A DNA stretch of 64,000 bases. Source: Verrucomicrobiota bacterium (GTDB lineage: Bacteria; Verrucomicrobiota; Verrucomicrobiia; Verrucomicrobiales; DEV007). Within the stretch, counting starts at the first letter, position 1; each line of letters begins with the position of its first letter. The notes beneath the pieces were generated by a model. That model made no database searches. It worked only from the letters and a program-made list of their open reading frames with translations, and was not told the origin of the DNA. The stretch is from the NCBI GenBank assembly GCA_963205275.1, contig CAUJIH010000011.1, positions 1 through 64,000 on the forward strand, given 5' to 3'. This document shows, piece by piece, positions 1 to 64,000 of the stretch. A program made the position numbers and the translations under genes.

Positions 1-175
1 GCATCTGGTGTGATTGTGCGGTTTTAAGTCATTCGTAGTCGTTCAGCCGATTCGAAAAAGCGGTCTCGACCCACCGTGCTTCGCAGCACTTCGCACCGAG
101 TATATCAAAAATGTCCTTGTCTTGAATCGCCCCAAACAAGATAGATAGAACAGGACGCTCTCTCCTACCGATCCC

Positions 176-3100
176 ATGTCGAACCATTTTTTTGACAAGC
201 CTATCCTCAACTCTCCCTACGATTATCCTTCTCGTCACTGGGAGCTGGATGATCAGGGACAGCCGACGCAAGAAGTCATCGAGTCTCGCCGCAAGTGCTC
301 GTACGTCACTCCGGTTCCTCAGCCAAAAAAGTCAAAAAAATCCTCACTAGCAGCGCAGCAGGATGACTTATTCGCAGAAAAGGTGGACGACATCATCGTC
401 GATGATCAGCTCTACGATCCCACCTCCATCGTCAACGAAGTGCGCGCAGCGGTGGATGCTTGGCGCAAGCTCCCCCACCCTCGCGACTGGGGCGTCACCC
501 CAGAAACCGCCCGCCTGCTCCAGTATTGGCGCACGCATGAGTTCACGGGCATTCGGCCCTTTTTCTGCCAAATCGAGGCCGTGGAAACAGCCATCTGGCT
601 GTCCGAAGTTGCTCGCAATTCCAGTAACAAAGCCCACAAGAAACTCTTCCAATACCTCGAAGCAGCCAATAGTCACTCCGACCTCTTCCGCCTCGCTCTC
701 AAGCTCGCCACTGGTGCGGGGAAAACCACCGTCATGGCCATGCTCATCGCCTGGCAAACGGTCAATGCCAACCACCGCCCGAACTCAAAGCACTATTCCA
801 ACGCCTTCCTCATCGTCGCGCCGGGCATCACCATCCGCGATCGCCTGCGCGTGCTGCTCCCGAACGATCCAGAAAGCTACTACTTCAATCGCGAGCTGGT
901 CCCCGCCGATATGCGCAAGGAGATCGAAAAAGCCCGCATCGTCATCACCAACTACCACGCCTTCCAGCGGCGGGAAAAAGTAAATCTGGCCACCGGAACA
1001 CGCGCACTCCTCAGAGGGCACGCTCCTTACGATCTAGACACACGGGAAAGCGAAGGCGAAATGGTGCGCCGAGTCGTCGGCTCGCTTATGGGGTGCAAAA
1101 ACATCATCGCCATCAACGACGAAGCCCACCACTGCTATCGCGACAAAAGGGGACCCGATGCCGTCGATTGGGAAGACGATCTGAAAGGCGATGACAAAAA
1201 AGTGGCTAAACAGCAAAATGAATACGCCCGGCTCTGGATCAATGGACTGGAGGCAGTCAAGCGCGTGCTCGGCATCTCCATCGTCTATGACCTCTCCGCC
1301 ACACCCTTTTACCTAGCTGGCTCCGGTTACCGCGAGGGCACCCTCTTCCCCTGGGTGATGTCCGATTTCTCGCTGATGGACGCCATCGAGTGCGGCATCG
1401 TCAAACTCCCCCGCGTCCCCATCGCCGACAACGTCCCCGACGCCGAGCACGCGATGCCCAAGCTCCGCCGGCTCTGGGACGCCATGAAGGACGCCAAGCA
1501 ATCGCTGCCAAAAATGGGACGCGGCACGAAGACGAGTTCTCACGATCCCCTCAGCCTACCTCCGCTCTTGATCACCGCCCTTGATGCCCTCTACGGCCAC
1601 TACGAGAAAACCTACCGAGCATGGAAAGACGCGGGGATTATCGAGCCACCGGTATTCATCGTCGTCTGCCAAAACACCAATATCTCCGACCTCGTCTACC
1701 GTTACATCTCCGGCTTTGAATACGAGTCGAAAAAAGACGGTACCATCCCACCACCATATCTGGGAAAATTCGAACTGTTCCGCAATTTCGATAGCAACGG
1801 CAACCGTCTCGCCCGCCCCAACGCCCTGCTCATCGACTCCGAGCAACTCGAATCTGGTGACGCATTGGATCCCGATTTCCGCCAATCTTTTGGCACAGAA
1901 ATCGAGCAATTCCGCCGCGATCTCATCCAGCGCAGCGGCAACCCACAAGCGGCTGAGAACATCGATGACGCTACCCTCCTGCGCGAGGTCATGAACACAG
2001 TTGGCAAGAAAGGTCGCCTCGGCGAGCAGATCCGCTGTGTCGTCTCCGTCTCCATGCTCACCGAGGGCTGGGATGCCAACAACGTCACCCACATCCTCGG
2101 CGTCCGTGCCTTTGGCACCCAGCTACTCTGCGAGCAAGTCGTCGGCCGGGGCCTGCGCCGCCGCTCCTACGAGCTCAATTCAGAGGGCCTCTTCGATGTC
2201 GAATACTCCGACATCCTCGGCATCCCCTTCGACTTCACGGCCAAGCCCGTCGTCGCCGGGCCCGAGCCACCGCCTCGCAGCACCCACGTACAGGCCGTCT
2301 CTCCCGAGCGCGACGACCTAGCCCTGAGCTACCCTCGCGTCATCGGCTATCGCGTCGAGCCACCGGGAAAAGACTTCACCGCCCAGTTCTCCGAGGACTC
2401 CACCCTCGTCCTCACCCCAGAAAACGTCGGTCCCACCCGCACCATCATTTCAGGCATTGCCGGGCAGACAGAGGAACTCACCGTCGAGCACCTGAAAAAT
2501 ATCCGCCCCTCCACCATCCTCCTCCGCCTCACCATGCACTTGCAGGAGACCAAGTTCCGAGACGAAAGCGGAGATACCTCCGATTTCGGATACTTCGGGG
2601 CCTTGAAACGCATCACCCGCCAGTGGCTCAATAACTACCTCAAGTGCGAGGGTGGCACCTACCCCGCCCAAGTGCTCATCCCCCAGTTCACCGATGAAGC
2701 CTGTAACCGCATCGCCAATGCCATCGTCGCCGCCAACCCGTCCCCCCAGTCGGTGCTCGCCATCCTCGATCCCTACAATCCCACGGGTTCTACCCACTTC
2801 GTCAACTTCCGCACCTCCAAAGGAACCTACCAAGCCGACCCCAAAAAATCACACATCAACTACGTCGTTCCGGACTCTGATTGGGAAACTCAATTTGCCA
2901 TGGCGGCCGAGCATCATCCGCAAGTCCTCGCCTACGCGAAAAACCAAGGACTCGGCCTCGAAGTTCCCTACCATTACAAAGGCCACGCTCACCGCTACCT
3001 TCCCGACTTCCTGCTCACAATCGACGACGGCCACGGCGCTGACGATCCGCTTCACCTCATCGTAGAAATCAAAGGCTACCGAGGCGAAAACGCCAAGGCC

Positions 3101-3301
3101 AAGGCCGATGCCATGAACACCCACTGGATTCCCGGCATCAACAACCTCAAAAAATTTGGTCGCTGGGTCTTTATCGAAATCACCCAGCCCTACACCATGG
3201 AAGAAGACCTCAGCGAGCTTATTCGCGAGGAAATGGACAAGAAACTCGCCGCATTACCTCACTCCGAAAGCGAAACCGAAATCGCCCTAGAATCAAAATG
3301 A
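176..3301 (+). CDS. Type III-like restriction enzyme, Res subunit (SF2 helicase + C-terminal PD-(D/E)xK nuclease)
   Basis: Walker A 'LATGAGKTTVMAML', DEAH-like 'INDEAHHCY', 'LSATPF', 'EGWDANNVTHILGVRAFGTQLLCEQVVGRGLRR', and C-terminal 'YLPDFLL...LHLIVEIKGY' (PD-xK-like). Followed by a DNA methyltransferase. Confidence 0.9.
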   Translation: MSNHFFDKPILNSPYDYPSRHWELDDQGQPTQEVIESRRKCSYVTPVPQPKKSKKSSLAAQQDDLFAEKVDDIIVDDQLYDPTSIVNEVRAAVDAWRKLPHPRDWGVTPETARLLQYWRTHEFTGIRPFFCQIEAVETAIWLSEVARNSSNKAHKKLFQYLEAANSHSDLFRLALKLATGAGKTTVMAMLIAWQTVNANHRPNSKHYSNAFLIVAPGITIRDRLRVLLPNDPESYYFNRELVPADMRKEIEKARIVITNYHAFQRREKVNLATGTRALLRGHAPYDLDTRESEGEMVRRVVGSLMGCKNIIAINDEAHHCYRDKRGPDAVDWEDDLKGDDKKVAKQQNEYARLWINGLEAVKRVLGISIVYDLSATPFYLAGSGYREGTLFPWVMSDFSLMDAIECGIVKLPRVPIADNVPDAEHAMPKLRRLWDAMKDAKQSLPKMGRGTKTSSHDPLSLPPLLITALDALYGHYEKTYRAWKDAGIIEPPVFIVVCQNTNISDLVYRYISGFEYESKKDGTIPPPYLGKFELFRNFDSNGNRLARPNALLIDSEQLESGDALDPDFRQSFGTEIEQFRRDLIQRSGNPQAAENIDDATLLREVMNTVGKKGRLGEQIRCVVSVSMLTEGWDANNVTHILGVRAFGTQLLCEQVVGRGLRRRSYELNSEGLFDVEYSDILGIPFDFTAKPVVAGPEPPPRSTHVQAVSPERDDLALSYPRVIGYRVEPPGKDFTAQFSEDSTLVLTPENVGPTRTIISGIAGQTEELTVEHLKNIRPSTILLRLTMHLQETKFRDESGDTSDFGYFGALKRITRQWLNNYLKCEGGTYPAQVLIPQFTDEACNRIANAIVAANPSPQSVLAILDPYNPTGSTHFVNFRTSKGTYQADPKKSHINYVVPDSDWETQFAMAAEHHPQVLAYAKNQGLGLEVPYHYKGHAHRYLPDFLLTIDDGHGADDPLHLIVEIKGYRGENAKAKADAMNTHWIPGINNLKKFGRWVFIEITQPYTMEEDLSELIREEMDKKLAALPHSESETEIALESK

Positions 3302-3314
3302 CATGCGCCGCAGG

Positions 3315-3450
3315 CTTTGGAGTGCGGTGGCCCGACACCGCTTTCCGTACAAACCCTACCATCTACCACCACCTAAAATCGCACCCTTTCCCCTCTACCG
3401 CCCAAGGCTCCGAAAAAGCGGTGTCGGGCCACCGCACTCCAAAGCGCCTC
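3315..3450. repeat. REP/BIME pair 1 (two inverted palindromic hairpins with conserved spacer)
   Basis: GCGGTG-gcccga-CACCGC at 3324-3341 and inverted GCGGTG-tcgggc-CACCGC at 3418-3435, flanked by ctttGGAGt / actccaaag. Confidence 0.85.
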
Positions 3451-3520
3451 GCGCTGAACGCGTTGTACACTATCCCTGCACTAGCACTTCATAATTCATA
3501 ATTTCCCCAATCCTTTCCCC

Positions 3521-6349
3521 ATGTCCGCTCAACAGAAAAAGACCGTCGTCACTCAAAAGCACATCGATGCTACCCGCACCAACATCCCTACGGCGGAGAT
3601 GCAGTCTGTCGTGGATGATGAGGTGAAGCAGGCGATCGAACTCGCTTACGAAAATCGTAATCCGGACCTCGACCCGCAACTCGTCTGGCGGGGGAAATAC
3701 GACGCGGATCAACTCCTCGTCCAAGCGCCACCGCTCTACATCCAAGAGAAAATCCACCCCAAGGCGCTCATTGACGATCTCCAGCGCGTCACCCGCGAGA
3801 GTAAGGAGGAGCAAGGGCTGGAAACTCCCGATCTCTTTGCCGATTTCAATGGCTTCTCCAGCGAGGCAAAGACCGCCGACTTCTACCAGCACCACGGACA
3901 CTGGACCAACCGCATGATCTTGGGCGATTCCCTGCAAGTCATGGCCAGCCTCGCCGAGCGCGAGGGCCTGCGCGGCAAAGTGCAGTGTATCTACCTCGAC
4001 CCGCCCTACGGCATCAAGTTCAACTCGAACTTCCAGTGGTCCACCACCAGCCGCGATGTCAAAGACGGCAACAAAGATCACATCACCCGCGAGCCGGAAA
4101 TGGTCAAAGCCTTCCGTGATACCTGGCGCGATGGCATCCATTCCTACCTCAGCTACCTCCGCGATCGCCTCATCGTCGCCAAGGATTTGCTTACCGAATC
4201 AGGGTCTATTTTCGTGCAGATTGGCGATGAGAATGTTCATCGAGTACGGGCTGTGATGGATGAGGTGTTTGGGGAGGAGAATTTTGTGAGTATAATCACC
4301 TATGCAAAAACAACTGGCTTTTCAGGCAATACTTTATCGTCCATTGCAGACTATATAGTATGGTACGCTAAATCTAAGGACTCTGTTAAGTATAGACAGT
4401 CATTAATTAATAAAAGTGCGCACGGAGAAGGAAAATCAAAATATAGGCCGGGTCATACAATAACTGCATTACAACTTTTCCCGTTTGATCTGAATAGAGA
4501 GGCGGTTTCAGATCAATTGACTTCGCAAGGAGCTTCTCCAAACAGCGAGCAGAAGTGGGAATTTCAAGGTAAGATTTGGAATCCTTCAACAGGACTTCAC
4601 TGGAAAACTAGATTAGAAGGGCTAGATCGTCTAGCTCTAGCAAGTCGTGTAATGCCAGAAGGGAATTCTGTTCGATATGTTCGGTTTTTTGATGATTTTT
4701 CTGTTCAACCGCGTGTTAATGTATGGATGGATATTGGTGGAATTCAGAGTCGTTCAGATCCAAAAGTCTATGTTGTACAGACTGCAACCGAAGCCATCCA
4801 ACGCTGCCTCCTCATGGCCACCGATCCCGGCGACCTCGTGCTCGCCCCACCCTGCGGCTCCGGCACCACCGCCTACGTGGCCGAGCAGTGGGGACGACGT
4901 TGGATCACCATCGACACCTCGCGCGTTTCCCTCGCGCTAGCCCGCGCCCGCCTCATGGGAGCACGCTATCCCTACTACCTCCTCGCCGACTCCCGCGAGG
5001 GCCAGTTGAAAGAAGCCGAAGTCACCCGCAGCGTCCCCCGCGACGCGCCCACCTACGGCAAGATTTCCCACGGTTTCGTCTACGAACGCGTGCCCCACAT
5101 CATGCTGCGCGACATCGCCAACAACGCGGAAATCGATGTCATCTGGGACCAATTCGAGCGACAGCTCCAGCCCCTGCGCGAAGCACTGACTGCCGAACTT
5201 CCCCAAGGCTGGCTGGCCATCTACCGCAAGGCCCAAAAATACACCGCCGAGGTGCCCGTGGAGATTGCCGAGTGGGAGGTGCCCCGCGAGCGCCCCGCCG
5301 AGTGGCCGGAATCCACCCAGGCATGGCTCGATCAATTCTGGAAACTCCGCATCGCCCGCCAGAAGGAAATCGATGCCTCCATCGCCGCCAAGTCCGAGTC
5401 CGAATACCTCTACGACAAACCCTACGAGAACAAAAGTAAAGTCCGCGTGGCTAGCCCCTTCACCGTCGAATCCGTCTCCCCCCACCGCATGCTCCACGTG
5501 GGGCCAGAGGATGAAGTGATCGATCCTTGGAAAAAGGTCAACGAAGACCCCACCGAACTCAAGCGCATGCAGGACTTCACCACCCTCATGCTGGAGAACC
5601 TACGAACCGCTGGCGTGCAGCAAGCGCACAAAGAGAATCGGCTCCATTTTGACAGCATAGATGCCTTCCCCGGCAGCGGCTACGTCTGCGCCATAGGCAC
5701 CTACACCGAGGGCGAGAGCGAGAACGCCCCCACCCGCCGCGCCGCCATCCACATCGGCCCCGAGTTCGGCACCACCAGCCGCGAAGACCTCGTGGCCGCC
5801 GCCCGCGAGGCCGGCGACTTGCAGGCCGACATACTCCTCGCCTGCGCCTTCAACTACGACGCCCACGCCACCGAGTTCGAGCGACTCGGCAAAATCCCCG
5901 TCCTCAAAGCCCGCATGAACGCTGACATGCACATGGCCACCGATCTGAAGAAGACCAAGACCGCCAACCTCTTCGTCGTCTTTGGAGAGCCGGACGTAGA
6001 AGTGGAAAAGCTGGAAGGCGATCAGCTCCGCGTCCACCTCCACGGAGTGGATGTGTTCAAGCCCCAGACCGGCGAAGTCGTCAGCAGCGAACCCGACGAC
6101 ATCGCCTGTTGGATGGTAGACACCGACTACAACGAAGAGAGCTTTTTCGTTCGCCAAGCCTACTTTCTCGGTCAGAACGATCCCTACCAATCGCTCAAGA
6201 CCACCCTAAAAGCCGAGATCAACCGCGAGGCCTGGGAAACCCTCCGCAGCACCATCAGCCGCCCCTTCCCCCGCCCCGCCACCGGGCGCATCGCCGTCAA
6301 GGTCATCAACCACCTAGGCGACGAGGTAATGAAAGTGATTGCGGTGTGA
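3521..6349 (+). CDS. Site-specific DNA methyltransferase (type III Mod-like, DPPY motif)
   Basis: 'CIYLDPPYGIKFNSNFQW' (motif IV), 'DLVLAPPCGSGTTAYVAEQWGRRWITID' (motif I region); directly downstream of Res. Confidence 0.9.
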   Translation: MSAQQKKTVVTQKHIDATRTNIPTAEMQSVVDDEVKQAIELAYENRNPDLDPQLVWRGKYDADQLLVQAPPLYIQEKIHPKALIDDLQRVTRESKEEQGLETPDLFADFNGFSSEAKTADFYQHHGHWTNRMILGDSLQVMASLAEREGLRGKVQCIYLDPPYGIKFNSNFQWSTTSRDVKDGNKDHITREPEMVKAFRDTWRDGIHSYLSYLRDRLIVAKDLLTESGSIFVQIGDENVHRVRAVMDEVFGEENFVSIITYAKTTGFSGNTLSSIADYIVWYAKSKDSVKYRQSLINKSAHGEGKSKYRPGHTITALQLFPFDLNREAVSDQLTSQGASPNSEQKWEFQGKIWNPSTGLHWKTRLEGLDRLALASRVMPEGNSVRYVRFFDDFSVQPRVNVWMDIGGIQSRSDPKVYVVQTATEAIQRCLLMATDPGDLVLAPPCGSGTTAYVAEQWGRRWITIDTSRVSLALARARLMGARYPYYLLADSREGQLKEAEVTRSVPRDAPTYGKISHGFVYERVPHIMLRDIANNAEIDVIWDQFERQLQPLREALTAELPQGWLAIYRKAQKYTAEVPVEIAEWEVPRERPAEWPESTQAWLDQFWKLRIARQKEIDASIAAKSESEYLYDKPYENKSKVRVASPFTVESVSPHRMLHVGPEDEVIDPWKKVNEDPTELKRMQDFTTLMLENLRTAGVQQAHKENRLHFDSIDAFPGSGYVCAIGTYTEGESENAPTRRAAIHIGPEFGTTSREDLVAAAREAGDLQADILLACAFNYDAHATEFERLGKIPVLKARMNADMHMATDLKKTKTANLFVVFGEPDVEVEKLEGDQLRVHLHGVDVFKPQTGEVVSSEPDDIACWMVDTDYNEESFFVRQAYFLGQNDPYQSLKTTLKAEINREAWETLRSTISRPFPRPATGRIAVKVINHLGDEVMKVIAV

Positions 6350-6390
6350 GCGTGGGGGAGAAACACGCTCCCCCAAAGCGGCACTACCCT

Positions 6391-6540
6391 TGGCGCGAAG
6401 CGCTTTGGAGTGCGGTGGCCTGACACCGCTTTCCGTAAAACCCTACCATCCACCCATCACCTAAAATCGACACTTTCCCTCCATCGCACACGCTCCCCCA
6501 AAGCGGCGCTTCACGCCGCACTCCAAAGCGCTTCGCGCAC
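6391..6540. repeat. REP/BIME pair 2, immediately 3' of the RAYT gene
   Basis: Hairpins GCGGTG/CACCGC 6412-6429 and GCGGCG/CGCCGC 6503-6519. A perfect 23-bp inverted repeat joins 6393-6415 (gcgcgaagcgctttggagtgcgg) and 6516-6538. Confidence 0.9.
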
Positions 6541-6543
6541 ACA

Positions 6544-7098
6544 CTACCAGTCGCTAGCCACCTCGAAGTTATCTTTTACAGCAAGCTGATCCACCTTAAA
6601 ACTCTCAATCGTCTTTGCAGTCGCTGTATCCGCCGTACTTTCAAACCACCCTGCCGAGCACCACGGATACTGGTTCGCCACCGGAACCAACCCATGCCGA
6701 ACGGCATTATGATGCACATACTTCAGCCTTGCGTAGTAACTCTTCTGAAAGGTCAATCGAGTCTCCCAATAGTTATGCCACACTTTACGGCCCGGAGTCG
6801 CGTCCAATCGATTCACCCAGATGGCCATTTTTGTATGGAGGATCTGTAGCATTTCACTCAGATTTTCCGCTGTTTTCGGCGATTGCCCGACAAAATGATA
6901 ATGATTCGAAAACACCGCCCAAGCCTCAAGCTGCCAGTCAAAGTCACGTGCCACCTTGAGCAATCCTCGCTGGAGTACCGCTAATCGCTGTGCTCCTCGG
7001 AAGAAATGTTCATGTTGATAGCTTGCCGCCGTCACAATATACACTCCATTTTCTCCTATTTGATGGAGTGGTGCATGCGGCCACGGAGTATCGCTCAT
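6544..7098 (-). CDS. REP-associated tyrosine transposase (RAYT, IS200/IS605-like Y1 HUH family)
   Basis: HUH-like 'NHYHFV', 'KMAIWVNRLD', 'VWHNYWETRLT', catalytic-region 'LKYVHHNAVRHGLV', 'YPWCSAGWF'. Flanked on both sides by REP palindromes. Confidence 0.88.
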   Translation of the reverse strand: MSDTPWPHAPLHQIGENGVYIVTAASYQHEHFFRGAQRLAVLQRGLLKVARDFDWQLEAWAVFSNHYHFVGQSPKTAENLSEMLQILHTKMAIWVNRLDATPGRKVWHNYWETRLTFQKSYYARLKYVHHNAVRHGLVPVANQYPWCSAGWFESTADTATAKTIESFKVDQLAVKDNFEVASDW

Positions 7099-7170
7099 TA
7101 CCCACGAGTCTCCCTAAATTACGAGTGATCGGTCAAGGAGATAGTGTCCTTATTTTTAGGATATGCGCAC

Positions 7171-7795
7171 GATACCCTCGGCGCGAAGCTGCATTACCAA
7201 TCAAACATTCCCGTCTACCGCCCAAGCCTCCAAAAAAGCGGCGCGAAGCGCTTTGGAGTGCGGTGGCCCGACACCGCTTTCCGTAAAACCCTACCATCCA
7301 CCCATTACCCAAAATCGCACACTTTCCCCTCTACCGCCATCCCCCCCCCAAAGCGGCGCTTTACGCCGCACTCCAAAGCCTGCGGCCCATGTACAGTGCG
7401 GGATACCCTCGGTGCGAAGCTGCATTACCAATCAAGCATTCCCCTCTACCGCCCGAGCCTCCAAAAAAGCGGCGCGAAGCGCTTTGGAGTGCGGTGGCCC
7501 GACACCGCTTTCCGTAAAAACCCCACCATCTACCCGTCACCCAAAATCGCACACATTCCCTCCATCGCACACCCTCCCCCAAAGCGGCGCTTCACGCCGC
7601 ACTCCAAAGCCTGCGGCGCATGTACAGTGCACGATACCCTCGGCGCGAAGCTGCATCACCGATCAAGCATTTCCCTCTACCGCCCGAGCCTCCGAAAAAG
7701 CGGCGCGAAGCGCTTTGGAGTGCGGTGGCCCGACACCGCTTTCCGTAAAAACCCCACCATCTACCCACCACCAATAACGCACACATTACACATGG
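7171..7795. repeat. Tandem array of about 231-bp REP/BIME units (two full units plus a partial third)
   Basis: 'gataccctcgg' recurs at 7171, 7402 and 7633 (spacing 231, 231). Units contain hairpins at 7260-7277, 7353-7369, 7491-7508, 7584-7600, 7732-7749. Confidence 0.92.
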
Positions 7796-7869
7796 CGACT
7801 ATGCCAATGTATAGTATTCTCCTCATTGTGCTCGTCCCGTAGACTTTCTATAACATCATCCCCACAAGC

Positions 7870-9939
7870 ATGCTCCACTTCCGTCTCGCTGATACCTTTT
7901 CTGACAGTCTCACCAAACTCACTGCCCAAGAGCAGAAGGCGGTGAAGATGACGGTGTTTGACATGCAGATGGATCACGCTCACCCGTCGCTCCAATTTCA
8001 TCGAGTAGATAAGGCGAAGGATGCGAATTTCTGGTCGGCTCGTGCCAGCGGGGATATACGCATCATTGTGCACAAAACAGCCGCTGACTTTCTCGTCTGC
8101 TACGTGGATCATCACGATGCCGCGTATGCCTGGGCCATGAAGCGCAAAATCGTCCAACATCCCAAAACCGGGGCGATGCAGCTGGTGGAGTTAGAACACA
8201 AGCTCATTGAAATTCCACAATACAAACAGGTATCTGTAGATGCGCCCACAGAGCAGGCATCGGCCAAAAGCCTAAACTCTCTATTTGCAGATCATTCGGA
8301 TGACGAATTGCTTTCCTACGGAGTCCCAGAAGAATGGCTGGATGAGGTCAAGCAAGCCACGGAGGAAAGCTTGCTGGATCTGGCCGAGCGTCTGCCGGGG
8401 GAAGCAGCGGAGGCCTTACTGGAACTCGCGGTTGGAAATACGCCGGAACTACCACCGACGCCGGAGACTGGTGCCGCTACAGGCTTCGACCACGCAGACT
8501 CGCAACGTCGCTTCCGTCTCATTACGGACCATGATGAGCTAGAGATCGCACTGGAATACCCGTGGGAGAAGTGGACAATCTTTCTCCATCCCTCACAAAA
8601 GTCGGCAGTGGAAGCGAATTACCACGGTCCGGCACGAGTGACTGGCTCCGCTGGCACAGGAAAGACAATCGTTGCCTTGCACCGTGCCGCTTTCCTCGCC
8701 AAGGCGAATCCTCAAGCTCGTATTCTGCTCACCACCTTTTCCCAAGCATTGGCCGAATTGCTGGAAATCAAACTGGATCGATTGGTAGGCGCGGAGACGG
8801 AGTTGAGAAAGCGCATCGAACTCCGCTCGCTGCCCAAGCTGGTGCAGGAGTGGACAGGCGACTTTACAGAACCGAGTGCCGAGGAACTAGCCGAATGGAC
8901 GGCTGAAGCCATGGAATCCACGCCTGATCAATCATTTCCCCCGCGATTTGTGCGCGATGAATGGGCGCACATCTTCGATGCCTATCAGATCCATGATCTC
9001 GATGACTATCTCGCAGTGTCTCGTCATGGACGTGGCACTCGACTGGTCGCTTCTCAGCGAAAAACCATGTTTGATCTCATGGAGAACTTGCGACAGCGCA
9101 TCCACGCTGCTGGCAAGCGAACTCTGGCGGAAGTCTATCATCAGCTAGGCGAGGAGCACGCCCAGAGCTACGATCACGTCATCGTGGACGAGGCTCAAGA
9201 CCTCAGTGTCCCGGCTCTAAAATTCCTCTCTGCCATCACCAAAGAGGGAGACAACAATCTGTATTTTGCAGGAGATACTGGGCAGCGTATTTTTCAACTT
9301 CCTTTCTCTTGGAGCAGCCTAGGGATCAACATCCGTGGTCGATCTCGCACTCTGCGAGTCAATTACCGCACCAGCCACCAGATCCGCCAACGTGCCGATA
9401 CCCTGCTAGATGAGACGATCATCGACGGCGATGGCATCGAGGAATCTCGTCGTGGTATCGTGTCTGTCTTCAACGGCCCACCGCCCCAATGCTTCATTGC
9501 AGAGTCACAGGAGGAAGAAATCGAGCACGTAGTCGAGCATTTGTACGATCTGCTCGAACGTGGCTTTGCTCCTGAGCAAGTCGGCATCTTCGTGCGCAGC
9601 CGTGCGCAAATGGCACGCGCCCGTGCCACTCTGAAGCAAGCTGGTATGAAGTGGGACGAGCTAGAAAACACCCGCCATCCCAGCACCGACCGCATTTCTC
9701 TCAGCACTATGCACCTCGCCAAAGGTCTGGAATACCGCGCCGTCATCATCATGGCCTGTGACGACGAAATTATCCCTCTGGAAGAGCGCATTGAAGCCGC
9801 TCAAGATCAAGATGCCTTGGAAGAAGTGTATAACACCGAGCGCCATCTCCTCTACGTCGCCTGCACCCGTGCCCGCGAAGAACTGCTCATCACTGCCACA
9901 GATCCCGAGTCAGAGTTCCTTGCCGATAGCTTTGTCTAG
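7870..9939 (+). CDS. RelE/ParE-like N-terminal domain fused to UvrD/Rep-like SF1 helicase
   Basis: N-term 'FWSARASGDIRIIVHKTAADFLVCYVDHHDAAYAWAMKRKI' resembles the RelE/YoeB toxin core. Helicase motifs: 'GSAGTGKTIVALHRA', 'HVIVDEAQDLSV', 'NYRTSHQIRQRAD', 'STMHLAKGLEYRAVII', 'LLYVACTRAREELLI'. Confidence 0.85.
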   Translation: MLHFRLADTFSDSLTKLTAQEQKAVKMTVFDMQMDHAHPSLQFHRVDKAKDANFWSARASGDIRIIVHKTAADFLVCYVDHHDAAYAWAMKRKIVQHPKTGAMQLVELEHKLIEIPQYKQVSVDAPTEQASAKSLNSLFADHSDDELLSYGVPEEWLDEVKQATEESLLDLAERLPGEAAEALLELAVGNTPELPPTPETGAATGFDHADSQRRFRLITDHDELEIALEYPWEKWTIFLHPSQKSAVEANYHGPARVTGSAGTGKTIVALHRAAFLAKANPQARILLTTFSQALAELLEIKLDRLVGAETELRKRIELRSLPKLVQEWTGDFTEPSAEELAEWTAEAMESTPDQSFPPRFVRDEWAHIFDAYQIHDLDDYLAVSRHGRGTRLVASQRKTMFDLMENLRQRIHAAGKRTLAEVYHQLGEEHAQSYDHVIVDEAQDLSVPALKFLSAITKEGDNNLYFAGDTGQRIFQLPFSWSSLGINIRGRSRTLRVNYRTSHQIRQRADTLLDETIIDGDGIEESRRGIVSVFNGPPPQCFIAESQEEEIEHVVEHLYDLLERGFAPEQVGIFVRSRAQMARARATLKQAGMKWDELENTRHPSTDRISLSTMHLAKGLEYRAVIIMACDDEIIPLEERIEAAQDQDALEEVYNTERHLLYVACTRAREELLITATDPESEFLADSFV

Positions 9940-9970
9940 TCCGGACCCGCGATCATCCCGGCGCCGCAGG

Positions 9971-9999
9971 CTTTGGAGTGCGGCGTGAAGCGCCGCTTT
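9971..9999. repeat. Solitary REP palindrome
   Basis: ctttggagt-GCGGCG-tgaag-CGCCGC-ttt (stem 9980-9985 / 9991-9996); same consensus as the upstream BIMEs. Confidence 0.8.
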
Positions 10000-10102
10000 T
10001 GCGAAACCCGAGCGACAGAAGGAAAAGGGTACGTTTTCAGGTGGCGGTTATTTACGGGGTCATGCAACATTTCTTAACACAACTTTCGCTCGGTTCTGGT
10101 CC

Positions 10103-10812
10103 ATGTCCGTGTACCGTCAAGAAATAATCGCAGCAGAGTTGAAACAGGTTCCCGTGCTTCATGCGGACGAAACGGGCGTGCGTTGCTGCAAAAAGACTCA
10201 TTGGCTACACGTTGTCGCACCGAGCACCTGACCCATGACAGCGACAGCGACAAGCGCGGACTGGAAGGCATGAGCGACGGCGGAGTGTTGCCGGAATATC
10301 GTAACAAACTCATGCACGACTTTTGGGGAGCCTACGACAAGCTCGAACACTGCGAACACCTGCGCTGCAATGCGCACCTGCTGAGAGAGCTCAAATCCTG
10401 CGCCGAAGACGGACACCAATGGGCGGCAGAATTGTCGGGTGCTCTGATCACGATGAAGCAGGCGCGGTACCAAGCGTTGCGTGAGGAGAAGCCGCCGGGG
10501 AAGAAGGGGCGCGTCAAGCAGAGCCGTGAGCACAACCTGCTCAAGCGCCTGAAGAAGAAGAAGGCTGAGATCATTGCCTTTCTGCACGATCCGAGCCTTC
10601 CCTTCGACAACAATCAAGCGGAGCGTGATTTGCGGATGATGAAAGTGCCGCAAAAAGTCTCTGGTTGCTTTCGCAGCGAAGACGGGGCCAAGATGTTCTG
10701 CGTCATCCGCAGCTACCTGTCCACGGCACGCAAACAAGGCCTGAGCATTATCGAGGCCATCCGCAACGCCCTGTGCGGATACCCCCAGCCCTTTGCTGTG
10801 GGTGCTGAATAG
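10103..10812 (+). pseudogene. IS66-family transposase (TnpC) remnant, N-terminally truncated and frameshifted
   Basis: Frame 2 reads 'VPVLHADETGVRCCKKTHWLHVVAPST*' (10103-10231). Continuation lies in frame 1: 'LTHDSDSDKRGLEGMSDGGVLPEYRNKLMHDFWGAYDKLEHCEHLRCNAHLLREL...LPFDNNQAERDLRMMKVPQKVSGCFRSEDGA'. Confidence 0.88.
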
Positions 10813-10879
10813 GTACGTTTCTTGAAAGTTCTCTGAAAAATTCGCTTGCAGAATTCAGCAATTCTTTTATAACAATTCA

Positions 10880-12847
10880 ATGCATCGTTATATATTGATT
10901 TGTTGTTTCTCACTTGCCTTCACTCTTCCCGCGCTCTCGCAGGGCGACGCCACGAATCTCAATCCCACCGTGGTCGAAGCGACCAGCCCGGCACGGAAGG
11001 CGATTCAGCGGAAAGAGTCTCTTCAACAGGCACTCATGCCTAAGATTGACACGGCCACTCCTCCGTTGACCATCTCCGACGCGGCGGAAGTACCGAGCTT
11101 TCTTGAGCAGACTCTACCCTCGGTCGATACACTCTCTGCGACGGATATTCGCGTTTTGCAGAGACGCGACCTGACGGATGTATTACGCCAATCCGCCGGG
11201 CTTCATCTGGTACAGACCGGACAGATGGGAGCACAGAGTTCCCTGTTTATCCGTGGAATGGAAAGCAATCATACCGTAGTGATGTTAGATGGCCGTCGAT
11301 TGCCTCCCGGACTCGGTGGAATGTATCAGCTCGAATCACTGGATCTCTCGACTCTGGAATCAGTCCAACTGCTCCGTGGAGCGGCCAGTTCTCTCTACGG
11401 ATCGGATGCACTCGCAGGTGCGATCAATCTCCGCTCGACAGATGCTCGCTACGTAGAGTCCGACACTCTCGAGTCCTACGCTGAAGGGGGTTCATTTGAT
11501 ACATTCCGCATGGGACATAAGCTGACTCTGCGGGACGGACGAGCTTCAGCCGCCCTCGATACGAGCTGGCTGACAACGGCCAATGACCGCCCCTTTTCTG
11601 ACTACGAAAATCGTGTTCTGCGCGGTAGTTTCGCTTACGATCTGGGCGAAGGAGCATTCCTCGACGTACTCGGATACATTCAAAATTCCGATCTCCAGGT
11701 TCCGGGTTCTCGCCTGAGTCCGACTTTCCCCGAATCCCAGTTAAATCATTACCAAACCTCGCTCTTCTCCCCTCGATTCAGTGTGACTCGGGACGAATGG
11801 GATTTCTCACTGCTCTACAGCTACACAAAGAGCGATCTGGAGGCGACGAAGGATGTCTTTTTCAATGACAGCCTGCTCAAACAATGGGGCCATGAACTCG
11901 AAGCCGTCTTCCACTGGCATCCTGACAAGTCTGCGACCTACACTCTCGGTGCTGGATACTATTCCAACGGATTCGAGCGCATCCCTCTGATCCCGGGATT
12001 TTTCAATCCTGCTGCGGAGTTTGACTACGGCTATACCAGCATCTTCGCCCAAGCGGAAATGAATCTGCCTGCGAACTTTCACCTTGTGGTCGGAGGCCGT
12101 CACGACGAGCAGGACTCCTTCACCAGCAAACCCACCTGGAGCGCGCAGCTCGACTACACCGTCGAGCCGACCGGCACTGTCCTCTTTGCCAAAGCTGCGA
12201 CCGGCTATAAGGCACCATCAGGACAGGATTTCATCTACCTAGCACCGACGGTGCTCCCGTCCACACTCGCGCCGGAAGAGAGCTTCACCCGTGAGTTCGG
12301 CTTGCGGCAGCCGATCTTTAATCCGCGAAGCTCGATTTCCGTTACCTATTTCGAAAATAAAATCGATAATCTGATCGACATCGATCCCTTCACCTTCGTC
12401 AATCCTGCCATCGTCGATACGGAGAGTTCAGGAGTGGAGTTGGAGACGGTTCTGTCGCCTACGGAGAATCTCAGCTTTTACGTGAATGCTACTTGGTTGG
12501 ATGCACACGTCCTGCGCGGTCAGTATCTCGGCGGGTTTGGTGGCAATCCCGGTGATCGTCTGCCGCGCCGTCCCGAGTTCGCTCTCTCCGGAGGAGTTGT
12601 GTATTCTGGCGATGGCTGGAAGCTCGGCGCTGAGTTAAGTGGTGCCTATAAGAGGCTCGATACTCCCGGCGTGATTCTCGACGATTACACGGTAGCGAGA
12701 ATCTTCGGTAGCTACGAGATTACCGACCAAGTGGAAATCTATGGCCGGATCGAGAATCTTTTCGATCACGATTACGAGACGACCCGAGGCTTTGATGCAG
12801 CCGGACTCGGTGCCTTCGCCGGAGTGCGTATTCTCTGGGGTAAATAA
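10880..12847 (+). CDS. TonB-dependent outer-membrane receptor (BtuB-like)
   Basis: Signal peptide, 'NPTVVEATS' TonB-box-like, plug domain 'DVLRQSAGLHLVQTGQMGAQSSLFIRGMESNHTVVMLDGRRLPPGLGG...LESVQLLRGAASSLYGSDALAGAINL', C-terminal 'FDHDYETTRGFDAAGLGAFAGVRILW'. Next to metH. Confidence 0.9.
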   Translation: MHRYILICCFSLAFTLPALSQGDATNLNPTVVEATSPARKAIQRKESLQQALMPKIDTATPPLTISDAAEVPSFLEQTLPSVDTLSATDIRVLQRRDLTDVLRQSAGLHLVQTGQMGAQSSLFIRGMESNHTVVMLDGRRLPPGLGGMYQLESLDLSTLESVQLLRGAASSLYGSDALAGAINLRSTDARYVESDTLESYAEGGSFDTFRMGHKLTLRDGRASAALDTSWLTTANDRPFSDYENRVLRGSFAYDLGEGAFLDVLGYIQNSDLQVPGSRLSPTFPESQLNHYQTSLFSPRFSVTRDEWDFSLLYSYTKSDLEATKDVFFNDSLLKQWGHELEAVFHWHPDKSATYTLGAGYYSNGFERIPLIPGFFNPAAEFDYGYTSIFAQAEMNLPANFHLVVGGRHDEQDSFTSKPTWSAQLDYTVEPTGTVLFAKAATGYKAPSGQDFIYLAPTVLPSTLAPEESFTREFGLRQPIFNPRSSISVTYFENKIDNLIDIDPFTFVNPAIVDTESSGVELETVLSPTENLSFYVNATWLDAHVLRGQYLGGFGGNPGDRLPRRPEFALSGGVVYSGDGWKLGAELSGAYKRLDTPGVILDDYTVARIFGSYEITDQVEIYGRIENLFDHDYETTRGFDAAGLGAFAGVRILWGK

Positions 12848-12889
12848 GCCCGGAGTCTCTCCTCCATATCCTCCCCTCCTTTCTTATTT

Positions 12890-15800
12890 ATGAAAACTTC
12901 GCCATACCATCCATCAGAACTCACTCGTGACCTTCAGGCGGAACTGAAAAAGCGCATTCTCGTGATCGATGGAGCCATGGGAACCACGATCCGTGAATAT
13001 AAGCTCACGGAGGCAGAGGCACGTGGCGAGGCCTTCGCGAGCAACAAAAAGGATCTGCTCAATAATGGAGACATCCTCTCGATCACCCGACCCGATGTGA
13101 TCGGCGATATTCACAAGCGCTTCCTGGAGGCGGGGGCCGATATCCTTATCACAAACACCTTTTCTGGCACCATCCTTGCCCAGAGCGAATTTTTCGTCAC
13201 CGATCCACGAGAGTCGGGGAAAGGTCGCAAAGACCCGGAATTCTTCGCACGTGAGGTGTGCGACAATGAATTCCTCCGCGATCTGAGCTGGAACCTGAAC
13301 GTCGAATCCGCAAAGCTTGCTCGTCAATGGTGCGACCGATTCAGTCATGACACAGGTCGCCGCCGCTACGTCGCCGGATCAATCGGTCCGATGACCGTCT
13401 CTCTGACGAATGCCCCCGATGCGGACGACCCCGTATTCCGTGTCATCACTTTCGACCAAGTGCGTGATGCCTATAAACAACAGGTGAAAGCCCTCATCGA
13501 GGGAGGAGCGGACATCATGCTCGTCGAAACGATTTTCGATTCTCTGAACGCCAAAGCCGCTCTCGTCGCTCTGCAGGAGGTTTTTGAAGAAGAAGGACGC
13601 GAGTTTCCCATCATCGTATCTGCCGCTGTCGGTCGCGGAGGTGAGACAATGATCTCGGCTCAGAAGGCGGAGGCTCTCTGGAATGCAGTGGCCCACGTTC
13701 ATCCGTTAGCCATCGGACTCAACTGTTCACTCGGCCCAGATCTGATGGCTCCCCACCTGGCGGAACTCGCACGCGTCGCTGGCACGAATATCTCCGTCTA
13801 TCCCAATGCCGGTCTTCCGAATCCACTCGCTCCCACCGGCTTCGACCTGCTCCCTCCAGACATGGCACGTGAGATCGAAAGCTTCGCCGCTAACGGATTG
13901 GTCAATCTCGTCGGTGGTTGTTGCGGGAATTCTGCTGACCACATCGCCGCCATCGCGAAAGTTGCGGAGCGCTACGCACCTCGCTCGATTCCGGCACTAG
14001 CTCCGGCGATGCGTCTCAGCGGATCTGAGGTATTCAATCAGACTCATGAGCGGGGATTCCTCATGATCGGCGAACGAACGAATGTAATGGGTTCGCCAAA
14101 GTTTTCGAAAATGGTAAAGGCGGGGCAACTGGAAGAAGCTGCTGCCATCGCTCGTCAGCAAGTGGAGAACGGAGCACCCGTGATCGACGTCTGTATGGAC
14201 GAAGGAATGCTCGACGGCGTGGACATGATGAACCGCTTCCTACACATCCTAGCAGGCGAACCCGACGTCGCAGCCGTGCCTGTGATGGTCGATTCCTCAA
14301 AATGGAGCGTCATTCAGGCTGGCCTCAAATGCTTGCAGGGCAAAGGGATCGTGAACTCGATCTCCCTGAAGGAAGGCGAGGAAGTCTTCATCGCCCATGC
14401 CCGAGAGGTAATGAAATATGGTGCCGCAGTCGTCGTGATGGCTTTCGACGAACAAGGTCAGGCGTCGAGCTACGAAGACAAAATCCGGATCTGTGAGCGA
14501 GCCTATCGAATTCTGGTGGATCAAGTAGGCTTCGACCCAGAGGACATTATCTTCGATCCGAATATCCTGACCATCGCTACCGGGATGGAGGAGCACAACA
14601 ACTACGCAGTCGATTTTATCAAGGCCACTCGCTGGATCAAAGAGAATCTGCCGGGGGCCAAGGTCAGCGGCGGAGTCTCGAACATCTCCTTCTCCTTTCG
14701 TGGAAACAACGCCGTGCGCGAGGCGATGCACTCCGTCTTCCTCTACCACGCCGGGAAAGCTGGCATGGACATGGGGATCGTAAATGCCGGAATGCTGGGA
14801 GTCTATGATCAGATCGAGCCGAAACTGAAGAAACTTGTCGAAGACGTTGTCCTAAATCTCCTACCGGAAGCCACGGAGGAGCTGATCAATTACGCTGAAG
14901 AATTGAAAGCTCAGGGCGCTGGGAAAAAGGACAATGGAGAAAACACTGCTCTCGCTTGGCGTTCGGGGAACTATGCTGAACGTATTTCCCATGCGATCGT
15001 TCGGGGAATCGTCGATTTTGTTGAGGAAGACACAGAGGAAGCCCGTGCGGCACTGGGAAAACCACTCGACGTGATCGAAGGCCCTCTCATGGACGGGATG
15101 AAGATCGTGGGAGAACTCTTCGGAGCTGGAAAAATGTTCCTCCCTCAGGTCGTTAAAAGCGCCCGGGTAATGAAAAAGGCCGTCGCCTATCTCGAACCTT
15201 TCATGCTCGCTGAGAAAGAGGAAGGCGCAGAAGATAACGCCCCCGTCGTGGTAACATGCACAGTGAAAGGTGATGTCCATGACATTGGAAAAAATATTGT
15301 TGGTGTCGTATTGAGTTGCAATGGCTATAAGGTCATCGATCTCGGCGTGATGGTTGACTGCGACCGCATCCTCACTGCCGCGAAGGAGTACAAGGCCGAC
15401 ATCATCGGCTTCAGCGGGCTGATCACTCCTTCACTCGACGAGATGATCTACAATGCCAAAGAGTTTCAGCGCCGAGGTGAAACCATCCCAATCCTCATCG
15501 GCGGAGCGACTACCTCACGAGCACACACAGCGGTAAAAATCGCGCCGAACTATTCCAATCCGGTCGTACATGTGCTCGATGCGTCACTGGTCGTCGGAGT
15601 GTGCAATTCCCTGCTATCTGAAAATCTGCGCGAGCAATTTCTCGCGGACAATCTCGCCCGGCAGGCACACGAACGTGAGCTGTTTTCCGGCAAGGTTTCC
15701 CAAACCGTTTACGTTCCCTACGAAGAAGCTCTCCAGGCGGGGGACAAAGTGGACTGGGCGACTGTCGAAATTGCCGCAGCACCAGAGATTGGCAGTCATG

Positions 15801-16684
15801 TGATCGACCCTTTCTCTTTGGAAGAAATCGCGGAGATCATGGACTGGACTCCCTTCTTCCATGCTTGGCAGTTGCGCGGGGTGTTTCCGAAGATTCTTCA
15901 GCACGAGAAACACGGCGAGACAGCACGCAAGCTCTACGAAGATGCTCTGCGCATCCGTGATGAACTGATCGCTAACCAGCGTATCTATGCGCGTGGCGTC
16001 TGGGGTATCTGGCCCGCCGCATCCACTGGACAGGACGTGCAGCTCTACACCGACGAATCGCGCTCGGATATTTTGGAAACTTTCTATTTCCTTCGTCAAC
16101 AGAAAGAAAAAGTCCAAGCGAGTTCGGCGCATCTGAGTCTCGCCGACTTCGTAGCTCCGATCAGCAGTGGACGGTCAGACTATCTCGGTGCATTCGCCGT
16201 GACGGCAGGAAATGAAGTCGAAGAGTACGCGAAATCCTTCCGTGATGCGGGCGATGATTACACCGCCATTATTATTCAAGCTCTGGCGGACCGCTTTGCG
16301 GAAGGATCGGCTGAGTTACTGCATCGAAAAGTACGGCAGTTCATGGGCTTTGGAAAAAGTGAGAATCTGACCGTCGAGGATATGATCGCCGAACGCTATC
16401 GTGGCATCCGCCCCGCCGCCGGATACCCCGCCTGTCCGGATCACTCTGAGAAAAAGACCCTCTGGCGCTTGCTCGATGTTGAAGCAAAAACCGGTATCCA
16501 GATCACCGAAAGCTACGCCATGTTCCCGCCTTCGAGCGTCAGTGGTCTGTATTTCTTCAACGAGGCCGCACGGTATTTCAACGTCGGGAAAATCGATCGC
16601 GACCAGTTCGACTCCTATGCACAGCGCAAAGGCATGACACAAACCGAGGCCGACAAGTGGCTAGCGCCTTGCTTGGAGGAGTGA
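12890..16684 (+). CDS. metH: Cobalamin-dependent methionine synthase
   Basis: Full-length homocysteine, pterin, cobalamin ('[31 protein letters not shown]') and activation domains ('[17 protein letters not shown]', '[18 protein letters not shown]'). Confidence 0.97.
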
Positions 16685-16824
16685 GGAATTCGCAGCGAGA
16701 TCGACTACTGATCGCACGGCGCCTTAAAAAATCTCCTTCTCCGACCCTGTCGAACGCCCAATGACGAATCGGCGTATCGGCAGCGACACAAGAAGGAGAT
16801 TCTCGGAATTTCACTGGGCCTGAC

Positions 16825-17841
16825 TCAGCCAATCTGAACAGAACCGTCGAGGCTCTTCGTGAACTTGTGCACAACCTCACCTTTCGCATTGTGATACGTG
16901 AAAAGTATCTTGTCAGCGCTCAGATTCATGTGGAGAAAGCCATTAATCCCCTCCCCATAGGGAATCGGTCGCTTGGTGCTGATCACGGGACGTGTGGTCG
17001 CTCCCCCTGCGCCGGCCAATAGGAATGAGGTGAACTTCCCGTCGATCTCGATATGCTGGAGATCGTGATCGTGTCCGGCTAGGTAGGCATGGACTTTGTG
17101 CTCCTGAAAGAGTGGCCCCCATGAATCGATCAGACGCTGTGTGTCCTTGTGCGAACCGTTGCTGTAGAGCGGAAAGTGCGACATAACAATTGTAAAGGGA
17201 GCACGCGGTTTAGCCAACTCCTCCTTCAGCCAAGCATCCTGTTCAGCCGCTTCCTTTTTAGTTCGATATGTAAAGGTTTTCCCGGTTTTCTTGTTTCTGG
17301 AAGTGCCGACCGTATTGCTGTCGAGAGCGATCACCGTTGCATACGGTGAGGCCTCCGGCCCCAGTTCAAAGCGGAACCACTTGGCCGGCATTTTCCAACG
17401 CGTCCCCGGCTTTTTGGAATATTCCAACTGCACCTTCTCACCGCCGATGTTGTTCGAGTAATCGTGATTCCCTAGCACAGCATAAAACGGGCCGGGAAAA
17501 ACAGAAGCCGGGTACATATCTTCAAACACTTCTTTCCAAAGCGTCGAGTCCACGGAGAACTTTCCTTTATCTACTGCGTAGAAATTATCTCCGAGCAAGA
17601 GCATGCAATCGGGAGTCAGATTCGATGTCTGACAAAATTTCGCCATGGTTTCCGCAACCTTCTTTTGAGCAGCACCAGTTGTACCGAAGTCACCGATGAT
17701 CAGTGCGTTTACTGATTTTCCATCACCCGCCGCTCCATGCACGGATCGGGAGAGGAGATCTAGGGAGAGAAGTGCGCCGGAGCCGAGGAGTGTCTTTAAC
17801 GTACGGCGGCGACTGGGATGACTTTGGCTCGTTTCGATCAT
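16825..17841 (-). CDS. Metallophosphoesterase (purple acid phosphatase-like), probable Tat-exported
   Basis: 'RRRTLKTLLGSGALLSLDL' leader; 'IGDFGTTG', 'LLGDNFYAVDKG', 'VLGNHDYSNN', 'VMSHFPLYSNGSH', 'LAGHDHDLQHIE'. Confidence 0.88.
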   Translation of the reverse strand: MIETSQSHPSRRRTLKTLLGSGALLSLDLLSRSVHGAAGDGKSVNALIIGDFGTTGAAQKKVAETMAKFCQTSNLTPDCMLLLGDNFYAVDKGKFSVDSTLWKEVFEDMYPASVFPGPFYAVLGNHDYSNNIGGEKVQLEYSKKPGTRWKMPAKWFRFELGPEASPYATVIALDSNTVGTSRNKKTGKTFTYRTKKEAAEQDAWLKEELAKPRAPFTIVMSHFPLYSNGSHKDTQRLIDSWGPLFQEHKVHAYLAGHDHDLQHIEIDGKFTSFLLAGAGGATTRPVISTKRPIPYGEGINGFLHMNLSADKILFTYHNAKGEVVHKFTKSLDGSVQIG

Positions 17842-18239
17842 GGGAATAAGTTAGAAGTAGATGTTGATGGGAGTCTGGAGAACAGCCTGAATGAATTCTG
17901 GGACTATAAGAGGTTATCGCCATAGTGGGAGCGGCGCAGTTACGGTAATTTTTGTAAAATCTACCGATTTTAAGTATCGCGTCTTGAAACCAAATCCGAC
18001 AAAAGAACGGAAAAGAGAAGCACTTCGACGCGAGCTAACTACCCTAATGATCGCTATCGTAGGGCATGATCTATTCAAACTTCGACTCAAGGACCAAGGG
18101 AACTTTGGCAATCCCAGCCGAGCGGCTTCGCTCACTGCGTGAACTGGAAGCCCGCATTCGTCTGAAACGCGATATTCGCAAGCGACTGCGTATGTCGGGC
18201 AAGTCTCGCAAGTCTTTGGCGCTACCCTGAGTGCCTGAG

Positions 18240-19916
18240 TCAAAAGGAGCTGAAGTCGATTACCTCAGGCAGTGCATTTCCTACCGCCCCATTCGGTGGC
18301 TGAATGCGCAGGATGCTCGTGATCGTCGGAGCGATGTCCTCCATGTGAACGGTCCGAAAGCACTTGCCTCCCTTTTTTACTCCCCAGCCGATCCACAGAT
18401 TCGGAATTTTAGAATCATAGGGATTCCAATCGCGGTGCGTCGTCCCCTGCGACTTGAGTGAGAGACTATTCGGATAGAGGATGAAAATGATGCGCCCGCT
18501 GCGCTCCTGATTGTACCCATTGACGATTTTCGTACGGATGACTTCGGGAATCGCCGCGTCTCCGACGTGATACATGTCCACCACATGCTCGATCAGAGGA
18601 TTTCGACGCAACTGCTGCATACAGATCTCGGTCATTTTTTCCTCATCGATTTTATTGTCTCGGATGAGAGCGTAGTTGTAATACAGTTCCGAATCGCTCG
18701 TCACTTTTGCGATCAGCTTATCTACGCCGAACTCTGTCTTCAGAAGCTTGTTCAAGTTGCTCGCAATCTCGTTACCGGAAGCAGTGTTGACCTGCAGTTT
18801 ATGCTGCTTCAAGAAAGAGGTATTGTGATTTCCCCCGTGATCTGCCGTCAAGAATAGCGTATATTGCCCCTTGCCAATCTGTTCATCGAGGTAGCTGAAG
18901 AAGCTAGCAAAATCGCGGTCCAAGCGCAGAAAGACGTCCTCTGTCTCGATAGCGTTTGGACCGAACTGGTGAGAAACCGAGTCCGTGCAGGGTAGATTGA
19001 TCGTCAGCATGTCGGTTTCTCCTCGCTGCCCCAGTTTTTCATTGGCGATCACTGCTTTCGCAAAATCTAGGACCAGCGAATTACCGAAAGGGGTATTGTA
19101 GAAGATCGTAAAATCGTCTGAACTGTGCAATTCTGACAGTTTGATCGGGAAAACCGGTTTCTCCTGTCCTTTGTACGCCTTTTCCCACGGGGAATCATCC
19201 GGCGAACTCTGGAGGTAGGTCTCGATGGGATAGAGCGTGTTCCATTCTCCACTGAGAACTTTCTTCACTCGACCTTCTGCGTTGAAATCCTGTACCCACT
19301 TCGGAAGTTCCTTCATGTAATACGTGCTACTGATCCAGTTTCCCTCCTTTTTCTCCAGCCAATAGGCGGCATCGGCTGCGTGACCCGCAGGCAGGATGGC
19401 TGCGCGATCCTTCAGCGAGACCCCGATGACCTTGGCACGGAAATTGGTTGCCAGCTTCAGTTGGTCTCCGATGGTATCGGCCAGCATGAAGTGAGGAGAC
19501 ATTTTCCCGGCTTCGCTCGTTGTGCCGACAGAATCGACATTCTCGTCGGAGACGGCGTTGCTCTGCGCTCCAGTAGAATTGAAAATCAACTCATTCGAGG
19601 TAATCCCATGAACGGCCGGAACGGTCCCGGTAAAGACCGTCGCATGCCCTACCGCAGTGATCGAAGGGATGTGATTAATGTAGGTATTCTCAAAGGAATA
19701 TCCGTCGTTGATCAGGCGTTTGAAGCCACCTTCACCGTAGCGGTCATAATAGCGATAGAGGTAATCCCATCGCATCTGATCGACCGCGATTCCCACGACC
19801 AGCTTGGGTCGCCTGAGCTTGCTCGCTTCCTGTTTTCCCTGTTCTTGTCCCCGTCCGAGTGCACAACCGAGGATCATCGTCGTCACTCCCAAAATAACCA
19901 ATACAGTCTGTCTCAT
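18240..19916 (-). CDS. Alkaline phosphatase family protein (PafA-like, type I phosphodiesterase fold)
   Basis: 'KLVVGIAVDQMRWDYLYRYYDRYGEGGFKRLINDGYSFENTYINHIPSITAVGHATVFTGTVPAVHGITSN', 'FLTADHGGNH'. Confidence 0.88.
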   Translation of the reverse strand: MRQTVLVILGVTTMILGCALGRGQEQGKQEASKLRRPKLVVGIAVDQMRWDYLYRYYDRYGEGGFKRLINDGYSFENTYINHIPSITAVGHATVFTGTVPAVHGITSNELIFNSTGAQSNAVSDENVDSVGTTSEAGKMSPHFMLADTIGDQLKLATNFRAKVIGVSLKDRAAILPAGHAADAAYWLEKKEGNWISSTYYMKELPKWVQDFNAEGRVKKVLSGEWNTLYPIETYLQSSPDDSPWEKAYKGQEKPVFPIKLSELHSSDDFTIFYNTPFGNSLVLDFAKAVIANEKLGQRGETDMLTINLPCTDSVSHQFGPNAIETEDVFLRLDRDFASFFSYLDEQIGKGQYTLFLTADHGGNHNTSFLKQHKLQVNTASGNEIASNLNKLLKTEFGVDKLIAKVTSDSELYYNYALIRDNKIDEEKMTEICMQQLRRNPLIEHVVDMYHVGDAAIPEVIRTKIVNGYNQERSGRIIFILYPNSLSLKSQGTTHRDWNPYDSKIPNLWIGWGVKKGGKCFRTVHMEDIAPTITSILRIQPPNGAVGNALPEVIDFSSF

Positions 19917-20187
19917 AAGTGTTGCGTGGGCTTTCGTCGCTTCCTGAGCGATGGATCCAGTGGCGGAGGCAAGGGAGTGGAAACAACATTTTCAGATTGT
20001 GTTTACTGCAAAAATTACCCCCTAACAATCAATTTTGGATCACGTGATTTTTACAATTTTTTGAGAAACGGATCTTCGGAATGCGATCCTGGTGCCCTCA
20101 GCGTATTTGCGTACTTTTCTCAGCCTTCCGGATAGAACACCATAGGATTCAGTTTTGAATACCATCGCCCCCCTTATCGGAAAGTAC

Positions 20188-20874
20188 ATGCGCCTGTTGC
20201 TGGCCATCGCCTGTCTTCTCATAGCAATGCCTCTAATCCAAGGAGAACCAAGCGAAAACTCCAAACAGCGAGCGGAGGAACGCTATCCTCAAGTATTTCG
20301 AACCTTCATGCCTGAAGCGGGTCCTTCCGCCTTCGCGGTGCAGCTTTCTCCGAATCTGGGACTCTGCTACGATCCGCTTCGCGGTGGCGTGAACCAGATA
20401 TGGAGGGGAAGGGTCGATCTAACACCGACGAATCTGGCGAAGATCAATCAGGTCGCGATGGTGCCTGAAGCTGTATTTTATGAGGAGCGGCTGGTGCAAC
20501 CGCTGCACCTAGGTGCAATCGATGCACCGGTGGAGCGACGTTTCAAAGGATACCGTTACGAGAAAGACGTCGTCATTTTCGAATACACGATTAATGGCCA
20601 TTTGATCAGTGAGTCTCTAAGGATGACCTCCGACGGCTCGAGCGTAGAGCGAATCTTTCGGCTTCCCAAGGACGGCGGCGAAGCCTTTTTGCCTGTTGAA
20701 CCGCAATCGAAATCCAAAGTCTCGATAGAAGGAGGCAGTGAACAATCCTCTGGGCTATGGACTTTTCCCGCTGGGGGCGAAATTCGGATGTTCATTCGCC
20801 CTCGGGACGTGATCATCAGCCATCTGCCCGTAAAGCGCCGTACATCTTCTCCCCTTGCCCATTCCTGCTCGTGA
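20188..20874 (+). CDS. Secreted protein of unknown function, coupled to downstream cytochrome c protein
   Basis: Signal peptide 'MRLLLAIACLLIAMPLIQGEPS'; 'LSPNLGLCYDPLRGGVNQIWRGRVDLT'. Stop overlaps downstream GTG start (GTGA at 20871-20874). Confidence 0.7.
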   Translation: MRLLLAIACLLIAMPLIQGEPSENSKQRAEERYPQVFRTFMPEAGPSAFAVQLSPNLGLCYDPLRGGVNQIWRGRVDLTPTNLAKINQVAMVPEAVFYEERLVQPLHLGAIDAPVERRFKGYRYEKDVVIFEYTINGHLISESLRMTSDGSSVERIFRLPKDGGEAFLPVEPQSKSKVSIEGGSEQSSGLWTFPAGGEIRMFIRPRDVIISHLPVKRRTSSPLAHSCS

Positions 20875-22850
20875 GTGCGACCTCCTCTTTCATTCCCTAC
20901 ATTTCGCTCGCTTTCGTTTTCGCGGTTGTGCCCCTCTGCTCCGGAGAAGACTCTGGGAATTCCTATGAAATCGAGGAAATTCATCTACCTCAAGACATGA
21001 ATCCTGAAATCTCAGGAGTTGCCTTTACACCGAGAGGGAGGCTCGTAGTGACGAATCGCCACGGAGATGTCTGGTTCACCGATCATCCGAGCGAAGGTCC
21101 GTGGCACCGTTATGCCTTCGGACTTCATGAACCTGTCGGTATTCTCGCCGTATCGGATCGAGAAATCTACGTCACCCAGCGTCCGGAACTCACGCGCTTG
21201 CTCGATACTGATGGCGACGGAGTCGCAGATCGCTACGAGACGGTCAACGACGACTGGTGCATGACGGACAACTGGCACGAATTCACTTTTGGACTGCATC
21301 GTGACAAGAAGGGGAATTTTCTTCTCGCTGTGGGGATGCCGGACATGGCTGGTCCCTTCAACTCCCGATATCCGCGCCTGCCGCTCAGCGAGGTCAAAGT
21401 TCAGAAAGAGCAGAAGCCCTCGCTAGGGAGCTATCAAGGCTGGGTTCTGAGCATCTCTCCGGAGGGAAAAATGATTCCGGTCGCCAGTGGATTTCGTCAG
21501 CCTGCGGGGATAGGAATCAGCCCAGATGACGAAGTGTTCGTGACTGATCAGCAGGGGGATTATATCGCGACCAGCACTCTAGCTCATATCAAACCCGGTG
21601 GATTTTACGGCTATCCAGCCTCGCTGAAGTGGAGGGAAGATTACCGCGGGCCAATTCCCGATATCGAAACGCTGGCAGCCATGCGTATCCCGGAATCGGT
21701 CTCACTGCCTCACGGCGCTCTGGGCGGAAGCCCCGGAGAACCGATCTGGGACACGACAGGAGGAAAGTTTGGTCCCTTTGAGGGGCAAGTCTTTATCGGG
21801 GACTTCACGAAGCTCATTAGTCGCGTTTTCCTCGAAAAAGTGGCCGGAGAATATCAAGGAGCCGCCTTCCCGTTCATCCGCGATGCCGTGGGATTGGAAG
21901 CCATTCAGGCCAATAGTGGAGCGAATAATCTGACCATTCCGGCGGGAAAAGAAGGGCTGAAATACTTTCGCGACACGCCTCCGCGTTCCGGGACTCCATT
22001 GAGGCCTGGGAACATGCGCATGGTTTTCGCTCCTGACGGCAGTCTCTATAGTGGACAAACGACGCGAGGCTGGGGAAAAGGCGATGGGCTGCAGCGCATC
22101 GTCTGGAGCGGACGCGATCCGGTGGAAATAGAGGCCATCCGACTGACCAAAGACGGCTTTGACATCTCTTTCACTACCGAGATGGATGCAGCAAAGCTGG
22201 CCGCTGAGGAGACGTGGAAGCTAAGTCGATTTCGCTACCTATATCTTCCGGGTGGTTCTTATCGGGTGGATGTAACAGATTGTCGGATCACCTCGATTCA
22301 TCCAGCGGCGGATGGTCGAAGGGTTTCTTTGAAAATCGAAGCACTTGACCCCGGATATATCTACGAATTCGAACCGTGGGAACTCGTCTCATCCACCGGG
22401 AAACCAGTGGAGAACCCTCTGGCCTTTTACACGCTCAATCGCCTACTCGACGGACGAAGGTTCGAAGGACCGCTGACTCGTGCTCTGCTAAAGGAAAAAC
22501 CGAGTAACAGCGAAATTAATCTGACTGCTGGGGCACAGGTGTACAGCGCCTTTTGCATGATTTGTCACCAGGCGGACGGACGAGGCGGGGCCCTGCCGGG
22601 ATCGGAAGCGAGTGCTGGCAGTGGAGTTGTATCGCTCGCTGCGGCGAATTTCCGTCAGCGTGGGCCGGACTCACCACTCGCGAAAAGTGACGAAGATTTA
22701 GTCCGCATCGTCACGCATGGCCCAGAGGGCAAACCCATGCCTCCTTTCGGTGGGGTGTTGAGTCAGGAGCAAATCCGCAATGTTATCGCCTACCTTCGCA
22801 GCGCCTTCGGAAAATCCGAGCCTTCCCCTGAGCAAAAATCTGTAAAATAA
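20871..22850 (+). CDS. Secreted beta-propeller/dehydrogenase-like protein with C-terminal c-type cytochrome domain
   Basis: GTG start with signal peptide 'VSATSSFIPYISLAFVFAVVPLCSG'; heme motif 'FCMICHQADGRGGALPG' and 'GPEGKPMPPFGGVLSQEQIRNVIAYLRSAFG'. Confidence 0.8.
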   Translation: MSATSSFIPYISLAFVFAVVPLCSGEDSGNSYEIEEIHLPQDMNPEISGVAFTPRGRLVVTNRHGDVWFTDHPSEGPWHRYAFGLHEPVGILAVSDREIYVTQRPELTRLLDTDGDGVADRYETVNDDWCMTDNWHEFTFGLHRDKKGNFLLAVGMPDMAGPFNSRYPRLPLSEVKVQKEQKPSLGSYQGWVLSISPEGKMIPVASGFRQPAGIGISPDDEVFVTDQQGDYIATSTLAHIKPGGFYGYPASLKWREDYRGPIPDIETLAAMRIPESVSLPHGALGGSPGEPIWDTTGGKFGPFEGQVFIGDFTKLISRVFLEKVAGEYQGAAFPFIRDAVGLEAIQANSGANNLTIPAGKEGLKYFRDTPPRSGTPLRPGNMRMVFAPDGSLYSGQTTRGWGKGDGLQRIVWSGRDPVEIEAIRLTKDGFDISFTTEMDAAKLAAEETWKLSRFRYLYLPGGSYRVDVTDCRITSIHPAADGRRVSLKIEALDPGYIYEFEPWELVSSTGKPVENPLAFYTLNRLLDGRRFEGPLTRALLKEKPSNSEINLTAGAQVYSAFCMICHQADGRGGALPGSEASAGSGVVSLAAANFRQRGPDSPLAKSDEDLVRIVTHGPEGKPMPPFGGVLSQEQIRNVIAYLRSAFGKSEPSPEQKSVK

Positions 22851-22856
22851 GCTATC

Positions 22857-23831
22857 ATGTACTTCCGTATCCGCCTCCTCTCTGTCGTCGCCGGTCTCTC
22901 TCTCTGGATGACCTTCGGCCTTCTGTCTCATGCCGAGCCCGGAGAGAATGTGAAAGAGCCGCGCATCAACCACTTCATCGAGATGATGGAAGCCGGAAAA
23001 CATGCCTTCGGAGTCTTTTCTCATAATGTATCCGTCCGCACCGGCGCGGGAATGGCGAGTAGCGGTCTGGATTTCGTCATCGTCGATCTGGAACATTCAC
23101 CTTACGATCCGACCCGCTTGGAAGGCTATCTGCTGGGCATGATTGACAAAGCAGGAATCACGAAGAAGGGGCTCGTGCAGCCCACCACACCGATCATTCG
23201 AGTCCCTGCCGCCGGACGCGAGCACTTGCAGTTCGTGATCAAACAGGTGCTCGATCTCGGTCCCATGGGCATTCTTGTCCCCCACGTCGAAACAGCAGAA
23301 GATGCTCGCGCCATGGTGCAGGCGAGTCGCTTTCCTCAACTCAAAGGCGTTCCCGACTTTGCCCCGGAAGGCAAACGGGGCGTCGGATACGGTTGGGCCG
23401 CCCGCTATTGGGGACTCAGCGGGGGGGACTATGCCCGTCGAGCCGACCTCTGGCCGCTCGATCCGCAGGGCGAGCTAGTTCTCTGGGTGATGATCGAGAG
23501 CGTCCCCGCTGTAGAAAACTGCCGAGCCATCGCTGAGACTCCCGGAATTGGCGGACTCTTCGTCGGACCTTCGGATCTCGCGTTTTCAATGGGGGTACCG
23601 CTCGGAGATCCTTCGGTAGAAGTCGCAATTGAAACGGTGCTCACTGAAACGAAGGACACAGGTGTACGACTCGGCACACTCTGTGGAGCGAAGGAGGTCG
23701 AGCATCGACTGGAGCAGGGCTTCCACTTTCTCGCCGTCGGTGGTGATGGCGGGCCTTCTGGTTCTGTGCAGGAGGCTGTAAAACTCGGGCGATCTTTTAA
23801 GAAATCTTCCAGCGGCAAGTCGAACAAGTGA
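22857..23831 (+). CDS. HpcH/HpaI aldolase family protein with predicted signal peptide
   Basis: 'GLDFVIVDLEHSPYD', 'PIIRVPAAGREHLQFVIKQVLDLGPMGILVPHVETAEDARAMVQASRFP', 'GIGGLFVGPSDLAFSMG'; N-term 'MYFRIRLLSVVAGLSLWMTFGLLSHAEP'. Confidence 0.85.
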   Translation: MYFRIRLLSVVAGLSLWMTFGLLSHAEPGENVKEPRINHFIEMMEAGKHAFGVFSHNVSVRTGAGMASSGLDFVIVDLEHSPYDPTRLEGYLLGMIDKAGITKKGLVQPTTPIIRVPAAGREHLQFVIKQVLDLGPMGILVPHVETAEDARAMVQASRFPQLKGVPDFAPEGKRGVGYGWAARYWGLSGGDYARRADLWPLDPQGELVLWVMIESVPAVENCRAIAETPGIGGLFVGPSDLAFSMGVPLGDPSVEVAIETVLTETKDTGVRLGTLCGAKEVEHRLEQGFHFLAVGGDGGPSGSVQEAVKLGRSFKKSSSGKSNK

Positions 23832-23836
23832 GGGCA

Positions 23837-24259
23837 TCAGGCTCGCGGCCCGCTCAAATCATCTGCTAGCTCTGACAACTCCGTTAGCGCGGCGCGAATT
23901 CGATGAATCTTTGCAGCGGTATCCGAGTGAATCTCAGCAGCATTCAGCATGTCGAGTCCGAAGGCATCGGAGCCGGGGATGCACGCCAGTGTGAAATCGT
24001 GCCCCCTCAGATAGAGCTTCGCCTCCTCTGCCTGCACGAGGCTGAACACGCCAGAGTAAAACCAGGGCTTCGGATCCTCACCCGAGGGTCGGCGATGATT
24101 CAGAAGAAATCGCGCCCGGTGACAGGATGTGCGCAAGCGATGCGGATCTGCGAGGCCCAGAAAATCGAGGTAGGCTGCCGTATCCTTACGCAAGCACTCT
24201 CCCACGATCCAGCGCTCGTTAATTTTTCGTGCCCAATCGATGTCCCCTAAGTGTTTCAC
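23837..24259 (-). CDS. Hypothetical protein
   Basis: 140-aa ORF, convergent with the aldolase gene; no recognised motif. Confidence 0.45.
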   Translation of the reverse strand: MKHLGDIDWARKINERWIVGECLRKDTAAYLDFLGLADPHRLRTSCHRARFLLNHRRPSGEDPKPWFYSGVFSLVQAEEAKLYLRGHDFTLACIPGSDAFGLDMLNAAEIHSDTAAKIHRIRAALTELSELADDLSGPRA

Positions 24260-24404
24260 TGATATGGCAATTCATCAGCGCTTCGCCGAGAATCAGCAAG
24301 TGATATTCGCGAGCGATCAGGGGACGACAATCTCTTCGAGTCAGTTCAACTTGCCAAACCGCTTTCGCATGGCTATAAAGTGATCGTCGGTTCTACTCAT
24401 TTTT

Positions 24405-25010
24405 ATGCAGGCATTCTGGCAGTACTTTTCGCCCTTGTGGCGAGCGCTCAATCCAGAGCTACAGATCTTTTACGGGATCGGTATCATCGCCCTCGTGATT
24501 CTGCTTCTACAGTTACTGATCAGTTTTTTCTTGGGGGATTCCGATTCCTTTGATCTAGACGTCGATGGACATGGCGATGGGATGGGAGTTTTCTCTGTTC
24601 GTGGGGTCACGGCTTTCTTTATTGGATTCGGCTGGACGGGAGCGATCATCCTACGGGCAGGCCATTCCCTGGGGCTAGCCGTTCTAGGTGGTGCATTAGT
24701 TGGCATGGTTTTTATGGTGGCCATCTTTCTCATGATGCGATCCATGATGAAACTCCAGGCGAGCGGCACATTGAACTACGCCAACGCCGTTGGCGAAGTA
24801 GCTACCGTATATGTAACGATTCCAGCGGACACAAAAGCAGGCGGGCAGGTAGAGGTAATGATTCAGGGTCGTCTCATGACCGCAGAGGCAATTTATCGCG
24901 GTCCAGTCGCAATTTCTCCTGGCACAAAAGTCCAGGTGATTGATCGAGTCGGTTCTTCCACGCTCGTCGTCTCCCCGCTCAGTTCATCGTCCACACTCCC
25001 CACTCATTAA
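24405..25010 (+). CDS. NfeD-like / OB-fold membrane protein partnered with flotillin
   Basis: TM segments plus C-terminal OB-like 'NAVGEVATVYVTIPADTKAGGQVEVMIQGRLMTAEAIYRGPVAISPGTKVQVIDRVGSSTLVVSPL'; 20 bp before flotillin. Confidence 0.75.
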   Translation: MQAFWQYFSPLWRALNPELQIFYGIGIIALVILLLQLLISFFLGDSDSFDLDVDGHGDGMGVFSVRGVTAFFIGFGWTGAIILRAGHSLGLAVLGGALVGMVFMVAIFLMMRSMMKLQASGTLNYANAVGEVATVYVTIPADTKAGGQVEVMIQGRLMTAEAIYRGPVAISPGTKVQVIDRVGSSTLVVSPLSSSSTLPTH

Positions 25011-25030
25011 CCCTCCCCTCGCTCCCTATT

Positions 25031-26497
25031 ATGAATATTGAAATCCTCGTCCTCGTCGGTGCCGCAGCGGTCCTCATCTTTTCGATGATTCTGGCTCTAG
25101 CCTCCCGCTATAAAAAGTGCCCATCTGATCGCATCCTCGTCGTCTATGGAAAGGTCGGTTCCGGCAAGTCTGCGCAATGCTACCACGGCGGAGCGGCGTT
25201 CATCTGGCCGATCATTCAGGACTATCAGTATCTCAGCCTTACCCCATTGCCCATTGACATCAAGCTGGAGGGCGCGCTGTCCAAACAAAACATCCGGGTG
25301 AATACACCATCGACTTTTACCGTTGGGATCTCGACAGAACCCGGCGTGATGGAGAACGCCGCCGAGCGCCTGTTGGGGCTGACGCTCCAACACGTCAACG
25401 AGCTGGCGAAAGACATTATCTTTGGGCAAATGCGCGTGGTGATCGCCACGATGGATATCGAGGAAATCAATGCGGACCGTGACAAGCTGATCGCCAATAT
25501 TTCCACCGGGGTAGAGGTAGAACTCAAGAAAGTCGGCCTGCGACTAATCAACGTGAACGTCCAAGACATCACGGACGCCTCTGGCTACATCGATGCACTC
25601 GGGCAGGAAGCGGCCTCCAAGGCGATCGCCGAAGCTAAAATCAAAGTCGCCGAGGCGGACCGCGATGGAGAGATCGGTTCGGCAGCCGCTCAGCGAGATA
25701 AGAGAATTGCGGTATCGAATGCCAACGCGGAAGCGACACGGGGAGAGAACACGGCGGCAGTCGATATCGCCAATTCCAACGCTCAACGTCGCAGTGCCCA
25801 GGCCGAAGCAGATCGACTGGCAACAGCGGCGGAGAAAGTGGCAGAGGCCAAGGTGCTCGAAGAAGCCTACGCCGCCGAACAAAAGGCGGAGCAACAGCGT
25901 GCTGAGCGGGAGCGAGCGACGCAACACGCGAATATCGTCGTGCCCGCCGAGATCGCCAAAGAGCGTCAAATCGTGGAGGCAGATGCTGAAGCGGAGAAAG
26001 CACGCCGTATACAACAGGGGATGTCCGACGCCGTCCGATCAGAGAAACAGGCTGAAGCGGATGGGATCAAGTTCGTCCAGATTGCCGAAGCAGAGGGGAT
26101 CCGGGCCAAACTGCTGGCCGAAGCCGAAGGCGCACAGGCGGTGCTCACCGGTAAAGCGAAGGGTTTCAAAGATCTCGTCGAAAGCTGTTCCGGACCTCAG
26201 GGAGCGCAACAAATGCTGGTCACAGAACTGCTTCCCCAGCTTGTTCGCGAGCAAGTGCAGGCGATTTCTAACCTGCAGATCGACAAGATTACCGTCTGGG
26301 ATGGCGGTGCTGGAGCGAACGGAAAATCTTCTACAGCGAACTTCCTCTCCGGTTTTGGCTCGGTAGTTCCACCACTGCATGAACTTGCGAGGAACGCTGG
26401 CATTGAACTGCCGGAGTATCTCGGAAAGATGGCGGAGGAAGAGGTGAAATCTCCGCCCATTGTCGCTCCCATAGCACCACCGAAGAATGCAGAGTAA
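25031..26497 (+). CDS. Flotillin family protein (SPFH/band 7)
   Basis: 'KKCPSDRILVVYGKVG', 'AAERLLGLTLQHVNELAKDIIFGQMRVVIATMDIEEINADRDKLIANISTGVEVELKKVGLRLINVNVQDITD' and long EA-rich repeat region. Confidence 0.93.
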   Translation: MNIEILVLVGAAAVLIFSMILALASRYKKCPSDRILVVYGKVGSGKSAQCYHGGAAFIWPIIQDYQYLSLTPLPIDIKLEGALSKQNIRVNTPSTFTVGISTEPGVMENAAERLLGLTLQHVNELAKDIIFGQMRVVIATMDIEEINADRDKLIANISTGVEVELKKVGLRLINVNVQDITDASGYIDALGQEAASKAIAEAKIKVAEADRDGEIGSAAAQRDKRIAVSNANAEATRGENTAAVDIANSNAQRRSAQAEADRLATAAEKVAEAKVLEEAYAAEQKAEQQRAERERATQHANIVVPAEIAKERQIVEADAEAEKARRIQQGMSDAVRSEKQAEADGIKFVQIAEAEGIRAKLLAEAEGAQAVLTGKAKGFKDLVESCSGPQGAQQMLVTELLPQLVREQVQAISNLQIDKITVWDGGAGANGKSSTANFLSGFGSVVPPLHELARNAGIELPEYLGKMAEEEVKSPPIVAPIAPPKNAE

Positions 26498-26667
26498 TCC
26501 TCAACACATCGCTCTCCACGCTCGAGACGCATCGAGCGCTTGAGGGATCGGATGATCTTGCTCCCAGATCGAATAGTAGATGGATACCGCCGAGTCTCCA
26601 ACACCTCTCGACCGCACCGGGTCCCAAGGACTGCGATGGTGATTCGGGCTCAGTGCCCATCTGTGAG

Positions 26668-27165
26668 TCACCCACCTGGAGGCCTAGTAAAAGGCGCTGC
26701 TGCCAGTCTAGCCTCCTGTTCCAGATCGGATTCCCAGTATCCATCGCGTACACACTGCGTCAGATATTCATGTAGAAAGCCTTTGACCCCACCGAGTCGC
26801 TCAAATTGAGCGACGTGAGTCAATTCGTGAACCAGCAGAGATGGATTCGTCGCCTGAGAGGCTTCGAGATAGATTCCATAGTTGACCGCCATGCCAGACG
26901 GACTCTCGAAGAGAAAGCCGAAAAGACGGTTGAGTAACTGCGATATCGCCAAGCCCGGAGTCGGAACTCTCGGTACAGGGAGGACACGGACTTCCATGGG
27001 GTTCTTCACTCCTACGCCCCTTGCCCAAGTGAGCTCCCATTCGCAGAGCGGACGCCCCTCGCGGAGGATCGCAGCCTCCTGCTTCCGCACCCAGTGCGTG
27101 CCAAAGGGGAGCGTCGTTTTCACAAAGACGCCTATCCAGAACGATTTTATTTTTCCCCAGTGCAC
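26668..27165 (-). CDS. Putative zinc metallopeptidase-like protein (HExxH)
   Basis: 'SLLVHELTHVAQFERLGGVKGFLHEYL' HExxH motif. Confidence 0.6.
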   Translation of the reverse strand: MHWGKIKSFWIGVFVKTTLPFGTHWVRKQEAAILREGRPLCEWELTWARGVGVKNPMEVRVLPVPRVPTPGLAISQLLNRLFGFLFESPSGMAVNYGIYLEASQATNPSLLVHELTHVAQFERLGGVKGFLHEYLTQCVRDGYWESDLEQEARLAAAPFTRPPGG

Positions 27166-27298
27166 ACAGATACAATAACCGAAGATGCTCTGAGTTCCAG
27201 TCAGGCAAAGGCAAAATTCTCTTGAAATTTCATCTTTTCATGACCCGTAAGAGTTCATTCGGACTGAACGCGTCACGACCAAGAAGGTCTGTGACACG

Positions 27299-28789
27299 CT
27301 AAAGATCGACCATCGCATTCCATACCGATACGATTTTCGACTTCACCGTGATCGAGTCTACGGTGTAATTGGTGAAAAACAGGGCAAAGGCGAATTTGCG
27401 CCCTGACCGCGCATTCACGTAGCCGACGTAATTTCGTACGCGCCCCATGGTTCCGCTCTTGGCGTGGATTCTCCCTTCGGCGGCGGTTCCACCTCCGATG
27501 CTGCGCAGCGTCCCTGATCGCCCGGCGATGGGCAGCGAGTCGTAAAAAGTCGAAAAGTGCTCGTGGTCTGCAGCGATTCGCAAGATCGATGCCATCTGTC
27601 TCGGTGTGATCGCGTTCGCCCGAGAAAGTCCGCACCCGTCACTCAGCACACTCCCGACCATATCGACACCTCGCCCGGTCCAGTAGTCAGTCACTGCTTG
27701 AGCGGATGTTGCGGGATCACCCTTTCCCTTCAGCTTCACTCCTATCATCCTCTGGATGCTCTCGGCCTTCAGATTATCGGAGCGGAGATTGGTCGTTACG
27801 AGTATGGTGGACAGAGGCTCTGACGGGAGACTGTCGAGAGTCATCCGTGCTCCTATCTCCCTACCCTCGGCGGTCAACAATCGTTCCGTCGTACCTCCAC
27901 CGGAGACAGGGATCCCCTTACGGACGAGATATTCGGCGAATCGCTCGGCACAGAATCGAGCAGGATCAGGTAGGGAGCCTTTGATCGAAAAGGTCGCAGC
28001 TCCGGCAGGAACAGTTCCTCGTAGAGTAATCACGCTGCCATAGGGATCGCTGTAAATGTATCCTTGGTCTCCCGATCCGGCGGCACCGACTCTGACTTCA
28101 TTGAAAATCTGAATTCTCGGCAATTCCGGCTCCGTCCTCAGAAGCGGGGCCTGCCGACCCGCAGCGGGAGTGGAGAAGACGGCTCGAAAGCTATTCCGAA
28201 GCACCGAGAGACCACACGCCCCCGCTCCATAATAATTCCCCAGGTCTCCCCATTGCCAGGAATCTGGAATCAGTGGACTACCGAAAATAGAAGCGTCTCC
28301 GACGACGGAACCTGTGATCTTTTTCACCCCTTTTTCACGCAGAGCCGTTTCCCATCGCAAAAATATCTCGTCCGTTCCATCGGCTCCTAGAGTCGGATCT
28401 CCGCCCCCACGCAGGATGACATCACCCTGCAAGACTCCCGCATCATCTAGGGAGCCGGTGGTTTGAAGCTCGGTTTCAAATCGGAAATTAGGACCCAGGA
28501 TTTCGTTGGCAGCAGCGGTCGTAATCACCTTCATCGTCGAGGCCGGGACCAGCGGCGTATCCATCTGATATCCGGTGGCGGTATCGAGATTCGCCTTGAG
28601 TTCGATCAGACAGAACCCTGTCAGAGTGGTGCGAAAGACAGGCTGAGACGCGATTCGGGAAAATTCCGCAACCACTTCCTCGACAGTGCCCGCAGATGTT
28701 AGCCGAAGGACGGTGAAGCCGAGCGCCACGGCCCACAGCGCGACCCGATTCGTCTTCGCTCCCGTCAGGCCCGACCGTACCCTCTTCAT
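27299..28789 (-). CDS. dacB: D-alanyl-D-alanine carboxypeptidase/endopeptidase (PBP4 family, S13)
   Basis: 'PASTMKVITTAAANEILG' (SxxK), 'LSDGCGLSRANAITPRQM' (SxN-like), 'AKSGTMGRVRNYVGYV' (KSGT). Confidence 0.9.
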   Translation of the reverse strand: MKRVRSGLTGAKTNRVALWAVALGFTVLRLTSAGTVEEVVAEFSRIASQPVFRTTLTGFCLIELKANLDTATGYQMDTPLVPASTMKVITTAAANEILGPNFRFETELQTTGSLDDAGVLQGDVILRGGGDPTLGADGTDEIFLRWETALREKGVKKITGSVVGDASIFGSPLIPDSWQWGDLGNYYGAGACGLSVLRNSFRAVFSTPAAGRQAPLLRTEPELPRIQIFNEVRVGAAGSGDQGYIYSDPYGSVITLRGTVPAGAATFSIKGSLPDPARFCAERFAEYLVRKGIPVSGGGTTERLLTAEGREIGARMTLDSLPSEPLSTILVTTNLRSDNLKAESIQRMIGVKLKGKGDPATSAQAVTDYWTGRGVDMVGSVLSDGCGLSRANAITPRQMASILRIAADHEHFSTFYDSLPIAGRSGTLRSIGGGTAAEGRIHAKSGTMGRVRNYVGYVNARSGRKFAFALFFTNYTVDSITVKSKIVSVWNAMVDL

Positions 28790-28807
28790 CCCGGGAGCTG
28801 ACAGGGT

Positions 28808-29749
28808 TCACTTTTTGGATTTTGCGGCCTCATCAGCGACTTCCTTACTCGCTGGGGCTGCTTTAATGGAAAAGTCGTCGTATTGCACATCGTCGATATT
28901 GGTCGTCAGACTGACCAAGGACTTGTGATCGTGGCCGATTCCCTCGGACTTGAATTTTCCGACCTCGAAGCCGTTGATCGAGACGACTACTTCGTCGCCC
29001 TTCGTGCGAATCAGCAAGGTGTGCCAAGTCTCCCGTTTCAGTTCCAAGGGAACGGTCGTAGATTTTGACTTGAGCAGTTCTTTGGTCGCCTCGTCCAGAG
29101 TTCCACCACCCGAGCGCTTCTCGTAGATCGAGTTTTCAAAGTTTCCGGTTTTCGCATCACTGACGTTTAATTGAGTCGGACTGACACTGATGCTACAGAT
29201 ATGGCCGGCGTGGGAACCTTTATACTCGTGATCGTCGAACCATACGTTGAAACGCTCCGCTGACTCACCTGCGAAATTGAACTTCACAGAGACCTCCATG
29301 TCCTTGTAGCCATCAGGGAAACGGATACTGTCTACTCCGGCGTGATCTTTAATATCGATGGTTTTTCCGATCAAAACACCGCCTTTGACTTCGCTCTTGC
29401 TCTTGTAATGCCCCCACCGCTCACCGAATTCATCCGAGTCGAAGTTATCAGTGAAAAGGACATCGCTGTAATACATCTCTTCCTCTTTCCCTTGGCGCTT
29501 AATGTCCCAAGTCTTGATAAATTCCTGATCCTCCTTCGAAAATATCTCGAGCGGAACCTCGAATGGCTTCAGATTCACGATCAGCTTTACTTTTCCATCC
29601 TTCACATCCTTCAGTTCCGCCTCAATTTTCTTACCGCTCGTGTCAGTAAAGGTGCGAATTTCGCGCTTTTCCAGCGCGGAGAGCAGGGTCGGAAGAATTC
29701 CGATGACGATTAGGGCAAGCAGAGTCTTGAATCTCATACTCGGTAACAT
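28808..29749 (-). CDS. Secreted protein with SHD1-like N-terminus and DUF1080-like concanavalin-type domain
   Basis: 'TFTDTSGKKIEAELKDVKDGKVKLIV...FSKEDQEFIKTW' SHD1-like; 'LFTDNFDSDEFGERWGHYKSKSEVKGGVL...' lectin-like. True start possibly 29737. Confidence 0.6.
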   Translation of the reverse strand: MLPSMRFKTLLALIVIGILPTLLSALEKREIRTFTDTSGKKIEAELKDVKDGKVKLIVNLKPFEVPLEIFSKEDQEFIKTWDIKRQGKEEEMYYSDVLFTDNFDSDEFGERWGHYKSKSEVKGGVLIGKTIDIKDHAGVDSIRFPDGYKDMEVSVKFNFAGESAERFNVWFDDHEYKGSHAGHICSISVSPTQLNVSDAKTGNFENSIYEKRSGGGTLDEATKELLKSKSTTVPLELKRETWHTLLIRTKGDEVVVSINGFEVGKFKSEGIGHDHKSLVSLTTNIDDVQYDDFSIKAAPASKEVADEAAKSKK

Positions 29750-29932
29750 GAACGATTTTCCCCCCTTTGGTCAATCTCATCTTTTTCTCTTGCGACTCGG
29801 ATTCGCGCCAGATCCGACAACATTCTCGCGCAACGGGATCCATCATCTGATTGCACGATTCTCAGAAAGCGCTGTTCCACTGCGCGGATTCATTGACTTT
29901 CGGCTCTCCAACTCTACACTTCGCTCTCTTTC

Positions 29933-31693
29933 ATGATCGTTCCCCGTCTCCCCGTGTCTGCGGCATCCCTCGTGCTTGCCTTTCTGCTTTGCACATCGAT
30001 CCGCCTCGATGCCCAGCAGGGCACCACCCCTGTAGCACCTTCCGCTTCAGCGGTGACAGAATCGGAGTTGACCGAACTGGCCTCGGCCGATGCTGCTCAG
30101 ACTGACATCTCGGAAATCGAATTCGATGCCATCGTCCGAGTGGAAGTGGACACGAAACAGCCCAATTACCGAGTTCCGTGGAATATCGGCGGAATGGGTA
30201 GCGGTAATGGAACGGGATTTCTGATCGGGAAGAACCGATTCCTGACGAATGCCCACGTCGTCAGTGACGCACGGCTCATCTATCTGAAAGCCGTCAATCA
30301 ACCACAACCCTACAAGGCCCGAGTCCTATTCGTGGCACACGACTGTGATCTTGCGATGGTGGAGTTGGAGTCTGAGGATGACTTCGAGCAGGCCTTCAAA
30401 GGAATCCGCCCGCTTCACCTCGGGGATGTCCCGAAACTGAATACCACAGTCGTGGCCGTCGGCTATCCCGTCGGCGGCGAGCGCATCTCCGTCACGCGGG
30501 GAATCGTGTCTCGTATCGATTTCCGTGGCTACAGCCACTCCGCAGTGGACAATCACCTCGCCATCCAGGTAGATGCGGCGATCAACCCTGGAAACTCGGG
30601 CGGTCCCGTCCTCCAGAATAATCAGGTCGTCGGAGTCGCCTTTCAGGGCTACAGCGGCGATGTCGCGCAAAATGTTGGTTACATGATCCCCGTGCCTGTG
30701 ATCCAGCGTTTCCTCAAGGATGTCGAAGATAGACAATATGACTATTACGTCGATCTGGCGACGAGCTTTCTCAATATGCTCAATCCCGCTCAGCGACGAG
30801 CTTTTAACCTGCCCAATGATGGCAGCGGCGTGATGGTGGTGCATGCCGACGCTGCCGGATCCGCCGGAGGGATACTGAAAACTCGTGACGTAATTCTATC
30901 CATCGACGGCCACCCCATCGCTTCAGATGGATTCATCGAAATCGATGGAGAGCGAGTGGATCTGAACGAAGTGATCGAGCGAAAATTCTCCGGTGACACT
31001 GTCGCGATTGAGATCTGGCGGGATGGACGACGGCAGGAGGTCTCGGTGACGCTCAAGCGTTTCATCCCCTACCTGATCCAAGCGATGCAGTATGATAAGC
31101 AGCCGAACTTCGTCCTCTTCGCCGGACTTCAGTTTCAGCCACTGGATCGGAATGTGATGGGTGCCCATGGAATCACCGATCTACGCACTCGCTACTTTTA
31201 CGGATTCTATTCGGAGGATGAAATCTATCGCGAGCGCCCTCAGGTGATCGTCCTCACCGATGTTCTACCGGATTCTACGAATACTCACCTCCAGGGATAC
31301 AAACACATGGTGGTCGATACGATTAACGGGAAGAAGATTCGCCTTCTGCAGGATGTTTATGACGCCTTTTACGGAGACTTTCACGAAGAGGGAAAAGAGG
31401 CCTATCACGTCGTGCGTATGATCGGGGAGAATCGTCCCCTCGTCCTGATGCGAAAAGATGCAAAAACAGCGCACGAAAGAATCGACAGCCAATACAATGT
31501 CGGCTTTGACCACTTTATCGAGCAGCCAGAAATTCTCCAACTAAAGAACCTGTTGCAGCCCAATGACGCAAAGGCGAAGGAAACGGACGCAATCAAGGAA
31601 GGCGTGAAAGAAGCCCACGAGAATCCATCCACCCCAGCGGGCAACGCCGCCACTGACTCCCCGTCCGAAAAGAAGCCCATTCTTTCGCGATAA
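29933..31693 (+). CDS. Trypsin-like serine protease with PDZ domains (DegP/HtrA-like)
   Basis: Catalytic triad 'TNAHVV', 'HDCDLAMVEL', 'NPGNSGGPVLQNNQVVG'; PDZ 'ILKTRDVILSIDGHPI'. Confidence 0.9.
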   Translation: MIVPRLPVSAASLVLAFLLCTSIRLDAQQGTTPVAPSASAVTESELTELASADAAQTDISEIEFDAIVRVEVDTKQPNYRVPWNIGGMGSGNGTGFLIGKNRFLTNAHVVSDARLIYLKAVNQPQPYKARVLFVAHDCDLAMVELESEDDFEQAFKGIRPLHLGDVPKLNTTVVAVGYPVGGERISVTRGIVSRIDFRGYSHSAVDNHLAIQVDAAINPGNSGGPVLQNNQVVGVAFQGYSGDVAQNVGYMIPVPVIQRFLKDVEDRQYDYYVDLATSFLNMLNPAQRRAFNLPNDGSGVMVVHADAAGSAGGILKTRDVILSIDGHPIASDGFIEIDGERVDLNEVIERKFSGDTVAIEIWRDGRRQEVSVTLKRFIPYLIQAMQYDKQPNFVLFAGLQFQPLDRNVMGAHGITDLRTRYFYGFYSEDEIYRERPQVIVLTDVLPDSTNTHLQGYKHMVVDTINGKKIRLLQDVYDAFYGDFHEEGKEAYHVVRMIGENRPLVLMRKDAKTAHERIDSQYNVGFDHFIEQPEILQLKNLLQPNDAKAKETDAIKEGVKEAHENPSTPAGNAATDSPSEKKPILSR

Positions 31694-31733
31694 TCTTCCT
31701 AACCCGCCCTTCCCATCTCGATCCATCCTCACG

Positions 31734-33224
31734 ATGATCTCTCCACGCTGCCTGACCGTTTTTTCCTTCCTCTTTCTCGCCCTCTCGCTTCCGGCGGTGG
31801 CGCAGAAGTCCAGCCCCGCCAAGTCAATCGTGCGGGTCAATGCCACTCTGCAGGACTACAACTTCATCCGCCCCTGGGAAAAAGGCGCACCGGTCTCCCG
31901 TCGAGGACTCGGTGCTTTGCTCGAAGGAAACCGCGTGCTCGTTACTGCGGAAATGTGTGCGAATTCGACTTTTTTGGAGCTGGAGCATCCTTCAAGCGGA
32001 GCTCGGGGAACGGCTCGGATCGTCGGCAGTATCGACTATGAGGCAAATCTGGCTGTGCTCGAATTGGTCGACAAGGATTCCAAAGCACTGGAAGGACTCC
32101 AACCTCTCGCCCTCGATGAATCGGTCGTCCCTGGGGATACTCTAGAAGTATGGCAGGTCGAAGACAACGGTGACGGTGTCTCTACCGATGTCGCCGTGCT
32201 GCGTGTTGATGTCGGACGCTATTTCATCCCTGATTCCGTCTTCTTGCTCTATCAGATTAAAGGCTCCCTTCAAGCACGCTCGAACAGCTTTACCCTGCCT
32301 GTTGTGAAAAATGGTAAGCTGGCCGGTATGCTGCTGAGCTATTCGTCCAAGGAGCAAACTGCAAACGTGCTACCGGCTCCCATCATTCACGCGTTTCTGA
32401 GTGATCTTGCCGATGGAAAGTACGAAGGCTTCCCTAATCTGGGGGTATCGATTGCTCCGACCCTCGATGAGACGTTTCGCAAGTTCACTGGCATCGAGGA
32501 CCAAAAGGGTGGAGTTTTCATCTCTAAGGTAGTGAAAGGCGGCTCCGCTGATACTGCCGGGATTCGCGAGGGTGATGTGCTGCTTTCGATCTCAGGCAAG
32601 CCGATCGACTCGCGAGGGAACTACGATGATCCGAAGCGTGGCAAGCTTAGCTTCTCCCATCTCGTGCGCGGTGGTGCGAAGGTGGGCGATACGGTCTCGG
32701 CCGAATTGATCCGCGACGGGAAACCTCTTTCTCTCGAAGTTCGCCTGACTCGAAAGAACCCACAGGATTTCCTGATCGATCCCTACATGTTTGATCGGGG
32801 TCCGAAGTTCCTCATCTTCGGTGGACTGATTTTTCAAGAACTGACGCTCCCCTATCTCGAAAGTTGGGGGGACGAGTGGACGAACCGTGCTCCTTTCAAC
32901 CTCGTCTATTCCGCAGCCGATCCAGAGAAATACGAGAAGGAAGGGAGAAAGAAGCTCGTTTTTCTCAGCACCGTGCTCAAAACTCCTAGCACTCTCGGCT
33001 ACGAGTCACTATCCTCCATCATCGTCACCAAAGTAAACGGACGGGCTATCCGCGACATCCGCGATCTCGCTGCGGCTTTGTCGACACCTCCGCCCGATAA
33101 TGCTCTACATACCATCGAGTTCGAAAGCTACCCCAAGGTGATTTTCGTCGAAGATCGCCTCTCACGCATGGTTGATCAACAGTTGATCCAGTATGGAATC
33201 GGACAATTGATGCGACTCGATTGA
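31734..33224 (+). CDS. PDZ-domain protein, degenerate DegP-like paralogue (predicted inactive)
   Basis: Aligns by eye with upstream protease, but His region reads 'VTAEMCANS', Asp region 'YEANLAVLEL', Ser region 'ARSNSFTLPVVKNGKLAG'; PDZ 'ADTAGIREGDVLLSISGKPID' retained. Confidence 0.75.
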   Translation: MISPRCLTVFSFLFLALSLPAVAQKSSPAKSIVRVNATLQDYNFIRPWEKGAPVSRRGLGALLEGNRVLVTAEMCANSTFLELEHPSSGARGTARIVGSIDYEANLAVLELVDKDSKALEGLQPLALDESVVPGDTLEVWQVEDNGDGVSTDVAVLRVDVGRYFIPDSVFLLYQIKGSLQARSNSFTLPVVKNGKLAGMLLSYSSKEQTANVLPAPIIHAFLSDLADGKYEGFPNLGVSIAPTLDETFRKFTGIEDQKGGVFISKVVKGGSADTAGIREGDVLLSISGKPIDSRGNYDDPKRGKLSFSHLVRGGAKVGDTVSAELIRDGKPLSLEVRLTRKNPQDFLIDPYMFDRGPKFLIFGGLIFQELTLPYLESWGDEWTNRAPFNLVYSAADPEKYEKEGRKKLVFLSTVLKTPSTLGYESLSSIIVTKVNGRAIRDIRDLAAALSTPPPDNALHTIEFESYPKVIFVEDRLSRMVDQQLIQYGIGQLMRLD

Positions 33225-33309
33225 CGAGCAGACTCTGATTCTGCACTCACTCTCCTAACCCGACCTTCGTTAACCAAACCATCTTTTCGGACTCAGCATT
33301 TCCCTCATC

Positions 33310-33939
33310 ATGTTCTCATTAGCAAAATTTTTCGGCCGCTCCGACCGCTTCTTTGAACTTCTCTCAGAAAGTGCTCGCTCCGCACGACAGAGCGTCGAGC
33401 TACTAGCGGATCTCCTGAACGAGTCGGACGGAAATGTCTCTCTAGCGAAACTATCCGCCACTCGGCGACAGGAGAAAAAAATCGCCGAGACGATCAATGA
33501 GGAACTGGTAAAAGTCTTCGTAATGGCTCTGGATCGCGAAGATGTTCAAGCTCTCTCACGAGCTCTCTATCGCATTCCAAAGACGGTCGAAAAGTTCGGT
33601 GAGCGCTTCGACATCATGCGGCACCTCGTGCGCCCCAGCGATTTTGCTTCCCAAATGGAGATCGCGAAGGAAGCAGCATCAGTCGTTTCCCGCATGGTGG
33701 ACATGCTGCCGGGCAGTCCGCAGCTCGATGCGATCAAGAATGAAAATGACACCATGCAGGTTCTGGAGGGTCGGGCCGATTTGCTGATTGTCGATATGCT
33801 CCGCGAGATTTACTCCGGCTCCACTGATCCGATCCGCGCGATGGCGTTGAGAGATCTTTACGACCTTCTGGAGAAGGTCATTGATCGATGCAGGGATGCC
33901 TGTAACGTCGTGTCTCACATCGTACTGAAAAATTCCTGA
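33310..33939 (+). CDS. DUF47 family / PhoU-like phosphate transport regulator
   Basis: PhoU-like helical protein directly upstream of pit: 'FGRSDRFFELLSESARSARQSVELLADLL...LYDLLEKVIDRCRDACNVVSHIVLKNS'. Confidence 0.88.
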   Translation: MFSLAKFFGRSDRFFELLSESARSARQSVELLADLLNESDGNVSLAKLSATRRQEKKIAETINEELVKVFVMALDREDVQALSRALYRIPKTVEKFGERFDIMRHLVRPSDFASQMEIAKEAASVVSRMVDMLPGSPQLDAIKNENDTMQVLEGRADLLIVDMLREIYSGSTDPIRAMALRDLYDLLEKVIDRCRDACNVVSHIVLKNS

Positions 33940-33951
33940 GTTTCCCATATC

Positions 33952-35430
33952 ATGGCTCTCGGAATCGTCTTTCTAGTCATCTTCATTGCGCTCGCCTTTG
34001 AGTATATCAACGGCTTTCACGATACAGCGAACTCAATCGCCACGGTGGTCGGCACGAAAGTTCTCACCCCTCGTCAGGCGATTCTGCTCGCTGCGACGAC
34101 GAACCTGATGGGAGCGCTCGCTGGTCACGCCGTGGCCAAAACAGTTTCTTCGGGCCTAGTTGATGCACACTTTGTCTCTCCTCTCGTTATCGCTGGGGCT
34201 TTGCTCGGGGGGATCACATGGAATCTGATCACTTGGTGGTTCGCACTTCCTTCTAGCTCGACTCACGCCCTAGTGGGCGGGATCTGTGGCGCTACGGTGG
34301 CAGCAGCAGGAAATCACCTGGGAGTCATCATCTGGTCTGTTGAGAAAGTTCAGGACGGGAAAATTGTGATGGATGGTGTGTTTCACAAAGTGATCGTCCC
34401 CATGATCGCCTCCCCTCTGCTCGGCCTGATCGGCGGCTATCTCATCATGGGCGTACTTTATTTCCTGCTCGCCTCTGTTCGCCCCCACATTATCAATCGC
34501 TTCTTCGCCAAGGCGCAGATTGGTAGCGCGGGCTACATGGGCTTCGCTCATGGTCTCGCCGATGCGCAGAAAACGATGGGGGTGATTACACTGGCTCTCG
34601 TCACAGCTACCTCTGCGGGAACTTTTTCACAGACTCCTGAATGGCTCGATTTCCTGAAAATGGAAAAAACAATGGCTTCCGATCAGAGTATCAAGTCTCT
34701 GCTAAAGCCAGATGCCTCTCCAGTCTCGCTGCGCTCTGCTGCTTCTGTGCTTGAGACGGAGGCTCTGAAACTCTCCCCTGGGGAGTTCCGAGAAGCATTC
34801 CTGTCCCTCTCCTCACGTGTATACTACTTACTAGGTGACACAGAGGCTGCAAGCCGAACGAAACAAGAAGCCGCCGACACCCATGCAGCACTCCTGACGG
34901 CCGAAGGGTCTCGCCTATTGCCACGGATCCCCCTCGTTGGACGCTTCTTTGCTTGGCACTACACCTACTGGGCTCCAGAGCTAGATCAGGTGATGGCGGA
35001 GGCGAGCAATTCTGGCCATTCCGAAATCATTGCCGCCGCTACCAAAGTGGGCGAACTCACCCCGGACGTACCCATCTGGATCAAGATTCTCTGCTCCCTC
35101 ACGATGGCTGCCGGAACCATGGCGGGAGGATGGAGAATCATTAAAACCCTCGGCCACAAAATGGTGAAGCTGCAGCCCGTCCACGGATTCGCAGCAGAGA
35201 CTACCGCAGCCACCATTCTCGCCGTCACCGGTGGACTCGGAATGACCGTCTCCACCACCCATTGCGTTACCACGGCCATCATGGGAGTTGGCAGTGCGAA
35301 GCGCTCGAACGCAGTGAAGCTATCTCTCGTCGAAAAAATCCTCTGGGCTTGGGTTCTCACTCTACCCGCCGCCGCCGCCGCCGCGTATATCTATGTTGAA
35401 ATCTTCCGCCTCTTCGGATGGATGCCCTAA
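33952..35430 (+). CDS. pit: Inorganic phosphate transporter, PiT family
   Basis: 'FEYINGFHDTANSIATVVGTKVLTPRQA', 'LPSSSTHALVGGICGA', 'FAHGLADAQKTMGVI', 'GGWRIIKTLGHKMVKLQPVHGFAAETTAATILAV', 'VSTTHCVTTAIMGVG'. Confidence 0.93.
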   Translation: MALGIVFLVIFIALAFEYINGFHDTANSIATVVGTKVLTPRQAILLAATTNLMGALAGHAVAKTVSSGLVDAHFVSPLVIAGALLGGITWNLITWWFALPSSSTHALVGGICGATVAAAGNHLGVIIWSVEKVQDGKIVMDGVFHKVIVPMIASPLLGLIGGYLIMGVLYFLLASVRPHIINRFFAKAQIGSAGYMGFAHGLADAQKTMGVITLALVTATSAGTFSQTPEWLDFLKMEKTMASDQSIKSLLKPDASPVSLRSAASVLETEALKLSPGEFREAFLSLSSRVYYLLGDTEAASRTKQEAADTHAALLTAEGSRLLPRIPLVGRFFAWHYTYWAPELDQVMAEASNSGHSEIIAAATKVGELTPDVPIWIKILCSLTMAAGTMAGGWRIIKTLGHKMVKLQPVHGFAAETTAATILAVTGGLGMTVSTTHCVTTAIMGVGSAKRSNAVKLSLVEKILWAWVLTLPAAAAAAYIYVEIFRLFGWMP

Positions 35431-35642
35431 CGCGACGTCCCGAGAAAAGCGAAATATCTTCGCAGATTCCTCATTTCCTCAGCAACGAATCGTTGACTTT
35501 TTCACTCCGAAACGTATTTTCACCGCCCCCCGAGTCACTTTCTCTCATCAGGAACACAGTTTTCGCTGTGTTTGATCTCCGGAGAAGCCATGACTTCAGG
35601 GACACGCTCTCCTGAGACGAGCGAATCATATTCGACGAATCG

Positions 35643-35825
35643 ATGAAACGGACTTATCAACCTTCTAAGCGCACCCGTAAGAATCAACACGGGTTTCGTG
35701 CCCGCATGGCCACCAAGGCAGGTCGCGACATTATCCGCCGCCGTCGGCAAAAGGGTCGCAAGCGACTCGTGCCAAAGGGGGTGGAAATTCACTTCAAGCG
35801 CCATACGGTTCAGCACGGAAATTAA
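35643..35825 (+). CDS. rpmH: 50S ribosomal protein L34
   Basis: '[42 protein letters not shown]', followed by rnpA and yidD. Confidence 0.96.
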
Positions 35826-35876
35826 TCCGTGTTTCAGGGGACCTGCTCCTGCCTCTGAGAGCGGGTCCAACCTGCC

Positions 35877-36245
35877 ATGATGAAACTGCCTCGCTCTCGC
35901 AGGATTGCACACCGAGGCGATTTTGATCGCGTGAGAACTCAGGGGCGTTCAATTCGAGGCCACTTTCTCGTGCTTGGATACTTGGCTGATGCGAATCTAA
36001 CCGAATCTTTTCGACTGGGCTTGATCACAACGAAACGCTTGGGCGGGGCCGTCGTTCGAAATCGAGTGCGTCGGCGACTCCGGGGGATACTCCACCGCAC
36101 CGGCGAACTGGTCACGCAGCCACATTGGATCGTCTTGATCGCACGAACTCCGGCAGCTACGGCCAGCTCCGCTCAGTTGGAAAAAGAGTGGCACTGGCTT
36201 CTTCGCAAAGCATCTCTGTCCAAGACCTCAGGAGAGAAAGAATGA
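35877..36245 (+). CDS. rnpA: Ribonuclease P protein component
   Basis: 'FRLGLITTKRLGGAVVRNRVRRRLRGILHR'; position after rpmH. Confidence 0.92.
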   Translation: MMKLPRSRRIAHRGDFDRVRTQGRSIRGHFLVLGYLADANLTESFRLGLITTKRLGGAVVRNRVRRRLRGILHRTGELVTQPHWIVLIARTPAATASSAQLEKEWHWLLRKASLSKTSGEKE

Positions 36246-36580
36246 AGTTTCTCCTGATTCTTCCTGTCCGTATTTACCAAATGGTGATTTCGCCACCTCT
36301 ACACTTTCTTTGTGGCCCACTCAGTGGCTGCCGCTTTTTTCCATCCTGCTCCCAGTACTTTATTGATGCCGTTACCGTCAACGGTCCAATCCGAGGCAGT
36401 TGGCTCGGATTCAAACGCATCGTTCGATGCAATCCCTGGGGGGGCCAGGGCTATGATCCTCCTCCCGGCTGGGAAGAATACGTAAAACTTCACCCCGACG
36501 CTGCGATCAAAGGACGCCGCGCCTGTGATCTTCCCGCCTGTAATCCCAATCACTCACACCCAGAAGATACCATTTCCTGA
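36242..36580 (+). CDS. yidD: Membrane protein insertion efficiency factor YidD
   Basis: 'MKFLLILPVRIYQMVISPPLHFLCGPLSGCRFFPSCSQYFIDAVTVNGPIRGSWLGFKRIVRCNPWGGQGYDPPP'; ATGA overlap with rnpA stop. Confidence 0.93.
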   Translation: MKFLLILPVRIYQMVISPPLHFLCGPLSGCRFFPSCSQYFIDAVTVNGPIRGSWLGFKRIVRCNPWGGQGYDPPPGWEEYVKLHPDAAIKGRRACDLPACNPNHSHPEDTIS

Positions 36581-36582
36581 CG

Positions 36583-38517
36583 ATGAAAAACATGGACCGT
36601 ACCTCGTGGATCGGGGTGATCATAACCTTCTCCCTGCTCATCGCGTGGAGCTGGTGGAGCATGAAAGAGACTTCGAAGCAAGCTCGACAGCTTGAAGAGA
36701 GGAAAGCAGCTGCCGCTGCTGCCCCCAAGTCTCCAGAAAAGCCCGAGAACAGCCCCAAGGACGCAAAGCTCAGTGATGCCGTCGCTGAGAAATCTCAAGC
36801 ATCTCCTCCGAGCGACATCAAAGTAGAAAAGACGATCCTTGAGAACGACTTCGTCCGCCTGCATCTGACCAACGCCGGGGGTGGAATTCAGATCGCAGAA
36901 CTGAAAAAGCACCCACAAAAGCTCGGCGATCCACAACTGGTCTCGATCAATGAAACTGCAGCGCATCCTGTCGGTGCAATTTCGCCTGCACCGAAGCAAT
37001 TCGACGACACGGTATGGAAATTGGCATCGAAATCTGATCGCGAAGTTGTGTATGAAACGACTGACGCCCATGGTCTTGAATGGCGCAAGACCTTCCGTCT
37101 CCCAGAAGGGAAAACTGACCCCTACGCCATCACTTTGCTGCTCGATGTAAAGAACGGAACTGCTAAGCCTGTGAATCTCGGGAGTGAATATCTCTATGCG
37201 GGAAGCGCAGCTCCCAGACAAGCGAACGAGATATCCATGCACATCGGAAGTAGCTGGATGGGAAAAGACGGTGACTTCCGCTACAAAACGGTCGATTCCT
37301 TCGGTGGGAGTAAGTTTTTGGGAATCTTCGGCAGTGCAGAAAAGCCCTACATTGAGTCTGCCATTGGGCAACTTCACTGGGCTGCGGTCAATGATCAATT
37401 TTTCGCCACGATTTTCCGTGCGACGAAGCCCTATGAGGGTGATATCTGGATCAGTCGCTTTCCCATTACCCTGCCTGGATCAACTGCGGCATCTGGAAAG
37501 CGTCCAACTTATGCTTCGGAAACAGCTCTGAGCCTCCCGAAAGAGACCCTCGCCCCGGAGACTGCGACTCAGATCGAATACGAAATCTATCTCGGCCCGA
37601 AGGAATACGCCCGACTGAAGGCGCTCGGAGACCGTCAGCAGCGCGTGATGCACTACGATGCCATTCCCGTCTTTGGATGGCTATTCGGATGGGCGATCAA
37701 GCCTCTGGCCTCCTTCCTAATTTCCGCCATGGTCTACATCAAGGGGATCGTCGGAAATTATGGAATCGCGATTATCCTCGTCACGCTGCTCATCCGACTC
37801 CTCATCTGGCCGGTCTATGCGAAGTCGACGCGGACGATGAAGCGCATGTCGAAGCTGACTCCTCTGATGAAGGAGATCCGGGAGAAATACGCTGACAATC
37901 CGGAAAAGATGAACCGAGAGACCATGCAGCTCTATCAAACCTACGGCGTTAATCCGCTAGGCGGCTGCCTTCCCATGTTCATCCAGCTCCCCGTCTTCCT
38001 TGCTTTCTATCGAATGTTGTGGAGTGCTGCTGAACTGCGACAGGAGAGTTTCCTTTGGGTCAAAGACCTCTCCATGCCCGACACCCTATTCACCATTCCT
38101 GGGATCGGAATCGATCTCAATCCTCTTCCGATTATCATGGGAGTCACAAGTTTCATTCAGATCGCGATCACTCCGAAGACGGGCGATAAGACACAGCAGA
38201 CCATTTTCATGCTGATGCCGTTGATCTTCATTGTGATTTGTTACAACTTCGCTGCCGCTCTAGCGCTCTACTGGACCACATCGAACGTCTTCACCATCTT
38301 CCAGACTTGGGTGATGAACCGCCTGCCCGAACCAGAACTCACGAAACGCACAGGAGGGAGCAAAAAAGGCTTCATGCAGCGAATGGCTGAGAAAGCAGAG
38401 ACCGCTCGCAAAGCGCAGGCAGAAGCCGGAACCCCCGCCAATCCAGCCCTCAGCCGAACTCGTCTGCCCAGCGAAAAAGGTGAGCGCCACACCAAGGGCA
38501 AAAAGAAACGTCGTTAA
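36583..38517 (+). CDS. yidC: Membrane protein insertase YidC
   Basis: 'IYIKGIVGNYGIAIILVTLLIRLLIWPVYAKSTRTMKRMSKLTPLMKEIREKYADNPEKMNRETMQLYQTYGVNPLGGCLPMFIQLPVFLAFYRML'. Confidence 0.96.
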   Translation: MKNMDRTSWIGVIITFSLLIAWSWWSMKETSKQARQLEERKAAAAAAPKSPEKPENSPKDAKLSDAVAEKSQASPPSDIKVEKTILENDFVRLHLTNAGGGIQIAELKKHPQKLGDPQLVSINETAAHPVGAISPAPKQFDDTVWKLASKSDREVVYETTDAHGLEWRKTFRLPEGKTDPYAITLLLDVKNGTAKPVNLGSEYLYAGSAAPRQANEISMHIGSSWMGKDGDFRYKTVDSFGGSKFLGIFGSAEKPYIESAIGQLHWAAVNDQFFATIFRATKPYEGDIWISRFPITLPGSTAASGKRPTYASETALSLPKETLAPETATQIEYEIYLGPKEYARLKALGDRQQRVMHYDAIPVFGWLFGWAIKPLASFLISAMVYIKGIVGNYGIAIILVTLLIRLLIWPVYAKSTRTMKRMSKLTPLMKEIREKYADNPEKMNRETMQLYQTYGVNPLGGCLPMFIQLPVFLAFYRMLWSAAELRQESFLWVKDLSMPDTLFTIPGIGIDLNPLPIIMGVTSFIQIAITPKTGDKTQQTIFMLMPLIFIVICYNFAAALALYWTTSNVFTIFQTWVMNRLPEPELTKRTGGSKKGFMQRMAEKAETARKAQAEAGTPANPALSRTRLPSEKGERHTKGKKKRR

Positions 38518-38585
38518 AAATCATTTTTCGGTTCCCTTTTTTCCGATCAATCCAGTATGCTCGTGAGAGCGTAGTTCTCTCACCC

Positions 38586-39056
38586 ATGGATCCTCTCACT
38601 GCTTCCCAGGAAATTCTCGACACCATGCTCGGTTATCTGGGCTTTACCGCCGACGTCACTTGTGATCCGGAGGCCCATTTGCTGCAGGTCAGCACACATG
38701 ACGGAAAGCTGCTGATCGGAGATCACGGCTCGCGCATCGACGATATCGCCCACCTCGTCAATCGCCTCGTAGAAACACGGTTCCGCGATGCCCCGCGCAT
38801 TCGCGTCGATGTGGACAATTATTTCGCCTCTCGCGATTACCAGATGATCGAGGAAGCCGATCAGGTTGCCGCCCAGGTTCTGGCAACCGGACGGACGATG
38901 AAGCTCGAACCGATGAACTCGTATCAGCGTCGCATGATCCACAATCACTTCAAAGACCATCCCTCCGTCCGCACTTGGAGCCCAGAGGACAATGCCCGCC
39001 TGAAACGCATTTCTCTCTCTGTGAAGTCAGTCACGCGGAATTCATCTTCTGAGTGA
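38586..39056 (+). CDS. Jag/KhpB-like R3H-domain RNA-binding protein
   Basis: KH-like 'GDHGSRIDDIAHLVNRLVETRF' and R3H 'MNSYQRRMIHNHFKDHPSVRTWS'; downstream of yidC. Confidence 0.85.
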   Translation: MDPLTASQEILDTMLGYLGFTADVTCDPEAHLLQVSTHDGKLLIGDHGSRIDDIAHLVNRLVETRFRDAPRIRVDVDNYFASRDYQMIEEADQVAAQVLATGRTMKLEPMNSYQRRMIHNHFKDHPSVRTWSPEDNARLKRISLSVKSVTRNSSSE

Positions 39057-39090
39057 GTGAAGCACACAATCCGAAGCGACAACAGAAGCG

Positions 39091-40350
39091 ATGAAACGGA
39101 GGCATTTTCTCAAAATCGCTGCCACATCTGGCATAGCATTCACGTCTGGTGATCGATCACTGCTCTCCGCTCAGTCGGATCAGGATCTCATTCGAGATAT
39201 TTCCAAACACACCCTCTGGAGGAATCGCGATGGAAAGGGTATCACTTGGTTTCATCCGCGCTGCTGCATGATCCCGCGAAAGGGTGCGGCCCCGCAGGCC
39301 ATGATGACGCTTCAGCAGATCACTGGTTCTGACTACTTCGGTCCGGTTCATTGGTCGGTCTCCGAAGACGAGGGCCAGCACTGGACGGATCCCGCGCCTA
39401 TCGATTCTCTCGGACGCCGTCCTGTAAAAGGGCATGAGGGATTACAGGAAGGCGTCTGCGATGTGGTGCCGGAGTATCACGCCGCGACGGGAACCGTCCT
39501 CGCTCTCGGTCACAATGTGTACTACCGCGGCCCGAAATTCTCGAACAACGATCAATTGGCCCGGGGACCCGTCTATACAGTCCGAAAGGAGGACGGAAGC
39601 TGGACCGAGCAAAAAATCCTGCAATGGGATGCCGCCCGTGGTTCGATTTATACCAACGGCTGCGGACAGCGTGTGACGATGCCTGATGGCGATGTAATCT
39701 TGGCTCTTAGCTTCGATGCCGGATCTCCTGCTCGCCAAGTCTGCGGAGCGCGATGCAGTTTTGATGGAGAAACTCTCGAGATCCGTGAAACCGGACCAGC
39801 TCTCACGCTCGATGTAAAACGCGGTCTGTTGGAGCCATCTGTCACCCGTTTTCGAGATCGGATTTTTGTCACCATTCGGGCCGAAGATGATCGTGGCTAC
39901 GTCGCCGTCAGCGATGACGGTCTCCAGTACGGCGAGAAGAAAGCATGGACTTGGGACGACGGCGAGCCTCTGGGCATGTCCACCACCCAGCAGCATTGGC
40001 TCACACACTCGGACGCCCTCTATCTCGTCTACACGCGTAGAGATGTGTCGAATGAAAAGATCATTCGCTGGCGTTCTCCGCTCTGGCTGGCTCGGGTCGA
40101 TCCGGAGAAACTGTGTTTAATTCGGAAAACCGAGCGCATTGTCCTGCCTCTAGTCGGGGATGCCGTCAACGATCCTGATGGAGTCACACTAATGGGTAAT
40201 TTCCACGTCACCAACGTCTCTCCGACTCAAAGCTGGGTAACTGTGGGCGAATGGATGCCCAAGCGCAAAGCTCTCGGCGATACTCTGCTTGCTCGCATCG
40301 ATTGGAGTCGACCGAATCTCCTCGCCCCCTCCCACGTCTCACACGAATGA
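39091..40350 (+). CDS. Sialidase-like / BNR-repeat secreted protein
   Basis: Tat-like 'MKRRHFLKIAATSGIAF'; Asp-box-like 'SEDEGQHWTDP', 'VSDDGLQYGEKKAW'. Confidence 0.65.
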   Translation: MKRRHFLKIAATSGIAFTSGDRSLLSAQSDQDLIRDISKHTLWRNRDGKGITWFHPRCCMIPRKGAAPQAMMTLQQITGSDYFGPVHWSVSEDEGQHWTDPAPIDSLGRRPVKGHEGLQEGVCDVVPEYHAATGTVLALGHNVYYRGPKFSNNDQLARGPVYTVRKEDGSWTEQKILQWDAARGSIYTNGCGQRVTMPDGDVILALSFDAGSPARQVCGARCSFDGETLEIRETGPALTLDVKRGLLEPSVTRFRDRIFVTIRAEDDRGYVAVSDDGLQYGEKKAWTWDDGEPLGMSTTQQHWLTHSDALYLVYTRRDVSNEKIIRWRSPLWLARVDPEKLCLIRKTERIVLPLVGDAVNDPDGVTLMGNFHVTNVSPTQSWVTVGEWMPKRKALGDTLLARIDWSRPNLLAPSHVSHE

Positions 40351-40545
40351 TTGTGCGAATTGCTTTGGTTCGAGAATTCGATTGAAGAAAGCCGAATCCT
40401 GATCGACAATCCATCCTTTTTCGCTGCGGATTCATCGCATCTGAAAAAGGGGACACTTCCCTGCTTTCAGTCCCGGCCATCAATTCCGGAAGAACATCAT
40501 CCCACGCGACCCCATTCCCCTACACGATTCTACCTATTCTGCTCT

Positions 40546-40758
40546 ATGAAAAGTGAACTGATCGAAGCCGCCTCTACTGTCATCAACGACGCGCCTGCCC
40601 TTATCAATCTAGTCTCAGCCAGAATCCGAGAACTGAACGACAAGGATAATCGTCGTACTCCTCTTATTCAGACGACACTCCACATGGGCAGTGCCGACAT
40701 CGCGCTCACCGAGATTCTCGAGGGCCAAATCGAAATCGCACCGCTCGACGCAGAGTAA
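40546..40758 (+). CDS. rpoZ: Putative RNA polymerase omega subunit
   Basis: 'DAPALINLVSARIRELN...TPLIQTTLHMGSADIALTEILEGQIEI' resembles RpoZ; internal ATG at 40546. Confidence 0.65.
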   Translation: MKSELIEAASTVINDAPALINLVSARIRELNDKDNRRTPLIQTTLHMGSADIALTEILEGQIEIAPLDAE

Positions 40759-40816
40759 GCATTTGCGCAATTCCGATTCCCTGCCTAGGGAAGCGCCCCG
40801 CGACGGCATTCCTGCC

Positions 40817-42967
40817 ATGTCTCGGTTTCACCTCCACTCCGACTTTCAGCCGCAGGGAGATCAGGCCCAAGCCATCGCCAAGCTGACGAAATCCATCGTC
40901 GCTGGCAATAAGCATCAAACCCTGCTCGGAGTTACTGGCTCGGGCAAGACCTTCACCGTTGCGAACGTCATCGCGGCCCTCGGCAGGCCCACACTGGTGA
41001 TGTCGCACAACAAGACGCTGGCCGCCCAGCTCTACAGTGAACTGAAGACCTTCTTCCCAGAAAACGCTGTCGAATACTTCGTCTCCTATTTCGACTTCTA
41101 CCAGCCAGAAGCCTATATCCCTCGCACCGACACCTACATCGAGAAGGATTCCGCGATCAATGATGAGATCGAGCGACTACGCCTCTCGGCCATGAGCTCT
41201 CTCCTGACGCGACAGGATGTCATCGTCGTCGCCAGCGTCTCCTGCATCTACGGATTGGGATCGCCCGACGACTACCGGGACATGATGATCCCTGTTCAGG
41301 TCGGGGCCACCCTCGACCGCGACGAATTTCTTCACAAGCTCGTCTCCATTCTTTATGAACGGAACGACACTGAGTTCGTTCGCGGGCGCTTTCGCGTCCG
41401 AGGCGACGTAGTCGAAGTCTATCCAGCCTATCTTGACGAGGAGGCCGTTCGTGTCGAATTCTTCGGCGACGAGATCGACCGTATCACCCTCTTCACTCCG
41501 TTGACTGGCACCACAACTGGTCAAATCGACAGCTACACCTTCTACCCGGCGAAGCAGTTCGTAACGCCGCGTGAAAAAATGCTCGCCGCCGTCTGCGAAA
41601 TTCGGAAGGAACTGGCCGCACGAATTGAGTATTTCGAGGCACACCAGCAGTATCTCGAAGCCCAGAGGATCAAGCAACGGACGGACTTCGATATCGAAAT
41701 GATGATGGAGATGGGGTTCTGTCCTGGCATCGAGAACTACTCCCGACATCTCGCCGCTCGACCGCCCGGCAGTCGCCCCGGTACACTGATCGACTTCTTT
41801 CCGCCCGATTTTCTCACTGTCATCGACGAATCTCACGTATCCGTTCCCCAGATCGGAGGCATGTATGAAGGGGATCGCTCGCGAAAACAGACTCTCGTCG
41901 ATTTCGGTTTCCGTCTTCCCAGTGCCTTAGATAACCGACCTCTGCGCTTTGACGAGTTCATGAGCATGACTGACCAGAGGCTCTACATCAGCGCAACCCC
42001 TTCAAATTTCGAAATCGAAAATTCGGTTTCCGGGAATACGAGTTACCGAGTTCGCCCTTCACGCTCTCGGCGAGAGCAGGACGCGAAAGAGATGGCCCCT
42101 CCCCGCATTCCACGTATTTCCGGCAGCCGTCAAGCCATCGCCGACTTTCATCCAGAAAAATCAGGCACGGATCTCATCGTCGAACAGATCATCCGCCCCA
42201 CCGGGCTACTGGATCCCATCGTGACTCTGCGCCCACTAAAAGGCCAGATCGACGAAACCATCGAACTCTGTCGTCAGCGGATCGAGCGTCAAGAGCGCGT
42301 CTTGGTAACCACACTCACCAAGCGCACTGCCGAGGATCTGACTGATTACCTGCGAAATGTCGGACTGCGCGTCCGCTACATTCACTCTGATGTCGACGCC
42401 ATCGAGCGTGTTGAAATTCTGCGCAGCCTGCGGGCAGGCGATGTCGACGTTCTGGTCGGAATCAATCTCCTCCGAGAAGGCCTCGATCTCCCAGAGGTCA
42501 GTCTAGTCTGCATCCTCGATGCAGACAAAGAAGGCTTTCTTCGCAGCGAGACGGCATTGATTCAGACTGTCGGACGGGCTGCACGCCATGTGAATGGCGA
42601 AGCTGTCCTCTTCGCCGACGTCGTCACCGACTCTATCCAGAATCTGATCAACATTACCGAGTATCGTCGTCGCATACAATCCGAGTTCAATGCTGAACAC
42701 GGGATCACGCCACGCACCGTGTCCCGAGGAGACCAAGGCAGCCTGCGCATCTATCAACGCAGCCGAGACAGTGAATCGTCCTTGGTCGCAGAGAACAGCG
42801 ACGAAGACATCGCTCTCATCATTCGCGAACTTCAGGAAGAGATGCAGGAAGCCGCTACCCAGCTCGAATTTGAAAGAGCCGCTCTCATCCGCGACCAAAT
42901 CCAGAATTTGCAAAAGCAAGCGGGTGAAAAGCCGCTCGCCATCAAGCGAAAAAAAGTGCGATATTAA
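40817..42967 (+). CDS. uvrB: Excinuclease ABC subunit B
   Basis: '[16 protein letters not shown]', '[26 protein letters not shown]', '[32 protein letters not shown]'. Likely start ATG 40817 ('[16 protein letters not shown]'). Confidence 0.96.
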
Positions 42968-42999
42968 TCGCCAAGCCCGTTCGCACTCAGCCTCCTATC

Positions 43000-44334
43000 T
43001 CATGTGTACGACTCGGGTAAGCGACGGGCCATCAATGCCTCGATCTCATCCGCTGCGATGGGGATATGGGCCATCAGATCGAGATTCCCTTCTCGCTTCA
43101 CGACGACATCATTTTCCAGCCGTATCCCGAAGCCCTCTTCACGGATGTATATGCCCGGCTCCACTGTGACCACCATATTCTCTACGAAAGCGACATCCAC
43201 AGGCGTAACATCATGCACATCTAGCCCTAGGCTATGAGAAGTCCCGTGCATGAAATACCGCCGATACGCACGCTTCTCCTCCGGTAGGCCTTTGAGATTT
43301 TCATCCGCGATCTGATCGGCGGTGAGTAGCCCGAGCGCAAGCAATTCCCCCTCAACAGCTCGTGCGACTTCTGGATGATACTCAGAGCGAATCGACTTCC
43401 CAGGCACAATCAGATGGTCGATGCAAAGTCGCAAAATGCGGTGAACCGCATCGTAAACAGCTCGCTGGCGAGGAGTGAACTTTCCACTCACCGGGAGAGT
43501 CCGGGTGAGGTCAGAATTATAATTGGCATATTCGGCAGCGACATCGAGCAGTACCAGATCGCCATCGCGACAGATCTGATCATTCGCGATGTAGTGGAGC
43601 ACGCAGGAATTCGCTCCTGACGCGATGATCGGCTGATAGGCAAAGCCCTTCGCTCCCTGGCGAATGAATTCGTGCAGCAATTCAGCCTCGATTTCATATT
43701 CTCGAACCCCTGGTCGAACAAAACCGAGGAGGCGGTTAAATCCATCGGCAGTGATATTGCAGGCCCTCTGAAGCAGATCGATCTCTTCTGGCTGTTTCGT
43801 TGCTCGCAGTTCGTGCAACAAAGGAGCTAGGCGATGATAGGAATGATTGGGCCATCGATCTTGGCACTGCTGACGAAAACGGTCGTCGAGTGAGAAATTG
43901 ATCGGCGATCCGGAACGTGAATGTTCATTGTGATTCAGCCAGACGGATTTGGCTCTCGGCACCTGTCGTCGCAACAGCCCATCGAACTCCGAAGTCCAGT
44001 GGACATGGGTAATTCCCGAGATCGCCGATGCCTCTTCACAGCTCACTTTTTTCCCTTCCCAGATCGCGATCAGATCCGAAGTCTCACGCACGAAAAGAAT
44101 CTCACGCATTGCGGGATCGACATGACCTGGGCACAGTACAAGCACAGTCTCCTCCTGATCAATTCCCGTCAGATAGAACAAATCGGGATTCTGCACAAAA
44201 GAAAGGGTGCTATCAGCGCTGCTCCAAGGCAGATCAGCAGAGTGAAGGATCGCGATCGCGCCATCGGGTAGCAACTCGACAAGCCGCTTCCGATTGCGAC
44301 AAAACAGGTCAGATGGCATGGCATCATATCTCAT
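43000..44334 (-). CDS. pepP: Xaa-Pro aminopeptidase (aminopeptidase P)
   Basis: 'GDLVLLDVAAEYANYNSDLTRTLPVSGKFTPRQRAVYD', 'FMHGTSHSLGLDVHD', 'MVVTVEPGIYI'. Start taken at the internal Met 'MRYDAMPSDLFCRNRKRL'. Confidence 0.92.
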   Translation of the reverse strand: MRYDAMPSDLFCRNRKRLVELLPDGAIAILHSADLPWSSADSTLSFVQNPDLFYLTGIDQEETVLVLCPGHVDPAMREILFVRETSDLIAIWEGKKVSCEEASAISGITHVHWTSEFDGLLRRQVPRAKSVWLNHNEHSRSGSPINFSLDDRFRQQCQDRWPNHSYHRLAPLLHELRATKQPEEIDLLQRACNITADGFNRLLGFVRPGVREYEIEAELLHEFIRQGAKGFAYQPIIASGANSCVLHYIANDQICRDGDLVLLDVAAEYANYNSDLTRTLPVSGKFTPRQRAVYDAVHRILRLCIDHLIVPGKSIRSEYHPEVARAVEGELLALGLLTADQIADENLKGLPEEKRAYRRYFMHGTSHSLGLDVHDVTPVDVAFVENMVVTVEPGIYIREEGFGIRLENDVVVKREGNLDLMAHIPIAADEIEALMARRLPESYT

Positions 44335-44676
44335 GATCGTAACAGGCACCTTAGAACAGATATCACTCAAGTATTCGGACGTTTCCAAAAATTCTCATCA
44401 GAAAACTGCGAAATGATTACTACTCTTCAATGAAACCGAAAGGGATGAGAGATGGTCGCTTCCCGTAGATTTCTGATTTATGGCAAAGTGACCCTCTCCA
44501 TGGAACTCTTGCAGTTAGATTGAGTCATTTCGCACTCTCAATCCATCCTGTTTTATTCCTTCTCCCATATTCTGCGTAATTTTCCTTGACCATCGCACAA
44601 ATGCGAAGACATTGCCCGCCCGCTGATCACGCGAAACCATCCGGATCAGCCCTGAATCATTTTACCGATCCCAGCC

Positions 44677-44940
44677 ATGTCCAGAACTTGTCAAATTACC
44701 GGAGCGAAAGTCGTCAGCGGACGGCGCATACATCGCAGTGGTCGTGCCAAGAAAAAAGGCGGTATCGGTCTGCACATTACCAAGACGGTGGATCGCAAGT
44801 TCAAGCCCAATCTTCGCGATAAGCGCGTCTGGGTGCCCGAGTTGAACCGCTTCGTCCGTGTACGTGTCAGCGCCCGCGGACTGAAGACGATCGACAAAAA
44901 CGGGGCTTACCAGACTCTGAAAGAGGCGGGATTGATCTAA
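44677..44940 (+). CDS. rpmB: 50S ribosomal protein L28
   Basis: 'MSRTCQITGAKVVSGRRIHRSGRAKKKGG...RDKRVWVPELNRFVRVRVSARGLKTIDKNGAY'. Confidence 0.95.
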   Translation: MSRTCQITGAKVVSGRRIHRSGRAKKKGGIGLHITKTVDRKFKPNLRDKRVWVPELNRFVRVRVSARGLKTIDKNGAYQTLKEAGLI

Positions 44941-44959
44941 GCGGATCGGAGCTTCGTCG

Positions 44960-45592
44960 ATGGGCGACGTTCTACGAATCCCACCCCTAGGCGAATTCGA
45001 TCCTGTCGGACTCGCCCACACGATCTCTCGGATCGGAATTCCCGGAATCACGAATGTCACGTTTCAGTGGCAGGACGGTATTTTGCAAAATGCATGGGAG
45101 AGCTGGCTGGAACGCCTGTTTCTTCCGATTCTGGCTCCCCATTTTTCTACAGTACATCGGCTGGGCGGAGAGGGGAAAGCTCAAGAAATCCGCATTCTTG
45201 ACATGGAGCTGTCGGAACGTCTGAGTGCCCATGAGACGGAACGATCCAGCCTTGCTGGCGCTCGTTTTCTCGATACCAAATCCGGTATCCGGGCCGAACG
45301 CGTCTGGACCCGCTTCGTCGAGTCCGTTCGCTGCGATCAGTGTCCAGGGCATCTCCCCACCTTTTTTGCGCTTCAGACGGTGCTGTTCCAACTCCCTCTA
45401 GCGTCCGCACTCGCCACATACGCCTGGTTTGAATTAGAATCCGGGAGTTCAGTCCATCGCTTTCGCAATCCTGATGAGCGACAGGCGAAAATCGCTCCGA
45501 TTTTTAGCAATACTCTCCCGACGATCCGACTTGCTCTGGAGGGAAATCGAACCGATTCTGCTCAGGGTACGCCTTTCCTGCGATCTGTCTGA
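44960..45592 (+). CDS. Hypothetical protein, possibly UreF-like
   Basis: 'DMELSERLSAHETERSSLAGARFLD...CPGHLPTFFALQTVLFQLPLASALATYAWFELESGSSVHRF' follows the spacing of UreF helical segments; no urease genes in window. Confidence 0.5.
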   Translation: MGDVLRIPPLGEFDPVGLAHTISRIGIPGITNVTFQWQDGILQNAWESWLERLFLPILAPHFSTVHRLGGEGKAQEIRILDMELSERLSAHETERSSLAGARFLDTKSGIRAERVWTRFVESVRCDQCPGHLPTFFALQTVLFQLPLASALATYAWFELESGSSVHRFRNPDERQAKIAPIFSNTLPTIRLALEGNRTDSAQGTPFLRSV

Positions 45593-45624
45593 AGATCCGC
45601 ACGACTCTCAGATCACCCAGTGCC

Positions 45625-45912
45625 ATGCTCCCCGATCTCGACGAAATCACTATCACGGAGACGCAGACTGATGCCGAGTTGTCTGCCGGCTGGAATGTGA
45701 TCGTCTATGACGATCCAGTCAATCTCATGGCCTACGTCACTCTGATTCTCCAGCGTGTGTTCGGCTATCCGCACGAAAAGGCGGAGGATCTCATGCTGGA
45801 AGTTCATAATACAGGACTGTCGATCGTCTGGAACGGCGAGCGTGAGAAAGCTGAGCTGTATGTGCAGCAGCTTCAGTCCTATCAGTTGCTCGCCCGTCTC
45901 AAGAGGGCGTGA
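45625..45912 (+). CDS. clpS: ATP-dependent Clp protease adaptor ClpS
   Basis: 'GWNVIVYDDPVNLMAYVTLILQRVFGYPHEKAEDLMLEVHNTGLSIVWNGEREKAELYVQQLQSYQLLARL'. Confidence 0.94.
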   Translation: MLPDLDEITITETQTDAELSAGWNVIVYDDPVNLMAYVTLILQRVFGYPHEKAEDLMLEVHNTGLSIVWNGEREKAELYVQQLQSYQLLARLKRA

Positions 45913-48374
45913 GATCTTTGTCCCTCACTCTTTCGCCTGCTCGATGAGAGCATAGCTACCGATGAGGTCACGATCGAGCTTAGTGGCATAAGAATCGCGG
46001 CTAGGAGTGGATTCATCTTTCCCGCCAGACTGATGGCGATCACGATCACATTATACGGTAGAGCAATTCCAAAGAGGGCATATAGCGCCGCCGTTCGCTG
46101 ACGTGTTGCTTCCAAAATCCGCGTCAGCACGCGAAATCCACGTCCGGTGAAGACGAAGTCAGCTTGGCCTTCCACCTCTCGCGATCCTGTCGCGGGCGTG
46201 CCTTTGACTCCAGAGATTTCCATCGCGAGACGATCATTTCCTCCATCCCCGAGATAGAGCGTCTTCTCTGGACCGACAGACTCGATCCACGCCGCCTTTT
46301 CCTCCGGTGACTGGTTGAAGCGAGTTTCTTCTTCGGTAAACCCGAGTTGGCAAGCAATCTGATTCACTCGTTCCTCATCAGGATCGCCACTGATCAGGTA
46401 AAGATCGTATCCCCTCTGACGCAGGCTCTCCATCTCACGAACTGCTCCATCCCGCACGCTTTCCGAGATGCTAAATCGAGCCACTGAAGTACCGTCCACT
46501 GAAAGTGTGCAGCCAGAACGGAGATCACAGCTTCCATTCCCAGTCGCCCAGTCGTCTCTCCCGAGGCGCCAACGAGCACCGTCAAAGGTGATTTCCATGC
46601 CCTTTCCGGGATGATAGGGTGCCTCGTGAACGTTCGTTTCAGAGATCACATCCACAGAACCGAATCGAGAACCGATCTCTTCACGCAGCGCTCGGGCATA
46701 GGGATGCTCATTTTGATCTGTGAGCATACGAAGTGCATACAAATCCGTCGAGCGCAGGAGATCGAAGACTTCTGGATTACTCACACGGTGAATTGTTTCA
46801 GTCAGAGTGCCGGTCTTATCGAATGCAATGGTTCTCACCTGCGAAAGACGAGACCAGAGGGAATGCACTCGTACGTAGATCCCATCATCGCGCAGACTTG
46901 CCAGGATTCGTTCGTTCAGAAGTGGTAGGGCTAATCCCAGTGCACAGGGACAGGAAACGACGAGCACTGAGATGAGCACCTGCAGAGCCCTCCCCAGAGA
47001 ATGATCACAGACCATCCAGATTCCTGCCCCCAGAAAAGCAGCCGCCAGCACCACTGTCATATAGGGGCGCATCCAGTGTGCAGAGGGAGAGTTCGCTTCG
47101 GGATCCCCTGATTCCTCCTCATCGTTTTTCGAATTGAGCAACGACTGCAGCAGCGATCCCGAAAAGTCCTCACGCGCACGCACGAGAATCGGAGTAGAAG
47201 AGACGTTCCGTGCTCCCGCAGGGATTTCCCGGCCTTGAGTGAGTGTGAGTGGGTCTGGCTCACCCGTAATCCAATCGACGGCAAAGCTCGCCTCATCAGC
47301 CAACAAAATGGCTCGCGTCGGCACGAGTCCCCGTCGAAGAATCTCCAGCAGATCTCCGGAGATGACTGCGTCCATAGAAATCATCTCTCTCGAGTGATCC
47401 GGAAGGATTCGCACTGTTCTGGACAGACTTTGTCCGCGTGCATGAATCTGCATCCGATTTCGATCCAGCCAGCGCAAATGCAACCAGCGGCCAGCGAGCA
47501 TCAAAAAGGTGAAAATCGCCACGAAATCGAAGTAATGCAAGCCTTCGATATGAAAGATCCAGCCCGCAATCGATCCCATATAGGCAAAGAACAATCCCAG
47601 TGCGATGGGCACATCCATGTGCATAACTCCCGCACGAAGCGCAAGCCAAGCTCGACGAAAGAAATAGCTCCCTCCGACTGCCATCGCGAGACTAGCGGAG
47701 GCAAAGCTGATGAGGGCGAACAATCCGGATAACTCCGATTCTGCGGATAGTCCGAGATAGGTGGGCAAGGTGAACGCCATCGCATTCAGGGCGAGACCAC
47801 CCGTTACTCCCAATCGAGTCAGCAAGGAAGCGCTTTCCGCTGTCGGCGGCTCCTGGCTCTCATCACAAAGCGAAACCTGATACCCAAATCGATGTAGTTC
47901 TGACAAAAAGTCTCGTACGACGAATTCTCCGGGATTCCACCAGAGTGTCAGGAGGGAGCGATTCGTATCTGTGGTGAATTTTAGTGCTCCGCTGTGTTTG
48001 CGGAAAAGATGTTCGATCAACCAGATGCAGGCAGTGCAAGTGAGATTCCCGACGCGCAGGCTGATCCGGGCGGCCTTGCTCGTAATGAGCGCATGATTCT
48101 CCGCGTCTTGGATGGCTCTCTCTATGCCTGTGCCCAACTCAGTCGCAGCGTCTGCATGAACTGCCGGGTCAAGTTTTCGTCCGCCCAGCAATTCGTAGAA
48201 GGAGCCAAGCCCGCCCGCGTGCAAGGCTTCATATACCACACGACAGCCGGCACAGCAGAATCGCTCGTCACGACGCCGAGTTCGGAACTCACTTCCACAA
48301 TGAGCGCATGATCGTTCCCTAGCGTCATGCAGCCCCGTGAGGGTCAGTCCATCCACTTCCGGCGACGAGATCAT
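45882..48374 (-). CDS. ccoI: Heavy-metal (Cu) P1B-type ATPase, CcoI/FixI-like
   Basis: 'CAGCRVVYEAL', 'LTCTACIWLIEHLF', 'SCPCALGLALPLL', 'AFDKTGTLT', 'GDGGNDRLAMEISGVKG'; downstream of cco structural genes. Confidence 0.9.
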   Translation of the reverse strand: MISSPEVDGLTLTGLHDARERSCAHCGSEFRTRRRDERFCCAGCRVVYEALHAGGLGSFYELLGGRKLDPAVHADAATELGTGIERAIQDAENHALITSKAARISLRVGNLTCTACIWLIEHLFRKHSGALKFTTDTNRSLLTLWWNPGEFVVRDFLSELHRFGYQVSLCDESQEPPTAESASLLTRLGVTGGLALNAMAFTLPTYLGLSAESELSGLFALISFASASLAMAVGGSYFFRRAWLALRAGVMHMDVPIALGLFFAYMGSIAGWIFHIEGLHYFDFVAIFTFLMLAGRWLHLRWLDRNRMQIHARGQSLSRTVRILPDHSREMISMDAVISGDLLEILRRGLVPTRAILLADEASFAVDWITGEPDPLTLTQGREIPAGARNVSSTPILVRAREDFSGSLLQSLLNSKNDEEESGDPEANSPSAHWMRPYMTVVLAAAFLGAGIWMVCDHSLGRALQVLISVLVVSCPCALGLALPLLNERILASLRDDGIYVRVHSLWSRLSQVRTIAFDKTGTLTETIHRVSNPEVFDLLRSTDLYALRMLTDQNEHPYARALREEIGSRFGSVDVISETNVHEAPYHPGKGMEITFDGARWRLGRDDWATGNGSCDLRSGCTLSVDGTSVARFSISESVRDGAVREMESLRQRGYDLYLISGDPDEERVNQIACQLGFTEEETRFNQSPEEKAAWIESVGPEKTLYLGDGGNDRLAMEISGVKGTPATGSREVEGQADFVFTGRGFRVLTRILEATRQRTAALYALFGIALPYNVIVIAISLAGKMNPLLAAILMPLSSIVTSSVAMLSSSRRKSEGQRSHALLRRASN

Positions 48375-49087
48375 GGTTCAACTGATTCGCAGCGACAGGT
48401 GGCCGCGCCGCCGTGATGGGCATGGAGAGGGGTCTGCAGAAGAGAAAAATGCCAGATCAGTGATCCCGCCGCAGCCGCAGCCAGAACACGCTTTGCAATT
48501 AGAAATTTTTTTGCTCCGAGTTGCTGACTCACCATCACGGAGCCTATCTGTACGCATCCAATGGCAAGGATAGGACCGAGTCCGAAGGCGAGTAGCATTT
48601 TCGCTCCCACCACGGGAGATTGACTCGCCAGTGCCAACGCGAGAATTGCATAAAGAGGGGCACAGGGGAGCAAGGGAGTAGCCAGCCCAACCAGAGCTGC
48701 CCGACGCAATGGGTGAAGTCCTAGGGAAACCGTCCGCACGCGGAGATTCAGGCGATTCAGCCAAGGAATCGACGCCACCCGTCGATCAAAGCCTAGAGCA
48801 ATCGCCACCAATACCAGGGCTAGTAGCAGCGGCACCCAACGGGAGCCGTCCAGGGAGACTCCGATTCCGATCCAGGCACCGATTCCTCCCATGATCGCCC
48901 CGGCGAGCGCGTATCCCACCAGTCGCATCGCATGATACACTCCTGTCCCGGCCATACCGGATCCGTATCCTGCAATCCCCAGACCACAGGTGAGCAATCC
49001 ACACATCCCCGCACAATGAAGACTAGTGGCTATCCCCGCCACAAAGAGTCCGCCCAAAGTGAGGGCGCCAGTATCGAGTGAGCTCAT
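48371..49087 (-). CDS. Sulfite exporter TauE/SafE family protein (cbb3-locus type)
   Basis: 'GLFVAGIATSLHCAGMCGLLTCGLG', 'RRAALVGLATPLLPCAPLYAILALAL'; ATGA overlap with ccoI. Confidence 0.85.
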   Translation of the reverse strand: MSSLDTGALTLGGLFVAGIATSLHCAGMCGLLTCGLGIAGYGSGMAGTGVYHAMRLVGYALAGAIMGGIGAWIGIGVSLDGSRWVPLLLALVLVAIALGFDRRVASIPWLNRLNLRVRTVSLGLHPLRRAALVGLATPLLPCAPLYAILALALASQSPVVGAKMLLAFGLGPILAIGCVQIGSVMVSQQLGAKKFLIAKRVLAAAAAGSLIWHFSLLQTPLHAHHGGAATCRCESVEP

Positions 49088-49233
49088 GATCTTATTGATT
49101 CAGAGTGGGAGATCGGAAGTGCACGAGGGCCGTATTGATTGGCGATATAGATCACGCAAGTCCAAGCAAGAATCAGAATCGTGAAAAAAGCGACGATCAG
49201 AATCCAGGGACGGCGGCGGAGAGAGGAGATCAT
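49084..49233 (-). CDS. Small single-TM protein (49 aa), absent from the supplied ORF track; possible CcoH/FixH-position protein
   Basis: Hand translation: MISSLRRRPWILIVAFFTILILAWTCVIYIANQYGPRALPISHSESIRS*. Start overlaps ccoG stop (ATGA 49230-49233); stop overlaps TauE/SafE start (ATGA 49084-49087). Confidence 0.75.
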   Translation of the reverse strand: MISSLRRRPWILIVAFFTILILAWTCVIYIANQYGPRALPISHSESIRS

Positions 49234-50642
49234 GGATTATTTGAATCCTTGCGAAGAGTATAAGGACTGGGACCGAGGAACTCCGCTCCATGCATCACGG
49301 AAACATGACCGGGAGAAACATCGGCAAAGACGCGAAAATGGAACTCACTCTTAAACTTTGAAACAGGCAGAGCGAGGATGAGAGTCTGATTCATCTCCTT
49401 TGACGGACCGACCTCCACCTCCTCCGGCAGTCCTATGATCTGCATTCCCTCCGGCATTCCCTCGGTGCGGAAGCGAAACTTCACGGTTCGCTGCTGCTTA
49501 TTCACTAACTGTAGACGAAACTGGTTGCGAATGACTTCTTCACCGAGATAGAAAGGCTGCCCCGGCATTCGAATCAGTTCGATTTTGGCCGAGCGCAGGC
49601 TGCTGAGAAAAATCGTCATCATCAAAGCTCCCAGAATCATAAATCCTGTATAAATCAATGTACGAGGCCGAACGAATCGGGTCTTCTCTCCAGCGAAGCT
49701 TCGCATCGATCCATAGCGAATCAATCCGCGGTCACGCCCGGTTTTGTCCATGATATCATCGCAGGCATCGATGCAGTAGGAACAGCCGATGCACTCCATC
49801 TGTAATCCATTGCGGATATCAATCCCGGTGGGGCAGACCTGGACACAGCGAAAACAATCGACACAATCCCCGGCACTGCTGTCTTTCGCCTTGCCTCTAG
49901 GCTCCCCACGACGGGAGTCATAGCCGATCACTACCGTATCATCATCCGTCAGTGCCGATTGAATGCGCCCGTACGGACAGACGATGACGCAGAACTGTTC
50001 TCGGAAAAAGGCGAAGCAGTAGTAAAAGGCACCAGCGAGGAAAGCCATGGTCCCGAAGGCCTTCAGGTTATTCATCGGTGAACTGCGCATGTAGTCATAC
50101 AGTCTCGGAATGGAGACGAAGTAGGATACGAAGATGTGTGCGAGCAGAAGAGATACTAAGATGAACAGACCGTGTTTGATCACACGCCTGACCGTCTTCG
50201 ACAGGGTCCAAGGAGCAGCATCCAGGCGGCGGCGCTGGACGGCGTCTCCGTCAATCCATCGCTCGACTCGACGGTACACGTGATCCAAGAACACGGTATA
50301 GGGACAAGCCCATCCGCACCAGAGACGCCCGAAGAGAGAGGTTACGTAAAACAGGGAGAAGCCCAGCCCCGTCAGCAGAAAAAATCCGATCCACAGATCC
50401 TCCGACAGAAAGGTTAAGCCCATGAAGTGGAATCGACGGTGAGCGAGATCAAAGAGCACCGCAGGATTGCCATTGATCGGAATCCAAGGAAGCAAAATAT
50501 AAACCGCCAAGAGCACTACTGCGAAGATGCGCCGAGCGATCGTAAAGCGCCCGTTCGCGTCAGCAGGATGCACGGCATAGCGAGAGCCATCGGCATTGAC
50601 CGTGGTGAGGGATACCAGATTCGGCTTTTTGATTCTCGACAT
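49230..50642 (-). CDS. ccoG: Cytochrome c oxidase accessory protein CcoG (FixG/RdxA, polyferredoxin)
   Basis: 'FGRLWCGWACPYTVFLDHVYRRVERW', 'CVDCFRCVQVCPTGIDIRNGLQMECIGCSYCIDACD'. Start at internal ATG 'MSRIKKPNLVSL'. Confidence 0.94.
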   Translation of the reverse strand: MSRIKKPNLVSLTTVNADGSRYAVHPADANGRFTIARRIFAVVLLAVYILLPWIPINGNPAVLFDLAHRRFHFMGLTFLSEDLWIGFFLLTGLGFSLFYVTSLFGRLWCGWACPYTVFLDHVYRRVERWIDGDAVQRRRLDAAPWTLSKTVRRVIKHGLFILVSLLLAHIFVSYFVSIPRLYDYMRSSPMNNLKAFGTMAFLAGAFYYCFAFFREQFCVIVCPYGRIQSALTDDDTVVIGYDSRRGEPRGKAKDSSAGDCVDCFRCVQVCPTGIDIRNGLQMECIGCSYCIDACDDIMDKTGRDRGLIRYGSMRSFAGEKTRFVRPRTLIYTGFMILGALMMTIFLSSLRSAKIELIRMPGQPFYLGEEVIRNQFRLQLVNKQQRTVKFRFRTEGMPEGMQIIGLPEEVEVGPSKEMNQTLILALPVSKFKSEFHFRVFADVSPGHVSVMHGAEFLGPSPYTLRKDSNNP

Positions 50643-50653
50643 GACTCGCCGCT

Positions 50654-51220
50654 CTAACGGGGATGGTAGGTGAGGATATAAGAGACGACCTGCGCGATCT
50701 CGACTGGACTGAGCTGAGAGCTCCAGGCAATCATGCCCTTGGTCACGTCGGGAGAGCCATTGGTAATGGTATTCATGATCTCCAGAGGGGCTCCTCCGTA
50801 TTTCCACTCCGCATCATTCAGAGGCAGTCCGGGCAGGGCCACGCCACCCAGTTTCGCAGACAGATCCATACCGTGGCAGGCTGCACATTTCGCCTCGAAA
50901 ATGGCTTTCCCGGCCTCGGTTTGCTCCGGCTTTTTGCTCATTTCATAAAGGGCGTCATTGTCAAGCGTCGCTAGCACCTTCTCTGTTTCGGCCTCCTTCT
51001 TCGCGTGAATCTCCGCCATTTCTGAGTCGATCGACTGGAAGTCATCCACTAGCCGCAGTGGACTCTGATAGTACAGCGCCCATCCGATCACGAAAAAGAC
51101 GATAGCGATGTAGAAGGTGAATAGCCACCAGTTGGGCAATCTCTGATCGTATTCCTCAATTCCGTCGAACACATGCTCACGGATGGGGACAGACTCCTCT
51201 TTGCTTTGTTTTTGACTCAT
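50654..51220 (-). CDS. ccoP: cbb3-type cytochrome c oxidase subunit III (CcoP-like, mono-heme)
   Basis: N-terminal 'DGIEEYDQRLPNWWLFTFYIAIVFFVIGW' and a single CXXCH 'AKCAACHGMDLSAKLGG'. Confidence 0.9.
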   Translation of the reverse strand: MSQKQSKEESVPIREHVFDGIEEYDQRLPNWWLFTFYIAIVFFVIGWALYYQSPLRLVDDFQSIDSEMAEIHAKKEAETEKVLATLDNDALYEMSKKPEQTEAGKAIFEAKCAACHGMDLSAKLGGVALPGLPLNDAEWKYGGAPLEIMNTITNGSPDVTKGMIAWSSQLSPVEIAQVVSYILTYHPR

Positions 51221-51408
51221 GGGTGAAACGGGGGTTCGGAACGGGATGACTTCGGCTCATCTAGTGGGAGACGAGCCAGACTTTCTGCTTCATCTCGTCT
51301 CATGGTGACCGCTCGAAAAAGGATGACGAGAAACGAACCTGCGACCAAGAAGAAGGCGATGTAGGGCACCATCGCGTGCCAGTTCTCGAGGATTACACGT
51401 TGAAACAT
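51217..51408 (-). CDS. ccoQ: CcoQ/FixQ-like small subunit
   Basis: Short single-TM protein 'WHAMVPYIAFFLVAGSFLVILFRAVTMRRDEAESLARLPLDE' between ccoP and ccoNO. Confidence 0.8.
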   Translation of the reverse strand: MFQRVILENWHAMVPYIAFFLVAGSFLVILFRAVTMRRDEAESLARLPLDEPKSSRSEPPFHP

Positions 51409-51420
51409 AGAAATCGGGTA

Positions 51421-53988
51421 TCAGGGGTTACTCGCTGTGGTTCCGCTCTGAGCCGCAGTACTCTTCGGAGCGGGATCGACGTCCATACCACCGGTTCGAT
51501 ACTCGTCGGGGATACCGAAACGGAGCGGATTGGGAGATTGTCCGGGAGTCTTTTTCTTCGGAGCGACCTCCTCGAAGCTGCCGAGCTTTTGCAAATAGGC
51601 GATCAGTGCTACGGCCTGCGTTCCAGCGAGATAATCACGAGCGGAGTTTGCATCTGTCGGCTCGGCATGACCTTTGGCTACTGGAATTTTCACCTGCTTT
51701 CCCACGAGGCGCCCGGCGATTTCGAGCGCCTGTTCGCGTGCCCCCTGCTCGATCTCATCGGGAGTCATGATCGGATAAGGCACTCCAATCATGCGCTGGA
51801 CGGCGATTTTGCTCGGCAGAGCCTTGAAATCCGTCTGGTGTTGAGCCAGCCAAGGATAATTCGGCATCCGAGACCCCGTGCTGAGACTGCGAGGATTCAT
51901 CAGGTGGAGATACTGCCAATCATCTCCCCGCTTTCCACCCTCGCGAGCTAGATCGGGGCCTGTGCGCTTTGATCCCCATTGATACGGGTGATCGTAGATA
52001 GACTCTCCTAGGCGAGAGTAATCGCCGTAGCGAAGAACATCCGGCACGAGAGTTCGGATCATCTGCGAGTGACAGTTGTAACAACCTTCGCTCACATAGA
52101 TATCGCGCCCAGCAAGCTCCAAAGGAGTATAGACCTTCTGCAGGCGATCTTCGATATTCTTCGCGCGATTGACTGTCACCACTGGTACGATCTGGACCAA
52201 TCCGCCGATGGCCACCGCGATCAGTACTAACACAGAGAAAGGTAGGTAGTTTTCTGACAGCTCGTCATACCATGCAGACCACTCGGTAGCATGCCTCCGA
52301 GCCTGGATCCAAGCCATGGCGGCAAATCCGAGCGTACAAAGCATCGCCACATGACTCGCTCCAGGCGGTAGGAAGAACCAAAGAATGCAGAAAAACAGGC
52401 ACCAGAAGGTGTAGGCGACCGGATCCTTGCGGAAGACAGCTCCCCAGACCATGCGATCTTTTTCCAGCTCTGGATCCTCATAGACCTCCCGCGTTTCATT
52501 CACAGCCTTCCCAAGACGTGCCGTCTTCCAGATATTGACGGCTAGCAGTAGGAAGCCCGTCAGATAGAAGACACCTCCGATCACACGCAGGAGCATGAGC
52601 ATCTGAATCTTATCCACAGTCTGGACGAACTCATTCACCAGACGGGTTCCGGTTTCATCCGTCTCATTCAGCATCAGTCCCTGAATAATCCCAGCGAACC
52701 AGAGCGAGGCGACGTAAAGCAAAATCCCCGTGAGGCCAATCCAAAAGTGGAAATTGGCGAGACTTTTCGACCATAGCTCGCGTCCCCAGAAGCGAGGGGC
52801 CAGCCAGTAAAACATCCCGGCTGCCATAAACCCGTTCCAGCCCAGCGTGCCGCTGTGAACGTGTCCGACGATCCAGTCCGTGTAGTGCGCCAGTGCACTG
52901 ACAGAACGGATCGAAAGCAATGGCCCCTCGAAGGTAGCCATTCCATAGAACGTAATACCGACCACGAAGAACTTGATCACCGGATCCGTGCGCAGCTTAT
53001 CCCAAGCCCCACGCAGAGTGAGCAGTCCATTGATCATCCCGCCCCAGGAGGGAGCCCAGAGCATCAGACTGAAAAACATCCCCAGCAACTGTAGCCAAGT
53101 GGGCAGGGCCGTGTGCAGCAGATGGTGCGGTCCCGCCCAGATGTAGATGAACACGAGCGACCAGAAGTGTACGATGGACAGTTTATACGAATAAACCGGC
53201 CGCTCCGCCGCTTTCGGCAGGAAGTAGTACATGATTCCCAGAATAGGAGTGGTCAGGAAGAAGGCCACCGCATTGTGTCCATACCACCATTGGACCAGAG
53301 CATCCTGCACTCCACCGAAAATCGGATACGCATGGACCCAGCTCGTGGGGATCTGCAGGTGATTGACGATGTAGAGCATCGCGACAGTGATGATCGTGGC
53401 GATATAAAACCACAGCGCCACGTAAAGTGAACGCTCTCGCCTGACCTTCAGAGTCATGAAGAAATTCAGGGCGAAAATGACCCAGACGATTACGACCGCT
53501 AGATTGATCGGCCAGATCAGTTCGGCGTATTCCTTGCCTCGTGTTAGTCCGGCTGGGAGTGAGATCGCAGCACCCACGATGATGAGCTGCCAACCCCAAA
53601 AATGGATTTTCGACAACAGATCCGAGTATGTACGGGCGGAACAGAGTCGCTGCGTCGAGTAATAGATGCCAGAGAACATCATGTTTCCTACGAAGGCGAA
53701 GATCGCCGCGTTCGTATGGAGAGGGCGTAGTCGTCCAAAGGTGAGAAAATGAATCCCGTCGGTATCGAAAATTGGAATGAATGACAGTCCCAATCCCTCA
53801 TTCAGGAAGCGAGTAAACATCTCGAAGATATGTCCATTCGCCTGCCAGAAGTTGAGCTGTGATGCAGCGATCACACCCACCAGCATGGCGACGACACCCC
53901 AGAATATGGAGGCGATCATGAACCAGCGCGGCGTCTGGTCGTCGAATTCGATCGTGATTTTACGAGAAGATGCGGAGGGATTGCTCAT
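51421..53988 (-). CDS. ccoNO: cbb3-type cytochrome c oxidase fused subunits I and II (CcoN-CcoO fusion)
   Basis: CcoN segment 'VQWWYGHNAVAFFLTTPILGIMYYFLPKAAERPVYSYKLSIVHFWSLVFIYIWAGPHHLLHTALPTWLQ', then in one ORF the CcoO segment 'GRDIYVSEGCYNCHSQMIRTLVPDVLRYGDYSRLGESIYDHPYQWGSKRTGPDLAREGG'. Confidence 0.95.
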   Translation of the reverse strand: MSNPSASSRKITIEFDDQTPRWFMIASIFWGVVAMLVGVIAASQLNFWQANGHIFEMFTRFLNEGLGLSFIPIFDTDGIHFLTFGRLRPLHTNAAIFAFVGNMMFSGIYYSTQRLCSARTYSDLLSKIHFWGWQLIIVGAAISLPAGLTRGKEYAELIWPINLAVVIVWVIFALNFFMTLKVRRERSLYVALWFYIATIITVAMLYIVNHLQIPTSWVHAYPIFGGVQDALVQWWYGHNAVAFFLTTPILGIMYYFLPKAAERPVYSYKLSIVHFWSLVFIYIWAGPHHLLHTALPTWLQLLGMFFSLMLWAPSWGGMINGLLTLRGAWDKLRTDPVIKFFVVGITFYGMATFEGPLLSIRSVSALAHYTDWIVGHVHSGTLGWNGFMAAGMFYWLAPRFWGRELWSKSLANFHFWIGLTGILLYVASLWFAGIIQGLMLNETDETGTRLVNEFVQTVDKIQMLMLLRVIGGVFYLTGFLLLAVNIWKTARLGKAVNETREVYEDPELEKDRMVWGAVFRKDPVAYTFWCLFFCILWFFLPPGASHVAMLCTLGFAAMAWIQARRHATEWSAWYDELSENYLPFSVLVLIAVAIGGLVQIVPVVTVNRAKNIEDRLQKVYTPLELAGRDIYVSEGCYNCHSQMIRTLVPDVLRYGDYSRLGESIYDHPYQWGSKRTGPDLAREGGKRGDDWQYLHLMNPRSLSTGSRMPNYPWLAQHQTDFKALPSKIAVQRMIGVPYPIMTPDEIEQGAREQALEIAGRLVGKQVKIPVAKGHAEPTDANSARDYLAGTQAVALIAYLQKLGSFEEVAPKKKTPGQSPNPLRFGIPDEYRTGGMDVDPAPKSTAAQSGTTASNP

Positions 53989-54176
53989 AGAGTGGGAAAG
54001 TCGTCCTGAGATCGATTTGATTCAGATTGATCCGGGAGTGTCTCGAAACGACGAAAGGGAATTAGCGAGTCCTGATCGGCACACGACTCTGCCTTCTGCC
54101 TCACCCGCAGAAACAGGACGAGGAAGAGGGCGGCGAAAAGAACGCTGAACAGAGTGGTGAGATACAGTACGTCCAT
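53985..54176 (-). CDS. ccoS: cbb3-type cytochrome oxidase assembly protein CcoS
   Basis: 'MDVLYLTTLFSVLFAALFLVLFLRVRQKAESCADQDSLIPFRRFE'; ATGA overlap with ccoNO start. Confidence 0.85.
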   Translation of the reverse strand: MDVLYLTTLFSVLFAALFLVLFLRVRQKAESCADQDSLIPFRRFETLPDQSESNRSQDDFPTL

Positions 54177-54300
54177 AACCGAAACCGATGGGATCGCGCC
54201 TTTGCCATGAGTCGAGTCACTCAGGACCATCCGTCTTCGATTTCTTCGACAAAGGTGCGAGAAAGTCCTTCAGATGATTCCTGTCCGCTGTGCAGTTCTT

Positions 54301-54325
54301 GCGAATTACTGCGCATTACTTGCGC
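54301..54325. promoter_or_regulatory. Candidate regulatory direct repeat in divergent ccoS / AraC-type regulator intergenic region
   Basis: Tandem 10-mers gcgaattact-gcgcattact followed by tgcgc, one helical turn apart, between a divergent regulator and operon. Confidence 0.4.
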
Positions 54326-54361
54326 TTTGGCCATCTCTGGTGAAGTCTTGTCGCACTCAGA

Positions 54362-55258
54362 ATGAAGGAGAGGTCCACGGACACCTTTCGGAAAATCCGA
54401 CAATCCCCATTACTCGCGCAATATACCGCCGCTTTTGAAGCTGCGACAGGGTTGCCACTGGAGCTTCACGAACCGGAATTGGAGCGAATCTGTCATGGGT
54501 CCACCTCGTCCAACCAGTTTTGTAGTCGTCTCAATCAGGATGGGAATTTCTCCGAATGCGTAGCTGTCATTGAGGAGTTCCGCAGAAGTGCTGATTCAGT
54601 TCCACAGTCTCTCTGTTGCTTCGCGGGACTTCAGGAATCCATCGTACCTGTGTTCGCCGGACAGACCGTGGTGGCCTATCTATCGACGGGGCAAGTCTTC
54701 GTGAAAGAGCGTTGCGAGGTCCAATGGGAGGATGTCGCGAATCACCTGATCGAACAAGGATGTGACTGTGAGGAGGTTACCGTTTTGGAAAAATCATGGC
54801 GCAAATCGCGTATCCTGAGTGAGAAGAGTTATGGTGGCGCGGTCAATCTGCTCGCTGTTTTCGCCACTCAACTCTCTGCACTCGTCGAGCAGATCGTACT
54901 CGGAGAGAATCAGTCCGAGCCACCCGCCATCACGCGCGCGAAGCGGTACATCAATGCCCATCTCTCTGAGAACATCGGGCTGAATGAAGTTGCCGCTCAT
55001 GTGGCGATGAGTCCGTACCACTTCTGCCGTATTTTCAAAAATGTGACGGGACTGACCTATAAGCAATTCCTAACCCGTCGGCGGATCGAACTAGCGAAAT
55101 GCCGACTTCGCCATCCTGATGCGAGGGCGAGTGAGGTCGCCTACGAGGTGGGATTTGGCTCCCTGTCCCAGTTTAACCGCAGTTTCCGTCAGACCGTGGG
55201 AATCTCGCCCAGTGAATGGCGGATCAAAGACTCTCCTCGCATGGAGGAAGACTCGTGA
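54362..55258 (+). CDS. AraC-family regulator with PocR-like N-terminal sensor
   Basis: N-term 'CSRLNQDGNFSECVA...CFAGLQESIVPVFAGQTVVAYLSTGQVF' PocR-like; C-term 'IGLNEVAAHVAMSPYHFCRIFKNVTGLTYKQFLTRRRIELAKCRL...VAYEVGFGSLSQFNRSFRQTVGISPSEWR'. Confidence 0.9.
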   Translation: MKERSTDTFRKIRQSPLLAQYTAAFEAATGLPLELHEPELERICHGSTSSNQFCSRLNQDGNFSECVAVIEEFRRSADSVPQSLCCFAGLQESIVPVFAGQTVVAYLSTGQVFVKERCEVQWEDVANHLIEQGCDCEEVTVLEKSWRKSRILSEKSYGGAVNLLAVFATQLSALVEQIVLGENQSEPPAITRAKRYINAHLSENIGLNEVAAHVAMSPYHFCRIFKNVTGLTYKQFLTRRRIELAKCRLRHPDARASEVAYEVGFGSLSQFNRSFRQTVGISPSEWRIKDSPRMEEDS

Positions 55259-55310
55259 GGCAAATCATGTTCCCCCTGTGGGAATCCAAGGATCGTCAAT
55301 GGAATCCCAT

Positions 55311-57761
55311 CTACCTGATCCGCTCCACGCTGAAATCGTCGATGTAAATGGTGCTGCCAGCGGGAAATCCATCCAATAACACCATCATTTCGATTTTTGT
55401 TTCGGTCGGAACATCGGCTTTCGGGAGATGGAAGGGAATGGCGAAGGAATTCCACTCTCCGTTCTGGATGCTCATGAACTGTTGCGGGAGGCCCCAGGTG
55501 GCAACGATTTTTCCATCGACTTTGTTCGCGGTCATTCGGAGTCCGACCTGCCCGGCTTGCATACCCTCGGGCAGATAACAGCTCACTTTGACCACATAAT
55601 CACCTGAGATGTAATCGATGCGTTGATAGACTCCGCCGCGCCCGAGGCCACTGATGCTCAGACTGTGCATTCCACTGAAGGCACGCTCGTCCGTAATCTT
55701 CCATGTCCCACGGGCATACTCCTTCGATTCCCCGGCTTTGTCCCAGTAGATCCAGCCATTCTTTCCTTCCTCGAAGGATTTATTTTCTGTGATCAATTCT
55801 ACCTTGCCCCCGGCAGCTCGAAGCATCTGGTCTGCCTGCTCGCGCAGTTTTCCTTCCGCCTTCGCTGCGAGCGACTGAATTCGCTCCCTCACCTGTGTGC
55901 TCTTGCCGATCCAAGGCTGCAGTTGCCAAAGAGGAGCCGTAGCCCAATTCTCTCCACTCAGAGGATTTGCTCGTGTGATCCATTGATAGTTCACCTGATG
56001 CAGTGGATCATTTTTTAAGCTCGCCAATAACTCCTGTCGTTTAGCACCCGCCTCGAGTGTCTCCACCGCTTGGTCCAGCATCGTGAGAGCCTCTTTTTCT
56101 GATTGAGCGACGCGCACGGGCTTTGTCCCCCGGAAGGAAAGAACGTTCGTCCGATAGAAGGACCACATTTTCTGTAGCATCTCCACCCGTGCTTTCCGTT
56201 GCGGGGTGTCAGTCAACTTCAGCGCCGCCTCCATCGCGCGATCAGACTCAGCAAGCATTTCATCAGTAACGTCGAGTAGATAGGTGGGCGTGCCATTGAA
56301 GGGCAAATACTGACCTCGCTTCGTATTCCACTCTGATTTTAGGAGACCCTCGGTCCAGAATTTCTCCCAGACACTGTAGAAGCGTGCGAGTTCTGGCGCA
56401 GCCTTTTCTCCGGCACAATGCGTGTACCAGTCAGTCAGCAGGGCATCCACATCCTGATTCGGATTCCACAGCAGTCGAGTGAAGATCCAAGGCTTCGGTC
56501 CCTCTCCCCAGTTGGGATAGAGTTCGGAGTAATGATACTTCACCTGATGAGCCGCTCCCCAACTCAGATACCGTTGCATCTCGTGAAAATACACGCGAGG
56601 AAGCAGATAGGAGCCTCCGTAATCGTAGCCATACCAGCCGAGAGTCGGAGCAGCTTTCAACCACTGCTCGGTGAGATCTTCGCCCAGTTTACGCAACTCC
56701 GGATCCGTCCAGCGCATCCTGTCATAAGTCATGAACGGGATGATGCGCGGGTGAACTCCGACTCGCGTCGGAGGCGAAAACAGACCATTGTAGGCGAGGG
56801 TTCCGAACCATTTGTCGGGATATTTTTTGAGCACCTTCTCGACCACCTCGTTCGCCCACTGAAAATAGTCATCGGACACGTCTTGGTAGCCCAGCGCGTT
56901 CTCCTTTCCTGAGCGTCTCGCGAGTGACTCCGGGGATTGATCCCAGTTGTTGGAATCGTTCATTCCGAGCGAGTAGGTCTGCTGATCTGGATTCTCGTCG
57001 AAATATTCGATGATGCGTTTTACAGAGGCATCGACAATACCAGGAGCCGACAGGTTTGGCTGCCAGCGAATCTCACTTTTCTCGAAGGGAATCAGTCGCT
57101 CACCGTTCAGCAGGGGGTAGAACTCGGGATGCGTTTTCCCGAATTCACTGGCGGGCAGGAGATTTAGCAGATTGTGGTGAAAAGCCATGCGCGTGGGACC
57201 GTCGCGCTGGACTTTATTGAAGCGGCCCCACTCAAGCAAAGACGCTCGCGGCGAGAGCGTCCGAAAGAGAAACGTCGGCTCTTGGAGGATATCTACCTCC
57301 GGCAGATCGATATCCGTGTGAACGGGAATATCGATCCCCAGATCAGTAGGCATCAGCCAACGGACCCCGAGAAAGCGCTCCAGAAACTCATAAACTCCGT
57401 ATTCAATTCCGTAGTCACTGCCTCCGCTAATCACGAAATTGTGAGAATTGAGGCTCCGGAGGACGAAGCCTTCCTCGTCCAGCTTCGAGACATCCACCTC
57501 AGGATGCTTTCCGATGAACAGGAGATTCTCGGCAGTCTCATCATTGATCGCTATCGTCGCTCCGGTGCTCTTTTTCACATACTCCTGCAGGATTTTTGCC
57601 GCTTCGTGGACTGCCTCGCTGGCATCTGGAGTGAGTCGAATCGTTACTGTAGAACTCCCGTTTTTTACAAGCGGCATAGCGGCGGCAGAAGACGGAAGAA
57701 GACTCATTCCGCCACCGATGAGCAGCAGAGTCGACAGACAAAGGGAAAATTTTGTAATCAT
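55311..57761 (-). CDS. DUF4838-type secreted glycosidase-like protein with C-terminal carbohydrate-binding-like domain
   Basis: 'GSSTVTIRLTPDASEAVHEAAKILQEYVKKSTGATIAI', 'YEFLERFLGVRWLMPTDLG', 'YDYGGSYLLPRVYFHEMQRYLSWGAAHQVKYHYSELYPNWGEGPKPWIFTRLLWNPNQD'. Start at internal ATG 57761 (signal peptide 'MITKFSLCLSTLLLIGGG'). Confidence 0.78.
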   Translation of the reverse strand: MITKFSLCLSTLLLIGGGMSLLPSSAAAMPLVKNGSSTVTIRLTPDASEAVHEAAKILQEYVKKSTGATIAINDETAENLLFIGKHPEVDVSKLDEEGFVLRSLNSHNFVISGGSDYGIEYGVYEFLERFLGVRWLMPTDLGIDIPVHTDIDLPEVDILQEPTFLFRTLSPRASLLEWGRFNKVQRDGPTRMAFHHNLLNLLPASEFGKTHPEFYPLLNGERLIPFEKSEIRWQPNLSAPGIVDASVKRIIEYFDENPDQQTYSLGMNDSNNWDQSPESLARRSGKENALGYQDVSDDYFQWANEVVEKVLKKYPDKWFGTLAYNGLFSPPTRVGVHPRIIPFMTYDRMRWTDPELRKLGEDLTEQWLKAAPTLGWYGYDYGGSYLLPRVYFHEMQRYLSWGAAHQVKYHYSELYPNWGEGPKPWIFTRLLWNPNQDVDALLTDWYTHCAGEKAAPELARFYSVWEKFWTEGLLKSEWNTKRGQYLPFNGTPTYLLDVTDEMLAESDRAMEAALKLTDTPQRKARVEMLQKMWSFYRTNVLSFRGTKPVRVAQSEKEALTMLDQAVETLEAGAKRQELLASLKNDPLHQVNYQWITRANPLSGENWATAPLWQLQPWIGKSTQVRERIQSLAAKAEGKLREQADQMLRAAGGKVELITENKSFEEGKNGWIYWDKAGESKEYARGTWKITDERAFSGMHSLSISGLGRGGVYQRIDYISGDYVVKVSCYLPEGMQAGQVGLRMTANKVDGKIVATWGLPQQFMSIQNGEWNSFAIPFHLPKADVPTETKIEMMVLLDGFPAGSTIYIDDFSVERIR

Positions 57762-57881
57762 AACAGAAGGGCGCAATTCAAGCCTGGAATGATTCATGGA
57801 GCTTGCCAAGTCAAAGGATTTCCGCAACCCCGCCTTTTCATCAGTGCGCAATTCTGCTATTCGTTACAGTCATCAATCATC

Positions 57882-60800
57882 ATGAGACCAATCCACAACT
57901 CTCTCTTCCGTTTATCGCTGTGGCTTCTGTCGTGCCTCCTCCTGTCGAGTCTGACAATCTCCGCCGACGATGCACCAGCACAGGCGACGACAACGGCTTC
58001 CCGCTGGTGGGAGAAAATCCCGGTGACGGACGCGACATCTCCTCGCACGCTGGCGCTCTGGCGCTTTGACACGGCTGAAACCGTGGGAAAAAACGAGTCT
58101 TCTCATAAGCTCGATGACGGGAAACTCGCGGGTGCCCTCTGGAGTGCCGAGGGCAGATTCGGGGGCTGCATCGAAAGTGCTCCCGGCTTTCCAGTCGAAG
58201 ACAAGCGTCACGCTTTCCTCGTAAAACGATCCCCCTTACTGTCGCCCTCTGGGCCGTTCACACTGGAGATGTGGCTCCGTCCGAAACCCGCTGACATATT
58301 CGTTCCTGAACTCTCTCCAGTGTTGGCAGACTCGAAATACGTGCCCTATCGACACAATGGTTTCAAATGGAGTCTGACCAAGGGCCAGAAAGACGGAACA
58401 CGACGTTTTGCCCTTGAGATCGGACTCGGAAACCGCTCGGCAAACTGGATTTCTAATCCGATCACCCTTTCGTCTGAGGAATGGCACCATGCGGCGTTTT
58501 CCTATGACGGTCAGGGAACGACCAGTTTCTGGCTCGATGGTGTCCAAATCGGGCAGTCCTCAGTGCCTGCTGCGGGTGGAATGGCGATGGCTGAGCAGGA
58601 TCTGTCGATCGCGGACCGACTCGGATCAAATTTCCAGGGCTTTCCCGGCTGGATTGATGAAGTCCGGCTGAGCGAAGGTCTCCTCACCTTCCGCCCTTTC
58701 CAGATTGAAACGCAATCTGCACGCCCTGCGTTCCTCCGATTCACAGAGAAAGCGGCGATTCGATTGAATCTTCGCAATCTCGCTACAACGCCGCTCACGG
58801 GAGCGAAGCTCCGACTCGCGCTTCCCGGAGCGGGAACGAAGGAGATCAGTCTGCCCGCGATCGCTCCTGGCGAATCCCATCCGCTGGAACTCCCCATTGA
58901 CGCGACATTGCGGGCGGATGAATACACCGCAGACGTGACCTTTCTCCTGCCGGGATGGGGAGGAGAAAAGGAGATCTACACCGCTACCGAGCGATTGCCC
59001 TACGTCCTCGTGCGCCGTCCTCTGCCCCACCGTATGCCCGTCGTGATGTGGGGAATCGGGGGAAATGGACTAACGAAGGAATTGCCTCGCCTGAAAGACA
59101 TCGGCTTTACCCACTGCCTAGGACTCTGGGTAGACATGAAAGCTGTCTGGGACAATGGCGCCAAGGCGGAAATTAATCCTCCTGATATTGTTCGCTCCAG
59201 CCGCGACATGCTCGATCTGGCGCTGGCAAACGACATGCGTATCATTTCATCAGTTTCTCCGACTCATTGGCTGAGCGAATCAGAGGATGGCAAACCCTAC
59301 GTCCGAATCAATCGCGAGGGAAAACCCTACGACAGACCGGATGTGAGCGGTCTCTTTCCGAGGGTACAGGAGTTCAGTCACGACGTCGGCGTAGCGCTCG
59401 GTCGCACGTACGGCGATCATCCCGCCTTCGAGTCTGCCCTACTCAGCACTGAGCAGCGCGACGCCACGCAACTCTCCTTCCACCCGATCGAGATCGAAGC
59501 TGCGAAAAAGGCGCTCGGCTCCGACATTCCCGCAGTGGCCAAGATTAAGAATGGAGTGAAATACGATGAACTGCCTGACTTTCCGAAGGACCGCGTCGTG
59601 GCTGATGATGATCCCGTCTTGGCCTATTACCGCTGGTTTTGGAGCGATGGAGACGGATGGAGCGCCATCCATTCCCGACTAAATGATGGCCTGCACGAAT
59701 CCATCAATCGGAAGAACTTCTGGACTTTCTTTGATCCTGCGGTGCGCGTGCCCAGCGTACACGGCAGCGGGGGGAATGCCGATGTACTCTCTCACTGGAC
59801 CTACACCTACCCAGATCCGATTCGCATCGGACTCTGCGCGGACGAGCTGTTCGCTATGGCACGAGCGAACGGTCATCATCAGCGTGTGATGAAAATGACT
59901 CAGATCATCTGGTACCGCAGTCGCACCGCTCCGGCAGCACCCGCAGCATCCGAGGGTCTGCCGGTCACGCAATCTCCCTGGCTCGACTACGATGCCGGTG
60001 CCAGTTACATCACCATCGCCCCGATGCACCTGCGTGAGGCACTATGGCTGAAACTCGCCCGCCCTGTATCCGGCATTATGTATCATGGCTGGGGGTCGCT
60101 GGTGCCACTCGATCCTCCGACAGGCTACACCTTCACCAATCCCAACACCGCTCCGGAGCTAAAGCGTCTGATCTCTGACGTCGTGGAGCCACTCGGTCCA
60201 ACACTCCTGCAGGTTCCGGACGTGGAATCCGACGTCGTGTTTCTAGAGAGCTTCACCTCTCAGATGTTCGCTCGGCGCGGCACCTACGGCTGGGGAAATT
60301 CTTGGGCGGCGGACCTTTACCAGATCGCTACGAGCGCACAGTTGCAATCCGACGTAACCTATGAGGAAAACCTCACCGAAGAGCGTCTCAAACGAGCAAA
60401 AATCCTAATTATGGGCGATTGCGATGTGTTGCCAAAATCCATCGTGACTCGTGTTCTGGCTTTTCAGAAGGCTGGAGGGATCGTAGTCGGCGATGGAGAA
60501 CTCTGCCCTGCGATCAAGCCCGACATTCTGGTGCCTCGCTACGCTCGGGTGGGCAAGGCCGCGGAAGATTACAAAGTGCTGCTCGGCTTGGCCGACAAGC
60601 TGAAGACTGATCTCTCGGGCAAGGGGTATCAGTGGATTCTCGCCTCTGACAATTCAAAGGTCTATACACGCCGTCGCGCTGTCGGAAACACTGATTATCT
60701 TTTCGCGATCAATGATTCCCGTGAAGCCGGCACCTATGTCGGCGGTCACGGACTCGTCATGGAGGATGGCGTGCCTTCAGATACCGTGCTGAGGCTGCGC

Positions 60801-61244
60801 CGTGCGAAAGGTCATGCCTACGACCTGTCCGCACATCAGCCGATTCCGATGGAAGGGGCAAAGGACGGACAGCTCTCCTTGCCCTTGTCCCTCGGCCCCT
60901 GTGAAGGGCGCGTCATCATGGTGACTGAGCGACCTGTCGAGAAAATCGGACTGAATGCTCCCAAAGAAGCGAAAGCAGGTGACTCAGTGCCTCTGGAGAT
61001 CGCCATCACAGACGCCGAAGGCAAGCCCATCGACGCCGTCGTCCCCGTCGATCTGCGAATCGTCGATCCCGAGGGAGCACCCGCTGAGCCGAACGGATAC
61101 TACGGAGCTGGAAATGGGGTGCTGAAGCTCACTCTCGATCTGGCTAAGAATGATCGTGTCGGTCTCTGGGAAATCCGTGCAAAGGAAGGAGCCACCGGAA
61201 GAGAAGTAGTCGGCTGGCTCCGCGTCAAACCTTCTGCGAAATGA
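57882..61244 (+). CDS. Large secreted protein: LamG-like domain + TIM-barrel-like glycosidase candidate
   Basis: Signal peptide 'MRPIHNSLFRLSLWLLSCLLLSSLTISADD'; LamG 'PFTLEMWLRPK...WHHAAFSYDGQGTTSFWLDGVQIG...GWIDEVRLSEGLL'; barrel-like central part and GH42-trimerisation-like 'RAKILIMGDCDVLPKSIVTRVLAFQKAGGIVVGDGEL'. Confidence 0.75.
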   Translation: MRPIHNSLFRLSLWLLSCLLLSSLTISADDAPAQATTTASRWWEKIPVTDATSPRTLALWRFDTAETVGKNESSHKLDDGKLAGALWSAEGRFGGCIESAPGFPVEDKRHAFLVKRSPLLSPSGPFTLEMWLRPKPADIFVPELSPVLADSKYVPYRHNGFKWSLTKGQKDGTRRFALEIGLGNRSANWISNPITLSSEEWHHAAFSYDGQGTTSFWLDGVQIGQSSVPAAGGMAMAEQDLSIADRLGSNFQGFPGWIDEVRLSEGLLTFRPFQIETQSARPAFLRFTEKAAIRLNLRNLATTPLTGAKLRLALPGAGTKEISLPAIAPGESHPLELPIDATLRADEYTADVTFLLPGWGGEKEIYTATERLPYVLVRRPLPHRMPVVMWGIGGNGLTKELPRLKDIGFTHCLGLWVDMKAVWDNGAKAEINPPDIVRSSRDMLDLALANDMRIISSVSPTHWLSESEDGKPYVRINREGKPYDRPDVSGLFPRVQEFSHDVGVALGRTYGDHPAFESALLSTEQRDATQLSFHPIEIEAAKKALGSDIPAVAKIKNGVKYDELPDFPKDRVVADDDPVLAYYRWFWSDGDGWSAIHSRLNDGLHESINRKNFWTFFDPAVRVPSVHGSGGNADVLSHWTYTYPDPIRIGLCADELFAMARANGHHQRVMKMTQIIWYRSRTAPAAPAASEGLPVTQSPWLDYDAGASYITIAPMHLREALWLKLARPVSGIMYHGWGSLVPLDPPTGYTFTNPNTAPELKRLISDVVEPLGPTLLQVPDVESDVVFLESFTSQMFARRGTYGWGNSWAADLYQIATSAQLQSDVTYEENLTEERLKRAKILIMGDCDVLPKSIVTRVLAFQKAGGIVVGDGELCPAIKPDILVPRYARVGKAAEDYKVLLGLADKLKTDLSGKGYQWILASDNSKVYTRRRAVGNTDYLFAINDSREAGTYVGGHGLVMEDGVPSDTVLRLRRAKGHAYDLSAHQPIPMEGAKDGQLSLPLSLGPCEGRVIMVTERPVEKIGLNAPKEAKAGDSVPLEIAITDAEGKPIDAVVPVDLRIVDPEGAPAEPNGYYGAGNGVLKLTLDLAKNDRVGLWEIRAKEGATGREVVGWLRVKPSAK

Positions 61245-61290
61245 AACGATTGTCTCTTCTTCAATCAAAATCCCACCTTTTTTCACAGAT

Positions 61291-62202
61291 ATGAAGCTGA
61301 AACTCTCCCTGCTGTTGGGCATACTCACCGCCTCTCTCGTCACGTCCGCCTCTGCCCTGACCGTCGGTTCCTATAACATCCGCTACGACAACGAAGGCGA
61401 CCGCAAGAACGACAATGGTTGGGATCAGCGGGCACCCATCATCGCCTCTCTGGTCCGCTTCCACGGCTTCGATATCTTCGGAACGCAGGAGGGCATCAGT
61501 ACGCAAATGGCCGATCTGATGAAACTGCTTCCAGAATACGCCTGTATCTCGTATGGACGAGATGACGGAGATCAAAAGGGCGAACACATGGGCATCTTCT
61601 ATCGCAAGAGCCTCTTTGATCGAGAGGACAGTGGTCGCTTTTGGCTCTCTGAAACACCTGATCAACCCGGAAAAGGCTGGGATGCTGCACTGCCTCGCAT
61701 TTGCACTTGGGCCAAGTTGAAGCCGAAATCCGGCGGGGCACCCCTCTGCTTCATGAGCATCCACTTCGACCACATCGGAGTCACTGCCCGAAACGAAAGC
61801 GCCAAACTACTTTCGAAAAAGGCGATAGAAATCGTCGGCGATGGCTCAGCGATTCTCGTGGGAGACTTCAATTCCTCGCAAGATAGTGAAGTGTACAAAA
61901 CAATGACCCACCTGCCAAACTTCGTCGATTCTCGGGAAAAAGCCGCGATTCGCTTCGAGTTAAACGGCACCTTCAATCAGTTCGATCCCAATTCCTGGTC
62001 GGGGACTCGGATCGACTACATCTTCGTGAGTCCCAATTTTCGCGTTCGACGCTATGGCGTCCTGACAGATTCCTACCGCACTCCTATCGAAGTACCTACA
62101 GCGGACGGAGAAAAGAAACCGTCGGAAATAAAGTGGGTCCGCTCTGTCGCACGAATGCCATCAGACCACTTCCCGATTCTCGCCGAACTCGAGCAACCGT
62201 AA
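61291..62202 (+). CDS. Secreted endonuclease/exonuclease/phosphatase family protein
   Basis: 'VGSYNIRYDNEGDRKNDNGWDQR', 'FGTQEG', 'FMSIHFDHIG', 'ILVGDFNSSQDSEVY', 'WSGTRIDYIFVSP', 'RMPSDHFPILAEL'. Confidence 0.93.
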   Translation: MKLKLSLLLGILTASLVTSASALTVGSYNIRYDNEGDRKNDNGWDQRAPIIASLVRFHGFDIFGTQEGISTQMADLMKLLPEYACISYGRDDGDQKGEHMGIFYRKSLFDREDSGRFWLSETPDQPGKGWDAALPRICTWAKLKPKSGGAPLCFMSIHFDHIGVTARNESAKLLSKKAIEIVGDGSAILVGDFNSSQDSEVYKTMTHLPNFVDSREKAAIRFELNGTFNQFDPNSWSGTRIDYIFVSPNFRVRRYGVLTDSYRTPIEVPTADGEKKPSEIKWVRSVARMPSDHFPILAELEQP

Positions 62203-62241
62203 CCTCGAGCCCCTCACCTGCCTCTCGAATCGCCTCTCCGA

Positions 62242-64000
62242 ATGAAGCAGTCAACAGCGCCCGTCGTCCCGCCCAAACTCCTCGTCCCTTTTCTGCTGGT
62301 AACCTTACTTTTTCCCCTTTGGGGATTCGCCAACGACATCACGAACCCGATGGTCGCGGCGTTTAAAAATATCCTTCTACTAAGCAATTTCGAGAGTTCG
62401 CTCGTGCAGGGGGCCTTTTACGGAGGCTATGCGCTCATGGCCATCCCAGCAGCGATCTTCATCACCCGTTTTACCTACAAGAAGGGTATCCTCCTCGGCT
62501 TGGGGCTCTACGCCCTCGGCTGTCTCCTGTTCATCCCGGCCGGATGGACGCTCAGCTTCTATCCCTTTCTCTTCGCCTATCTGGTGATGACCAGTGGCCT
62601 ATCCTTTCTGGAAACCACTGCCAATCCCTACATTCTGTCGATGGGGGATGAGAGCACGGCGACTCGACGGCTGAATCTGGCACAGGCCTTCAATCCGATG
62701 GGTTCCATCATCGGGATGTTCGTCGCCAGCATGGTGATCTTGGTCAATCTCAACAGCACCAGCGAGAGCACGAGGCGTATCCTAGTGGCTGCAGCGGATC
62801 AGGGGCAATCGGCACATCTCCAAGTGAGCGAAAAAATCGCCTCCGATCTGGATGTTCTGCAAAAGACGATTTCGGAGCCGAACTGGACCGCACGGAAGCG
62901 ATCTGCAAAAAAGGCGGAGGAGCTAACTGCAGCCCTGACTCATGATCTCGATCTGCTCGTCAATCCTCACGCAGATCGGATTCCCTCGATCCGAGAGGCG
63001 CTTACCTCAACTCCACGGAGCAACCCATTCGTCGAAGCGCTTCGCTCAGTCGCCGTCGTTCTCCAACTTCTCCCTGCTCCGACTCCGAGCCTTGCAGAGA
63101 AGGAACAACAGGAGTTCTTCGGAGGTCCGGTGGGGATGGAATTAGCGACAATTTTGGATCAGGAAACTCAGGCGGCAAAAGCCCTACCCGAGTTTAAGGA
63201 AGGGAAAGCGGCTCTCGCAAATGCGCTTCCGATGGCAGAAGCTGTGCTTGCAGAAACCTCCGGCATATATTCCGCTCTGAATGAAGGCAGTCAGGCCGAC
63301 AAATCGACGGCGGCAGATCAAGTCTCCTCGACTATTCTGTCGTTGGAAAAAGCGATCCTCGACGCCAAGCAAGCCTTTGCCGCACTCCCTATCCTAACTC
63401 TCCAGCCTGTGTTTGAAAAATTCGGAGATGAATTTGCGCAGATTCGAGAGACAGATCTTTTCACGGTCGTTGGTCCCTATGCACTGATGGGCGGACTGCT
63501 CCTGCTCGTCTTCCTCTTTTTTGTCTGGAAGCTTCCCGCTTCTGTCCCCAGCGAGAGCGGTACTTCGGAGAATCGCAGTTCCTCTCACCAGCCTCTCCAC
63601 ATCGCAGCGACTTTGAAGCGACTGCGTGGGCGCCCTCGCTACTGGGAAGGTGTGATTGCCCAAACCTTTTATGTAGGAGCGCAGATCATGTGTTGGACCT
63701 TCATCATCCAATACGCCGAGCTTGAACTGGGGATTTCCAAAGCGACTGCCCAGAATTGCAATATCTTGGCAATGGTGATCTTCGTCTCCAGCCGCTTCGT
63801 TTGTACCTTCCTACTTCACTACGTTTCGCCCGGATTTCTCATCGGACTGCTGGCTCTCGGCGGGATCCTCTTCACCGGTGGCACAATTTTTCTTCAGGGC
63901 TACGCTGGGCTATATTGCCTGATCGCGGTCTCTGCTTGCATGTCGTTGATGTTTCCCACCATATACGGGATCGCATTGAAAGGACTCGGCGACGATGCCA
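62242..64000 (+). CDS. FucP-family sugar MFS transporter (truncated by window end)
   Basis: 'KLLVPFLLVTLLFPLWGFANDITNPMVAAFKNILLLSNFESSLVQGAFYGGYALMAIPAAIF', 'GLSFLETTANPYILSMGDESTATRRLNLAQAFNPMGSIIGMF'. Contains a large inserted loop; frame stays open to the window edge. Confidence 0.88.
   Translation, partial: MKQSTAPVVPPKLLVPFLLVTLLFPLWGFANDITNPMVAAFKNILLLSNFESSLVQGAFYGGYALMAIPAAIFITRFTYKKGILLGLGLYALGCLLFIPAGWTLSFYPFLFAYLVMTSGLSFLETTANPYILSMGDESTATRRLNLAQAFNPMGSIIGMFVASMVILVNLNSTSESTRRILVAAADQGQSAHLQVSEKIASDLDVLQKTISEPNWTARKRSAKKAEELTAALTHDLDLLVNPHADRIPSIREALTSTPRSNPFVEALRSVAVVLQLLPAPTPSLAEKEQQEFFGGPVGMELATILDQETQAAKALPEFKEGKAALANALPMAEAVLAETSGIYSALNEGSQADKSTAADQVSSTILSLEKAILDAKQAFAALPILTLQPVFEKFGDEFAQIRETDLFTVVGPYALMGGLLLLVFLFFVWKLPASVPSESGTSENRSSSHQPLHIAATLKRLRGRPRYWEGVIAQTFYVGAQIMCWTFIIQYAELELGISKATAQNCNILAMVIFVSSRFVCTFLLHYVSPGFLIGLLALGGILFTGGTIFLQGYAGLYCLIAVSACMSLMFPTIYGIALKGLGDDA

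Follow-up and report, generated by a model that had tools for sequence, protein, structure and literature searches.

Sequence analysis of a mainly verrucomicrobial RAYT clade with GGAG or GGAC guides and, in part of the clade, a terminal DNA mini-hairpin

Introduction

To our knowledge, the choice and the cutting of REPs by a REP-associated tyrosine transposase (RAYT) have been worked out in molecular detail for just a few systems with a GTAG guide, those of E. coli, Stenotrophomonas and Marinomonas. E. coli TnpA_REP binds the REP as a single strand but does not bind the complementary strand; it depends on the guide, and its cleavage occurs at a CT 5´ or 3´ of the REP (PMC8266576). The published guide of REPs is GT[A/G]G (PMC3686654, PMC6006769), with GYAG or GYRG variants in some families (PMC3733652); the original prediction for the locus described here, which took a GTAG/GGAG-type tetranucleotide to be established, was mistaken on this point.

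Here, we describe a RAYT and its REPs found in a 64,000-nt stretch of DNA from a Verrucomicrobiota bacterium, referred to as the window. By its sequence, the RAYT is placed in a clade, mainly from Verrucomicrobiota, with a distinctive REP layout: a mini-hairpin with a C-GNA-G or C-GNNA-G loop, a T N T linker, GGAG or GGAC as the guide, a T, the REP stem-loop and CTTT. The GGAG and GGAC guides are a departure from the published GT[A/G]G. The RAYT, the REPs and the inverted REP pairs (REPINs) are all of known kinds, and the new elements are the guide variation, the mini-hairpin end and the coupling of RAYT residue 25 to the guide. We did not find GGAG/GGAC guides, a terminal GNA/GNNA mini-hairpin or the residue-25 coupling in the open-licence literature searched.

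Results

An intact RAYT gene bracketed by inverted REP pairs

The window protein is a RAYT by sequence and fold, with a family match just under the curated cut-off. Its gene is an intact ORF (Table 1), and the motifs HYH (residues 66-68) and YVHHN (residues 127-131) include H66, Y67, H68, Y127 and N131, all invariant in an alignment of 56 RAYT relatives. The NCBIfam model REP_Tyr_transpos matched the protein with 75.2 bits (E=4.7e-21; the family cut-off is 80) and matched all 56 relatives at E<0.001, and the match to Pfam Y1_Tnp was weak. The structure of E. coli TnpA_REP (PDB 4er8) was found by sequence with E=2e-6 for the single sequence and 1.1e-8 for a profile. An AlphaFold2 model (pLDDT 83, pTM 0.82) compared to the PDB with Foldseek again gave 4er8 as the top match (E=3e-8), with IS200/IS605 transposases ranking next. 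The Y---NP signature is absent from the window RAYT, which has YVHHNA, and relatives carry either NA or NP. The genome has one RAYT of this type, with a Y---N motif, rather than the multiple copies and the Y---Q motif of IS200/IS605 elements. The RAYT is probably a domesticated, single-copy Y1/HUH single-strand transposase. We also observed a second, remote RAYT in the genome (28% identity; L005, G000:C56, 6141-7500), which adjoins a group II intron-type reverse transcriptase and whose flanks carry a distinct palindrome family, GCCRACG-NNNN-CGTYGGC, with 30 sites in the genome.

Table 1. Features of the RAYT locus and its surroundings (window coordinates)
Feature	Position	Strand	Remarks
Type III res gene	176-3301
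REP type A	3305-3344	+	between type III res and mod genes; mini-hairpin GCC-GCA-GGC
REP type A	3415-3454	minus	partner of the preceding REP; mini-hairpin loop GAG
Type III mod gene	3521-6349
REP type A	6393-6432	+	mini-hairpin GCGC-GAA-GCGC, TTT, guide GGAG, T, stem GCGGTG/CACCGC, CTTT
REP type B	6500-6538	minus	mini-hairpin GCGC-GAA-GCGC, TTT, GGAG, T, stem GCGGCG/CGCCGC, CTTT
RAYT gene	6544-7098	minus	184 aa, ATG start; intact ORF
Tandem repeat	7096-7777		three copies of a 231-bp unit holding the upstream REPIN array; first copy diverged (67%)
REP type A	7241-7280	+	upstream array
REP type B	7350-7388	minus	mini-hairpin GCC-GCA-GGC
REP type A	7472-7511	+
REP type B	7581-7619	minus	mini-hairpin GCC-GCA-GGC
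REP type A	7703-7742	+	end of array; no partner REP after it
UvrD-like helicase gene	7870-9939
REP type B	9961-9999	+	lone REP, after UvrD-like helicase gene

The RAYT lies between the mod gene and the UvrD-like helicase gene, with REP pairs on both sides, in the gaps between the genes. That a RAYT is bracketed here by putative REP/BIME substrates had been predicted, and both the ORF and the GGAG-preceded inverted repeats were found in the expected places; the mini-hairpin upstream of the guide, the variation of the guide and the protein partner of the guide had been overlooked. On the 3´ side of the gene, two REPs form a REPIN. The predicted BIME near the stop codon is present, its first base lying 5 nt, rather than 3-4 nt, past the stop codon. 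Five more REPs are upstream of the RAYT start. Two sub-types, A (GGAGT-GCGGTG-GCCYGA-CACCGC-TTT) and B (GGAGT-GCGGCG-TGAAG-CGCCGC-TTT), recur in the window with alternating orientation, and all of the REP copies in the window are intergenic. Compensatory changes were seen at two pairs of the REP stem (U-A in 12 and C-G in 9 sequences; one G-C to A-U), while none of the 126 cells for 21 distinct REP copies held a broken pair. Beyond the final REP of the island, at 10183-10812, is an IS66-family transposase gene that appears to be a fragment (positions 122-283 of a 284-position profile).

REPs are dispersed in the genome and largely follow the RAYT

The 15-mer CTTTGGAGTGCGGYG occurs exactly 14 times in the 4.08 Mb genome, compared to 0 occurrences of a reversed control pattern, which bears out the predicted REP family as going beyond chance. 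With 10 of the 14 exact occurrences in the window, this count hinted that the REPs are confined to the RAYT locus. That reading was overturned by additional sites with the linker variants TCT, TGT, TAT and CTT in an otherwise unchanged layout and by a REP covariance model, which gave 34 matches at E<1e-5 on ten contigs (C11, C15, C20, C21, C45, C46, C47, C66, C86 and C89); the original prediction had called for a genome-wide count, naming confinement to the locus as the outcome that would speak against it. Ten of the 34 REPs are within the first 10 kb of the window, and several REPs of this genome adjoin defence genes. The family has the palindromic stem, the extragenic location and the dispersal of canonical REPs, with 34 copies, below the >100 usual for REPs, and it lacks the canonical 5´ GT[A/G]G tetranucleotide in the window genome, where the guide is GGAG. 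As expected for REPINs, inverted REPs are dispersed at a short, near-constant spacing, which is ~117 nt here, 141 nt in genome G299 and 99-111 nt in genome G129.

Within the genus, the covariance model gave 35, 21 and 6 matches in the three RAYT-bearing genomes tested (the counts of 21 for G004 and 6 for G006 were taken at E<0.1) and 0-2 matches in eight of the nine genomes without a RAYT. The exception is G027, with five REP-like matches although no RAYT was detected there. Thus, REPs largely follow RAYT presence within the genus. Among 289 genomes, 35 of which carry a RAYT, a related motif was multi-copy (7-36) only in G299, G048, G051 and G041, all RAYT carriers, and was present 0-1 times in every other genome. 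The one-contig, 4.9 Mb genome G299 has one RAYT of the window family, ~20 dispersed REPIN pairs and 59 matches to the core motif (14 for the control).

The guide varies among related RAYT loci

A profile scan of named genomes returned 349 RAYT relatives. The best 80 of these, at 59-69% identity, are mostly from Verrucomicrobiota (64 of 80 by named host), with some from Lentisphaerota, Acidobacteriota, Planctomycetota and other bins. Approximately 125 RAYT loci, including loci beyond the named-genome set, were examined, and REPs with the core [guide]-TGC-stem-GCTTT flank the RAYT at almost every one. Among these REPs, 206 have GGAG and 106 have GGAC as the guide, the latter number including some loop artefacts in mixed loci. 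GGAG and GGAC appeared together in one locus in 14 cases, in part because GGACT is the complement of AGTCC in REP loops, and guide calls were redone with removal of overlaps. We also noted rare guides within the RAYT clade, GTAG (L087), TGAG (L022), TGAC (L225) and GGCG (L223), which will be useful for mapping the residues that read guide bases 1-3.

A mini-hairpin of a stable loop class precedes the guide at about half of the loci

A second hairpin with a C-GNA-G or C-GNNA-G loop is located 3-4 nt upstream of the guide. At 36 of the 65 loci first scored, it is found in nearly every REP, and at the other 29 it is found in none. The loops seen were GAA, GCA, GGA and GTA as well as GCCA, GGCA, GACA, GGTA and GATA; in the window genome, the mini-hairpins before GGAG REPs are GCGC-GAA-GCGC or GCC-GCA-GGC. 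A first set contained 77 GNA/GNNA hairpins compared to 2.5 in within-sequence shuffles (maximum 8). Stems of at least 3 bp were present in 155 of 298 upstream sequences, when 83 were expected from swapping 5´ halves between REPs (maximum 99 in 300 swaps), and a free-loop search, for which no loop class was presumed, still found GNA/GNNA loops in 121 of these 155 stems. Arms other than GCG were paired in 42 cases, with 13 expected (maximum 24 of 500). For a type B REP alone, the minimum-energy DNA fold pairs bases of the mini-hairpin with the REP arm, and the two-hairpin fold is thus not the predicted optimum for every copy with the folding parameters used.

Individual loci tend to have the mini-hairpin either in nearly all of their REPs or in none, and this pattern clusters on the RAYT tree; both observations argue for the mini-hairpin being a property of the RAYT-REP pair. 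The GNA loop is found on only one strand of each end, the strand with the REP in its recognisable orientation; this fits strand-specific recognition. The apex of the REP itself holds a mini-hairpin more often where the outer one is missing (68/144) than where it is present (23/182). GCGAAGC or GCGCAGC was seen within the REP apex at loci without an outer mini-hairpin, for example L045, L077, L093 and L155. GNA/GNNA DNA mini-hairpins were previously known to us only from DNA chemistry and aptamer engineering. Those with at least two G-C pairs are extraordinarily stable and nuclease-resistant, and the melting temperature of GCGAAGC is 78 °C (PMC4686876). In aptamer engineering, a sequence identical to the consensus CGCGAAGCG is added to confer stability (PMC4686876).

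The mini-hairpin coincides with the outer edge of the dispersed unit

Aligned on the guide, the dispersed copies in G004 (18 copies) and G129 (21 copies), both without a mini-hairpin, gain information content abruptly at position -3. For the copies with a mini-hairpin in this genome (26 copies), in G299 (39) and in G048 and G041 together (18), information starts at -13/-14, which is the 5´ base of the mini-hairpin stem. This boundary indicates that the mini-hairpin is carried with the unit as its outer end; judged from the aligned copies, it is the outer edge of what they have in common. The unit may be larger in G299, where a weak, variable GGR..YCC palindrome lies outside the mini-hairpin at -34 to -18 from the guide (L124-L135, L167-L172; best stem 2.6 bp compared to 1.9 bp in shuffles).

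RAYT residue 25 covaries with the fourth guide base

Among RAYT columns compared to guide base 4, residue 25 was clearly the top column, with a mutual information of 0.59 (95% of the shuffled maximum, 0.32). Using the cleaned guide calls, Gly or Ala is found at this position in 78 of 83 loci with a G-guide, and Ser or Arg in 25 of 30 loci with a C-guide (Fisher 2e-15), such that the rule is kept in 103 of 113 loci and broken in 10. For loci fetched after the column had been found, it held for 27/27 G-guides and 3/4 C-guides, with Arg rather than Ser as the C-guide residue. Independent contrasts on supported branches gave 3.4 of 5 concordant and 0 discordant cases, too few to be significant alone. 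We therefore simulated the evolution of residue 25 on a tree built without the residue-25 column; the observed phi of 0.77 compares to a maximum of 0.41 in 5000 simulations. In the window RAYT, residue 25 is Ala and is positioned in strand beta-1 of the AlphaFold2 model, aligned with N19 of the 4er8 chain; in the E. coli TnpA_REP complex, beta-1 and the surroundings of beta-4 are reported to contact GTAG (PMC8266576). The published guide-contact positions, here residues 108, 112, 113 and 116, gave no signal for GGAG compared to GGAC. We also considered whether guide base 4 changes together with the 3´ CTTT as the cleavage site, as in the IS608/TnpA_Mb guide model, and found the CTTT tail to be alike for GGAG and GGAC, which gives this idea no support.

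Presence of the mini-hairpin was coupled to RAYT residue 163 above the phylogenetic null (1 of 266). Residues 157, 160 and 166 were also high, giving every third residue in the region of the C-terminal helix (158-166 in the AlphaFold2 model). We regard the coupling of this helix to the mini-hairpin as suggestive only. In their spacing, the columns 82, 86, 89 and 93 and the columns 157, 160, 163 and 166 resemble the faces of two helices, and only 163 and 89 among these mini-hairpin-coupled columns exceed the 95% phylogenetic null.

Discussion

The explanation that we favour, and consider probable, is a RAYT-REPIN system in which the transposase recognises and disperses REP doublets in trans. 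The sequences document the anatomy of the ends, the guide usage, the unit boundary, the residue-25 coupling, the genome-wide dispersal and the co-occurrence with the RAYT; we infer binding, the position of cleavage, mobility and contact of the protein with the mini-hairpin. When a REPIN becomes single-stranded, for example in the lagging-strand template, each REP would fold in a strand-specific manner. By homology to the E. coli enzyme, the RAYT most likely acts on such single-stranded REPINs in trans; it would bind the REP stem and read the guide, whose fourth base would be specified in part by residue 25 of beta-1. The T N T linker and the guide would be held single-stranded between the two hairpins, and in systems such as this one, the RAYT could use the terminal mini-hairpin as the outer boundary of the unit, perhaps via the C-terminal helix, such that the mini-hairpin stays with the unit when it is cleaved and rejoined. 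These features suggest that a two-hairpin end is used by the transposase in part of the clade. More tentatively, and with somewhat less than even confidence, we propose that the C-terminal helix reads the mini-hairpin as a second element for recognition or for the boundary, that the cut site has thereby shifted ~10 nt outward, and that a residue-25 code sets guide base 4. Counting against the favoured explanation are the concentration of REPs near the RAYT and near defence genes in the window genome, a copy number of 34 that is low for a REP family, and the limitation of the extra-stable GNA loop to one strand per end. The outer palindrome in G299, the ten loci that break the residue-25 rule, the small number of supported independent contrasts and the REP-like matches of G027 weigh on the same side.

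The clustering raises an alternative, that the REPs and an inactive RAYT are passive passengers of a type III restriction island, gained horizontally from a donor rich in REPs, and that the dispersal reflects several island acquisitions. Ten of the 34 REPs are indeed found between res, mod, the RAYT and the UvrD-like helicase gene within 7 kb of the window, the REP pair of C46 is located after an MmeI-like type IIG gene, and that of C45 adjoins a Fic_N gene fragment. The window RAYT is also just 54-57% identical to the RAYTs of G004 and G006 in the same genus, whose REPs are without a mini-hairpin. However, REPs are also present on C15, C20, C21, C47, C66, C86 and C89, with at least three sub-types, decayed arrays and different spacers, and the RAYT gene has an intact ORF that retains every conserved catalytic residue. 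We therefore consider passive arrival improbable. It is the main rival for the clustering of the REPs, and not for the family-wide patterns. A movement of the RAYT together with its flanking REPs as an IS-like unit (a REPtron with REP ends), leaving dispersed REPINs as remnants of internal deletion, would account for the RAYTs of several relatives that are bracketed by one inverted REP per side (L019, L020). We regard this as very unlikely given one RAYT copy compared to 34 REPs here and to the 59 core-motif matches (control 14) in G299, near-constant spacings of dispersed REPINs (~117, 141 and 100-111 nt), and the absence of RAYT remnants from the dispersed REPINs inspected.

Another alternative concerns the mini-hairpin, which might be no part of the transposase substrate and might instead be a conserved duplex-DNA or RNA element, such as a protein site, an mRNA-stabilising hairpin or a terminator, that hitch-hikes with the REP. 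REPs of other bacteria are described in the literature as binding host proteins and affecting mRNA, and many copies of the C-GNA-G class have the identical sequence CGCGAAGCG. Yet loop lengths of 3 and 4 alternate with only the first G and the last A fixed, the arms vary with compensation, and many of the loops (GCCA, GACA, GGCA and GGTA) are not RNA GNRA loops; together, this variation points to single-stranded DNA. The nearly all-or-none presence per RAYT locus and the coupling to residue 163, with 157, 160 and 166 also high, likewise speak for a link to the transposase, and we think it unlikely that the mini-hairpin is a hitch-hiking element.

If the more tentative proposal of a two-hairpin substrate and a residue-25 code is true, extraordinarily stable DNA mini-hairpins would have a natural use, and an HUH single-strand transposase would have a switchable specificity determinant. 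Within this clade, the guide (GGAG, GGAC, GTAG, TGAG, TGAC) and the presence of the mini-hairpin switch many times on one tree, a natural series that comes with candidate protein residues and makes REP recognition a directly testable code. The clade also suggests a natural role for GNA/GNNA DNA mini-hairpins.

Among known systems, IS200/IS605 TnpA shares HUH/Y1 catalysis, assigned here by homology, and the recognition of a hairpin and a guide, proposed here. Those transposases belong to multi-copy insertion sequences with a Y---Q motif, whereas the window RAYT is present in one copy with no IS ends seen. The REPINs of Pseudomonas and Stenotrophomonas (PMC3116915, PMC3686654) similarly consist of two inverted REPs at short spacing, dispersed, with one RAYT per REP class, but the REPs start at the GT[A/G]G guide, have no described mini-hairpin and are usually present in far more copies. 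The GTAG repeats of Opitutus terrae (PMC3733652) are also a verrucomicrobial REP family, though with a GTAG/GTGG tag. TnpAY1 subclass 2.8 (Quentin 2018, PMC6006769) is alike in its NHYH and W[YH] motifs, its length of ~199 aa and its association with REPs; it has been described only from Cyanobacteria, with YIHYNP and canonical GT[AG]G REPs, as opposed to YVHHNA in the window RAYT. Closest among solved structures, both by sequence and by fold, is E. coli TnpA_REP (RAYT; Bertels group 2, TnpAY1 subclass 2.2; PDB 4er8), which has the same Y1/HUH fold, a single gene bracketed by inverted REP pairs and a guide tetranucleotide 5´ of the hairpin. In contrast to its GTAG, the window clade has GGAG or GGAC, a perfect stem and a terminal GNA/GNNA mini-hairpin, and in the REPs of the window, one base separates the guide from the hairpin. 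The E. coli guide contacts Q95, H101 and R104 (PMC6006769) align here to H/F108, T113 and T116, and these differing residues are consistent with a different guide.
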